From Bacillota bacterium (lineage in GTDB: Bacteria > Bacillota > Proteinivoracia > UBA4975 > VEMY01), in NCBI GenBank assembly GCA_009711825.1, contig VEMY01000013.1:1-43237 (forward strand): a DNA stretch of 43,237 nucleotides, written 5' to 3'. Position 1 is the stretch's first letter; each line of letters starts with the position of its first letter. Made by a program: the position numbers and the translations under genes. This document shows positions 1 through 43,237 of this stretch, one piece after another. The notes under the pieces were generated by a model. The model was not told the DNA's origin. It was given only the letters and a program-made list of their open reading frames with translations, and ran no database searches.

Positions 1-179
1 TGTTTTATTTCCGGTCATGGAAAGATGTTTCTATAAATCAGTTTATAGATGAACTTGACGGTTATCTCAGGTGGTATAATGAAGAACGAATTAAGATGTC
101 TCTTGGGGCGATGAGCCCAGTAGCATATAGACGAAGCATCGGTTTAGCGGTATAAAGAAGTCCAAAAAAAATGTCCACA
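1..179 (+). mobile_element. IS3-family insertion sequence, right-end remnant
   Basis: This is the 3' end of an IS3-family element cut by the window edge. It contains the tail of an OrfB transposase (stop at 153-155). The likely right terminal repeat ends at about 179: read inwards from there the strand is TGTGGACATTTTTTTTGGAC, which has the TG start and GGAC repeats common at IS3-family ends. The left end lies outside the window, so completeness cannot be judged. Confidence 0.7.
3..155 (+). CDS. IS3-family transposase OrfB, C-terminal part (partial)
   Basis: An open frame enters from the window edge and ends with TAA at 153-155. It encodes about 50 residues, including FYFRSWKD, LRWYNEERIKMSLGAMSPV and AYRRS. 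This is the typical C-terminus of IS3/IS150-type DDE integrase-like transposases, where a WYN-x-R-x-H/K-x-SL-G-x-x-SP-x-x-Y/F pattern follows the last catalytic Glu. The enzyme cuts and joins the ends of its own element. The catalytic DDE residues are upstream of the window. Family assignment is by recognised motif; the exact IS group is not certain. Confidence 0.75.
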   Translation, partial: FYFRSWKDVSINQFIDELDGYLRWYNEERIKMSLGAMSPVAYRRSIGLAV

Positions 180-265
180 TGCCCCTTTTTATGGGCTACA
201 TGGCTCAGCAAAAACAATAGGAGGAGAATTCCTGCGCTTGTTAAGGTATACTGAACTATTTTCAT
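62..265 (-). pseudogene. small membrane protein gene overrun by the IS end
   Basis: A reverse-strand frame starts at ATG 265 (or GTG 271) after an AAGGAG ribosome site at about 279-284. Its first 28 codons give one strong hydrophobic segment (LTSAGILLLLFLLSHVAH), which looks like a real single-pass membrane peptide. From about position 179 downward the frame runs antisense through the IS3 transposase tail, so the last 39 codons are probably not original. I read this as a small membrane protein gene truncated by insertion of the IS. No family is recognised. It could also be a chance ORF. Confidence 0.35.
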
Positions 266-333
266 ATCCACAAACACTCCTTTTCATTTTATTTTGACAT
301 CTTGCGCTCACTTCCTTTATTTTTAAGTTGTCT

Positions 334-363
334 TTTCACCGGCTGAAATGACACTTTCACCGG
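334..363. promoter_or_regulatory. direct repeat TTTCACCGG x2, 21 bp apart
   Basis: TTTCACCGG occurs at 334-342 and again at 355-363, a period of 21 bp or two helical turns. It lies between a leftward small membrane ORF and a rightward lipoprotein gene. Such phased direct repeats can be binding sites for a regulator. The promoter itself is unclear: TATAAC at 398-403 is the best -10 for the lipoprotein. Confidence 0.25.
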
Positions 364-431
364 AAGTTTAACATTTTCGGAATTCGATATGGTAAGGTAT
401 AACAAATGCTGTGGGATAAGGGGGGAGAACT

Positions 432-677
432 ATGAGGCGAACAATTGCCTTGCTTGCAGGATTGCTGGTCTTAACGGGTTGTGTGCAGTTGACAGAACCG
501 CCAATTCACCCTATGCCCAAACATCCCATGCTGAAGGCTTCTATAGACGGAGAAGCGGGTGACAAACAGCTCACAGGCGCTGACAGAATTCCGGAGCTTC
601 GCAAAATTGTCATTGATGACGAAATCTGGTCGGTTTCCGACGAGTTTATCGGCGTCCAGCCTGGCCAGGAGAAGTAA
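432..677 (+). CDS. small lipoprotein of unknown function
   Basis: This is an 81-residue protein with an N-terminal signal (MRR then a hydrophobic core) and a lipobox VLTGC with the lipid-bearing Cys at about residue 17. It should therefore be anchored to the outer face of the cell membrane. The mature part is short and hydrophilic, with a Pro/His/Met-rich stretch (PPIHPMPKHPM) just after the anchor. That stretch might bind a metal, but this is only an inference. A GGGGGGAGA ribosome site precedes the ATG. No family is recognised. The gene stands alone, convergent to the M28 peptidase, with a perfect palindrome between them. Confidence 0.6.
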   Translation: MRRTIALLAGLLVLTGCVQLTEPPIHPMPKHPMLKASIDGEAGDKQLTGADRIPELRKIVIDDEIWSVSDEFIGVQPGQEK

Positions 678-687
678 ATTAATAAAC

Positions 688-730
688 GTACATAGCAATG
701 GACTGCCGGCGGCAGTCCATTGCTATGTAC
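688..730. repeat. perfect palindrome, 20-bp arms with 3-nt loop
   Basis: The arm GTACATAGCAATGGACTGCC at 688-707 is followed by GGC at 708-710 and its exact reverse complement at 711-730. It sits between two convergent genes (lipoprotein stop at 677, peptidase stop at 759). Read leftward it is followed by a moderately T-rich stretch (GTTTATTAATTT), so it may terminate the peptidase transcript. Rightward there is no T-run. The length and perfection are unusual for a plain terminator, and a small mobile palindrome is also possible. Confidence 0.75.
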
Positions 731-758
731 TGATGGTGGGGTACTAGAGTTTGAGCGA

Positions 759-2162
759 TTATTTCTCAAATGCTGCTTCTTCAATGTAGGCAATTACAAG
801 GCGGATAACTTCTTCCAATCTATTCCTATCGATATTTTCCATGGTGTCGTTATAAGTATGAATATGGGTTCTGTCCATGTGAATCAGGGTTAGAGCATCA
901 ACACCCCTTAAGACAAAGGGGATATGATCACTTGGCACACCGATTTCGCTAGTACAGTCGATTCCCCTGTCTAGAGCAAATTCATATACTTGCTTTCGAA
1001 AACGTTCCCTGTCACTCATTATGGTTAAGGGCACTTCTTCCTTGGAGCCAACCATATCCATGTTTATGACAGTGGTTTTGGTCAAGGGGAATAGTGGGTT
1101 GTTAACATAGTTGGTGGAACCGAAAAGGCCCATTTCTTCACCGTTAAAAGCAACAAAGACAATGGATTTGTCTGGAGAAAACCCGGCAGCTTGTAGTGTG
1201 CCGGCAATTTCCATCATGGCAGCTACTCCGGAAGCGTTATCCAGGGCGCCCGGCTGGTAGGTGCCGTCTTTATTCTCGCCAACATGATCCAGGTGGGCGC
1301 CAATAATGATGGCGTTATCCTGCAGCTCTTCGTCAACTCCGGGGATGATCCCGATAACATTGGCCACCTCTGCATCCTTATAGATGTAATAGGCTGATAC
1401 AGAGAGCTCAAGGTTGTCATCGGCGGCCCCTGCCAACTCATCAAAAACATCCTGAGTACAATACAGCACAAAGGGCCCATCATCATTATTAAAACCGGTT
1501 TGCCGGTAATCTGTTACCACCTGATATATGTTGGGAGTAATGTTATAGGAATCATTTAATCTGCTATCGAGATTGAAAATGATGCCCTTCACCTTGTAAT
1601 CGGACGCAAGGATTTTTTGCAGTATTGCATGGGGGCCATCAGGATGCCCTCCCGGGATAAGTGGTTGATCAATTATCACAAACTTATCTGCGTAGCTCTG
1701 AATATCGTTGAGGGTCGGTTCATCCTTAATAACTGCGATTTCTCCCTGAACATCACCCTCAATTTTCAAGCCGGGCCAAAAGGTCATGAACTGAAAATCG
1801 TGGGCGAATTTGAATTCCTTTACTGCATCTCCCGTTGGATTAACTATACTTAACTCCGGAGTAGCTTCAGTAAGGATTACTTTTTGCTCGTACCCTTGCC
1901 GATAATCAGTTAAACTGTGATGACTTTCAAGCCCGATTGATTGAAAATACTCGGCTATGTAATCCACGGTCAGAGCGTTTCCCTCTGTTCCCGTCAGTCG
2001 CCCACCGTACTTGGGCAGGGTCAGCTCTTGGATGGTTTCCAGGGCGCGGTCAACGTCGATGTAGGACTCCAAGGGTTGGTCATTGCTGTTAACGCATGCC
2101 GCTACCGAAAATACGAGGAAAATAATAATCAGACTGGTGAAACATTTTACTTTTTTTCTCAT
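759..2162 (-). CDS. M28-family aminopeptidase, lipoprotein
   Basis: A 467-residue lipoprotein peptidase with a signal peptide and lipobox SVAAC (Cys23), so it acts outside the membrane. The C-terminal half is a complete M28 zinc peptidase domain. The metal-binding and catalytic set is visible: H290 and D292 in GAHLDHVG, bridging D308 in ALDNASGV, the GEE pair E342 (general base) and E343, D369 in INMDMVG, and H435 in HTYND. Residues of about 100-270 fit the PA-like insert usual in this family. It probably removes N-terminal residues from external peptides. Start at ATG 2162 follows an AGGGAGG site. The gene is monocistronic, and the exact substrate is unknown. Confidence 0.9.
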   Translation of the reverse strand: MRKKVKCFTSLIIIFLVFSVAACVNSNDQPLESYIDVDRALETIQELTLPKYGGRLTGTEGNALTVDYIAEYFQSIGLESHHSLTDYRQGYEQKVILTEATPELSIVNPTGDAVKEFKFAHDFQFMTFWPGLKIEGDVQGEIAVIKDEPTLNDIQSYADKFVIIDQPLIPGGHPDGPHAILQKILASDYKVKGIIFNLDSRLNDSYNITPNIYQVVTDYRQTGFNNDDGPFVLYCTQDVFDELAGAADDNLELSVSAYYIYKDAEVANVIGIIPGVDEELQDNAIIIGAHLDHVGENKDGTYQPGALDNASGVAAMMEIAGTLQAAGFSPDKSIVFVAFNGEEMGLFGSTNYVNNPLFPLTKTTVINMDMVGSKEEVPLTIMSDRERFRKQVYEFALDRGIDCTSEIGVPSDHIPFVLRGVDALTLIHMDRTHIHTYNDTMENIDRNRLEEVIRLVIAYIEEAAFEK

Positions 2163-2268
2163 TGTATTGCTCCCTCCCTAAAAAGAATCTGGTTCCTTGG
2201 GTTAAAAAAGATTATCATTTCTATTTTAAAAAGGTAATTTTGTAACAATCTTTTCACATTCCCCAAAG

Positions 2269-2300
2269 ACACAGGAGGCTGTGCTGACAGCCTCCTGTGT
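2269..2300. terminator. hairpin terminator between two leftward units
   Basis: A 13-bp perfect stem (ACACAGGAGGCTG, loop TGCTGA) lies just past the end of the leftward small membrane gene (stop at 2306) and upstream of the M28 gene. The T-tract is weak on the minus strand, so termination efficiency is uncertain. Confidence 0.6.
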
Positions 2301-2305
2301 TTACT

Positions 2306-2434
2306 TTAGTCTTCTTCGATTGTTTCGTTCTTGGTGGCCATCATTTTCTTGAGCAGCTTGAGTTTGACATAGCCCCCGGCGACAACGACGATGGCAATCA
2401 GGATCCACCAGTACCATTCCAATCCAAACAACAT
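2306..2434 (-). CDS. small single-pass membrane protein
   Basis: A 42-residue protein starting at ATG 2434, preceded at close distance by a strong AAGGAGGTT site (2441-2449). It begins MLFGLEWYWWILIAIVVVAGG, one transmembrane helix, followed by a Lys-rich stretch and an acidic tail (ETIEED). The same frame is open upstream to ATG 2512, so a 68-residue fusion with the permease stub could also be made. The dedicated ribosome site argues for this shorter protein. No family is recognised. It is the last gene of the leftward ABC operon. Confidence 0.55.
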   Translation of the reverse strand: MLFGLEWYWWILIAIVVVAGGYVKLKLLKKMMATKNETIEED

Positions 2435-2512
2435 TTCTCTAACCTCCTTAGCGTTGCGCAGGGCAATCGTCAGGTCCTGGCGAAACAGAAGCCAGAGGTT
2501 GTGGGCGTTCAT
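2435..2512 (-). pseudogene. ABC-2 permease remnant (N-terminal stub)
   Basis: ATG 2512 overlaps the TGA of the ABC ATPase gene (ATGA), the usual coupling of ATPase and permease in this transporter family. Only about 20 codons (MNAHNLWLLFRQDLTIALRN) resemble the cytoplasmic start of a fluoroquinolone-export-type ABC-2 permease. After that the frame runs straight into the ribosome site and small membrane protein at 2434. The roughly 200 or more further residues of membrane domain expected are missing, so an internal deletion is likely. This is an inference from the N-terminal pattern and the operon position. Confidence 0.5.
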
Positions 2513-3360
2513 GTCAGTTCCCGTCCGGTGAGCTTGATGAAGATCTGTTCCAGGGTCGCTTCCTGGGAGTGGATAGTTTGCGCCTTGCCAGAGTTAATCA
2601 ATTCGTTAAGCTGCCGGCGGTCGGCTTCATTCTCCAGAAAAAAGACCTCGGTTGCCACTTCTCCGTTGATCTGGTGTTCGACCTGCACCGATTTTTCTCC
2701 GTATTGGAGCTTCAAGTCCCGGGGCGCATCCATGGCGACGATTTCCCCTTCATTGAGAAAGGCCACCCGGTCACAAAGCCGGTCGGCATCAAACATATTG
2801 TGGGTGGTGAGGAAGATGGTGCAACCCTGCTCTCTCAGCTCGGAAATGATTGCCTTGATTTTGCCGGCTGTCGCCGGGTCAAGGCCGGAGGTCGGTTCAT
2901 CGAGGAAGAGAATTTCCGGATTGATCAGGAGCGCCCGGGCGAAGACCAGGCGCTGTTTCATACCCTTGGAATAGGCGCCGGCTTTTTTGTGGGCCGCGTC
3001 CTTCAGACCCACTAGCTCCAGTAGTTCCAGCGGGTCACGGGTGGGGACGTTGAACAGGCCGGCAAAATACTTGAGATTTTCGTAGCCACTGAGCTTGGTG
3101 TAGAGTTGGGTAACTCAAAGGACACGCCAATGCGGTTGAAAAAATCCGATTTTAGATGCTGAACCGGTGTCTCGCCGTAGCGGATTTCGCCGCGCTGCAG
3201 GCCTAGAAGCCCGGTCATCAGGCCCTGGACGGTGCTCTTACCGGCGCCGCTGGGCCCGAGAAAGCCAAAGATCTCCCCTTTTTCAATTGAACGAGACATC
3301 GTTAACGGCGAGCTGTCCCTTGCCGGCATAATCGTGGAACAAATTATTAACGGTAATCAT
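2509..3360 (-). pseudogene. ABC transporter ATP-binding protein, two frameshifts
   Basis: Joining three frames gives a nearly complete ATPase of about 283 residues, resembling the ATPases annotated as fluoroquinolone-export type. Frame 1 starts at ATG 3360 (MITVNNLFHDYAGKG) and is lost near 3290. Frame 2 carries the Walker A motif GPSGAGKST and RIGVSFELPN, and is lost near 3108. Frame 3 (to 2509) has the signature YSKGMKQR, Walker B ILFLDEPTSGLD and the switch His in TTHNM. Each frameshift is a one-base change. ATG 3360 overlaps the TGA of the upstream regulator gene. Because the permease is also lost, I take this as a decaying drug or lipid exporter, though sequencing error remains possible. 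Confidence 0.8.
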
Positions 3361-3692
3361 TTTTTCTTTACCTCCGCATTTTTCAGGGTCTGGATAATCG
3401 CTTCCATTTTCGCGATGTAAACGTTGAGGGCATCCAGGCCGCTTAAAGTCAGGGCCACCGATGTCACGGGCTTGCGCCCCTCGATGGTTTTGTCGATTTG
3501 GACGTAGCCCGCGTCTTCCAGCTTGCGCAATTGCACCGACAAGTTGCCGGCGGTCAGCTCGAGATTTTGCTTGAGTTCGGTAAACTGCACCGCCTGGGTT
3601 TCACTGCTGGCCAGGTAGGTGAGGATTGCCAGGCGGACCTGCTCGTGAATAAGTTTGTTGACGCTGACATCCGGGGTATTCTGGTCGACCAT
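3357..3692 (-). CDS. winged-helix transcriptional regulator (HTH_34-like)
   Basis: A 111-residue protein with a winged-helix DNA-binding fold. The recognition-helix region is about residues 38-62 (FTELKQNLELTAGNLSVQLR), followed by the wing IDKTIEGRKPVTSVALT and a C-terminal helix that may dimerise. It resembles the small MarR/ArsR-like regulators (Pfam HTH_34) found beside ABC exporters. It lies in an operon between a membrane protein (1 bp gap) and the ABC ATPase (ATGA overlap), so it probably controls this operon. A perfect 7-1-7 palindrome just downstream of the operon promoter (4380-4394) is a candidate operator. Confidence 0.8.
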   Translation of the reverse strand: MVDQNTPDVSVNKLIHEQVRLAILTYLASSETQAVQFTELKQNLELTAGNLSVQLRKLEDAGYVQIDKTIEGRKPVTSVALTLSGLDALNVYIAKMEAIIQTLKNAEVKKK

Positions 3693-3693
3693 G

Positions 3694-4350
3694 CTACTTC
3701 CTCATCAGCTTGTAAGCGAAATAGGTTGTGGTGAAGCCGACGCCAAAAGTGTAGATGACGGCCAGCAGCGGATGCACGGCTTCGGCGGTGAAGAGGGCAA
3801 TCAGGCCGGTGGCAACCAACCAGTCACCAACTACAACCAGCTCCCGGAGCTGAAAGATGTTGAGATACGAGACACATAACAGCCCGACCAGGATTGACAG
3901 GGTGGGGACGATGTAGATTGTCAGTTCCCTGGTGATGAGGAAAATCAGCAGGACAGCGATTGCCGTGATAAATGGAATCAAGATGTTTAGCAATTGGGTG
4001 GTGTAAATTTCGTCAAACAGCTTGTCGACGGTGATGTTGCGGTCCAGCTTGCGGGCCTTGCCCAGGAACAGGCGAAGTTTTGAGAGGCCGGCAATGGCCA
4101 GGGTCGCAGCAATCAGCAGATAGATGCCAACCCTGTATGCGGTTGGAGCGTCGCCGTAGGTCCCGTACCGGCTGCTGAGCAAGTAGGCCGCGGCGGCAAT
4201 GATGATTGTGAAGATACCGCCCCAGAGCCCGACCAGCGCCAGGCCGCCGGAAACATCAATGTAGCGCATGATGTTTCCGCTCTTGGCAATTGCTTTCTTG
4301 ACAAACTGCAGGTCTTCCACCAACGCCGATAGCTCTTGTTGTTTATCCAT
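3694..4350 (-). CDS. conserved polytopic membrane protein
   Basis: A 218-residue protein with a cytoplasmic helical N-terminus (about residues 1-30) and roughly six predicted membrane segments, in pairs at about 34-58, 73-93, 120-160 and 165-215. A charged loop (GKARKLDRNITVDKLFDEI) separates the halves. No enzymatic motif is visible. It is the first gene of the leftward operon with a winged-helix regulator and an ABC ATPase, so it may help that transporter or act as a sensor. ATG 4350 follows an AAGGAGGTAG site. The family is not named with confidence. Confidence 0.7.
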   Translation of the reverse strand: MDKQQELSALVEDLQFVKKAIAKSGNIMRYIDVSGGLALVGLWGGIFTIIIAAAAYLLSSRYGTYGDAPTAYRVGIYLLIAATLAIAGLSKLRLFLGKARKLDRNITVDKLFDEIYTTQLLNILIPFITAIAVLLIFLITRELTIYIVPTLSILVGLLCVSYLNIFQLRELVVVGDWLVATGLIALFTAEAVHPLLAVIYTFGVGFTTTYFAYKLMRK

Positions 4351-4379
4351 GGAAACTACCTCCTTAATTTTGCAAAGTG

Positions 4380-4394
4380 GTTTATGTCATAAAC
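4380..4394. promoter_or_regulatory. candidate operator, 7-1-7 palindrome
   Basis: GTTTATG-T-CATAAAC is a perfect inverted repeat lying about 2-17 bp downstream of the expected start site of the leftward promoter (4403-4432). That is a position where a bound protein would block transcription. The operon encodes its own winged-helix regulator, the natural candidate to bind here. Confidence 0.5.
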
Positions 4395-4402
4395 TTATTT
4401 AT

Positions 4403-4432
4403 AATATATTCCTGTTTATCGATTGTTGTCAA
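4403..4432 (-). promoter_or_regulatory. sigma-A-type promoter of the ABC/regulator operon
   Basis: On the minus strand TTGACA (4432-4427) and TATATT (4408-4403) are separated by 18 bp. It is placed about 50 bp before ATG 4350 and is the only convincing promoter upstream of the operon. Confidence 0.65.
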
Positions 4433-4479
4433 CACTCTTTTCCAAGTAACAGATTTGTAATTATGGCGTGCAAAAAGTA

Positions 4480-4508
4480 CTGACAGTTAAATAGCCATGT
4501 GCTATAAT
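4480..4508 (+). promoter_or_regulatory. sigma-A-type promoter of the ferredoxin gene
   Basis: CTGACA at 4480-4485 and a perfect TATAAT at 4503-4508 are 17 bp apart. Transcription would start near 4515, giving a leader of about 33 nt before the ferredoxin ATG. Confidence 0.75.
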
Positions 4509-4547
4509 TATCATGGTTTTTAAAGCACAAAGGGGGTGCACAAATAA

Positions 4548-4718
4548 ATGGCCTACAAAATTACTGATGCCTGTATCCAGTGTGGCGCCTGTGTAGACAC
4601 CTGTCCCACAGAAGCGATCAGCGAAGGCGATGACAAGTACATAATTGATGCTGACACCTGCATCGATTGTGGCGCTTGCGTCGACAGCTGCCCCACAGAA
4701 GCAATCGAAGAGGCGTAA
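4548..4718 (+). CDS. 2[4Fe-4S] ferredoxin, clostridial type
   Basis: A 56-residue acidic protein with two copies of the C-x2-C-x2-C-x3-C-P motif (CIQCGACVDTCP and CIDCGACVDSCP). Each is followed by TEAI, so the internal duplication is obvious. It carries two [4Fe-4S] clusters and moves low-potential electrons between cytoplasmic enzymes such as pyruvate:ferredoxin oxidoreductase and hydrogenases. Length and layout match clostridial ferredoxins exactly. ATG 4548 follows AGGGGGTG. The gene has its own promoter and a strong terminator, so it is monocistronic. Its partners are not encoded in this window. Confidence 0.95.
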   Translation: MAYKITDACIQCGACVDTCPTEAISEGDDKYIIDADTCIDCGACVDSCPTEAIEEA

Positions 4719-4726
4719 AACAGTAC

Positions 4727-4760
4727 AAAATTAGACCGGAGCTATCCGGTCTAATTTTTT
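4727..4760 (+). terminator. rho-independent terminator of the ferredoxin gene
   Basis: A 14-bp perfect stem (AAAATTAGACCGGA, loop GCTA) runs straight into a T-run at 4755-4760. It lies 8 bp after the ferredoxin stop codon. Confidence 0.9.
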
Positions 4761-4774
4761 AGGAGGTGAAGCTT

Positions 4775-4972
4775 ATGAGCAGCTGCATTCACAAACAGCA
4801 AAATAGCGAGCATTGCACCTGCACGTACAACGGTTGCCCTCGCCATGGCATGTGTTGCCAATGTCTACATTATCATCGCCGCCAGGGGCAGTTGCCCGCC
4901 TGCTACTTTTCGGCCGAGGATGAGAAGACCTACGATCGCTCGATTGCCCGGTTTGTGAGGGCCAACTCGTGA
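4775..4972 (+). CDS. DUF6485-like small Cys-rich protein
   Basis: A 65-residue protein rich in Cys and His. The core pattern C-x-C-x4-C-x4-M-C-C-x-C-x2-Y-H, then LPACYF and a YDRSI-x-RF tail, matches what I recall as the DUF6485 family of anaerobic bacteria. The Cys residues suggest a metal site, but no role is known. ATG 4775 follows AGGAGGTG (4761-4768); a GTG at 4766 lies inside that site and is rejected. Its stop overlaps the GTG start of the PHP gene (GTGA). As its ribosome site abuts the ferredoxin terminator, expression may depend on read-through. Confidence 0.75.
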   Translation: MSSCIHKQQNSEHCTCTYNGCPRHGMCCQCLHYHRRQGQLPACYFSAEDEKTYDRSIARFVRANS

Positions 4973-5613
4973 AACCCGTCTATGCTGATTTACATGTCCA
5001 TTCCCGGTATTCCGATGGTTCGGAGACGCCGGCGGAGCTGGCGGCCCGCGCTAACCGGAATGGCTTGAGGGCGCTCGCCCTCACCGACCATGACATGGTT
5101 ACCGGAATCCCAGAGCTTATCGCCAGGGCTCAGCATATAGACCTGGAGATTGTCCCAGGGGTGGAGATTTCCACCGATGTGGACGGCAAGCGCATCCACA
5201 TCTTGGGCTATTATATTGACACTACATCCCCGGAACTGCTGGACTTACTGACCTATATCGGGGAGCTGCGCACTGAAAACACCCGGTTGATTTTCGAAAA
5301 CCTGCGCGAGTTAGGGATGGTGGATTACAACTGGGAGCGGGTATTGAAGCACAGCAACGACAAACAGTGGCTGGCCAACACCGATGTGTTCCAGGCAATG
5401 CTGGCCGATGGGAAAGTTAGCCAACCGCTGATTCCGCTAAAGGCCCAGAGCCCGCCAACAAGCAATCCTCCGCCCAGGCTGTGCAAAGGCACAAATCGAA
5501 CACAGGGAAAGGCCATGAAGATGAAGCCCGCAAACACCATTTTTCCCAGGAGCGGGTTTTCCGCAGCAGGGACTCTACACGCAGCCAGATACCGGCGTTG
5601 GCCAGCATTGTAA
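4969..5613 (+). pseudogene. PHP-domain phosphoesterase, C-terminally truncated
   Basis: GTG 4969 starts a frame whose first roughly 150 residues are a typical PHP domain: HVHSRYSDG (metal ligands at about residues 9-11 and the following Asp), LTDHDMVTG, VPGVEIS and HILGYYID. Full-length relatives, acting on nucleoside bisphosphates or similar phosphoesters, are about 270-290 residues. Here homology stops near residue 150 (FQAMLADGK, about position 5415) and the rest is low-complexity frame running antisense through a convergent membrane protein gene. The C-terminal His and Asp metal ligands are therefore missing and the product is probably inactive. A deletion joining two genes is the simplest explanation. 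Confidence 0.8.
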
Positions 5614-5800
5614 GGACAAAGAGCACGAAGCCAGCTGTATTGACATGTCCCTCGTCGGTAACGAGCTTGCCCAGCCAGCTCAGGGGATCGAAAAGCCATG
5701 AAAAATGCTGGGCATGTACCAATTTCAGCACACCCAGCATAATCAGATTAATGGTAATAGTGATGGCAAACAATTTGGCAAGGGCTCGCGGCCTGCTCAT
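5417..5800 (-). pseudogene. membrane protein gene, frameshifted and 3'-truncated
   Basis: The frame starts at ATG 5800 after GAGAGGAG and encodes a membrane protein with two clear helices (LFAITITINLIMLGVLKLV, then VNTAGFVLFVLTMLANAGIW). Near 5557-5564, in a TTTT run, the hydrophobic reading moves to another frame that continues with LLGKMVFAGFIFMAFP and LGGGLLVGGLWAFSGISGW. It then passes antisense into the truncated PHP gene and stops at 5325. The gene therefore has one frameshift and has lost its 3' end at the same junction that cut the PHP gene. The family is not recognised. Confidence 0.6.
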
Positions 5801-5887
5801 TCCCCGGTACTCCTCTCTAAAAACCTCAGTACAATTTATTCCGGCGTACGAGCAGAGATAACAGGAAACAAATGTAAATATGAGGTG

Positions 5888-6349
5888 TTATTTGTTCTTC
5901 ATCATCAGATACTCGGTGACCCCCGGACTATAAAGGTCGGGAAGTTCACCGACCTGAGTATAACCTAATTTTTCGTAGAGTTTCTTGGTTTGCAGGCTAA
6001 AATCAGCCACCACCAGGAAAACCTTGGAATCAGAAGCAAAAACTACGTTTTCACAAAACTCTATCAGTTGCTTGCCAACTCCCTTGCCGCGGTACTCCGC
6101 CCGCACCGCAACTAAATGCATGTACGGATAGATATGAAAAGCGGCATCGAGCCTACCCCAGACGAAACCCAGGCAATTGCCGTCCTCGCTCAGGGCTGCA
6201 TAAACTTCTTCTTTGCTGATTCCTGAGGTAAGCTCCCGGGTCGCACCTTGTTGGGTGAAATATTGTCGGCCCAGCTCTGAATTCAACAGTGCATCTACAC
6301 AGGCCGATAAGTGCTCTATCTTTGCTTTCTGGATTGTGATGTTCATCAT
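5888..6349 (-). CDS. GNAT-family N-acetyltransferase
   Basis: A 153-residue single-domain GNAT protein. Acetyl-CoA binding motif A is clear (MHLVAVRAEYRGKGVGKQL, about residues 77-95), as is the C-terminal motif B region (TKKLYEKLGYTQVGE). It should transfer an acetyl group from acetyl-CoA to an amine in the cytoplasm. The substrate cannot be told from sequence. Two ATG codons in tandem (6349 and 6346) follow AGAAGGGA. It lies downstream of tldE in the same direction, but a terminator at 6381-6399 separates them, so it is probably expressed separately. Confidence 0.85.
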   Translation of the reverse strand: MMNITIQKAKIEHLSACVDALLNSELGRQYFTQQGATRELTSGISKEEVYAALSEDGNCLGFVWGRLDAAFHIYPYMHLVAVRAEYRGKGVGKQLIEFCENVVFASDSKVFLVVADFSLQTKKLYEKLGYTQVGELPDLYSPGVTEYLMMKNK

Positions 6350-6380
6350 TCTTCGGTCCCTTCTAGGTTGTTTAAGAAAA

Positions 6381-6399
6381 ACGGGAGCTGGGCTCCCGT
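6381..6399 (-). terminator. rho-independent terminator of tldD-tldE
   Basis: On the minus strand ACGGGAGC, loop CCA, GCTCCCGT is followed by TTTTTCTT. It lies 5 bp beyond the tldE stop codon. Confidence 0.85.
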
Positions 6400-6403
6400 T
6401 TCT

Positions 6404-7708
6404 TTACTTCTTGGCGCTGATGGACACGTCAGTGAATTTAACATGGGGCAGCAGGTAGTTCTCTGTCCATTCTTTTTCGGTGCTGACGGCGTCGATTTGG
6501 TTTTTGAAGGCCTGGAAGCAGTTGATGGAGACCATCGAGTCTTTGAGCCGGCCGACAATTTCGCCGTTTTCAATCAGATAGCCAAGGGCGATGTTACCGC
6601 TCACCTGACCGCTATAGGGATTGCCGGCCCAGGCGCCCATCAGCTCGTGGATAATTACCCCCCGCCTTGTGGCCTTAATCATCGCTTCAAGCCCGGTTGT
6701 GTCACTGCTCTCCAGTATAATATTACTGGTGCCGGGGCTGGGCAAATCGCTTGCCCGACCGCGGAAGCCGTTGCCGGTGGGTTGCATGCCTAAGGCCTTG
6801 GCGGTGGCTAAATCCAGGAGGAAACTATTTACTTTGCCCCGCTCGATGATTGAGTTGCGGGCTGTGGGCACGCCTTCGTCGTCAAAGGGGCGGCTCTCCG
6901 GGCCCCAGGCCAAGGTTGCGTCGTCGTAGAGGGAGATTTCCGGCGCAAACAACTGCTGGCCTAACTTTCCCTTCCAGGGGGAGAAGCCCTTTTCCACCGC
7001 CTTGCCATCAGCCGAGGCGAGGAGGGGGCGGAGGATGTCCGGCAGCGCCCAGGGGGTGAAGATCACCGGATAGTGGTCGCTAGCCACCGCGACATTCTTA
7101 CGACCGGCCCGGATATTTGCCTCCAGGTACTGCTTTAATTTCTCTGCCTGGTTCGCCAGCTTGCCGGTGGCAAAGCCGCTGTAGACGGCCAGGAGGTTTT
7201 TGCCCTCCATCAGTTCGGCATACCCGGACATGGCATAGAGGTTCTTGGTATATTTGTGGTTGAAACCGTTGGAGTTTGCCAGTTCGACATTGAGGACGGT
7301 CTTGCTTAAATCGATGCCGGCAAGGATTTCCGGATGCACATCGCGTAGGACATCGATCAGCTCCTGTCCAGAGTTGACCATCTGATCCAGGGGGACATCC
7401 ACCGTCGCCTGGTGGTAAATTTCCAGCTCCCGGGTTGGGGCGGCGCCGGGCAGTTCCACATCCCACTCCCGCCCGAAGCGGGCGGTGGCCATGGCCATGG
7501 TCAGTAGTTGGTCTAGGTCGGCGCTGGAGCTGGTGGCAAAGCCCAGTTTGCCGTCCTTGATTATCCGCAGGGCATAAACGATTTGCTCGGCGGAGTCGAT
7601 GCTCAAAAGCCGGTTGTTCTCAAAGCGCACCGGCGTCTCCCGGGCGCTGATGCGGTACAGTTCTGCTTGTTCCACCTTTTGTTTGGCGCGGGTGATGAAT
7701 TCCTGCAT
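6404..7708 (-). CDS. tldE: TldE (PmbA) metalloprotease subunit homologue
   Basis: A 434-residue protein of the TldE/PmbA family, the partner of TldD. In characterised bacteria the TldD-TldE heterodimer is a zinc protease that degrades unfolded peptides and matures some peptide antibiotics; the active site is in TldD. Recognisable landmarks are RFENNRLLSIDSAE near the N-terminus, GRASDLPSPGTSN, and the C-terminal GYLIENGEIVGRLKDSMVS. No HExxxH is present, as expected for TldE. ATG 7708 overlaps the tldD stop as TAATG, showing translational coupling. An upstream in-frame extension to 7798 lies inside tldD and is rejected. No precursor peptide gene is seen next to it. Confidence 0.9.
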   Translation of the reverse strand: MQEFITRAKQKVEQAELYRISARETPVRFENNRLLSIDSAEQIVYALRIIKDGKLGFATSSSADLDQLLTMAMATARFGREWDVELPGAAPTRELEIYHQATVDVPLDQMVNSGQELIDVLRDVHPEILAGIDLSKTVLNVELANSNGFNHKYTKNLYAMSGYAELMEGKNLLAVYSGFATGKLANQAEKLKQYLEANIRAGRKNVAVASDHYPVIFTPWALPDILRPLLASADGKAVEKGFSPWKGKLGQQLFAPEISLYDDATLAWGPESRPFDDEGVPTARNSIIERGKVNSFLLDLATAKALGMQPTGNGFRGRASDLPSPGTSNIILESSDTTGLEAMIKATRRGVIIHELMGAWAGNPYSGQVSGNIALGYLIENGEIVGRLKDSMVSINCFQAFKNQIDAVSTEKEWTENYLLPHVKFTDVSISAKK

Positions 7709-9081
7709 TATTTGCACCCCCCAATCACAACATTGCGGATGCGCACATGGGGCGCCCATTCGCTGGTGGGCAGGGGCGCCTGATTGCCCTTGCCGCAACC
7801 GCCGGCGGATTCGTGGGCCTGAAAATCCTTACCCACCATCTCGATATTCGCCAAAGTCGTAAACACGTTGCCGGTAAGGTTGACGTCCCGGACCAGCTCG
7901 GCCAGTTGGCCGTTGCGGATCATGTACGCCTCGGCGGCGCTGAAGGTGAACATCTCGCCGTTGGTCTCACCGCCAAAAGAGCCTTTGACATAGATGCCTT
8001 CCTTGAGTCCAGAAAGCATATCCTCAAAACTGGCCTCACCGGGGGCAATGCAGGTATTGCGCATGCGGCAGATGGGCGCGTAATTGTAATTGATTGCCCG
8101 GGCATTGCCGGTGGGTTTTTCGCCCAGTTTGGCCGCCGTCTCCCGGGTGTGGAGCCGGCCCACCAGTACCCCTTCCCGAATCAGGTCGGTGCGTTCGGTG
8201 GCCACTCCCTCGTCGTCATACATCAGGTAGCCCCGGGCCCCTTCGTCCAGACCGGTGTCATAGATGGTGAGGAAGTCCTCGCCGAATTTGGTGCCCAACT
8301 GCATTACCTTTTGGAGATTGGGGTTTTCGTAGAGGAAGTCGCTCTCGCTCAAGTGTCCGAAGGCCTCGTGGGCAAATATCCCTGCTAGGGTCGGATCGAT
8401 TACCACTGTGTATTCGCCGCCCTTGACGGGAGGCGCTGCCAACAATTCCGTTGCCTTGGTGCAGGCCTTGCGGACATCATCGTCCAGATTGCGACAGACC
8501 CCAAAATCGTTGGAGCTACCAAAGGTCACGCGGCTGGTCTGGGTAGTCTCGCCGTCGCCGGCCATGGCGAAAACACTGCCGGCCAGGTCGGTTTTGTGCT
8601 GGAGGATGTACGTGCCCTCGGAGTTGGCAAAAGGCACTTTGCCGTGGCGGTCAAAATAATTTATACTGGAACTGACGATTGTACCGCCGTGACCGAGGAC
8701 GATTTCGTTGTAGCCCTGGAACAGGTCGACCTTAGAAGCCAGATCCACCTTGCTGGGGTCTTCCAGAAGTTTCGGCCGCACTTCATCCTCGACAACTGGC
8801 ACCGGCGCCAGGATTGAATTGCCGCCGACCTCGCCCACCAGTTTTGCCTGGCGGATGGCCATGTCCACTTTTTGCTCCAGGTCGTCCAGGTTGTTAAAGG
8901 TGGTAAAGCCCCAGCCGCCGCTTACCAGGGCACGGACGCACCCGCCGACCCGGGTGTTCATGTTCACCGTTTCCAGGGTCGGCCCCTGGAAGCGCAGATT
9001 GGTTTCGGTGTATTCTTCCATGCGGATTTCTACATACTCGGCTGGTTTGTTGGCGACCAGCGTGCGCAGTCTCTCTTTCAA
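7708..9081 (-). CDS. tldD: TldD zinc metalloprotease
   Basis: A 457-residue protein with the TldD zinc motif HEAFGH (H238, E239, H243), a typical N-terminal domain, and the C-terminal GGCGKGNQAPLPTS region that carries a further ligand in this family. It forms the catalytic half of the TldD-TldE peptidase in the cytoplasm, cleaving extended peptides that reach a narrow internal site. The best start is TTG 9081, six bases after an AAGGAGGT site. It is followed by tldE with a TAATG overlap and ends in a shared terminator. A promoter at 9112-9141 faces away from the exonuclease gene. All catalytic residues seem present. Confidence 0.93.
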   Translation of the reverse strand: MKERLRTLVANKPAEYVEIRMEEYTETNLRFQGPTLETVNMNTRVGGCVRALVSGGWGFTTFNNLDDLEQKVDMAIRQAKLVGEVGGNSILAPVPVVEDEVRPKLLEDPSKVDLASKVDLFQGYNEIVLGHGGTIVSSSINYFDRHGKVPFANSEGTYILQHKTDLAGSVFAMAGDGETTQTSRVTFGSSNDFGVCRNLDDDVRKACTKATELLAAPPVKGGEYTVVIDPTLAGIFAHEAFGHLSESDFLYENPNLQKVMQLGTKFGEDFLTIYDTGLDEGARGYLMYDDEGVATERTDLIREGVLVGRLHTRETAAKLGEKPTGNARAINYNYAPICRMRNTCIAPGEASFEDMLSGLKEGIYVKGSFGGETNGEMFTFSAAEAYMIRNGQLAELVRDVNLTGNVFTTLANIEMVGKDFQAHESAGGCGKGNQAPLPTSEWAPHVRIRNVVIGGCK

Positions 9082-9111
9082 AACAAGACCTCCTTTACAA
9101 GTACTGCCACC

Positions 9112-9141
9112 ATTATACTACTTTCCAAGATAATCCTGCAA
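9112..9141 (-). promoter_or_regulatory. probable promoter of tldD-tldE
   Basis: On the minus strand TTGCAG (9141-9136) and a perfect TATAAT (9117-9112) lie 18 bp apart, ending about 30 bp upstream of the TTG start. The -35 box deviates from consensus, so this is moderate evidence. Confidence 0.5.
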
Positions 9142-9153
9142 AGGGTGATTATT

Positions 9154-9906
9154 ATGGCCCTCGACCCCGGGCAGCAAGCACTTTTAGAAGTTATATTCCA
9201 TTACCTCGATGTAACCGGTCGCCCTGCCACCGGTGGTGAACTGCGTACGCTAGTGGACGGGTTCGGCCGCAATTTCCAGGGTAAGCCCCTGTACGAACTC
9301 CTGAGCGGCGATCAGCGCTTTGTCCTCCGGGAGGATTGCTGGGCGCTGGCAAAGTGGGAGCAGGTGCAGTATTCCTACACGGTGGTGGACGTGGAAACCA
9401 CCGGCCTTTCGCCCCGGAATGAACGGATAACCGAAGTTGCCCTAGTGCGCCTGGAGGGCACTGAAGTCACCGGCCAATGGTCAACGTTAGTTAATCCCGG
9501 CCGCCCGATACCGCCATACATAACCCGGCTCACCGGTATCGACGACGCCATGGTTGCCGACGCGCCGCCTTTTGAGGTAATTGCGCCCAAACTGATCAGC
9601 TTTTTTGCCGAGAGTACTTTGATTGCCCATAATGCATCCTTTGATATCGGGTTTCTTAACGCTGAACTGCGCCGGGCGGGTCGCAGACCCCTGGGGAACC
9701 AGGCCCTGGACACAGTAACCATGGCCCGGCGTCTGCTGCCCCATCTGCCCAACCGCAAGCTGGTGACTGTGGCCCGGTATTTCGGGATTTCCACCCAGGG
9801 CCACCACCGGGCAATGGCCGATTGCCTGATGACTGCCGGCATCTTCCGGTCCATGGTCGAGCTTATCGGCGGCTCGTTGGACGATTTCTTGGCCTCCATC
9901 TCATAA
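9154..9906 (+). CDS. DnaQ-like 3'-5' exonuclease (DEDDh)
   Basis: A 250-residue protein. Residues 70-240 form a DEDDh exonuclease: ExoI VDVETTG (D79, E81), ExoII LIAHNASFD and ExoIII HHRAMADC with the catalytic His and Asp. It resembles the proofreading epsilon-type nucleases (PolC/DnaQ/DinG exonuclease domain) and would digest DNA or RNA from the 3' end with two metal ions. The first 65 residues look like a small winged-helix domain of HARE-HTH type (ending FVLREDCWALAKW), an inference from pattern. ATG 9154 follows AAGGGTG. The upstream open frame to 8872 runs antisense to tldD and is rejected. It ends at a terminator, so it is monocistronic. Confidence 0.85.
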   Translation: MALDPGQQALLEVIFHYLDVTGRPATGGELRTLVDGFGRNFQGKPLYELLSGDQRFVLREDCWALAKWEQVQYSYTVVDVETTGLSPRNERITEVALVRLEGTEVTGQWSTLVNPGRPIPPYITRLTGIDDAMVADAPPFEVIAPKLISFFAESTLIAHNASFDIGFLNAELRRAGRRPLGNQALDTVTMARRLLPHLPNRKLVTVARYFGISTQGHHRAMADCLMTAGIFRSMVELIGGSLDDFLASIS

Positions 9907-9908
9907 CA

Positions 9909-9931
9909 AAAAGCCCGGGAGAAGGGCTTTT
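9909..9931 (+). terminator. terminator of the exonuclease gene
   Basis: AAAAGCCC, loop GGGAGAA, GGGCTTTT lies 3 bp after the stop codon. The T-run is short (TTTTG). Confidence 0.7.
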
Positions 9932-9969
9932 GCCATAGAATGGGTAATTAAATGTTAGAGGGGGTTATC

Positions 9970-10411
9970 GTGCTGGTTTCAAAAAGTCCGCATCCAGGTT
10001 TTAAGTTGATGGCAGGCGCGATTATTTGCTTGGCCCTGTTTGCCCTGATAGGAGTTGCTTTATTCTCTAGTTGTGAGACTCCCGATCCCGGACCCCAGGC
10101 AGCCAAAGAGTACGCCCATAAGTACACCTCGCCGCCTTAAACGCCAATGATCAGGACATGGTAGCTGAGCTGGTGGGCGACCACACAGGTCGCACTGACA
10201 TTCAGGAGCACGTGGCTTTGTATGGCGGGAGGGGGCTTACCATTATTGACATTGCACTTATTCAGGACTTCGCCGATCATTACCGGGTATGGATTACAGC
10301 CCGGGACCAAAACGGGACAGAGGTCGAGTGTATCAGGTGTTCTGTTGGGAAGGGAAGAAGTGGAGCATGGACGCTTTAAACCACCCCCCGCTTCCCCCGA
10401 AACCGAATTGA
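9970..10411 (+). pseudogene. small membrane-anchored or lipoprotein gene, two frameshifts
   Basis: GTG 9970, after AGAGGGGG, starts a signal-like sequence with a hydrophobic core and a weak lipobox (ALFSSC). The frame closes at 10140, but a one-base shift near 10130 continues sensibly through ALNANDQDMVAELVGDHTGR and IDIALIQDFADHYRVWITAR. A second shift near 10330 gives VFCWEGKKWSMDAL before TGA 10411. The joined product would be about 145 residues: an anchored extracytoplasmic domain, perhaps a small cone-shaped fold of the DUF4878/NTF2 kind, which is only a guess. Two shifts in 440 bp suggest a pseudogene. The next feature is a strong terminator. Confidence 0.6.
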
Positions 10412-10415
10412 TAAT

Positions 10416-10450
10416 AAAACGCCACTCTCGACATAAGGAGTGGCGTTTTT
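10416..10450 (+). terminator. strong rho-independent terminator
   Basis: A 12-bp perfect stem AAAACGCCACTC / GAGTGGCGTTTT with a 10-nt loop, followed by T. It closes the lipoprotein pseudogene transcript. Confidence 0.85.
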
Positions 10451-10531
10451 GCGCTCTTTCCCTGTAACTAGCAGTAAATTTGTATTATACTGGTAGTAAT
10501 TGCGATTCTGTGAACGAGGAGGACTTGATAG

Positions 10532-12331
10532 ATGGGTATACTTGACAGGCTGAAGACCATGGGCAGGAAATTTCCGGGCACAGCCAGGTTATTGTTCCAG
10601 CGTTTTCTAACCAAATGTGCCGGGTGGGGGCAACAGGTTGTAATTGTTGTAAAGGGGGCTTGGCTCTTTCTGGTGGCGCTGGTGTTATTGGCGGTAGTGA
10701 CTTTGAGTTTCCTTTATAATCCCGGTATTGAGGAATATCCGGATTATGAATTTGCAGTTCCCGAGAGCAGCTTTGACGGTGAGCAGGCATACGCACTTCT
10801 GGACGAGTTGGTAAGCGAATACCCGGGCCGGACTCTGGGAAGCGAGGCCAATGCAGAGGCAGCCCTCTGGCTGGAAGCGTATTTCGCTGACTTGGACCTG
10901 AACGTCAGTGTGGAGGAGTTTGAGGCCGACTACTTCTTGACCCGAGCCGGGCAAAAGTCTCCCCGGGGCCTGTATTGGCAGGACTTGTTTGCCCAGCGGA
11001 CGGGGCAGAATGTGCTTGCCCTTAGTCCCGGCGCTGTTGAAGATCTGGTTGTAATTGCAGCCCATCGAGATATCTATGATACCTGGCGCGGCGCCAATGC
11101 CAATGGCTCCGGCACGGCCGTGCTGATGGAACTGGCCCGGGTTTTGAGCACTGAGAACCATCACTATACATATATGTTTGTTTCTTTGGACGGCGGTGAG
11201 GCAGAGCATGCCGGCGCCTTTTGGTTAGCGGAAGTTTTAGCAGAGCAGGACGTTGCCCTGGCCATCACCCTTGATCAGGTGGGCCTTAACCTTGCCCGCT
11301 CGATAGGACTTTATAATGTAGTGACTAAAGACGGTCAGGCGCCCCTCTGGACTCTGGCCCTGGCCCGGACCTTGCCCGATGGCAATCGCGATCAGCATTA
11401 TGCCGGCAGTCGGACCGGATACCTCTGGCAGAAAATAGCTGGCGTTGCCGGCACCGACAGTCATCCGTTTTTGGTTCATGGCATCCCGGCCGTCGGTTTA
11501 CGGGCCAGTCAGTCGGCCGCCCACTGGGCAGTTTCCGAGCTTACTGACTCCTTGGAAATAGTCTCCGAAGAATCACTGGCCATGGCCGGCCGCTTCACTG
11601 AACAGTATGTACGTGCTCTGGAAGTAGCGCCAGCTGAGACCGGTAGCAATTATATCCCACTGGCTGATGGCTATCTGCCCGACAGTTTTTATACCTGGCA
11701 CTTATCTTTGTTCCTAATCTGTCTCGCGGCAGTGCTGGCGGCAAACCTGGTTCAGGGCCGGGATATTAGCTGTCTGAAGAGGGAGTGGCGCTGGTTGTTG
11801 CCGGGAGTGATTGCCGCGCTTATTATCTGCAGCTACGGATTTGCGATTGAGCGCACACCGCTGGCCGCCGAAGTCTTCTTGCCTTTGTTGGGAATGGGCC
11901 TGATTTTTCTGGTGGTTGGGGCGCTGACTGCGATGTTCAGCGCGGCGGGAGTCCGTAGCTATCAGACTGGGAAGGCGGCCCAGCGCACGGCCGTTAACAG
12001 CGCGTTTGCCGTGCTGCTTGTGAGTGGTTTGGTTATCGCCGGCCCGCTGGTTACCGCTCTGGTTATGGGGCTGCCGGTTGCATTGCTCAGCCGCCCCGGC
12101 GCGTCCCGCTGGCGTCGCTTCGGCCAAAAAATTATCTGGACGCTTTCAGCCCTGATTGCGCTGGTGATTATTGGCGCCAAGGCGTACACAGGTTATGGCG
12201 ATATCTTTAGCGCCGGGAATTTGGCCTTAGTGTTTTGGACATTACTGGTGATTTATGTTGCCGGTGTCTACAGTTTCTGTCGTCCCCGGCTGGAAGCGGT
12301 CGGAGAGGAGCCGGTGGCCAAGGCCGGTTAA
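10532..12331 (+). CDS. membrane-bound M28-like protein, probable pseudoenzyme
   Basis: A 599-residue protein with one membrane helix at about residues 43-62, an M28-type domain at about 80-370 and about seven more helices in the C-terminal 200 residues. Aligning the M28 motifs by eye: H178 and D180 (AAHRDIYD), E223, D248 (TLDQVG) and H311 (TDSHPF) are kept. However, the bridging Asp is Ala190 (GANANGSG where D-N-G/A-S-G is usual) and the general-base Glu is Gly222 (GGEAE where G-E-E is usual). Without these two residues normal two-zinc peptide hydrolysis is unlikely. The layout recalls eukaryotic membrane M28 proteins. ATG 10532 follows GAGGAGG. It may bind peptides or act as a scaffold. Confidence 0.8.
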   Translation: MGILDRLKTMGRKFPGTARLLFQRFLTKCAGWGQQVVIVVKGAWLFLVALVLLAVVTLSFLYNPGIEEYPDYEFAVPESSFDGEQAYALLDELVSEYPGRTLGSEANAEAALWLEAYFADLDLNVSVEEFEADYFLTRAGQKSPRGLYWQDLFAQRTGQNVLALSPGAVEDLVVIAAHRDIYDTWRGANANGSGTAVLMELARVLSTENHHYTYMFVSLDGGEAEHAGAFWLAEVLAEQDVALAITLDQVGLNLARSIGLYNVVTKDGQAPLWTLALARTLPDGNRDQHYAGSRTGYLWQKIAGVAGTDSHPFLVHGIPAVGLRASQSAAHWAVSELTDSLEIVSEESLAMAGRFTEQYVRALEVAPAETGSNYIPLADGYLPDSFYTWHLSLFLICLAAVLAANLVQGRDISCLKREWRWLLPGVIAALIICSYGFAIERTPLAAEVFLPLLGMGLIFLVVGALTAMFSAAGVRSYQTGKAAQRTAVNSAFAVLLVSGLVIAGPLVTALVMGLPVALLSRPGASRWRRFGQKIIWTLSALIALVIIGAKAYTGYGDIFSAGNLALVFWTLLVIYVAGVYSFCRPRLEAVGEEPVAKAG

Positions 12332-12336
12332 TGCGA

Positions 12337-12361
12337 TTTGATTCTCAAAAAAGTATTTGAG
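12337..12361. promoter_or_regulatory. FabT-like inverted repeats upstream of the fab operon
   Basis: TTTGATTCTCAAA (12337-12349) is a 5-3-5 palindrome resembling the FabT operator pattern TTTGAnTnTCAAA. It overlaps a second repeat, CTCAAA-N6-TTTGAG (12344-12361). It lies about 75 bp upstream of the -35 box of the fab promoter and before a hairpin, which is far for a simple repressor. No fabT or fapR gene is in the window. Confidence 0.4.
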
Positions 12362-12370
12362 TTTGTATAC

Positions 12371-12402
12371 CAGGCACCCTTTGCGGGTGTCTGTTGCATT
12401 TT
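12371..12402 (+). terminator. terminator after the M28-like gene
   Basis: A 9-bp stem CAGGCACCC / GGGTGTCTG (one G-T wobble) with loop TTTGC and a T-rich tail TTGCATTTT. It separates the M28-like gene from the fab promoter. Confidence 0.6.
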
Positions 12403-12422
12403 CCGGGTAAACTAGGAGCGGG

Positions 12423-12451
12423 TTGTCAAAAAAGGGATGCTAAAGTATAAT
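12423..12451 (+). promoter_or_regulatory. sigma-A-type promoter of the fab-acc operon
   Basis: TTGTCA (12423-12428) and a perfect TATAAT (12446-12451) are separated by 17 bp. A second possible promoter follows directly: TTGTAA (12451-12456) and TATAAT (12476-12481) with a longer 19-bp spacer. The first would give a leader of about 50 nt before fabH. No FapR-type palindrome is seen around it. Confidence 0.75.
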
Positions 12452-12509
12452 TGTAACCAGCTACTATAAGCTTGATATAATACTTAACTCATAATTGGGG
12501 GTAGAACAT

Positions 12510-13490
12510 ATGAATGCAGCAATAACCGGAGTTGGCTATGCCCTGCCGGACCAGGTTCTCACCAATGCCCAGTTGGAGCAGATGGTGGAGACTGATGACG
12601 CCTGGATAGTGCAGCGGACTGGAATCCGTGAACGGCGGATTGCCGGCCCCGACATTGCCACCTCGGATCTGGCCTCGAAAGCAGCGGAAAGCGCAATGAC
12701 CGCCGCTGGAGTGAGGGCAGAAGATTTGGATCTAATCATTGTCGCGACAGTTACTCCCGACCATGCGTTTCCATCCACTGCCTGCCTGGTTCAGCGCAAC
12801 TTAGGTGCGTGGAAGGCCGCTGCCTTTGATCTCGAGGCGGCCTGCACCGGCTTCATCTATGGTTTGTCGGTGGCAGAGCAGTTTATCCGCACCGGCACAT
12901 ATAAGCATGTGCTGGTGATTGGCGCCGAGACGCTTTCTAAGATTACTGATTACACAGACCGCAACACCTGCGTGCTCTTCGGCGATGGCGCTGGCGCTGC
13001 GGTGCTCAGCGCCTATGAAGAGCAAGGTTTGCTGGCCCTGGATATCGGTGCCGACGGTAGGGGTGGCGAGTTATTGGTGCAGCAGGCCGGCGGGTCACGA
13101 AAGCCAGCGAGCCCGGAAACGCTTGCCGCCCGGGAGCATTTCATCCAGATGCATGGCCGGGAAGTGTTTAAGTTTGCCGTGCGGGTTTTAGGTGAAACAA
13201 GCGAACGGGTGCTGAGTGCTGCAAATGTTGATTCAGGAGAGATTGATTTGCTGATACCCCACCAGGCCAATCTGCGGATTATCGATTCGGCCTGCAAGCG
13301 CCTGGGCATTGACAGAGAAAAAGTGTTTGTTAATCTGGACCGCTATGGCAATATGTCTGCGGCCTCAATCCCGGTTGCTCTGGCGGAAGCGGAGGCACAA
13401 GGAAAACTAAAAAAAGGTGATCGTATTTTATTGGTTGGGTTTGGCGGCGGCCTCACCTGGGGCTCGGCGCTTCTAAACTGGGTTAAGTAG
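12510..13490 (+). CDS. fabH: 3-oxoacyl-ACP synthase III (FabH)
   Basis: A 326-residue enzyme that starts fatty acid synthesis by condensing acetyl-CoA (or branched acyl-CoA) with malonyl-ACP. The Cys-His-Asn triad is visible: C112 in LEAACTGF, H251 in IPHQANLRI and N281 in YGNMSAAS. The N-terminal ITGVGYALPD and the C-terminal GFGGGLTWGSALL are typical. ATG 12510 follows TGGGGGTAG; the in-frame GTG upstream lies in the ribosome site. It is the first gene of the operon, 11 bp before fabK. Clostridial operons often have plsX before it and acpP after it; neither is here. Confidence 0.97.
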   Translation: MNAAITGVGYALPDQVLTNAQLEQMVETDDAWIVQRTGIRERRIAGPDIATSDLASKAAESAMTAAGVRAEDLDLIIVATVTPDHAFPSTACLVQRNLGAWKAAAFDLEAACTGFIYGLSVAEQFIRTGTYKHVLVIGAETLSKITDYTDRNTCVLFGDGAGAAVLSAYEEQGLLALDIGADGRGGELLVQQAGGSRKPASPETLAAREHFIQMHGREVFKFAVRVLGETSERVLSAANVDSGEIDLLIPHQANLRIIDSACKRLGIDREKVFVNLDRYGNMSAASIPVALAEAEAQGKLKKGDRILLVGFGGGLTWGSALLNWVK

Positions 13491-13501
13491 GGAGGTATTT
13501 G

Positions 13502-14446
13502 ATGATTAAGACTGACATAACAGAAATGTTGGGAATTCGTTATCCCCTGTTCCAAGGCGGTATGGCTTGGTTGGGCACCTGGGAGTTGGCTGCGGCTGTG
13601 TCCGAGGCCGGCGGCCTGGGGATTATCGGCGCTGGCAATGCGCCCCCCCAGTGGGTGGCGGAGCAGATTGATTCGTTACGGGCCAGAACAGAGAAACCCT
13701 TTGGCGTCAATGTAATGCTGCTTTCGCCCCATGCGGCGGAAGTGATGGATGTGGTGATTGAGAAGCGGGTGCCCGTTGTCACCACCGGCGCCGGTAATCC
13801 CGGCCCCTGGCTGGAGCGCTTGCAGGCAGTGGGCTCCAGGGTGTTTCCGGTGGTTGCTTCGGTGGCCCTGGCGGTGCGCCTGGCCCGAATGAATGTGGAC
13901 GGCCTGATCGCTGAAGGCGGCGAGGCCGGCGGCCATGTGGGCGAATTATCGACTATGTCTTTGGTGCCCCAGGTGGTTGATGCAGTGGAAGTGCCGGTGT
14001 TGGCCGCCGGCGGCATTGCCGATGGACGCGGTGTGGTTGCTGCCCTTGCCCTGGGCGCCCAGGGTGTCCAGGTTGGGACCCGTTTTGTCTGTGCCGAAGA
14101 GTGTATTGCCCATGAAAATTACAAGCAGATGATCATTCGCTCCCGGGACCGGGATGCTGTGGTATCGGGACGGAGTACCGGCCATCCGGTGCGCTGCCTG
14201 AAAAACCGGTTTTGGCGGGAGTTTACTCAGTTGGAAAAACAGGGCGCCGACACAGCTGAATTGGAAAAGCTGGGCGGCGGCAAATATTACGCGGCTGCCA
14301 TCGAGGGCGATGTGGAGTCCGGCAGCGTGATGGCCGGGCAGGTGGCAGCAATGGTGAATCAGGTGCAGCCTGCCAGCGAAATCGTGCAGCAACTCTTTGC
14401 CCACGCCCGGAGTCGCATCCACGGATTGGGGGAATTAGTCCGATGA
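13502..14446 (+). CDS. fabK: enoyl-ACP reductase II (FabK), FMN-dependent
   Basis: A 314-residue TIM-barrel flavoprotein of the nitronate monooxygenase/FabK superfamily. It performs the last step of each elongation round, reducing trans-2-enoyl-ACP with NAD(P)H through FMN. Typical landmarks are YPLFQGGMAWLG at the N-terminus, the FMN phosphate-binding AEGGEAGGHVG (about residues 136-146), VLAAGGIADGRG and GAQGVQVGTRF. Position in a fab operon separates it from nitronate monooxygenases. ATG 13502 follows AGGGAGGT. Its stop overlaps fabD (ATGA). FabK replaces FabI, which usually means low triclosan sensitivity. Confidence 0.95.
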   Translation: MIKTDITEMLGIRYPLFQGGMAWLGTWELAAAVSEAGGLGIIGAGNAPPQWVAEQIDSLRARTEKPFGVNVMLLSPHAAEVMDVVIEKRVPVVTTGAGNPGPWLERLQAVGSRVFPVVASVALAVRLARMNVDGLIAEGGEAGGHVGELSTMSLVPQVVDAVEVPVLAAGGIADGRGVVAALALGAQGVQVGTRFVCAEECIAHENYKQMIIRSRDRDAVVSGRSTGHPVRCLKNRFWREFTQLEKQGADTAELEKLGGGKYYAAAIEGDVESGSVMAGQVAAMVNQVQPASEIVQQLFAHARSRIHGLGELVR

Positions 14447-15360
14447 GTATCGCCTTTGTTTTCCCTGGCCAGGGCGCCCAGTACTTGGGCATGGGCCGGG
14501 AACTGGCACTGAGCAGTAAATTGGTGATGGAGTACTTTGAGCGGGCCGATGCGGCCCTGGGGTTTTCCCTCAGCAAGCTATGCTGGGAGGGACCTTCTGA
14601 AGATCTGACCCTGACAGAAAATGCCCAGCCGGCAATTCTGACCATGAGTTGTGCCGCGGCCGCCCTGGCCCGGGAGCAACATGTGCATCCGGCGGCAGCT
14701 GCCGGCCTCAGTCTGGGGGAATACAGCGCGCTGGTCACTGCCGGTATGCTGGATTTCGAAACGGCTGTTAAGCTGGTGGCTAAGCGGGGACGCTATATGC
14801 AGCAAGCAGTTCCGGCGGGCACCGGCGGCATGGCAGCTGTTTTCGGCTTGGATGATGAAGCTGTTTTGGAAATCTGTCAGCGCTCCGGTGGCGTGGTGGA
14901 ACCGGCCAACTACAACTGCCCGGGGCAGATTGTTATCTCCGGTGAACAGGTGGCGGTTGCAGAAGCCGTCGAGCTGGCCAAAGAAAAGGGCGCCCGCCGG
15001 GCCATGGCCCTGGAAGTCAGCGCGCCTTTCCATAGCTCCATGTTACAACCCGCCGCCGAGAAACTGGCTGCCGACTTGGCTGAACTTGAGTTTTCTGAGC
15101 CTGAATTCCCGGTGCTCTCCAATGTGGATGCCCGGCCGGTGACTGTCGAGAACGTCCGGGAGCTTCTGGCAAAACAAGTTGCCAGTCCGGTGCTCTGGCA
15201 ACAATGTGTGGAGAAATTGGCGGCAATGGGGATCACAACTCTGGTGGAGGCAGGCCCGGGGCGGGTGCTGTCCACTCTGGCCCGGAAGATTGACCGCAGT
15301 CTCAAGACCAAAAAACTGGAAGTTCCAGAAGATCTGGAGCAATTGCGGGAGGAATTTTAA
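14443..15360 (+). CDS. fabD: malonyl-CoA:ACP transacylase (FabD)
   Basis: A 305-residue transacylase that moves malonyl from CoA to ACP, supplying the extender unit. The N-terminal [14 protein letters not shown] is diagnostic. The catalytic Ser90 lies in the nucleophile elbow [10 protein letters not shown], and His197 in APFHSSML completes the dyad. Q10 in the PGQG motif belongs to the oxyanion hole. The length is normal. ATG 14443 overlaps the fabK stop and its own TAA overlaps the fabG ATG (TAATG), so translation is coupled on both sides. Confidence 0.97.
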
Positions 15361-16100
15361 TGCTCAGTGAAAAAACAGCGCTGGTCACCGGCGCCAGCCG
15401 CGGCATTGGCCGGGAAATTGCCCTGGCCCTGGCAGCTGACGGGTTCAAAGTCGCTGTTAATTATGTGGCCAGCGCCGATGCCGCCAATGCTTTGGTGGCA
15501 GAAATTAAAGAGCAAGGCGGCGAAGCGGCTGCTTTTCAGGCCGATGTCGCCAACTTTGAGCAGGCGGGCAAACTGGTGGAGCAAACCATCAGCCAGTTTG
15601 GGCGTCTGGATGTTCTCGTCAACAACGCCGGAATTACCCGGGACGGCCTCTTGATGCGTATGTCTGAGGAGGACTGGGATCAGGTGCTGGCCGTAAACCT
15701 CAAAGGCTATTTCAACTGTTGTCGGGCGGCGGTGCGCACGATGCTCCGTGCCCGCGCCGGGCGGATTATCAATGTCGGCTCCGTCGTCGGCATCCGGGGC
15801 AATGCCGGCCAGGCCAATTACTCTGCGGCCAAGGCCGGGGTCATGGGACTGACAAAATCCCTGGCCCGGGAGTTGGGGAGTCGCGGCATCACCGTCAATG
15901 CGGTGGCGCCGGGCTTCATTGAGACCGACATGACCAAAGTTTTGCCTGACGATATTAAGGATAAACTGAAAGCAGATATTCCGTTGGGACGCCTGGGCGC
16001 GCCTGCGGATGTAGCGGCCCTGGTCAGATTTTTGGCCGGACCAGGGGCGGAATATATTACCGGCCAGGTTATTGCCGTCGATGGCGGCATGGCCATGTAG
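15360..16100 (+). CDS. fabG: 3-oxoacyl-ACP reductase (FabG)
   Basis: A 246-residue short-chain dehydrogenase that reduces 3-oxoacyl-ACP to (R)-3-hydroxyacyl-ACP with NADPH. The cofactor motif is GASRGIG (residues 11-17) and NNAG is at 88-91. The catalytic tetrad N113, S141, Y154 and K158 is present (VGSVVG, YSAAKAG). PGFIETDMT and the C-terminal [12 protein letters not shown] are typical of FabG. ATG 15360 is shared with the fabD stop (TAATG). A 13-bp gap with its own GGGGGAGA site leads to fabF. Confidence 0.96.
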
Positions 16101-16113
16101 GGGGGAGAAGAAA

Positions 16114-17355
16114 ATGAAACGCGTAGTAATTACCGGCATGGGGGCCGTTACACCCCTAGGCCATGATGTTGAAACAATGTGGAAGGGCCTGGTGGCAGGC
16201 AAAAGCGGTGTCGCTGAAGTGACCCATTTTGACACCAGCGAATTCACCACCAAAATCGCTGCCGAAATCAAGGATTTTGATCCAACCGAGCATATGCACC
16301 GCAAAGAAGCGAAGCGCAGCGATCCCTTTGTCTGGTATGCCTTGGTCGCTGCCCGCCAGGCCTGGAAGCAGTCGGGTCTGGAAGCTGCGGAACTGGATCC
16401 CGGCCGCATCGGCGTCATGGTCGGTTCCGGCATCGGCGGCATCACCACCTTCGAGCAGCAATACGATATGTATAAATCCGGCGGCGCCCGGCGCATCAGC
16501 CCGTTTTTCGTGCCGATGATGATTAGCAATATGGCAGCGGGTAATATCTCCATCGATTTGGGGGCCCAGGGTCCGGTGAGTTCTGTGGTCACCGCCTGCG
16601 CCACCGGCACCAATGCGATTGGCGACGCCTTCCGTTCCATTGCCCGCGGCGATGTGGATGTTATGATTGCCGGCGGCAGCGAAGCATCAATTACTCCCAT
16701 GGGCATGGGCGGCTTTTGCGCGGCCCGGGCCCTTTCCACCCGCAATGATGAGCCGGAAGCGGCCAGTCGCCCCTTCGACGCCCAGCGTGACGGGTTTGTC
16801 ATGGGCGAAGGCGCTGGTATCGTTGTCATGGAGAGCTTAGAGAGCGCTCAAGCGCGGGGCGCTACCATCCTCGCCGAAATCACCGGCTATGGTTCTGCTG
16901 GCGATGCGTTTCACGTGGTTCAGCCCCATCCCGAGGCAGCGGGCGGCGCCCGGGCCATGGAACTGGCAGTCAAAGAGTCTGGCTGGCAGCCCACCGATGT
17001 AGATTACATCAATGCCCACGGCACCAGCACCGAGTTCAACGACCGGCTGGAGACCACGGCAATCAGGAAGGTCTTTGGCGACCATGCCGATAAGCTGGTG
17101 GTGAACTCCACCAAGTCAATGTTGGGCCACCTCCTGGGGGCCGCCGGCGCCGTGGAGTTTATCGTCTGTATCCTGTCAATCCGGGATGGTTTAGTCCATC
17201 CGACCATCAATCTGACCACGCCGGATCCCGACTGCGATCTGGATTATGTCGCAGAAGGCGCCCGGAAAGCGCCGGTTCGCCGTGCAATCACTAACTCCCT
17301 TGGGTTCGGCGGCCACAACGCCACTTTGGCCGTTGCCGCCTGGGAGGATAAATAA
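16114..17355 (+). CDS. fabF: 3-oxoacyl-ACP synthase II (FabF)
   Basis: A 413-residue elongating ketosynthase that condenses acyl-ACP with malonyl-ACP. The Cys-His-His triad is C162 (TACATGTNAIG), H302 (NAHGTSTEFND) and H339 (SMLGHLLGAAG). The start RVVITGMGAVTPLG and the end NSLGFGGHNATL are family hallmarks. ATG 16114 follows GGGGGAGA; the earlier in-frame ATG at 16072 lies within fabG and is rejected. The stop TAA overlaps fabZ (TAATG). As no fabB or fabA is seen, any unsaturated fatty acids would have to be made by other means. Confidence 0.97.
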   Translation: MKRVVITGMGAVTPLGHDVETMWKGLVAGKSGVAEVTHFDTSEFTTKIAAEIKDFDPTEHMHRKEAKRSDPFVWYALVAARQAWKQSGLEAAELDPGRIGVMVGSGIGGITTFEQQYDMYKSGGARRISPFFVPMMISNMAAGNISIDLGAQGPVSSVVTACATGTNAIGDAFRSIARGDVDVMIAGGSEASITPMGMGGFCAARALSTRNDEPEAASRPFDAQRDGFVMGEGAGIVVMESLESAQARGATILAEITGYGSAGDAFHVVQPHPEAAGGARAMELAVKESGWQPTDVDYINAHGTSTEFNDRLETTAIRKVFGDHADKLVVNSTKSMLGHLLGAAGAVEFIVCILSIRDGLVHPTINLTTPDPDCDLDYVAEGARKAPVRRAITNSLGFGGHNATLAVAAWEDK

Positions 17356-17804
17356 TGCTGGACCGGGCGAAGATTAAAGAGATTATCCCCCATCGGGAAC
17401 CATTTCTGCTTTTGGACACAGTTACTGAACTAAAATCCGGCCACAGCGCCACGGGTAATTATTATGTGGATCCCGAGGCCGACTGGTTCCGGGGTCACTT
17501 CCCCGGTTATCCAGTGTTCCCCGGCGTTTTGCAGGTAGAATCCCTGGCCCAGCTGGGGGCGGTGGCAATCCTCTCTCAACCGGAGATGGCAGGCAAGCTT
17601 GCGCTCTTTGCCGGTTTGGAATCTGTGCGTTTCCGGCAGCAGGTATTGCCGGGGGCTACATTGAATCTTACAGTGGAGATAGTCAGGGCCCGCGCCAGTT
17701 TTGGCGTCGGTCAGGGCAGCGCCAGCGTCGACGGCAAGACCGTTCTCGAGTCGTCCCTGAAATTCGCCCTGGTTGCTGGAGGTAATAATGATGAAAATCG
17801 ATGA
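17355..17804 (+). CDS. fabZ: 3-hydroxyacyl-ACP dehydratase (FabZ)
   Basis: A 149-residue hot-dog-fold dehydratase that converts (R)-3-hydroxyacyl-ACP to trans-2-enoyl-ACP. The catalytic His48 lies in FRGHFPGYPVFPGVL and the acidic partner Glu62 in VESLAQLG. The N-terminal IIPHREPFLLLD is typical. ATG 17355 overlaps the fabF stop, and the gene end overlaps the accB start by 14 bp. In many clostridial operons fabZ sits between accB and accC; here it precedes accB, a small change of order. Confidence 0.96.
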   Translation: MLDRAKIKEIIPHREPFLLLDTVTELKSGHSATGNYYVDPEADWFRGHFPGYPVFPGVLQVESLAQLGAVAILSQPEMAGKLALFAGLESVRFRQQVLPGATLNLTVEIVRARASFGVGQGSASVDGKTVLESSLKFALVAGGNNDENR

Positions 17805-18255
17805 GCTGGTAAAACTGATAGAAGCGGTGCGCACCAGCAATTATGATGAATTTACGTTGGAGACCGGCGATGTTAAACTCACACTGCGCCGGGGAGGCAA
17901 AGTGGAAGTTGCGAGCGCTCCCGTCTCCGCGCCGGCGCCAGCGCCGGAGACGCCGAGTTCCAATCCGGCCCCGGCTACACCTGCTCCCGTTGAGCAGCCC
18001 CGGGAGGAGGGGTTAATTGAAGTGACGGCGCCGATGGTGGGCACTTTTTACCGGGCGCCCGCCCCGGATGCTGACCCCTTTGTGGAGCCGGGCACCGTTG
18101 TCAAGCCCGGTGACACCCTGTGCATTTTGGAAGCGATGAAATTGATGAACGAGATTCAGGCCGAAACCGGGGGCGAAGTGGTGGAAGTCGCGGTGGAAAA
18201 CGGCGAACTGGTGGAATTTGGTCAGTTGCTGTTTACCCTGCGGCCGACGAAATGA
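17791..18255 (+). CDS. accB: biotin carboxyl carrier protein of acetyl-CoA carboxylase
   Basis: A 154-residue BCCP that carries the carboxylated biotin between AccC and AccA-AccD. An N-terminal helical domain (1-40) is followed by a Pro/Ala-rich flexible linker (about 42-72) and the biotinyl domain (75-153). The biotin acceptor is K117 in EAMKLMNEI. The start is one of two tandem ATGs; 17791 (spacing 7 from GGAGGT) is preferred over 17788. It overlaps fabZ by 14 bp and accC by 4 bp (ATGA). Biotin ligase is not in the window. Confidence 0.96.
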
Positions 18256-19592
18256 AGCGCGTACTAATCGCCAATCGGGGGGAGATTGCCCTCAGGGTAA
18301 TCCGGGCCTGCCAGGAACTGGGTCTGGAAACAGTGGCAGTCTATGCGCAGGGGGACGAAGAGTCGCTGCACGTGCGGATGGCCGACGCCGCCTATTGCAT
18401 CGGCCCTGCCCCTGCAACCCAGAGTTACCTGAATATGCAAAACATCCTCTCGGTGGCTGCCGGAACTGATTGTGACGCTATTCACCCCGGCTACGGATTT
18501 TTAGCGGAGAATGTTACCTTTGCTGAGCTCTGCGCCTCCTGTGGCATCACTTTTATCGGGCCGCCTGCCGGCGCCATCGAGGCCATGGGGAACAAGGATC
18601 AGGCCCGTAAGACAATGGCTGCCGCCGGAGTGCCGGTGGTTCCCGGAACCTCGGGGCTTAAAGACGCGGAATCGGCGTTACAGGAGGCAGAGAAGATTGG
18701 CTATCCTGTGCTGCTGAAAGCCGCCTCCGGTGGCGGCGGCAAGGGCATGCGCCTGGTGGATGCGGCCGAACAATTGCCCCGGGCCCTGGAAATGGCCCGG
18801 TCCGAGGCGGAGCAGGCCTTCTCCGATCCCACTGTATATATGGAGAAATTCGTTACAAAACCCAGACATGTAGAGATTCAGGTCCTTGCCGACAACCATG
18901 GCAATGTGATACATTTGGGCGAGCGGGAATGTTCGGTGCAGCGCCGCCACCAGAAGCTGGTGGAGGAGGCGCCCTGCCCGGCCCTGACCCCGCTGATGCG
19001 GGATGCCATGGGCGAGGCGGCTGTTAAAGCGGCCCTGGCTGTCAACTACAGCGGCGCCGGCACCGTTGAATTTTTGCTGGATGCCGAGGGGAACTTTTAC
19101 TTTATGGAAATGAATACCCGTATTCAAGTAGAGCATCCGGTTACAGAAATGATCACCGGTATCGATTTGGTGCGGGCGCAATTACAGGTGGCGGCCGGCC
19201 GCAAGCTGACTTGGAGTCAGGAGGACATCAAATTCAACGGCTGGGCCATCGAATGCCGGATTAATGCTGAGGACCCGGAACATAATTTCCGTCCAGCGCC
19301 TGGGAAAATAACCAGCTGGCTTGCCCCGGGCGGGCCCTGGGTGCGGGTGGATGGAATTGCCTATGAAGGGTACCGGGTATTGCCCCATTACGACTCGATG
19401 ATTGCAAAACTAATTGTCTGGGGACGCAACCGGGACGAGGCGATTGCCCGGATGAACCGGGCTCTGAATGAGACGGAAGTGGAGGGGATACCTACCACAA
19501 TTCCGCTGCATCTGGAGATTATGGACAATCGGGAGTTTAAAAGCGGAACCTATGACACAGGACTGCTTGAACGCATGCTGAACAGGAGGTGA
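18252..19592 (+). CDS. accC: biotin carboxylase subunit of acetyl-CoA carboxylase
   Basis: A 446-residue ATP-grasp enzyme that carboxylates biotin on AccB using ATP and bicarbonate. Visible landmarks are the N-terminal [28 protein letters not shown], the ATP-binding glycine loop [21 protein letters not shown] and the catalytic [15 protein letters not shown]. The size is standard. ATG 18252 overlaps the accB stop (ATGA); longer upstream extension runs out of frame through accB and is rejected. It is followed 5 bp later by accD. Confidence 0.97.
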
Positions 19593-19597
19593 AAAGC

Positions 19598-20446
19598 ATG
19601 GCTTTGTTCAGGAAGGAGAAATATACCAAGATAACACCCCGGACTTCCACCGTGGAGATGCCGGGCGATATTGCCAACAAATGTCCCGGCTGCAAGGCCG
19701 TGCTGATTGCCCGGGAGCTGGAAAAAAATATGCGGGTGTGCAACAAGTGTGGCCATCATTTTGGCCTCAAGGCCTGGGAACGGATTGAGCAGGTTACCGA
19801 CCAGGGTAGTTTCAAGGAACTGAATAGCCACCTTGTTTCCGAAAACCCGCTGGAGTTTCCCGAATACGACCAGAAATTAGCCAAGGCCCAAAAGAACAGC
19901 GGCCTCAATGAGGCAGTGGTAACCGGCCATGGCACAATTGGCGGCATGCCCGCTTATGTAGGGGTGATGGCCCCGGAATACATGCTGGGCAGCATGGGTT
20001 CGGTGGTGGGCGAGAAATTGGCGCGGATGCTGGACCTGGCAGCCGACCATCAGACGCCGGCGATAATTTTCACGGCCTCTGGCGGCGCCCGGATGCAGGA
20101 GAGCATTTTCTCCCTGTTTCAGATGGCCAAGACCAGCGCCGCCCTGGCACGACTGGCCGAGAAGGGCGCGCTCTATATTTCCGTGCTCACCGATCCTACA
20201 ACCGGCGGCGTCACCGCCAGTTTCGCGATGCTCGGCGATATAAATCTGGCTGAGCCCGGCGCCCTGATTGGGTTTGCCGGTCCCCGGGTAATTGAACAGA
20301 CCATCAAGCAGCAGCTACCCGCCGGTTTCCAGCGCTCGGAGTTCTTGCTGGAACACGGGATGCTGGATATGGTGGTGCATCGGCACCAAATGAAAGAAAC
20401 TCTCGCCGGATTGCTGAAGTTGCATGGGGGTGTGGCCAATGGCTGA
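19598..20446 (+). CDS. accD: acetyl-CoA carboxyltransferase subunit beta
   Basis: A 282-residue subunit that, with AccA, transfers the carboxyl group from biotin to acetyl-CoA to form malonyl-CoA. An N-terminal four-Cys zinc ribbon is present (C29, C32, C48, C51), followed by the crotonase-like carboxyltransferase core with TASGGARMQES, TDPTTGGVTASFAMLGD and GFAGPRVIEQT. ATG 19598 lies 6 bp after AGGAGGTG; the GTG at 19589 is part of that site. The end overlaps accA by 8 bp. Confidence 0.97.
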   Translation: MALFRKEKYTKITPRTSTVEMPGDIANKCPGCKAVLIARELEKNMRVCNKCGHHFGLKAWERIEQVTDQGSFKELNSHLVSENPLEFPEYDQKLAKAQKNSGLNEAVVTGHGTIGGMPAYVGVMAPEYMLGSMGSVVGEKLARMLDLAADHQTPAIIFTASGGARMQESIFSLFQMAKTSAALARLAEKGALYISVLTDPTTGGVTASFAMLGDINLAEPGALIGFAGPRVIEQTIKQQLPAGFQRSEFLLEHGMLDMVVHRHQMKETLAGLLKLHGGVANG

Positions 20447-21386
20447 TTTTGATGTGCAACTGAATCAATTACAGGATAAAATCCGCGATTTGCAGAAGTT
20501 TGCCCGGGAAAATGAACTGGACCTCAGCCATGAGATCAAAGCCCTGGAAGAAAAGGCCGCCGATATCCGGGCCAAACTCTATGCCAATCTGGAACCCTGG
20601 CAAAAAGTACAATTGGCGCGGCATATCAAGCGACCGTCTACATTGGACTATATAAGCATGATTTTTACCGATTTTTATGAACTCCATGGCGACCGCCTGT
20701 TCCGGGATGACCCGGCGTTGGTGGGCGGTATTGCCCGCCTCGGCGATACACCGGTGACGGTTATAGGCCATCAGAAGGGTCGGGACACCAAGGAGAATAT
20801 CAAGCGCAATTTCGGCATGCCCCATCCCGAGGGGTATCGCAAGGCGCTGCGTCTTATGGAACAGGCAGAGAAATTCCGCCGCCCCGTGATTTGTTTTATT
20901 GACACCCCCGGGGCCTATCCCGGGCTTGGCGCCGAAGAACGGGGCCAGGGCGAGGCAATTGCCCGCAATTTGCGGGAGATGGCGACCTTGCGCACCCCAA
21001 TAATCAATCTGGTCACTGGCGAAGGCGGCAGCGGCGGTGCCCTCGCCCTGGGCGTGGGTGACAGCTTATTGATGCTGGACAACAGCATTTACTCGGTTAT
21101 TTCCCCCGAAGGCTGTGCCGCCATCCTCTGGAAGGATGCCAGCCGGGCCAAAGAAGCAGCCGGCGTCTTGAAGCTCACCGCCCTGGACCTACAAGAATTG
21201 GGCGTGGCCGACGAGGTTATCCCCGAGCCGATGGGCGGTAGCCACAAAGACTGGCAGGCAACAGCAGCAGCCGTCAAAGAAGCCCTCGGTCGGCATCTGG
21301 ATATCCTGGGCGATATCCCCAGCGAAAAACTTTTGGAGCGCCGCTGGCGCAAACTTGCCCAAATCGGCCGCTGGCAAGAACACTAA
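20439..21386 (+). CDS. accA: acetyl-CoA carboxyltransferase subunit alpha
   Basis: A 315-residue partner of AccD. A helical N-terminus (about 1-60) precedes the core with RHIKRPSTLDYI, GHQKGRDTKEN, FGMPHPEGYRKALRLM, IDTPGAYPGLGAEERGQ and GEGGSGGALALGVGD, all standard for AccA. ATG 20439 follows GGGGGTG inside accD. It is the last gene of the ten-gene operon. A terminator lies about 110 bp downstream after a short repeat-containing spacer. Confidence 0.97.
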   Translation: MADFDVQLNQLQDKIRDLQKFARENELDLSHEIKALEEKAADIRAKLYANLEPWQKVQLARHIKRPSTLDYISMIFTDFYELHGDRLFRDDPALVGGIARLGDTPVTVIGHQKGRDTKENIKRNFGMPHPEGYRKALRLMEQAEKFRRPVICFIDTPGAYPGLGAEERGQGEAIARNLREMATLRTPIINLVTGEGGSGGALALGVGDSLLMLDNSIYSVISPEGCAAILWKDASRAKEAAGVLKLTALDLQELGVADEVIPEPMGGSHKDWQATAAAVKEALGRHLDILGDIPSEKLLERRWRKLAQIGRWQEH

Positions 21387-21440
21387 CGGACAAGGGGACG
21401 GAGGTTCCCTGCGCCACCTGCCCATCTGGGGACGGAGGTT
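21387..21440 (+). repeat. REP-like direct repeats GGGGACGGAGGTT
   Basis: GGGGACGGAGGTT occurs at 21394-21406 and 21428-21440. The first is preceded by CGGACAA, and the same CGGACAAGGGGAC string appears inverted in the palindrome at 21579-21607. These look like members of one dispersed intergenic repeat family. Further copies lie outside the window if so. Confidence 0.55.
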
Positions 21441-21498
21441 TGCCGGGCATTTTAAAGAATACTTAGAAAATGCAGCCCCTTTTTTGCCACGATAAGAC

Positions 21499-21534
21499 AA
21501 CCCCCTCTGGTTTGTAACAACCAAAGGGGGTTTT
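21499..21534 (+). terminator. rho-independent terminator of the fab-acc operon
   Basis: AACCCCCTCTGGTT pairs with AACCAAAGGGGGTT (13 of 14 pairs, loop TGTAAC), followed by TT. It is the first good terminator after accA. Confidence 0.85.
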
Positions 21535-21578
21535 GCTATCGGCTAGTGTAGAATTGGCATTGTTTAACCCGCAGCAAT

Positions 21579-21607
21579 CCGGACAAGGGACCTGTCCCCT
21601 TGTCCGG
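21579..21607. repeat. REP-like palindrome abutting the PTS gene stop
   Basis: CCGGACAAGGG / CCCTTGTCCGG, 11-bp arms with a 7-nt loop, directly next to the stop of the leftward EIIC gene at 21608. It shares CGGACAAGGGGAC with the repeat at 21387. There is no T-run, so it is a poor intrinsic terminator. Confidence 0.6.
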
Positions 21608-22609
21608 TTAAATGTGCATGTCGCCGGGCTTGATCCAGCCCCAGCGGCGCAGCACGTTTACCACCAGCAGGCTGATGATTGCCGGGCCGATAAAGTGGAG
21701 CAATAACACTTGCAATAAAACGTCCAGGGAGAAGCCCATGGCGGAGAAAGTGGCAATTTGGCCGACGAAACCGCTTGTCCCCATACCGGCGCCGGCGGGC
21801 AGGTTGACCATTCTGAACACTATTGTCGCCAGGGGTGCCAGGATGATTCCCGCCAGGGTGGGCGGAATTAAAATCCGTGGATTTTTGACGATATTACCAA
21901 TCTGGAGCATTGAGGTCCCCAGGCCCATGGATAAGAGTCCGGAAATACCGTTATCCCGGTAACCGGCCACTGCAAAGCCCATCATCTGGGCGGCACAGCC
22001 CACGGTGGCGGCGCCGGCGGCAATTCCCTCCAGGCCGAGCATAATCGCCAGGGCGGCGCTGGAAATCGGCGCCGTTAGACAGAGGCCCATGATGGTTGCA
22101 ACGAGGATACCCATTACGAAGGGCTGCTGCTCGGTGGCCCACATAATCAGCGCCCCCAGTCCGGTCATGCCGCTGTCGATGCCGGGACCGATAAAGGTGG
22201 CAACCAGATAACCGGCAGCTATTGTCGTCAGGGGCGTAATGATGATATCCACCTTGGTCTCGCCAGCGACGATTTTGCCAATCTCGGTTGCTATCAGCGC
22301 GGCGGCAAAACTGCCGGCCGGTCCTCCCAGTTGTTCTCCGGCTGCGCCGGTGATGACGCTGGCGAAGATGACCAGGTGCGGCGCCTTTAAACCGTAGGCA
22401 ACGGCGACGCCAATCGCCGGCCCCATCAAGCTCATGGCCAGGGAGCCCATTTCTTCCAAAGCGGTAAGCCCCAGTTGTTCTCCCGCAGTGCGGACAATCA
22501 ATCCAATGATCAAAGATGAAAACAATCCCAAAGCCATAAAGCTGAGGGCAGTAACAAAATAAGTGCGCGGTGATAATGAGACTCCTTTACGACGCAAAAA
22601 TGCAAGCAT
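21608..22609 (-). CDS. PTS_EIIC_2-like membrane transporter
   Basis: A 333-residue, very hydrophobic protein with about 9-10 membrane segments, resembling the stand-alone PTS_EIIC_2 family (Pfam PF13303). Recurrent patterns are GAAGEQLGGPAGSFAAALIA, KVDIIITPL, GALIMWATEQQPFVMGI and GTSMLQIGNIVKNPRI. These proteins look like the membrane channel of a sugar phosphotransferase system, but neighbouring EIIA or EIIB genes are missing here, so the substrate and the phosphorylation route are unknown. ATG 22609 follows AGGTGGTG; an upstream open frame to 22759 lacks a ribosome site. It is divergent from the symporter gene. Confidence 0.8.
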   Translation of the reverse strand: MLAFLRRKGVSLSPRTYFVTALSFMALGLFSSLIIGLIVRTAGEQLGLTALEEMGSLAMSLMGPAIGVAVAYGLKAPHLVIFASVITGAAGEQLGGPAGSFAAALIATEIGKIVAGETKVDIIITPLTTIAAGYLVATFIGPGIDSGMTGLGALIMWATEQQPFVMGILVATIMGLCLTAPISSAALAIMLGLEGIAAGAATVGCAAQMMGFAVAGYRDNGISGLLSMGLGTSMLQIGNIVKNPRILIPPTLAGIILAPLATIVFRMVNLPAGAGMGTSGFVGQIATFSAMGFSLDVLLQVLLLHFIGPAIISLLVVNVLRRWGWIKPGDMHI

Positions 22610-22676
22610 ATATACACCACCTATTTCTACAGTATAGCTGTATTTTACCCCATACCTACCTCCCTGCAAAGCCCCG

Positions 22677-22690
22677 GGAAAGCGCTTTAC
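22677..22690. promoter_or_regulatory. possible CcpA (cre)-like site
   Basis: GGAAAGCGCTTTAC matches the centre of the cre consensus TGAAAGCGCTTTCA (the ten bases AAAGCGCTTT plus one flanking G). It lies in the divergent region between the EIIC gene and the symporter gene, where carbon control would make sense. One hit in a short spacer is weak evidence. Confidence 0.3.
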
Positions 22691-22777
22691 GATACACACC
22701 GGGGCGTATCTGTGCGCTGGTTTAAGAATCCCTGTTTTCGGGAATGCTTTTAGCAGCACTTCTCGTGAGGTGATTTG

Positions 22778-24121
22778 ATGGCGAAAGAGCGGGAACAGTG
22801 GCGCAGCCGGGTTGGATTCGTGTTTGCCGCAGCCGGTTCGGCGGTGGGGCTGGGCAATATCTGGCGTTTTCCCACTGCGGCCGGTCTCAACGGTGGCGGC
22901 GCCTTTGTATTGGTGTATCTGATTCTAATTTTTGTCATCGGTATACCCTTGATGATGGTGGAATTAACCTTGGGCCGGCGCACCAAGCGCAGTGTAATCG
23001 GCGCTTTCAAGGTTTTGAAGCAGGGGAGCCCCTGGTGGTTGGTTGGAGCGCTGGGGGTTATCTCCGGGTTTGTGATTCTTTCCTTCTATTCGGTGATTGC
23101 CGGCTGGTGCCTGGCCTATGTGGTCAGTTACGCCACCGGTCAGTTTTCCGGGCTCTCGCCGGGGGGGATTGAAGATCAATTCCTGGCTCTGGTCAGTAAT
23201 CCGGTAATCCCGGTGCTTTGGCATGCTCTGTTCATGGCGATGACCATTGGTGTAGTAATTCTGGGGGTGGCCAAAGGGATTGAGCGCTGGAGCAAAATCC
23301 TCATGCCGATACTCTTGGTGTTGCTGGTGGTCTTGGCTGTGCGATCAGTTACCTTGGAAGGGGCCAGCGAAGGTTTATATTGGCTGCTGAGGCCTGATTT
23401 CACGCGCCTGGACTTTTTGACCATCCTTGGCGCCCTCGGGCAGGTGTTCTTCAGTCTTAGCCTGGGGATGGGTGCAATGCTCACCTATGGCAGCTATCTG
23501 AGCAAAAAGGAGAACATTCCCGGCAGCGCTGCCTATATTGCCCTGACAGATGTGGGGATTGCCCTATTGGCCGGCCTGATTATTATACCGGCAGTGTTCG
23601 CCTTTGGCCTGGACCCGGATACAGGGCCGCCACTGATTTTCATCACGCTGCCAGCGGTGTTTCAAAGCATCCCCTTGGGTAATTTCTTTGGGCTGATGTT
23701 CTTTCTACTGATCAGTATCGCCGCTTTGACCTCGGCAATATCGCTCTTGGAAGTAGTGGTTGCCTGGTCGATTGATGAATTGGGCTGGCAGCGGCGCCGG
23801 TCCACAATCTTGTCAGGGTTGGCAATTTTTCTGCTGGGGATCCCCTCATCCCTATCGGAAGGGGTGTGGGCCGATTTCCAGATAATCGGGCTCAACATTC
23901 TCTCCTTTGCCGACTCCTTGACAGCAAACTTATTGCTGCCCCTGGGCGGCCTGCTGACAACGATATTCGTGGGTTGGGTCTGGGGCGCCAAAAAGGCCGT
24001 GGGAGAATTGGAAGAGAGCGGCGACTCCTTTGCATTCGGGGGTGTGTGGAGTGTGTTGGTGAAGTATGTGATGCCGCTAATCTTGATTTACATCCTCTAT
24101 ACGGGATTGTTCCCGGGGTAA
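22778..24121 (+). CDS. sodium:neurotransmitter symporter family (NSS/SNF) transporter
   Basis: A 447-residue LeuT-fold transporter with about 11 or 12 membrane segments. The first helix FVFAAAGSAVGLGNIWRFP, with its unwound centre that binds Na+ and substrate, is diagnostic, as are NGGGAFVLVY and FFSLSLGMGAMLTYGSYL in TM6. Bacterial members import amino acids such as Leu, Trp or Met with Na+; the substrate here cannot be inferred. ATG 22778 follows GTGAGGTGA. It is followed by a palindromic terminator shared with the convergent membrane gene. Confidence 0.92.
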   Translation: MAKEREQWRSRVGFVFAAAGSAVGLGNIWRFPTAAGLNGGGAFVLVYLILIFVIGIPLMMVELTLGRRTKRSVIGAFKVLKQGSPWWLVGALGVISGFVILSFYSVIAGWCLAYVVSYATGQFSGLSPGGIEDQFLALVSNPVIPVLWHALFMAMTIGVVILGVAKGIERWSKILMPILLVLLVVLAVRSVTLEGASEGLYWLLRPDFTRLDFLTILGALGQVFFSLSLGMGAMLTYGSYLSKKENIPGSAAYIALTDVGIALLAGLIIIPAVFAFGLDPDTGPPLIFITLPAVFQSIPLGNFFGLMFFLLISIAALTSAISLLEVVVAWSIDELGWQRRRSTILSGLAIFLLGIPSSLSEGVWADFQIIGLNILSFADSLTANLLLPLGGLLTTIFVGWVWGAKKAVGELEESGDSFAFGGVWSVLVKYVMPLILIYILYTGLFPG

Positions 24122-24126
24122 ACAGC

Positions 24127-24154
24127 AAACGCAGAGCCATGGCTCTGCGTTTTT
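24127..24154. terminator. bidirectional terminator
   Basis: AAACGCAGAGCCA / TGGCTCTGCGTTT is a perfect 26-bp palindrome followed by TTT rightward and by GTTTGCTGTTT leftward. It separates the symporter gene from the convergent repeated membrane protein gene. Confidence 0.85.
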
Positions 24155-24156
24155 AC

Positions 24157-25239
24157 TTATTCTGGAGTCTTGGGTTTTTTTCGGCCGGAGAGAATGATTA
24201 GCACCCCGACTCCGATCAGGACCAGTGAGATTGTGGCCGTGCTCCCCAACTGTTGGAAATTGCCCAAATCATGCTCTCCTGCCCAGAGCAACAAACCATT
24301 GATCCCAATTACAAGACCGGGAATCAGGGGCCACCAACGTTCGCCGGGGTCTTGCTCTTTTCGTGTCTCCAGGATGAGAATCAGGAAAAAGGATCCGCAG
24401 AGCAAAAATAGCAGCGTGCTTACAGTCTCAGCGCCCAGGGCAAACCAGGCGGCGACCGAACCAAGCATTAATCCGGGGATTAGCAGCCCGAGATTGCCGC
24501 CCCGGGTGGCAAAATACACGCTAATCAGGACAATTGCTGGAATCCCTAAGAACAGGGGCAAGAACAGATCTTCAAAACCGCTTTCCGCCAGGGTGGTCAC
24601 CAGGGCCAACAGTCCCAGTCCGCCGGCGGGAAAAATCGGCCAGTACTTCTCACCCCAGTCTTTACCGCGATGCAGGGTATGAATCAGGAGCACCCCGACA
24701 AAGGCCAGGGAAAAACCGCCCAGAAAAACTCCGCCGGGAACGTTACCTGGGATAAAGGTGATAGCAGCAAGCATCAGCGCAATCAGCGCGGGAATCAAGA
24801 AACCCAGCTGGCGCCGGAAACCGTAGAGAACACCAAACACAACTGCCACAGTCAGCGGCAACCAGCGGCCGTCCAAATTGGTGACCCAGTCAAAGCGGAC
24901 CAGATTCACTACTCCGACCAAGGTCAGAATCATGCCGGGAATAAGTGGCCATGATTCATTTTGCTGGCGGGTATGGAGCGCCCAGGTGAGGATAAAGGCA
25001 ACGCCCAGCAGGAGCGGGAGCAGCGAGTAGGAAAGATCAAACAGGCTGCGTAAGCCTACCATGCCAATAATCAGGCTGGCCAGCAACAGGCCGGAGGAGC
25101 GATTGACCTGCCAGTAATAGGCAAGACCTAGCGCTGCCAGCACCAACAGCATTACCGCTCTGCCTAGGTTGGCGAATTGTGCCGCCAAAAGGACGACGCC
25201 GATAGTAACTAAAATAATACCCAGTTTCCGTGCTTCCAT
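24157..25239 (-). CDS. internally repeated polytopic membrane protein
   Basis: A 360-residue, almost wholly hydrophobic protein. It seems to be built from about six related units of about 50 residues, each with two helices and a short motif of the form W-P-L/I-I/F-P-G/A followed by L-x4-G. Examples are ESWPLIPGMILTLVGVVNLV, EKYWPIFPAGGLGLLAL, RWWPLIPGLVIGINGLLL, LGFLIPALIAL and LGLLIPGLMLGSV. Short charged turns separate them. No enzymatic motif is seen and the role is unknown. ATG 25239 follows AAGGAGGTG (25246-25253); the GTG at 25248 lies in that site. Confidence 0.7.
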   Translation of the reverse strand: MEARKLGIILVTIGVVLLAAQFANLGRAVMLLVLAALGLAYYWQVNRSSGLLLASLIIGMVGLRSLFDLSYSLLPLLLGVAFILTWALHTRQQNESWPLIPGMILTLVGVVNLVRFDWVTNLDGRWLPLTVAVVFGVLYGFRRQLGFLIPALIALMLAAITFIPGNVPGGVFLGGFSLAFVGVLLIHTLHRGKDWGEKYWPIFPAGGLGLLALVTTLAESGFEDLFLPLFLGIPAIVLISVYFATRGGNLGLLIPGLMLGSVAAWFALGAETVSTLLFLLCGSFFLILILETRKEQDPGERWWPLIPGLVIGINGLLLWAGEHDLGNFQQLGSTATISLVLIGVGVLIILSGRKKPKTPE

Positions 25240-25360
25240 ACGAAACACCTCCTTGGCAACATTTTACCATACCCCGGTATAGATAATAGATTGTCACACA
25301 AATTTCAGGGAATAGTCTTTTTTTTTCGCGAATAGAATACAGGTGAAGGAGGCTGACCCG

Positions 25361-25702
25361 ATGAGCGTGTACGACAAGGCCAGGGAGCTGGTGATAGAAC
25401 TGCGTAAGGAGTCAACCTATACCGAGTTTGTCGAATGGCAGGAAAAGGTGCTGGCTGATCCAGACTTGAAGGCAATGCTTACCGATCTCCGTTCCAAGGA
25501 ATTTGAGCTGCAAAAGCAAGAACTGTTGGGCCAGGAGGTGCCCGCTGAACAAAGAGCCAAACTCCATAGACTTTACGACGTTGTCCGGCTCAATCCGGCG
25601 CTGCGTCGCTACCTGGAGTTGGAGTACCGGTTTATCCAAATGATGATGGATATCCAGAAGACAATTAATGAAGCGATGCCAATAAAGCTTCCAGAAAAAT
25701 AG
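25361..25702 (+). CDS. YlbF/YmcA family regulator
   Basis: A 113-residue all-helical protein with the YlbF-family pattern: YDKARELVIELRKES near the N-terminus, DPDLKAMLTDLRSKEFELQ in the middle and LNPALRRYLELEYRFIQMM in the last third. In Bacillus subtilis YlbF, YmcA and YaaT form an iron-sulfur complex affecting RNase Y-dependent mRNA processing and, through it, competence and sporulation. Here only one family member is seen, without the CxxIxC-like tail, so it may have another role. ATG 25361 follows AAGGAGG. DUF1028 follows after 19 bp, probably in the same operon. Confidence 0.85.
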   Translation: MSVYDKARELVIELRKESTYTEFVEWQEKVLADPDLKAMLTDLRSKEFELQKQELLGQEVPAEQRAKLHRLYDVVRLNPALRRYLELEYRFIQMMMDIQKTINEAMPIKLPEK

Positions 25703-25721
25703 AATTACGGAGGGGAGTTAT

Positions 25722-26396
25722 TTGAAACTGTCGACCTTTTCAATTACGGCCCGTTGCCCGCAAACCGGGCGGGTCGGCGTCGCTGTGGCCACCGCCAGCA
25801 TGGCGGTAGGGGCGTTGTGCCCAGTGGTTGTGCCGGAAATCGGAGCAGCGGCGACCCAGGCCTGGGTCAATCCTTTATTGGCGGAGACTGCGGTCCGCTA
25901 TCTTGCCGACGGCCGGGATGCGGAAACAGCCTTGGAACTGGCCCTGAAGAAGGACAGCGATTGTCAGTATCGCCAGTTGGCAGTGGTGCCGGTTTCCGGG
26001 GCACCGGCAGCCTGGACGGGCGGAAAATGCGACCCCTTTGCCGGCCAGCATCTCGGTGAGGAGTGGGTGGTATTGGGCAATATGCTGAAAGGGATCCAGG
26101 TCCTGGATGCGGTCCATGCTTGTTTTGCCGCCGGCGCCGATATGGAGCTGTCTCAAAGACTGCTCAGGGCGCTGGAAGCCGGGGTTCAGGCTGGTGGCGA
26201 CCGGCGGGGACTGGAATCGGCGGCTCTGATTGTGGCCGATGGGCCAGAATTTCCCTATGTGGACCTGCGGGTGGATTGGCATGAGCAGCCGGTGGCTGAG
26301 TTGCGGCGCCTCTATAATCTATGGAATAAACGGGTGCTACGCCATTACTCCGCGCTTCAGTCCCGGTTCAGCGATTATCGGGCGGCAGAATGTTGA
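25722..26396 (+). CDS. DUF1028 family protein (Ntn-hydrolase-like fold)
   Basis: A 224-residue protein of the DUF1028 family, recognised from STFSITARCPQTGRVGVAVATASMAVGALCP, IGAAATQAWVNP, DGRDAETALELAL, the nucleation WTGGKCDPFAGQ and GNML. The family has an Ntn-hydrolase-like fold and is suspected to hydrolyse amide or acyl bonds, but activity is unproven. TTG 25722 follows GGAGGGGAG and gives the conserved N-terminus. It is likely cotranscribed with the YlbF gene. A strong promoter for the next gene overlaps its stop codon. Confidence 0.85.
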   Translation: MKLSTFSITARCPQTGRVGVAVATASMAVGALCPVVVPEIGAAATQAWVNPLLAETAVRYLADGRDAETALELALKKDSDCQYRQLAVVPVSGAPAAWTGGKCDPFAGQHLGEEWVVLGNMLKGIQVLDAVHACFAAGADMELSQRLLRALEAGVQAGGDRRGLESAALIVADGPEFPYVDLRVDWHEQPVAELRRLYNLWNKRVLRHYSALQSRFSDYRAAEC

Positions 26397-26421
26397 CACT
26401 GTTTTAGCAGCACTATACAAT
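26393..26421 (+). promoter_or_regulatory. strong sigma-A-type promoter of the GNAT-fusion operon
   Basis: A consensus TTGACA (26393-26398) and TACAAT (26416-26421) are separated by exactly 17 bp. The -35 box overlaps the DUF1028 stop codon. Expected start near 26428. Confidence 0.75.
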
Positions 26422-26424
26422 TAA

Positions 26425-26504
26425 CTGGAGCAGGCAACTGCTTCCAGAAGGTAGCACAGGGTCGGGTGATGCCGGCCCTTAGTCTTTTATGCGAGGTGTC
26501 AGTT
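26425..26504 (+). promoter_or_regulatory. hairpin-containing leader of the GNAT-fusion operon
   Basis: Two hairpins lie between promoter and ATG 26505. The first is 26425-26447 (CTGGAGCAG / CTGCTTCCAG, one bulge, with a GCAA loop of the GNRA type). The second is 26458-26479 (AGGGTCGG / CCGGCCCT, one wobble, loop GTGATG), followed by TTAGTCTTTTAT. The second could be an intrinsic terminator or attenuator, or simply the terminator of the DUF1028 gene. The predicted start (26428) cuts into the first stem, which weakens the riboswitch idea. No known riboswitch class is recognised. Confidence 0.45.
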
Positions 26505-29500
26505 ATGACAGTAAAAATTGTCGATTATGATCACAGTTATGCCGCCGGCGTCGCCCAGATGTGGAATGAGAGCGATGCCGCCTGGCCCTGGAGCTTTACC
26601 GGCGGTATCCCCATGACAGCCGAATTTGTCCGGGATTGGATGGATGATACAGATTACATATCATTGCAGGTGGCGGTGGAGCAAGAGCAGGTGTTGGGTT
26701 TTTGCCTGGTCACTGTTTACCCCAACGAACGGGATTGTTGTTATGTTCAGCTCCTCAATGTCAGTCCGGCCAGCCACGGCAAGGGTGTGGGCCGGGATTT
26801 GCTGAAGCGGGCAGTGGAAGCTGCCGCCGCCGGCAATTATCGGCGAATCGATCTCAATACTTGGGCTTCCAACAAAAAGGCGGTACCTTTGTATAAGAAA
26901 TGCGGGTTCTTTTGGCTGGAAGATACCAGTGTATACATGCAGAATTTTGTGCCGGCAATTATGAATACCGATGCCGGCCGGGATTTCTTCGCCCGCCATG
27001 ACTGGTACAGCACAACGGTCCGAGACCTGGATGTGGTCGAAGACAAAGAACAGTTCCATGGCAATGCGAGCTATCGTTACAAATGGCAGGCTGACGGCGA
27101 TGTACTGGAAGTGGTTATCGACCGCGATTCCCAGGCAATCACCGCCCTAGGCACCAAGGAATTCTTCGCTGCTGCCTGGGCAGAACCAAAACCAATGACC
27201 AACAGTCCGCTTCAGGTCTATTGGCGTCTGGAGAACCGAAGTGATCGTGAACTTAGCTACGCCTTGGTGGCCAGCGGTCAAAAGGGAGTTGAAGGTAGCT
27301 TTCAGCAGGGCGGCAATGTTCGCGATGAGTTGGAGTTTTCGGCGGCTTTCAAGATAGGCGAAGAAGCGGGCCCCAGCGATAAGCCGCGGCGGGTTCCAGC
27401 TTCGGTAAGCTCTTCTTTGGTGGTGAATAACCAGCCCCTGCGCCTTGTCACCGGGATTCGGCCGATGCACCCTGTCCAAATTAACACTGGTCCTGAGCAC
27501 CCGGCGGTTGCCAGTGGTAGCGAGACGGTGGTTGTGGTCAACTTGAAAGAAATGGCGGGTAAAGCTGTCCAGGGCAGAGCCCAATTTGCTGGCAGCGGAG
27601 TTGAGGCCAATCCCAAGGAGATTGATTTTTCCCTGTCGGCCCAGGAAACTACTGGAGTGCAGCTGACTATTCGCGGTAGAGAGTCCGGGGTCGGACGCCT
27701 GGTGATCAGCATCCAAACCGATGCCGGGCAGGAGCTGAGCGAGGTCGTGCCTGTAGCGGTACTGGGTAATGCCCCTGTTTGTTACCGCCAAGGTAAAAAG
27801 TTAGTGAGCCAGAATTCCCGCTTACGGGTTGAACTTGATTTGAAAGGCGGCAGAGCAGAGCTCTATGACCGGGCCACGGGTAAACTCGCCCTCGCTGTTT
27901 CGGCGCCGGCAGTGGGGCCAAACTATTGGCCTTCGGAGTTTCTCGGCAGTGAAGGGGAGCCGATTCTAACTACTGAAACTCTAGGCGTGCGTTTCCGCTC
28001 CGTCCACCAGCCAGAACTGGAGGTGGAGCGTCGGGTTTGGCTGCGGGAGGACAGATTGCTGGTTCAAAACCGGCTTTTGAACCGCGGCGCCCGGGAACTA
28101 AAGGTGAGCTTGGCCCAGAATGGCCATCTGGACTGGCTGGGTGGCGAAGAGCATCTCTATTTGCCCCAGGGGGATGAAGTTGTCCATCAGCGAATGGTCG
28201 CTGGGGGGTTTCCTGCTTTCGACAATGAGTTCCCGGATGAGACTGAGTCCATGGCCCAGCATTGGCTGGCTGTTACAATGCCCGGCAGCGGCCAGGTGGG
28301 TGGTTTTGCCTGGACCGGGGCCGCAAAGCATAAACTCTATTGGGGCCAGGCCGAACCCTATTACAATTTGACTATTCCTGCGGGCGAAAGTGTCTCGACG
28401 CCGGAGCTCTATGCAATCTGGGCCAGCGGCGACTGGCGGGCGGTGCAGCGCCATTGGCAGCAGTTAGCCCGCCGTCAGGCAAAGCAATTGCCCCTGCGCC
28501 CGGTAGTTACTATCGATGCGCAAGCGGAAACTGGTGATGGCCAGGAGCTGGCTGTTTCGGTGTATAACCGACGCAACCGGTCGCTCTCCGGCTCCCTGCA
28601 TCTCCGATCCCAGGCTTGTAGCGTTGAGCCTTCGCTGCTGAACGTGAAAGATGCCTGCCGCAAGCATCCCGGCCGCTATCAGTGTACTGTCCGGGGCCGC
28701 ACCGGCCTGGCCTCGGTGGAGGCCGTCCTGGAGACCCCCTTGCTCACCTATCGCCGCACGTTGCCGCTGCTAATTGCTGCCGACGCTCCGGTCCAGATAG
28801 AGAGGGGCGAGACCTGGACACTAAATAACGGCGCGCTTGCGCTGACAGTGTCACCCGAATTTGGCCTCATCACAAACCTGCTGGGCGCAGGAAGCGGACA
28901 GCTGGATAGCAATTGGCCGGAGCCGGCTGCCATTGGCCCGTTGAACCCGTGGTACGGCGGCATTCATCCAGTGCTCTATCCCCTGGGATTCCGGTTCCCG
29001 GGCAAGTTGCACAAGGCCGACCAGGTACAAATGGTGAAAATCGGCAGGTGGCAGGGGATGGAACTCCGCTGGTCCCGGTTTAGCTACGAGCAGTTGGCGG
29101 GGCTGGAACTGCGTGTACAGTATCTGCTTTTGCCCGGGGTAAACGTGCTGGCGGTGGTCCGGGAGCTCCTGAACCCCGCGGGCGTCGCCCTAACCTGCAA
29201 TTGGGGCCTGGCAATGACTCCGGGTAACGCGCCCCAGGCCGTAGGTTACCCCGGCTTTGACGGCAGCAATGAGCGCTTGCGTTTAGGTAATACATTCACC
29301 AGCGTCAACAGCGAGGGGTATCTGGATGTTTATGGCTCCACCCAGCTGCGGGTGGTGACTAGGGAGCGCGTTACCGCCGTCAATTATCAGAACGGCCTGA
29401 TTCTGCAAATCATGGCTCCGACCCCTGTCGCGCTCCAGGGCAACGGCGTACGGCGGGTGGATTATCTGGTCTTTGGCGACCCGGGCCAAGTCACCGAACT

Positions 29501-29528
29501 GACAACATCTCTGGACGGAAGTGAATAA
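26505..29528 (+). CDS. GNAT acetyltransferase fused to large beta-sandwich region
   Basis: A 1007-residue protein without signal peptide or membrane segment, so probably cytoplasmic. Residues 1-150 are a complete GNAT domain with acetyl-CoA motif HGKGVGRDLL (91-100) and the C-terminal NKKAVPLYKKCGFFWLE. A linker with FFARHDWYSTTVRDLD follows. Residues of about 190-430 look like Ig-type beta-sandwiches (GSETVVVVNLKEMAG, TGVQLTIRG). Residues of about 440-640 and 770-1005 resemble galactose-mutarotase-like folds (SRLRVELDLKGGRAELYDRA, NGALALTVSPEFGLITNL). I recognise the first domain only; the rest is inferred from strand pattern. ATG 26505 follows GAGGTG. It ends in a TAATG overlap with an amidohydrolase gene, so both are translated together. 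Confidence 0.8.
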   Translation: MTVKIVDYDHSYAAGVAQMWNESDAAWPWSFTGGIPMTAEFVRDWMDDTDYISLQVAVEQEQVLGFCLVTVYPNERDCCYVQLLNVSPASHGKGVGRDLLKRAVEAAAAGNYRRIDLNTWASNKKAVPLYKKCGFFWLEDTSVYMQNFVPAIMNTDAGRDFFARHDWYSTTVRDLDVVEDKEQFHGNASYRYKWQADGDVLEVVIDRDSQAITALGTKEFFAAAWAEPKPMTNSPLQVYWRLENRSDRELSYALVASGQKGVEGSFQQGGNVRDELEFSAAFKIGEEAGPSDKPRRVPASVSSSLVVNNQPLRLVTGIRPMHPVQINTGPEHPAVASGSETVVVVNLKEMAGKAVQGRAQFAGSGVEANPKEIDFSLSAQETTGVQLTIRGRESGVGRLVISIQTDAGQELSEVVPVAVLGNAPVCYRQGKKLVSQNSRLRVELDLKGGRAELYDRATGKLALAVSAPAVGPNYWPSEFLGSEGEPILTTETLGVRFRSVHQPELEVERRVWLREDRLLVQNRLLNRGARELKVSLAQNGHLDWLGGEEHLYLPQGDEVVHQRMVAGGFPAFDNEFPDETESMAQHWLAVTMPGSGQVGGFAWTGAAKHKLYWGQAEPYYNLTIPAGESVSTPELYAIWASGDWRAVQRHWQQLARRQAKQLPLRPVVTIDAQAETGDGQELAVSVYNRRNRSLSGSLHLRSQACSVEPSLLNVKDACRKHPGRYQCTVRGRTGLASVEAVLETPLLTYRRTLPLLIAADAPVQIERGETWTLNNGALALTVSPEFGLITNLLGAGSGQLDSNWPEPAAIGPLNPWYGGIHPVLYPLGFRFPGKLHKADQVQMVKIGRWQGMELRWSRFSYEQLAGLELRVQYLLLPGVNVLAVVRELLNPAGVALTCNWGLAMTPGNAPQAVGYPGFDGSNERLRLGNTFTSVNSEGYLDVYGSTQLRVVTRERVTAVNYQNGLILQIMAPTPVALQGNGVRRVDYLVFGDPGQVTELTTSLDGSE

Positions 29529-30985
29529 TGCGGGGCTGGTCCTTTGACTTTCTGTATCTCCGGGCGGGACAGGAGCCGATTCCCGGGGGCGCCGTGGTGG
29601 TTGAGGCCGGGGATGTGGTCTGGGCCGGCCCGGCTTCGGGGGCGCCGGTTCGCTGCACACACATGGGCGGAGTGGCGCTGCCGGGGTTTGTGGACGCCCA
29701 TGTCCATCTGACAGCAACTGGCCTTGAGCTCACGGCCCTCAATGCTGGTGAATTTGACAATATCCCTGATTTGCTGGCCGCAATCGGGCGTCAGGTTCCC
29801 GACGTCAGCGGCGTTGTCCGGGTATGGGGTTTTGACCACGACCAGTATCGGGAGGGTCGTTACCCCACCCTGGCAGAACTGGATGCGGCTTGTCCCGACC
29901 ATTTATTATGGATAAACCATATCGAAAGCCATGGCACTTTGGTGAACAGCAAGAGCTTGAACACCCTGGGTGTGGTCAGCAATCATGCCTTGTTGGTGGG
30001 GGTGGAAAACGGCATCGCCCGCCAATTCTTTATGGGCCGCATCACTCAGGAGCAGCGCCGCGCAGGGATCTGGGCGGCGGTGGAACTGGCCTTGGCCCGG
30101 GGGGTGACCAGTATTCACGCAATGGAAGGCGGGCGGCTGTTTCACAACCTGGACATTCTTGCGGTGCAGCAGCTTTTGCCGGAATTGCCAATCGACATTG
30201 TCCTCTACCCCCAGGTTACCGAGGTTGATTACGCTTTGTCTCTGGGCTTGAAGCAAATTGGCGGTTGTCTGCCCCTGGACGGGTCCAGCGGCGTCTACAC
30301 TGCCGCCCTCACAAGCACCTACCACCAAAGCGATGAGCAGGGCCACCTCTATTTTTCCCGGGAGGAGCTGTTGGGCTTTGCCCGGGCTGCCCAGAAGGCC
30401 GGATTGCAGATGGCAATGCATGCCTGTGGCGATGCCGCCATCGATCTGGCCCTGGATGTGATTGAAATTGCCGCACGGGAGTATCCGGCGCCCCTGAGGC
30501 ACCGGATTGAGCATTTCGAAATACCCCGCCGTGACCAGGCGCGGCGCTGCCGGGATTTAAATGTAATCTTATCCATGCAGCCGGCTTTTGACTGGTTCTG
30601 GGGCGGTCCGGACGGGGACTATGCCCGGACATTGGGGCCGGAGCGTTGGCAGGATGTCAATCCCCTGGGTTGGGCCGTTGCGGAGGGCCTGCCTGTGGCC
30701 GGCGGTTCCGACAGCGGCGTTACTCCCCTGAATCCGCTCTTGGGGATTCAGGCGGCCGTCAGCCACCATAACCCTGTTCAGCGGGTGGATGTGGCCCGGG
30801 CCCTGGCGATGTTTACCGAGGATGCTGCTCTGGCGGGCGGCGCCAAGGCTGGCCGGCTTGTGCCGGGCCAACGGGCAAATATTACCGTGCTGAGCGCCGA
30901 CCCCCATACTGAGCCCGTTAATTCCATCCGCTACATTCCCGTGCTCGCCACCTTCGTCGGAGGAGAACTCCGCTACTGTCATTAA
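29528..30985 (+). CDS. YtcJ-like amidohydrolase (amidohydrolase family 3)
   Basis: A 485-residue metal-dependent hydrolase of the amidohydrolase superfamily, YtcJ/NfdA group. The metal ligands are visible: H58 and H60 in GFVDAHVHL, H298 in MHACGDAA, H329 in RIEHFEIP and D395 in GGSDSGVTPLNPL. The C-terminus (GRLVPGQRANITVLSADP) forms the usual small beta-domain. Relatives hydrolyse N-acyl or N-formyl amides. ATG 29528 overlaps the stop of the GNAT-fusion gene, so the two products probably act in one pathway, one adding and one removing an acyl group. A good terminator follows. Confidence 0.9.
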   Translation: MRGWSFDFLYLRAGQEPIPGGAVVVEAGDVVWAGPASGAPVRCTHMGGVALPGFVDAHVHLTATGLELTALNAGEFDNIPDLLAAIGRQVPDVSGVVRVWGFDHDQYREGRYPTLAELDAACPDHLLWINHIESHGTLVNSKSLNTLGVVSNHALLVGVENGIARQFFMGRITQEQRRAGIWAAVELALARGVTSIHAMEGGRLFHNLDILAVQQLLPELPIDIVLYPQVTEVDYALSLGLKQIGGCLPLDGSSGVYTAALTSTYHQSDEQGHLYFSREELLGFARAAQKAGLQMAMHACGDAAIDLALDVIEIAAREYPAPLRHRIEHFEIPRRDQARRCRDLNVILSMQPAFDWFWGGPDGDYARTLGPERWQDVNPLGWAVAEGLPVAGGSDSGVTPLNPLLGIQAAVSHHNPVQRVDVARALAMFTEDAALAGGAKAGRLVPGQRANITVLSADPHTEPVNSIRYIPVLATFVGGELRYCH

Positions 30986-30991
30986 TAAAAA

Positions 30992-31013
30992 AAAACCGCC
31001 TCTGGGCGGTTTT
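30992..31013. terminator. rho-independent terminator, usable in both directions
   Basis: AAAACCGCC, loop TCTG, GGCGGTTTT lies 6 bp after the amidohydrolase stop; leftward it is followed by a long T-run (complement of the A-run at 30987-30995). It also lies 3 bp beyond the stop of the leftward 44-codon gene. Confidence 0.85.
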
Positions 31014-31015
31014 CC

Positions 31016-31150
31016 TCAGTCGCACAAGGCCATGAGAAAGACAGGGTCTTTGCGATTACGATTTATTGTGTTTTCGGCTTGTTCCAGGATTGCCAATTGT
31101 TCTTCGCTGAGCTGGGCAAGGTTCAGTTTGTCTAATTTGCTTTTTGACAC
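31016..31150 (-). CDS. 44-residue hypothetical protein
   Basis: GTG 31150 is preceded at 5 bp by a good GGAGGTGA site and starts a 44-residue protein: a Lys-rich N-terminus (MSKSKLDKLN), a helical acidic centre (LSEEQLAILEQAENT) and the C-terminal PVFLMALCD with one Cys. A well-placed terminator with a long T-run follows the stop. Both signals argue for a real gene. No family is recognised. It is divergent from the yfmF-yfmH protease pair. Confidence 0.6.
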   Translation of the reverse strand: MSKSKLDKLNLAQLSEEQLAILEQAENTINRNRKDPVFLMALCD

Positions 31151-31272
31151 TGCGATCACCTCCACCATAATTTTATCCATATTTGTGGTCAATAATCGCA
31201 AAAAACAGCTTGGACCTGCGTAAATATTAGCTAAGGAAGGCAAGCTATAGAGAGATGAAGAGGAGGGTGTAC

Positions 31273-32541
31273 ATGGATTATATTCATCAAAAACTACCCA
31301 ACGGCGTGTCATTGCACATGTTGCCAATGGACAATTATAAGACCACTTTTGCCGGGGTGTTTTTCTATTGGCCGTTGGGCGAGGACGTGGCCGAGACTGC
31401 CCTCATCCCCCATGTGCTCCAGCGGGGCACAGCCACCTACCCCACCGCCCGGGAACTGCGCAGCCGCCTGGCGGAACTTTACGGCAGCCAGTTCGGCGTC
31501 AATGTTCTGAAGCGGGGCGAGAACCTGGTGGTACAAATTAAGCTGCAATTGGTCAACGACCGTTACCTGCCGGAGACTTCTAATCTGCTGGAGGAGTGCA
31601 GCGATATCCTCCGGGAAGTGGTGCTGCACCCCTATCAGGAGCATCATCATTTCGCTCCCCGTTATGTCTCCGGGGAAAAGAAGAACATCCAGTCCCGAAT
31701 CCGGTCGCTATTGAACGACAAGGGGCGCTTTGCCTTCCACCGCTGCCTGCAGCACCTCTGTCCCGACCGGGGCTACAGCAAAAGCAAGTACGGCACCTTG
31801 GACCAGGTGGAGGCCATAACCCCCGATACGCTCTGGGATCACTATCAGAAACTGATCAATCAGGCGCCGGTGGACATTTATATCTGCGGCCGCTACGACC
31901 ATAATCGCGTGGTGGATACGATCTCCGAGCGCTTTAACTGGCAGCGGGAGCGCCAGGATGAGCCCTGGCGCAGCAAGCGGATTGAAGCCGGTGACCATCA
32001 GATAGTGCACGAGCGAATGGATATCAGCCAGGGCAAGCTGGTCCTAGCCCAGACCTCTGATGTAACCCAGGACTCTGACCTCTACCCCGCCCTGATCATG
32101 TATAACGGCATTTTGGGTGCCTATCCCCATTCCAAATTGTTCCAAAATGTCCGGGAGAGAAAGGGGCTGGCCTATTACATTGGTTCCAGTCTGGACAGCA
32201 GCATGGGACTGCAGTTCATCTCCGCTGGTATTGAAGCCCAGACCTTTAATGACGCCACATCGCTGATCCAGGAGCAGTTGGAGGCGATGGTCCAGGGCAA
32301 AATCAGCAAGGACGAGTTGGAATGGACCCGCTCCAGCCTCAAGACCGGTCTTTTGCAGATGTATGACGATCTCGGCGAGCAGGTTGCTTTGGCTGTGGAT
32401 GGCCGCATCAGCGGTCGGCGCTGGACAATCGGCAAGCTGCTTGAGGCAATTTCCGGTTTGGGCATTAAAGATGTCACCGAAGTGGCCCGGCGCATGCATT
32501 TGCAGACCACATATTTTCTGTCCAACGGGGAGGTGGAATGA
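31273..32541 (+). CDS. yfmF: M16-family protein YfmF, non-catalytic type
   Basis: A 422-residue M16 (pitrilysin/insulinase) family member. It corresponds to the YfmF (ymfF) protein of Bacillota, linked in annotation to EF-P modification. Where active members have H-x2-E-H it has ALIPHVLQRG, so it lacks the zinc site and probably supports the active partner YfmH, as in two-chain M16 enzymes. The C-terminal half has RERKGLAYYIGS, a substrate-binding R-x-Y motif of M16. ATG 31273 follows GAGGAGGGTG; the ATG at 31255 would place that site inside the gene. The stop overlaps yfmH. Confidence 0.88.
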   Translation: MDYIHQKLPNGVSLHMLPMDNYKTTFAGVFFYWPLGEDVAETALIPHVLQRGTATYPTARELRSRLAELYGSQFGVNVLKRGENLVVQIKLQLVNDRYLPETSNLLEECSDILREVVLHPYQEHHHFAPRYVSGEKKNIQSRIRSLLNDKGRFAFHRCLQHLCPDRGYSKSKYGTLDQVEAITPDTLWDHYQKLINQAPVDIYICGRYDHNRVVDTISERFNWQRERQDEPWRSKRIEAGDHQIVHERMDISQGKLVLAQTSDVTQDSDLYPALIMYNGILGAYPHSKLFQNVRERKGLAYYIGSSLDSSMGLQFISAGIEAQTFNDATSLIQEQLEAMVQGKISKDELEWTRSSLKTGLLQMYDDLGEQVALAVDGRISGRRWTIGKLLEAISGLGIKDVTEVARRMHLQTTYFLSNGEVE

Positions 32542-33821
32542 TGGAATATACCTGCAAGAATTACCCGAAACTGGCGGAAAAGATTATCAGCGCTACCATG
32601 CCCAGTGGTTTACAATGCCTGTTCATACCCAAACCGGGGTTCAAGCGTAAGTTTGCTGTGTTGGCTACGCCCTATGGTTCGATAAACAGGGAAGTTCTCA
32701 TTGACGGCCAGCCTTTCAAAACGCCGGCGGGCATTGCCCACTTTTTGGAGCATAAACTCTTTGAGGATCCCAATCACAGCATTGAAAATCGATTTGCGGC
32801 CCTGGGCGCCAGTGTCAACGCATACACCACCCACACCCAGACAGCGTACCTGTTTTCCACTGCCGAGAACTTCCAGGAGTGCCTAAACATCCTTTTGGAT
32901 TTTGTCCAGAAGCCGGCCTTCACCGAGCAGGGCGTGATTGATGAACGGAGCATTATTGCCCAGGAAATCAAGATGTACAACGATCAGCCCAATTGGGCGG
33001 TGTACCTGGGGGCCCTGCAAAGCATGTATGGCGAGCATCCGGTGGCCGAGGATATCGCGGGCCAGGTGGAGGATTTGGAGCATATCGATTACGACCTGTT
33101 AAAAAAATGTCATCAGCTGTTCTATCATCCCGAGAGAATGGTGCTGGTGGTCTCGGGGGATCTGGATTTTAAGGAACTGTTTGCGATGATTGAGCAGAAC
33201 CAGAAGACGAAGAAGTTTCCACCTCTGCCCAATCTAGAGCATAACATTCCCCGGGCCCAGATGACCGAATGTGCCGGTCCCAACAAATTTATGGAGGTGG
33301 CCCGTCCCCTGTTCAGTCTGGGAATCCGGGACAGGGAAGTGGATTCCAGCCAGGAGGCAATCAGGCGGGAACAAGTGGCAAGCCTGCTGCTGGAGGTCTT
33401 TATCGGAAAGAACTCCCCATTCTATAACCGCCTTTATGACGAGGGACTGATTGACGCCTCCTTTGGTGTCGAATACACCAGCACTCCCTGGTACAGTCAC
33501 TTTATCTTCGGCGGTGAGTCAGACAATCCCCGGCAACTGGCCGATGAACTGCTGGCGGAGCTCAAGCGTTTGCAGGAGTGCGGGATCAACAGCCAGCTCT
33601 TTGAACAGAATTTAAAAAAACTAACCGGCCTCTCAATCATGGACCTCAACGGCCTGGAGTCAATTGTGATGGCCACTTCCAGCGATTGGTTGATGGACAG
33701 CAGTTATTTTGAACGCTTTGAACACCTGCGCAACATTAAGAAAGAGGATGTGGAGGCGCTACTGCACAGCCTGGATTTAGATAAATCCTGCCTCTCGGTG
33801 GTTAACCCCCTAAACAGCTAG
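32541..33821 (+). CDS. yfmH: M16-family zinc peptidase YfmH
   Basis: A 426-residue M16 peptidase with the inverted zinc motif HFLEH (H67, E70, H71) and the third ligand Glu142 in IIAQEIKMY. It is the likely catalytic partner of YfmF. Related pairs cut peptides, and NCBI families tie YfmF/YfmH to the 5-aminopentanol modification of EF-P, although the substrate remains unclear. Two ATGs occur in tandem; 32541, 7 bp from GGGGAGG, is preferred over 32538. It overlaps the yfmF stop by one base. A terminator follows. Confidence 0.9.
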   Translation: MEYTCKNYPKLAEKIISATMPSGLQCLFIPKPGFKRKFAVLATPYGSINREVLIDGQPFKTPAGIAHFLEHKLFEDPNHSIENRFAALGASVNAYTTHTQTAYLFSTAENFQECLNILLDFVQKPAFTEQGVIDERSIIAQEIKMYNDQPNWAVYLGALQSMYGEHPVAEDIAGQVEDLEHIDYDLLKKCHQLFYHPERMVLVVSGDLDFKELFAMIEQNQKTKKFPPLPNLEHNIPRAQMTECAGPNKFMEVARPLFSLGIRDREVDSSQEAIRREQVASLLLEVFIGKNSPFYNRLYDEGLIDASFGVEYTSTPWYSHFIFGGESDNPRQLADELLAELKRLQECGINSQLFEQNLKKLTGLSIMDLNGLESIVMATSSDWLMDSSYFERFEHLRNIKKEDVEALLHSLDLDKSCLSVVNPLNS

Positions 33822-33847
33822 CAAGCCCTGCGGGGCTTGTTGCGTTT
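33822..33847 (+). terminator. terminator of yfmF-yfmH
   Basis: CAAGCCC, loop TGCG, GGGCTTG directly after the stop codon, with tail TTGCGTTT. Confidence 0.7.
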
Positions 33848-33887
33848 CCTGGCGGGAGTGGTACACTGAAAATGGGAGGTGGAAATT

Positions 33888-34592
33888 TTGCGTCATATCT
33901 ACGGTCCAGTTCATTCCCGGCGCCTGGGCAAGTCCCTGGGCGTGAATATCACCCCCGGCCGCGTTTGCAATTTGGACTGCATCTATTGCGAGGAGGCGCG
34001 CCCAACCGTGCTTCACACCCTGGAACGCAAAGAATACGCGCCTGCCCATCAGGTGATTGCCGAGATAAGAGAAGCGACTACGCCTGATCTGGACTACATC
34101 ACCTTTTCCGGCTCCGGGGAACCGACACTACACTTGCGCCTGGGCGAAATCCTCCAGGCGCTGCAAGACATCCCCGTGCCCAAGGCGGTAATCACCAACT
34201 CGGGCCTTTTGCATCTGGCCACGGTGCGGGAGGAGTTGCAGGCCGCCGACCTGGTTGTGCCCTCTCTGGATGCTGTCAGCGAAGCGGTCTTCCAAAAGCT
34301 CAACCGGCCCTGCCCCCAGCTCAGCGCCAAAACAGTAATTGCCGGGTTACGGGAGTTTAGCGCTAATTATTCCGGCCAAATCTGGCTGGAGGTGCTGCTG
34401 GTCAAGGGTGTCAACGATAGTCCCGATGAGGTAAAGGAGATTGCCGGGGTGGCCAACACCCTTAAAATTGACAAAGTACAGTTAAACACCATCAGTCGGG
34501 CTACCACTGTTGCCGGTTGCCAGCCGGTATTGGCGGAAGCCCTCGCCAAATACGCTAACTTGTTTGCAGCGCCAACAGAAATATATACCTGA
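33888..34592 (+). CDS. radical SAM protein (COG0731-like)
   Basis: A 234-residue radical SAM protein. The [4Fe-4S] motif is C-x3-C-x2-C: C27, C31 and C34 in VCNLDCIYC. The GPVHSRRLGKSLGVN before it and FSGSGEPTLH after it are typical of the COG0731 group. No second cluster domain (SPASM) is present. The reaction is unknown; the group is related to the tRNA wybutosine enzyme but is widespread in bacteria that lack wybutosine. TTG 33888 follows GGGAGGTGG at 9 bp; the in-frame GTG 33879 lies inside this site. It stands alone after a terminator. Confidence 0.85.
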   Translation: MRHIYGPVHSRRLGKSLGVNITPGRVCNLDCIYCEEARPTVLHTLERKEYAPAHQVIAEIREATTPDLDYITFSGSGEPTLHLRLGEILQALQDIPVPKAVITNSGLLHLATVREELQAADLVVPSLDAVSEAVFQKLNRPCPQLSAKTVIAGLREFSANYSGQIWLEVLLVKGVNDSPDEVKEIAGVANTLKIDKVQLNTISRATTVAGCQPVLAEALAKYANLFAAPTEIYT

Positions 34593-34652
34593 GTAGAACC
34601 AAATTCTTGGACCCGACGTCTTAAGGGTAGAAACAAAAAGGAGTGTGCCAAA

Positions 34653-35225
34653 ATGAAAAAGGTGGCCCTGGTTTTGGCGGTAGCGTTGCTGTTGACGGGC
34701 TGCGCTGCGAGCGTAATCTTTGCCGATAATGACCAGGAATATAACTCCAGGGAAGTGCCTGTGCCCGGCGAGCTTACACCTGCACAGTTTGACCAGTTGC
34801 GGGAGCAGGACGTTTATGTCATGAGCGCGGGACCGGTGGACGGCAAGTTGCATGTAAATGTGCTGCGGCCCAATCAACAGGTGGTGCAGAAAGTTCAGGC
34901 AATCGTCGGCGAGGATGTCGTTATCACCGAGGCAGAAGAGTGGTTTGTTATCCGCGGTGAAATTACGAAGATAGTAAGCGATGACAACGACCGCGTAATT
35001 ATTTTTGTCGAAAATGACGAGGAAAGTCCCGATGACAAAGCTTATATTCTCAAAAATGATTACACGATAATTGAGAAGCCCAGCATTCGCCACGGCCAGG
35101 AGGTAGCGAGGATATTAAGTGCCGATGAACTGGCGACAGGCCAGACTGTGGAAGTGCAGGGTGTCGGTGCCTTCTTACTATCCTATCCACCCAAGGGAAG
35201 CGTCGGGACAATAAGGTATTGTTGA
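34653..35225 (+). CDS. DUF3221-like lipoprotein, copy 1
   Basis: A 190-residue lipoprotein with signal and lipobox LLTGC (Cys17). The mature protein has a Q/E-rich helix (LTPAQFDQLREQDVYVM) and a C-terminal small beta-barrel-like domain starting IRGEITKI and containing DDKAYILKNDYTII, resembling DUF3221 (about residues 100-190). Its neighbour at 35265 has the same layout throughout, so the two are tandem paralogues. It acts outside the membrane; the role is unknown. ATG 34653 follows AAAGGAGTG. Confidence 0.7.
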   Translation: MKKVALVLAVALLLTGCAASVIFADNDQEYNSREVPVPGELTPAQFDQLREQDVYVMSAGPVDGKLHVNVLRPNQQVVQKVQAIVGEDVVITEAEEWFVIRGEITKIVSDDNDRVIIFVENDEESPDDKAYILKNDYTIIEKPSIRHGQEVARILSADELATGQTVEVQGVGAFLLSYPPKGSVGTIRYC

Positions 35226-35264
35226 GTAATTAAAACGCTTGGAAAGCTAAAGGGAGAGAGTCCG

Positions 35265-35822
35265 ATGCGAATATGGTTGGCCCTGATTCTAGGCACAACA
35301 CTGATACTTGCAGCTTGCGGACAAAATGCGCCTGCCCGGAACAATAAAAATATCAACCCCCCTGAACTTACCCAGCAACAACTTAACGAACTACGGGAGC
35401 AGGGAGTCCACGTGATGACAGCTTGGCCTGAAGGGGATACCTTGTATCTAAATGTCCTTGAACCCAGCCAACGGGCAGTAGCAAAGATTTATGAACTGAC
35501 TGGTGAAAATGTTGTAATCATCAAGGAGGAGGCCCGGTTCTTTATCCGCGGGGAAATTACGGAAATAAACGACAGCGAAGACCGCCGCACTCTGCTCATC
35601 GAAAACGGAGATGTGGATAGCGAATATGATAAGGCCTACATCTCTGTCAACGAGTATACCAAAATCCTTGTGCCTAGAGAGCGTCATAGTCAGGAAGTTG
35701 CCGAGGCCCTGTGCCAGCAAGCACTGGAAACCGGGCAGCTTGTCGAAATTGCGATTGTCGGTCCGGTCGCTGAATCCTATCCGCCCCAGGCCGGCGCCGG
35801 GATAGTCAAAATTATTGACTAG
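35265..35822 (+). CDS. DUF3221-like lipoprotein, copy 2
   Basis: A 185-residue lipoprotein with lipobox ILAAC (Cys18). It aligns along its length with the upstream gene: LTQQQLNELREQGVHVM, FFIRGEITEIND, YDKAYISVNEYTKI, and the closing SYPPQAGAG versus SYPPKGSVG. The conserved parts are the helix and the DUF3221-like domain, while the region just after the lipid anchor differs. ATG 35265 follows AGGGAGAGAG. The 39-bp gap suggests one operon. A T-run terminator begins at the stop codon. Confidence 0.7.
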   Translation: MRIWLALILGTTLILAACGQNAPARNNKNINPPELTQQQLNELREQGVHVMTAWPEGDTLYLNVLEPSQRAVAKIYELTGENVVIIKEEARFFIRGEITEINDSEDRRTLLIENGDVDSEYDKAYISVNEYTKILVPRERHSQEVAEALCQQALETGQLVEIAIVGPVAESYPPQAGAGIVKIID

Positions 35823-35845
35823 CAGGTCCAGCCTGCTTTTTTTTT
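35821..35845 (+). terminator. rho-independent terminator of the lipoprotein pair
   Basis: AGCAGG, loop TCCAG, CCTGCT and a run of nine T. The stem starts inside the stop codon. Confidence 0.85.
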
Positions 35846-35870
35846 TGCAATAAGTCCATGTCGATTTTTT

Positions 35871-35904
35871 AGGATATAATCGCTGCTTTCTCGGATATAA
35901 ATGC
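35871..35904. promoter_or_regulatory. phased direct repeat GGATATAA-N2-GC, 22 bp apart
   Basis: GGATATAATCGC (35871-35882) and GGATATAAATGC (35893-35904) share ten of twelve bases and are two helical turns apart, the arrangement bound by AraC-family proteins. They lie about 50-80 bp before the ABC importer operon, which also encodes an AraC-type response regulator. The first copy contains a TATAAT that could instead be a -10 box, but no -35 is evident. Confidence 0.5.
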
Positions 35905-35952
35905 GCCAAACCTTGCAGTACAATGACAGTAAAATGAGAGGAGGATGATTTT

Positions 35953-36966
35953 GTGAAGAAACTACTGACTGTTTTATTTGCACTACTTATCGTTACCGTT
36001 GCTGCTTGTTCTTCCGATAATGGAGGGGAGAGCAATAAGCTGGTTCTTTACACCTCTACTGCTGATGACAACCTTGCTGTTATGATTCCTGCCTTCGAAG
36101 AGGAATATGGTATCGAGGTTGAAGTTGTAACTGCCGGTACAGGTGAAATCTATTCACGAATCCAGGCAGAGACTAACAACCCCTATGCAGATGTTACCTG
36201 GATCGGAGAATACTACGTGGTCAGCGATACTTCCTATTTCGAAGAGTATGTCTCCCCCGAAGACGAGTTCATGGGTGATTTTAAAAACACGTCCGGTTAT
36301 GTGACTCTGACAGGGTATAATGTCCCGGTAATTCTCTATAACAAAAATTTAGTTGATTTTGAGATTACCAGTTATGAAGATTTGCTACATCCTGACCTGT
36401 TTGGAAAGATTGCCATGGGCAATGCTGCCGCTTCTTCCTCTGCCTATAACCATTTGGAAAATATGCTGCTGGCTATGGGCAATGGCGATCCGTTTGATGA
36501 GGCCGCCTGGCAGTATGTCGAGGACTTCTACCGACAGCTGGACGGAAGAATCGTTGATAGCTCCGGGACTATTCATTCTGGTGTTGTCTCCGGTGAATAT
36601 GCCGTTGGTATGACTTGGGATACCCCCGCTCAAACCTATCTCTCAGAAGGAATCGAGCATATCGGCGTTGTGTATATGGATGAAGGGGTTGTTCCTAAAA
36701 CCGCGGGAATTGCTGTAATCAAGGACGCCAAAAACATGGAAAACGCAAAACGGTTTGCCGATTTTATGGCCAGTGAATACGGACAATCTCTGCTTGGAAC
36801 AGAAGTTACTGGCGCCAACCCGCTTCGGCCGGGTGTAGACATCGCTGACTATAAGCAGGACATCAATGAGGTCAAAACAATCCAGATTACCAGCGAATGG
36901 TCTGCGGAGCAACAGCCTGATATTATTGATCGCTACACCGATCTTTACCTTTCTATCTTTGAGTAG
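35953..36966 (+). CDS. ABC importer substrate-binding lipoprotein (Fe3+/phosphonate type)
   Basis: A 337-residue lipoprotein with lipobox TVAAC (Cys19). The mature part begins KLVLYTSTADDN, runs through FEEEYGIEVEVVTAGTGEIYSRI and PYADVTWIGE, and has the two-lobed fold of class-D/F binding proteins (SBP_bac_6/FbpA-like). Relatives bind ferric iron, 2-aminoethylphosphonate, phosphoglycerate or putative sugars; the Tyr pair that binds iron in FbpA cannot be assigned here. GTG 35953 follows GAGAGGAGG. It is the first gene of the importer operon, followed by a stem-loop and the ATPase gene. Confidence 0.88.
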   Translation: MKKLLTVLFALLIVTVAACSSDNGGESNKLVLYTSTADDNLAVMIPAFEEEYGIEVEVVTAGTGEIYSRIQAETNNPYADVTWIGEYYVVSDTSYFEEYVSPEDEFMGDFKNTSGYVTLTGYNVPVILYNKNLVDFEITSYEDLLHPDLFGKIAMGNAAASSSAYNHLENMLLAMGNGDPFDEAAWQYVEDFYRQLDGRIVDSSGTIHSGVVSGEYAVGMTWDTPAQTYLSEGIEHIGVVYMDEGVVPKTAGIAVIKDAKNMENAKRFADFMASEYGQSLLGTEVTGANPLRPGVDIADYKQDINEVKTIQITSEWSAEQQPDIIDRYTDLYLSIFE

Positions 36967-37020
36967 AAGCTGAGTTTGAAAAATTAATCTAACTTATTTC
37001 TAATCGTTAAAACGCTATAA

Positions 37021-37060
37021 AAAATGAGGAATCGAATGTAGAAATTCAATTCCTCATTTT
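37021..37060 (+). terminator. intercistronic stem-loop (attenuator or mRNA-stabilising)
   Basis: AAAATGAGGAAT / ATTCCTCATTTT, a 12-bp perfect stem with a 16-nt loop, between the binding-protein gene and the ATPase gene and 7 bp before the ATPase ribosome site. Such stems often allow more binding protein than transporter to be made. The T-run is short, so termination would be partial. Confidence 0.6.
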
Positions 37061-37077
37061 AAATAGGAGGAGACTTG

Positions 37078-38178
37078 ATGAGTGTAACCATTAAAATTAA
37101 CAATGCCGTTAAGCGTTATGGCAATGACACAGTTATTCCCGACTTATCATTAACAGTTAAAGAGGGCGAATTCTTTACCTTACTGGGACCCAGTGGTTGC
37201 GGAAAAACCACGCTTCTACGGATGATTGCCGGATTCAACACAATTGAAGGCGGAGAGTTTTACTTTAACGATAAATTAATCAACAATCTTGCTCCGCGGG
37301 TTCGCAATATCGGGATGGTTTTTCAAAACTACGCTATTTTCCCTCATATGAGCACTGCCAAGAATGTCGGTTTTGGCCTCAAACAAAGAAAAGTCAAAAA
37401 CCCTGAACTCTCGCAGCGCGTTGACGAAATTCTCGACGTTGTGCAGATTTCCAATCTCAAGGACAGAATGCCCGCCAATATGAGCGGCGGACAGCAACAG
37501 CGTATCGCTCTGGCCAGGGCAATTGTTATTCAGCCTGATGTGCTTTTAATGGACGAACCCCTGTCCAACCTGGATGCTAAATTACGTGTAGAAATGCGTT
37601 CTGCAATTAAGCAGATTCAAAACCAATACAAGATAACTACCATTTATGTAACCCATGATCAAGAAGAGGCCCTGGCGATGTCTGATCGTATTGCAGTTAT
37701 GCAGGCGGGTGAGATTCAGCAGGTGGGTACTCCAATTGAAATTTATAATCGCCCGGCTAATTTGTTTACCGCCACCTTTATCGGTCAAACCAATCTGCTT
37801 GACGGTGTGCTGACAAGTAAGACAGGAGATTTACTGATTCGTCTGCATGATGGAACAATGGTGCGTCCAGCACAGTTGAGCAGTGATTCTTCTGAGGGTC
37901 AACAGGTGTCTGTGAGCGTACGCCCGCACGGATTTAAGTTTGCAGCTTCGGGACTTAGGGGCAAAATTGTTGAAAGTACGTTCTTGGGGAGCATTAGCAA
38001 ATATACTGTTGAATTAGATAACAAGCAATTGGTCCAGGTGGTAAATGAAGCAGGCGAAAAAATTCTACCGGCTGGTGAAGAAGTACACCTGGGTTTTGAG
38101 GCCAACGACGCTAACGTCTTTGATGTCGATACAGAAGTTTCCTTGATGAAGGATGTGCGGCTAAGTGAAACGGCTTAA
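37078..38178 (+). CDS. ABC importer ATP-binding protein (FbpC/PotA-like)
   Basis: A 366-residue ATPase with Walker A GPSGCGKTT (residues 37-45), Q-loop Q83, signature MSGGQQQR (135-142), Walker B VLLMDEP (155-161) and switch His in THDQEEA. The C-terminal 120 residues form a TOBE domain (GLRGKIVESTFLGSISKYTVEL), usual in importers of iron, spermidine, phosphonate or maltose. ATG 37078 follows GGAGGAG; the TTG 37075 directly before it is less likely. Its last 14 bp overlap the permease gene, so translation is coupled. Confidence 0.92.
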   Translation: MSVTIKINNAVKRYGNDTVIPDLSLTVKEGEFFTLLGPSGCGKTTLLRMIAGFNTIEGGEFYFNDKLINNLAPRVRNIGMVFQNYAIFPHMSTAKNVGFGLKQRKVKNPELSQRVDEILDVVQISNLKDRMPANMSGGQQQRIALARAIVIQPDVLLMDEPLSNLDAKLRVEMRSAIKQIQNQYKITTIYVTHDQEEALAMSDRIAVMQAGEIQQVGTPIEIYNRPANLFTATFIGQTNLLDGVLTSKTGDLLIRLHDGTMVRPAQLSSDSSEGQQVSVSVRPHGFKFAASGLRGKIVESTFLGSISKYTVELDNKQLVQVVNEAGEKILPAGEEVHLGFEANDANVFDVDTEVSLMKDVRLSETA

Positions 38179-39814
38179 AGTTGATGGCTGGACTCTGGTT
38201 ACTCTGGTCTGTTTTGCTTTCTTCGCTTTTTTCTTTCTGTATCCGGCCTCCCGGGTGTTTGTCAACAGCATCTATGACTTTGAGACTCAATCTTTTACCC
38301 TGGAAAAATTTAGATACTTGCTATCTACACCCTATTACACCAATACGATTATCAATAGCGCCAAGGTAACTGCATCGGTAACAATTCTGTCTGTTCTTGC
38401 CGGTACAACCCTAGCCTATATCTCCCGGACTGTAAAGATCCGTTATAAGAGCTTCATGGATATCGCGATTATCATTTCAGTACTCTCACCACCGTTTATC
38501 GGCGCTTATGCCTGGATTGTACTATTAGGCAGGGCGGGCGTTATCACAAAGTTGTTAAACTCCCTTTTCGATGTCCAATTAGGCGGAATTTACGGGTTTT
38601 ATGGAATCATGCTTGTATTTTCACTGAAGATGATCCCACTTGTGTACCTCTATGTTTCCGGGGCGCTCAAAAACATGGATAATTCATTGAATGAGGCAGC
38701 GGAAAGCCTTGGGTCTGTCGGCTTGACGAAAATCAGGCAGATTGTACTTCCTCTGATTTTGCCAACGATGTTGGCCACAGGCCTGCTTGTTTTTATGCGG
38801 GTATTGGCCGACTTTGGCACACCGATGTTAATTGGAGAAGGATATCGCACCTTGCCGGTTCTGATTTATAACTCATTCCTCGGCGAAGTTGGCCGGGATG
38901 AAGCGTTTGCAGCCGCGCTCAGTGTAACCATAGTTATATTTACAACAGTGGTCTTCCTGCTTCAGCAGTATATAGCCAATCGTAAAACCATAGAAATGTC
39001 AGCTATGCGTCCAATGGAGCCTCGTAAAGTTACCGGCTGGCGGAACATTGCTTCACATGCTTATGCCTATACATGTGTTTTCTTGGCTATCCTGCCGCTG
39101 TTTGTGGTTTTTATCAACTCATTTAGAAACACACGTGGAACAATATTTGTGGAAGGATTTTCCTTGAATAGCTACCAAAGAGCGTTTAGCGCTATGGGCA
39201 ATGCTATCCAGAACACTTTTGTTTTCTCGTCGATTGCAATTGTCCTGATTGTCATCATCGGCGTAGTAATTGCTTATACCGCTGTGAGGCGGAAGAGCAT
39301 GTTGACAAACGTGTTGGACACTATTACAATGTTCCCCTATATTATCCCCGGTTCTGTTCTCGGGATTTCATTGCTCCTTGCCTTTAATAATCGACCGTTT
39401 CTGCTTAGTGGCACATCGCTTATCATTATTGTTGCATACGTGATACGTAGACTGCCCTATACCATTCGCAGCAGTAGTGCTATCCTCAAGCAGATCAACC
39501 TCAGTGTTGAAGAAGCTTCTTTGAGCCTGGGCGCCAATCAATTTAAGACATTCTTCGGAGTAACGTTACCGATCATGTTCCCGGGAGTCCTGGCTGGAGC
39601 ATTGATGAGCTGGATTACAATCATTAGTGAGTTAAGTGCATCAATCCTGCTTTATGTTGGAGGCACAAGAACAATGACGATTGCTATCTACACTGAAGTC
39701 ATCAGGGGTAATTTCGGGGTTGCCAGTGCACTGTCAACCATCCTGATTACGTTTACAATTATTATCTTGCTGCTGTTCTTCAAGCTAACGGGTAAGCGGG
39801 AGATTAACCTCTAA
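38165..39814 (+). CDS. ABC importer permease, fused double permease (FbpB/PhnV-like)
   Basis: A 549-residue protein with about 12 membrane helices in two homologous halves. Each half has a binding-protein-dependent permease EAA loop: NEAAESLGSVGLTKIRQIVLP (about residues 176-196) and VEEASLSLGANQFKTFFGVTLP (about 442-463). This fused form is typical of ferric iron (FbpB), thiamine (ThiP) and some phosphonate or sugar-phosphate importers. It forms the whole channel with two copies of the ATPase. GTG 38165 lies within the ATPase gene. The next gene, a sensor kinase, starts 49 bp later. Confidence 0.93.
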   Translation: MKRLKVDGWTLVTLVCFAFFAFFFLYPASRVFVNSIYDFETQSFTLEKFRYLLSTPYYTNTIINSAKVTASVTILSVLAGTTLAYISRTVKIRYKSFMDIAIIISVLSPPFIGAYAWIVLLGRAGVITKLLNSLFDVQLGGIYGFYGIMLVFSLKMIPLVYLYVSGALKNMDNSLNEAAESLGSVGLTKIRQIVLPLILPTMLATGLLVFMRVLADFGTPMLIGEGYRTLPVLIYNSFLGEVGRDEAFAAALSVTIVIFTTVVFLLQQYIANRKTIEMSAMRPMEPRKVTGWRNIASHAYAYTCVFLAILPLFVVFINSFRNTRGTIFVEGFSLNSYQRAFSAMGNAIQNTFVFSSIAIVLIVIIGVVIAYTAVRRKSMLTNVLDTITMFPYIIPGSVLGISLLLAFNNRPFLLSGTSLIIIVAYVIRRLPYTIRSSSAILKQINLSVEEASLSLGANQFKTFFGVTLPIMFPGVLAGALMSWITIISELSASILLYVGGTRTMTIAIYTEVIRGNFGVASALSTILITFTIIILLLFFKLTGKREINL

Positions 39815-39863
39815 GCACAACCCCATTTAGTTATACTATAAGTATCAATTGAGGGGGGACAGT

Positions 39864-41523
39864 ATGGAGAATAGTGTTTTTCCCTACCATAAGGCTATCC
39901 AAAAAACATTATTCAAGACGGCTTTAATCCCAATCGTTTTATGGGGTATAAGTTTGATGATTGTCACCCCTCTTTTACTTGCTTTTGTGATGGATTTACA
40001 GAATCAAAAAAGCAGCAATGCCATCGCCATCGCTGGCGGCCAGTTTGCACGCTGCTGAAGTGGGAATTAACCAGTTGAGCGCCGACGAGGATGTGCTTAA
40101 CTTTCTCCGGACCGGCGAAAATGCTTCTACTGTCTACAGCCGGTTGTACCAACTCCGAAATCAGCAGGACTTCAACGCATATTTCCGGCTGTTTAGCAAT
40201 GATGGAAAATTTGAAGCAAAACATCGTCACCCTTCTTTTCAGGGAATTGGCGATAGCTTCCTCAAATACCGGTTGGGAGTTCATGAGGGAGTGATTGATC
40301 ATCTGTCCCCCCTGGATGATGGCGCCATCTACTCGTTATCAAAAACCATTCGCGAAGATGGAGAAATCCTCGGTTATCTTACTTTTAACTTTTCTGTAAA
40401 TGACATTAATGACTTTTTGCAGACCAAGGGTTCAAACTATGTTCTCGTCAATCGAAATAACCGGGTTATCCTCAGCGATAATTCGTTTTTCCGCACAATG
40501 ACCCGTCTCAACAACGAACCCCTCTTGGACAGTAGGATAAGCAGAATCGGCAACAGATATTTTATGCTGAATGAACGGCCGCTAGGCTTTTCCGGCCTGA
40601 CGATTTACGGGGTTTCCTCTTTTGATGTGATTGGATCACTGATAGTCATTGAGCTGGTAGCTTTTATAGTCATGCTTGCTTTTATGGTTTATTTCTTGCG
40701 TAGAATCAGTAGCTCCGCGGCGAAAACAAGCTTGAAAACCTTTGATGAGTTATTTATTTCCTTAAAACATTACCGGGAAAATAACAAGCTTTTGTATCTG
40801 GAAGTTGAAAATGAAGACATGAAGCCCTTTGTTCAGCAATATAATAATCTTTTGACGGTAGTTGAAGACTTGCTGGTCAAAAATATAGAGCTGGAGAAAC
40901 AGTCAAATATCGCTGAGATTAAACAATTGCAGTCTCAATTCAACCCGCATTTCATGTTCAACATCCTGGACACAATTAAATATATGATCTCGATAGATCC
41001 CGATAAGGCCTACAGTATGATTATTAAGTTGTCCAGGCTGCTCCGTTATTCTCTGGACTACAGCGATAACAGCATGGCAATTTTGGCCCAGGATCTTGTG
41101 TACATTAAAGACTATCTTAAGCTGCAACGGGTTCGCTTAGGCAAACAGTTTACCTACGAAATCATTGCGCCAGACAAAGAGCTCTACAAAGTACCCAAGT
41201 TAGTTATCCAGCCAATGGTGGAAAACAGCATCAATCATGGTTATGTACAAGGCCAAGAGTTTAAGCTACGGATAGAAATTAAGGCCGTCAATGACCAACT
41301 GATTATTATTATTGAAGACAATGGCGCCGGCATACCAAAAGGACAACTGAAACAAATTCGGAGCAATCTGAAAACGCTAAAAGAAGACTACCGTCATGTC
41401 GGGATAATGAACAGTCACAAGCGCATTCGTCTCTTGTTCGGCGAGCCCTATGGCATCAAAATTAGCAGCGAGGAAAATGTCGGCACGAAGATTGTCATGA
41501 CACTGAAAGCAGTAAGGGTGTGA
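39864..41523 (+). pseudogene. LytS/YesM-type sensor histidine kinase, one frameshift
   Basis: ATG 39864 after GAGGGGGGA starts a protein with a first helix (LIPIVLWGISLMIVTPLLLAF); the frame closes at 40058. A one-base shift near 40030-40050 continues with SLHAAEVGINQLSADEDVL and gives about 552 residues in all: an extracytoplasmic sensor domain (dCACHE/PAS-like, about 50-250), a second helix (IVIELVAFIVMLAFMVYFL), a coiled stretch, then the kinase with H-box LQSQFNPHFMFN, N-box MVENSINHG and GAGIP. It should phosphorylate the adjacent response regulator. Without correction the N-terminal anchor is lost. A programmed shift, a mutation or an assembly error are all possible. Confidence 0.8.
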
Positions 41524-41528
41524 ATCTA

Positions 41529-42305
41529 ATGTACAAAATTCTAATAGTCGAAGATGAGCATATCCTGCGCAAAGGATTTAAGACTTCGCTGGACTTCGCG
41601 GAACTGAACTGCACAATTTGTGCAGAAGCACAAAACGGGCAGGAAGGGCTGGAGAAAATCCGCCAGTGTAAACCAGACATTGTGTTTACAGACTTGCGGA
41701 TGCCGGTAATGGATGGTCTCGAAATGCTTCGGCTCTCTAAAGAGCAGGAAGGATATGAAGCAGTAATTCTCACGGGCTATGAAGAGTTCAATTACGCTAA
41801 AGAAGCAATCTCGTTGGGAGTCGTAGATTATCTCCTAAAACCAATTGACCGCCGGGAGTTAATAGAAGTCATCAAGAAGACCGTGGCAAAGATTGAAGAT
41901 ACATCTAATAACACAGAAGACGAAGAGATTGTTAGGCAGTTCATCGACATACCTGTCTTCAAGTCCCCGTATACCAAGGGATGCTATGAATATATTCGCG
42001 ACCATTATCCGGAAAAGATTAAGATCTCCGATATTGCTGACAATCTGGAAGTATCGGTAGACTACCTGAACCGGGTATTCAAGAAAGAGACATCGATGAC
42101 AATAAACAAGTTCCTCATCCGCTATCGCATCGCCCAGGCCTGCGTGCTGATGAAGCAGAACAACGACCGGGTCTATGAGGTTGCCGAGCAGGTCGGGTTC
42201 AATGAATACAAGTATTTTTATGAAGTGTTCACCAAATACGTGGGGATTTCTCCAACTCAATATAAAAAGGAAGCTATGGACAACAAGGAAGATACAAACA
42301 ATTGA
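41529..42305 (+). CDS. AraC-type response regulator (YesN-like)
   Basis: A 258-residue regulator. The receiver domain (1-120) has D9, the phosphoacceptor D55 in FTDLRMP, T82 and K104 (LLKPID). The C-terminal AraC domain (about 155-250) has two helix-turn-helix units, ISDIADNLEVSVDYLNRVFKK and VYEVAEQVGFNEYKYFYEVF, ending YVGISPTQYKKE. It is paired with the kinase immediately upstream and probably controls the importer operon in response to its substrate. ATG 41529, 6 bp after the kinase stop, follows AGGGTGTG; an in-frame GTG at 41520 overlaps the kinase end. Confidence 0.92.
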   Translation: MYKILIVEDEHILRKGFKTSLDFAELNCTICAEAQNGQEGLEKIRQCKPDIVFTDLRMPVMDGLEMLRLSKEQEGYEAVILTGYEEFNYAKEAISLGVVDYLLKPIDRRELIEVIKKTVAKIEDTSNNTEDEEIVRQFIDIPVFKSPYTKGCYEYIRDHYPEKIKISDIADNLEVSVDYLNRVFKKETSMTINKFLIRYRIAQACVLMKQNNDRVYEVAEQVGFNEYKYFYEVFTKYVGISPTQYKKEAMDNKEDTNN

Positions 42306-42373
42306 TGAAAACAATACCTTTCTATCTTTAAAGTATGCTAAAATCGTTGTAATACTTAAAGGGGGCAGATAAC

Positions 42374-42703
42374 ATGTCCGAACATAATTTGATGTCTGGC
42401 TACTTCAAGGACGAAGAACAGCTTGCAAAGGAAAAAGAAATGAGCGAAAATCCTGATACGCCAGAGACCGCAAATGCAGGGCCTGTTTCATTACTAAAAT
42501 TTTTTTCATACGTCTGGCTGGCCGTAAGCATTCTAGGTGGCATCGGTTCATTTGCTTCCGGATACATAGTTTCTGGACTTATTGTTATCGCTCAGGGGCT
42601 GCTTTTTTACGCCATTTTGATGGTTATTGCGATTATCGCAAATACCCTTTTGGATATAAAACAAGATCTGCAAAAACTGATTCCAAATCAAGAAGAGGAG
42701 TAA
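42374..42703 (+). CDS. small membrane protein, two helices
   Basis: A 109-residue protein. The first 38 residues are acidic and polar, two membrane helices follow at about 42-63 and 65-92, and the tail is charged (DIKQDLQKLIPNQEEE). No family is recognised. ATG 42374 follows AAGGGGGC. It lies 68 bp after the response regulator gene and could be the last gene of that operon or separate. Codon and base use look like those of the importer genes. Confidence 0.65.
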   Translation: MSEHNLMSGYFKDEEQLAKEKEMSENPDTPETANAGPVSLLKFFSYVWLAVSILGGIGSFASGYIVSGLIVIAQGLLFYAILMVIAIIANTLLDIKQDLQKLIPNQEEE

Positions 42704-42791
42704 GCTCATCTAGATCTGTTGGCTAAACAAAATCATCAAGAAATGTAGCAAATGAAGCAAAAAATAACAAAAAAAGTAGTCAACGCTGCAC

Positions 42792-42820
42792 TTGAAAAAG
42801 GTCGGTTTATATGCTACAAT
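42792..42820 (+). promoter_or_regulatory. promoter of the tRNA-Leu gene
   Basis: TTGAAA (42792-42797) and TACAAT (42815-42820) with a 17-bp spacer; transcription would begin a few bases before the tRNA 5' end. Confidence 0.7.
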
Positions 42821-42829
42821 TTCTGTTGT

Positions 42830-42915
42830 GCCGAAGTGGCGGAATTGGCAGACGCACTTGACTCAAAATCAAGCGCCCTCTGGGTGTGGGAGTTCGAGTC
42901 TCCCCTTCGGCACCA
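42830..42915 (+). tRNA. tRNA-Leu (anticodon CAA)
   Basis: An 86-nt tRNA with acceptor stem GCCGAAG / CTTCGGC, discriminator A and encoded CCA (42913-42915). The anticodon stem CTTGA/TCAAG encloses the loop CTCAAAA, giving anticodon CAA (codon UUG). The long variable arm (GCGCCCTCTGGGTGT region) is that of a class II tRNA and fits Leu. The T-arm contains GTTCGAGTC. Confidence 0.95.
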
Positions 42916-42929
42916 AATATATAAGACTT

Positions 42930-42959
42930 CTCGGGTTTTGACATGAACCCGAGATTTTT
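42930..42959 (+). terminator. terminator of the tRNA-Leu gene
   Basis: CTCGGGTT, loop TTGACATG, AACCCGAG followed by ATTTTTG. Confidence 0.85.
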
Positions 42960-43051
42960 GTTATTTAGGCTAAATATCCAAACCGTATCTAAACCCGATT
43001 GGAGGCGAGATAGAAATTGAAAATACTTAAGGTCGTTTTGGGATTAATTAC

Positions 43052-43237
43052 TCAAGTTTCGCACACCCAAAACCCTGCTGACCTCCTGAAGTAACTAGGT
43101 AAGTCAGCATTAAATTGGCCATAAAGCTCCCTAATGTGCTCCTGATTTAGTCTAGCCCTGCTCATGACATATACAGCGAATAGGCTGACCAATAATTGAA
43201 GAGCAGCAGTGAATGTTATGTCTTGCAGCTCATCGCA
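43052..43237 (-). CDS. IS4-like transposase, C-terminal part (partial)
   Basis: A reverse-strand frame enters from the window edge and stops at 43054-43052. It encodes 61 residues beginning CDELQDITFTAALQLLVSLF and ending in LPSYFRRSAGFWVCET. The CDEL-x-D-I-x-F start and helical end resemble the C-terminus of clostridial IS4-type DDE transposases. The GTTTCGCAC string at the gene end may be part of the terminal repeat. The catalytic core is outside the window, so family assignment is moderate. The element abuts the tRNA-Leu region. Confidence 0.55.
   Translation of the reverse strand, partial: CDELQDITFTAALQLLVSLFAVYVMSRARLNQEHIRELYGQFNADLPSYFRRSAGFWVCET

Follow-up and report, generated by a model that had tools for sequence, protein, structure and literature searches.

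The window, i.e., the whole stretch of 43,237 nucleotides analyzed within this work (Bacillota bacterium contig VEMY01000013.1), harbors the gene for a 1007-residue protein with an N-terminal GNAT domain, directly followed by the gene for a YtcJ-like amidohydrolase. The features of this locus are given in the following, whereby D1 to D5 denote the domains of the tail behind the GNAT domain.

25722-26396: DUF1028 gene, located between the YlbF gene and the GNAT gene
26393..26421, + strand: sigma-70-like promoter TTGACA-17-TACAAT, 11 of 12 consensus positions matched
26505..29528, + strand: gene for the 1007-residue GNAT / tandem mutarotase-like protein, a group B member of its family (open reading frame with ATG start)
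26505..26996, + strand: GNAT domain, residues 1-164 (PF00583, conservation, model)
26997..27557, + strand: predicted beta-sandwich D1, residues 165-351 (model; no relative detected by profile comparison)
27558..27776, + strand: predicted Ig-like D2, residues 352-424 (model, profile comparison)
27777..28487, + strand: predicted mutarotase-like supersandwich D3, residues 425-661 (model, profile comparison)
28488..28793, + strand: predicted Ig-like D4, residues 662-763 (model, profile comparison)
28794..29525, + strand: predicted mutarotase-like supersandwich D5, residues 764-1007, duplicate of D3 (hhalign)
29528..30985, + strand: gene for the YtcJ-like amidohydrolase (PF07969), 485 residues, Cys in place of the bridging Lys
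30986..31013, + strand: intrinsic-terminator-like A-tract, GC hairpin and T4 (fold -12.9 kcal/mol; scored under the threshold of the motif scan)

The promoter and the stop codon of the preceding DUF1028 gene overlap, and an alternative GTG start at 26466 would extend the 1007-residue protein by 13 residues. The TAA stop codon of the GNAT gene and the ATG of the YtcJ gene have one base in common (29528), whereby a ribosome-site-like stretch (GGAAG) lies upstream of this overlap. Further upstream, a cluster for type II fatty-acid synthesis and acetyl-CoA carboxylase was identified (12495-21386), which is part of the synteny shared with genome G011.

Residues 31-135 of the 1007-residue protein match the GNAT family PF00583 above the Acetyltransf_1 cut-off (E=2e-16), and the Pfam scan revealed no match outside of these residues. 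An AlphaFold2 model built with 53 family sequences reached a mean pLDDT of 82.3 and a pTM of 0.82, while single-sequence input gave a pLDDT of 30.6. In this model the GNAT region shows strands and helices in GNAT order, with strand 78-86 being followed by helix 95-109, and residues ~165-1007 consist almost entirely of strands, about 19 of which belong to D3. For profile comparison, the family alignment was split into five pieces and these were compared pairwise by hhalign, which identified D3 and D5 as an internal duplication (93.9%, E 1.6e-7, 206 columns) and revealed a weak match between D2 and D4, the Ig-like domains each preceding a supersandwich (47.5%); the remaining pairs of pieces gave no match. 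D3 matched the aldose epimerase profile PF01263 with 64.5% and the beta-galactosidase small-chain profile PF02929 with 56.6%, a level comparable to that of these two accepted relatives when compared with each other as control (64.6%). For D5 the match to the mutarotase profiles was weaker (27% in global mode, 4% in local mode), and D1, D2, D4 and the GNAT piece stayed at background against these profiles (<3%). Profile searches with D3, D5 and the whole tail against PDB and Pfam identified no relative, and a Foldseek search of the whole chain against PDB and BFVD returned low-TM matches only, to long chains rich in Ig or sandwich domains, LacZ among them, which were left out of the evidence. 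As judged from model and profile comparison, the tail is a sandwich domain D1 followed by two copies of a unit of one Ig-like and one galactose-mutarotase-like domain.

With the galactose-mutarotase-like superfamily (PF01263, PF02929) the protein has in common the supersandwiches D3 and D5, but in contrast to that superfamily these domains are duplicated together with Ig-like partners, locate behind a GNAT domain, remain under Pfam detection and lack a near-invariant His. No His was found among those columns of D3 and D5 that are invariant or conserved to 90% (residues were not superposed singly), which makes it unlikely that these domains act as epimerases. The highest 19-residue Kyte-Doolittle mean of the protein is 1.44, i.e., no strongly hydrophobic segment is present, and as the GNAT domain begins at the N-terminus there is no sign of export. 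What the preliminary description had claimed for the locus, namely a strong promoter, a 1007-residue protein with complete N-terminal GNAT domain, a long beta-rich remainder devoid of an export signal and a TAATG overlap with an amidohydrolase gene, was borne out; its view of the remainder as resembling Ig-like and mutarotase-like folds, and with it the expected carbohydrate-related fold, was retained for D3 and, by a weak match, D5, but not for D1, for which no relative was detected.

Within the GNAT domain and just past its end, where W167 and Y168 are located, conservation is pronounced: T119, W120, N123, K125, A126, P128, Y130, K131, G134, W137, W167 and Y168 are invariant in 53/53 sequences, and position 96 is Gly or Ala throughout the same 53. 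N123 and Y130 occupy the motif-B positions of GNAT enzymes (Asn and the general-acid Tyr of N..A..YKK.GF). The CoA loop (residues 91-96) of the window protein reads HGKGVG, hence both Gly residues are present, while His91 replaces the Gln or Arg of the Q/R-x-x-G/A-x-G/A motif; in the group A members of the family the loop is mostly HGKKxG. The complete fold, CoA-loop position and catalytic-Tyr position are shared with the GNAT superfamily (PF00583), from which the window protein differs by His91 and by its fusion to about 850 sandwich residues. Curated GNAT subfamilies were not reached at their cut-offs, the nearest matches all being far below. Judged by these residues, the family appears to be catalytic, although less clearly so in group A, where the use of CoA is not certain because Lys occupies the usual Gly94. 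The retention of acetyl-CoA-binding residues across the family, on which the earlier proposal depended, consequently holds for the CoA-loop and catalytic-Tyr positions, but not for position 94 of group A. With this reservation, none of the three refuting outcomes named in the preliminary description was encountered.

In order to keep ordinary GNAT proteins out of the counts, the tail (residues 162-1007) served as family query. Relatives were found in 13 of 101 genomes and, in the phylum sample, in 23 of 398, each encoded by an open reading frame of about 1010-1155 codons, and full-length relatives are 20-30% identical to the window protein. An alignment-based scan of named genomes identified 458 loci coding for a relative in bacteria and archaea, so that the window gene is no local oddity but one member of a large family whose whole architecture is conserved across phyla. 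The best 80 of these 458 loci include Bacillota, Chloroflexota, Armatimonadota, Planctomycetota, Cloacimonadota, Latescibacterota, Zixiibacteriota, Actinomycetota, Theionarchaea, Thorarchaeota and Thermoplasmatota. Protein length at the examined loci is 975-1154 residues, with the exception of a locus from a Halanaerobiales MAG (L071:7965-11096), where the family gene is broken into two frames by a frame change that may be either a mutation or a sequencing error. In the phylogenetic tree, group A, composed mostly of Bacillota and Cloacimonadota, separates from group B, which includes the window protein, with a support of 100. Whereas relatives within the window's order have copies of group A, the only copy in the window genome is of group B, which suggests that the window gene was gained laterally. 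One relative is annotated by NCBI as 'GNAT family N-acetyltransferase' only, a naming that hides 85% of a protein of ~1000 residues. Literature searches for a GNAT-mutarotase fusion yielded nothing relevant, and as far as the literature searched shows, neither the family nor its link to amidohydrolases has apparently been described.

This link was revealed by the gene neighbors. In group A, the Bacilli-rich branch, an amidohydrolase of the Amidohydro_2 family (PF04909, e.g., BB4693, PDB 3irs) is encoded directly downstream on the same strand at 35 of the 62 loci with enough flanking DNA, most within 60 bases and ten with a 14-base overlap. Within the phylum sample, PF04909 relatives of this partner type occur in 12/23 family genomes versus 19/375 others (Fisher p=4e-9, with kinship ignored), and 10 of the 11 closest ones reside in genomes which also encode the GNAT-sandwich family; PF04909 homologues outside the family loci show no constant gene context. 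Given the recurrence at group A loci, the amidohydrolase link is real at the family level. In the window a PF07969 and not a PF04909 gene follows, and the window genome holds no close PF04909 copy. Group B outside of Bacillota was searched for a constant neighbor and none was found. Besides the window, L056 is the only family locus with a comparable YtcJ nearby: at this group B locus a 43% identical enzyme is encoded in the same orientation at a distance of 0.7-0.9 kb downstream, with a small GNAT gene lying in between and a gene context unlike that of the window. The coupling to an amidohydrolase, as originally proposed, thus stands for the recurrent PF04909 gene, but a role of the YtcJ type as fixed partner is not supported by genomes G004 and G011.

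The YtcJ protein itself matches PF07969 over the full domain with 212 bits against a cut-off of 29.7, and like the YtcJ-like amidohydrolases NfdA, SmELA, 3icj and 3igh it possesses the HxH, two His and the Asp ligand (H58, H60, H298, H329, D395). The preliminary description had all metal ligands in place; five are, but the position of the bridging (carboxylated) Lys is taken by Cys247, which aligns to the VKLFVDGS motif of PDB 3icj. The enzyme differs in this respect from the aforementioned ones and belongs to a GGC-x2-DGS subfamily, in which Cys was found in 12/13 compared sequences (the window and 11 of 12 relatives, from L141-L150 and L056, with Asp in the other). D-aminoacylase is known to have Cys-bridged metals. 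From the Cys at the bridging position it follows that the enzyme may be Cys-bridged or mononuclear. Its best relatives occur in 12/299 genomes of the phylum. In G004 a 59% identical YtcJ directly precedes the M16 peptidase pair, as is the case in the window, and no GNAT gene is present there; G011 retains the order accD-accA-...-SNF transporter-YlbF-YtcJ-...-M16-M16, likewise without the GNAT gene. The nearest genomes with a window-type YtcJ, i.e., order and class relatives, carry the GNAT-sandwich gene elsewhere. The DUF1028 gene is also missing from the matching G011 locus, for which reason it may have arrived together with the GNAT gene; among the family loci DUF1028 showed no neighbor link, and the literature search gave no match.

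More distant YtcJ homologues at four loci (L155, L156, L157, L159) adjoin lysine 5,6-aminomutase alpha/beta, kce and kal, and the window genome likewise encodes a lysine 5,6-aminomutase alpha subunit (G000:C1:74390-75916). It also holds a weaker mutase relative resembling the ornithine 4,5-aminomutase OraE (G000:C3:26147-27256), and both mutases are taken as pointing to amino-acid fermentation. SmELA, characterized as an epsilon-lysine acylase, belongs to the YtcJ-like class (PMC10699109). With this context, the mutase and the class of SmELA considered, it is a fair guess that the window enzyme hydrolyzes N-acyl-lysine or a comparable N-acyl amine, possibly as a feeder enzyme of lysine fermentation, and the Cys-type subfamily beside lysine fermentation genes offers a second testable lead. 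These observations, together with the gene orders of G004 and G011, are also in line with the idea that the GNAT and YtcJ genes simply reside on one transcript, whereby YtcJ would serve as a salvage hydrolase for N-acyl-lysine or N-acyl-amino acids, supplied by the SNF-type sodium symporter encoded upstream, while the job of the GNAT protein would be unrelated. This is a serious possibility, although one that falls short of being probable, as it conflicts with the Cys-subfamily YtcJ downstream of the second group B gene in the other context of L056, and with group A pairing independently with another amidohydrolase family. The specific GNAT-YtcJ coupling is weaker than the family-level amidohydrolase link, and the arrangement in the window is most plausibly a junction specific to this lineage, the partners of which may or may not cooperate.

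The explanation preferred here combines a cytoplasmic acetyltransferase and its substrate-holding tail with a PF04909 partner in Bacilli and a lineage-specific YtcJ pairing; with all parts taken jointly it is held tentatively, at slightly under an even chance. Architecture, family, conservation and gene order were observed directly, and the following chemistry, substrate and cooperation are inferred. The 1007-residue protein would represent an undescribed GNAT family and act in the cytoplasm as an acetyltransferase dependent on acetyl-CoA. Considering conservation and GNAT chemistry, acetyl-CoA would bind to loop 91-96, with Tyr130 as proton donor for the departing CoA, and the conserved set W27/W120/W137/W167/Y168 would line the acceptor site. 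As the duplicated Ig-like and mutarotase-like unit lacks the epimerase His, the tail most likely holds rather than catalyzes, presenting to the GNAT site an amine that is bulky and probably contains sugar, whereby sugar binding is suggested by the predicted fold. In Bacilli, the PF04909 amidohydrolase as usual operon partner is expected to hydrolyze the same compound or a derivative, hence the GNAT protein and the downstream hydrolase probably act on the same compound; the duplicated tail and this neighbor are a lead to the substrate and possibly to a pathway. In the window, the probably laterally acquired GNAT gene would have come to lie with its own promoter directly before the older YtcJ gene, which would thus be co-transcribed, its Cys-type product most likely being a hydrolase of N-acyl amines or N-acyl-amino acids. 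A more far-reaching version, in which GNAT-mutarotase proteins and amidohydrolases would constitute an undescribed two-enzyme pathway, widespread in bacteria and archaea, for making or recycling a cytoplasmic amino-sugar conjugate, with the partner subfamily varying by branch, appears doubtful.

PF04909 enzymes include lactonases and decarboxylases. For this family the hydrolysis of an N-acyl bond is not a given, which argues against an acylation-deacylation pair, in which GNAT would acylate a compound of amino-sugar or glycan-like type, from which the amidohydrolase would cleave this or a related acyl group for salvage or transient protection. Amidohydrolase neighbors from two different families, the overlap of both genes in the window and the mutarotase-like domains would fit such a pair, but the partner differs by branch, is absent at 27/62 group A loci with room for it and at nearly all group B loci, and, without regulation, a cycle acting on a single bond would be futile; this proposal is consequently regarded as unlikely. 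A role in detoxification or self-protection, with the tail recognizing an amino-sugar-bearing antibiotic which the GNAT domain would acetylate, is most improbable: a patchy spread with high frequency in soil Bacilli and Paenibacilli, the apparent lateral gain and profile neighbors including streptothricin and aminoglycoside acetyltransferases speak for it, as does the family gene preceding an ABC-2-type transporter operon in two Theionarchaea, but the nearest curated matches miss their cut-offs by far, no defense family was matched and a stable PF04909 pairing is atypical of resistance genes. An anti-phage defense system was rejected, as there was no match to any PADLOC model.

In both Theionarchaea (L054:10919-13569, L059:10895-13545) the family gene overlaps the operon it precedes, which encodes an ATPase and two ABC-2-type permeases. 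At a further locus, L136:5465-12033 (genome G312), two family genes reside in tandem and are followed by a PF04909 gene.
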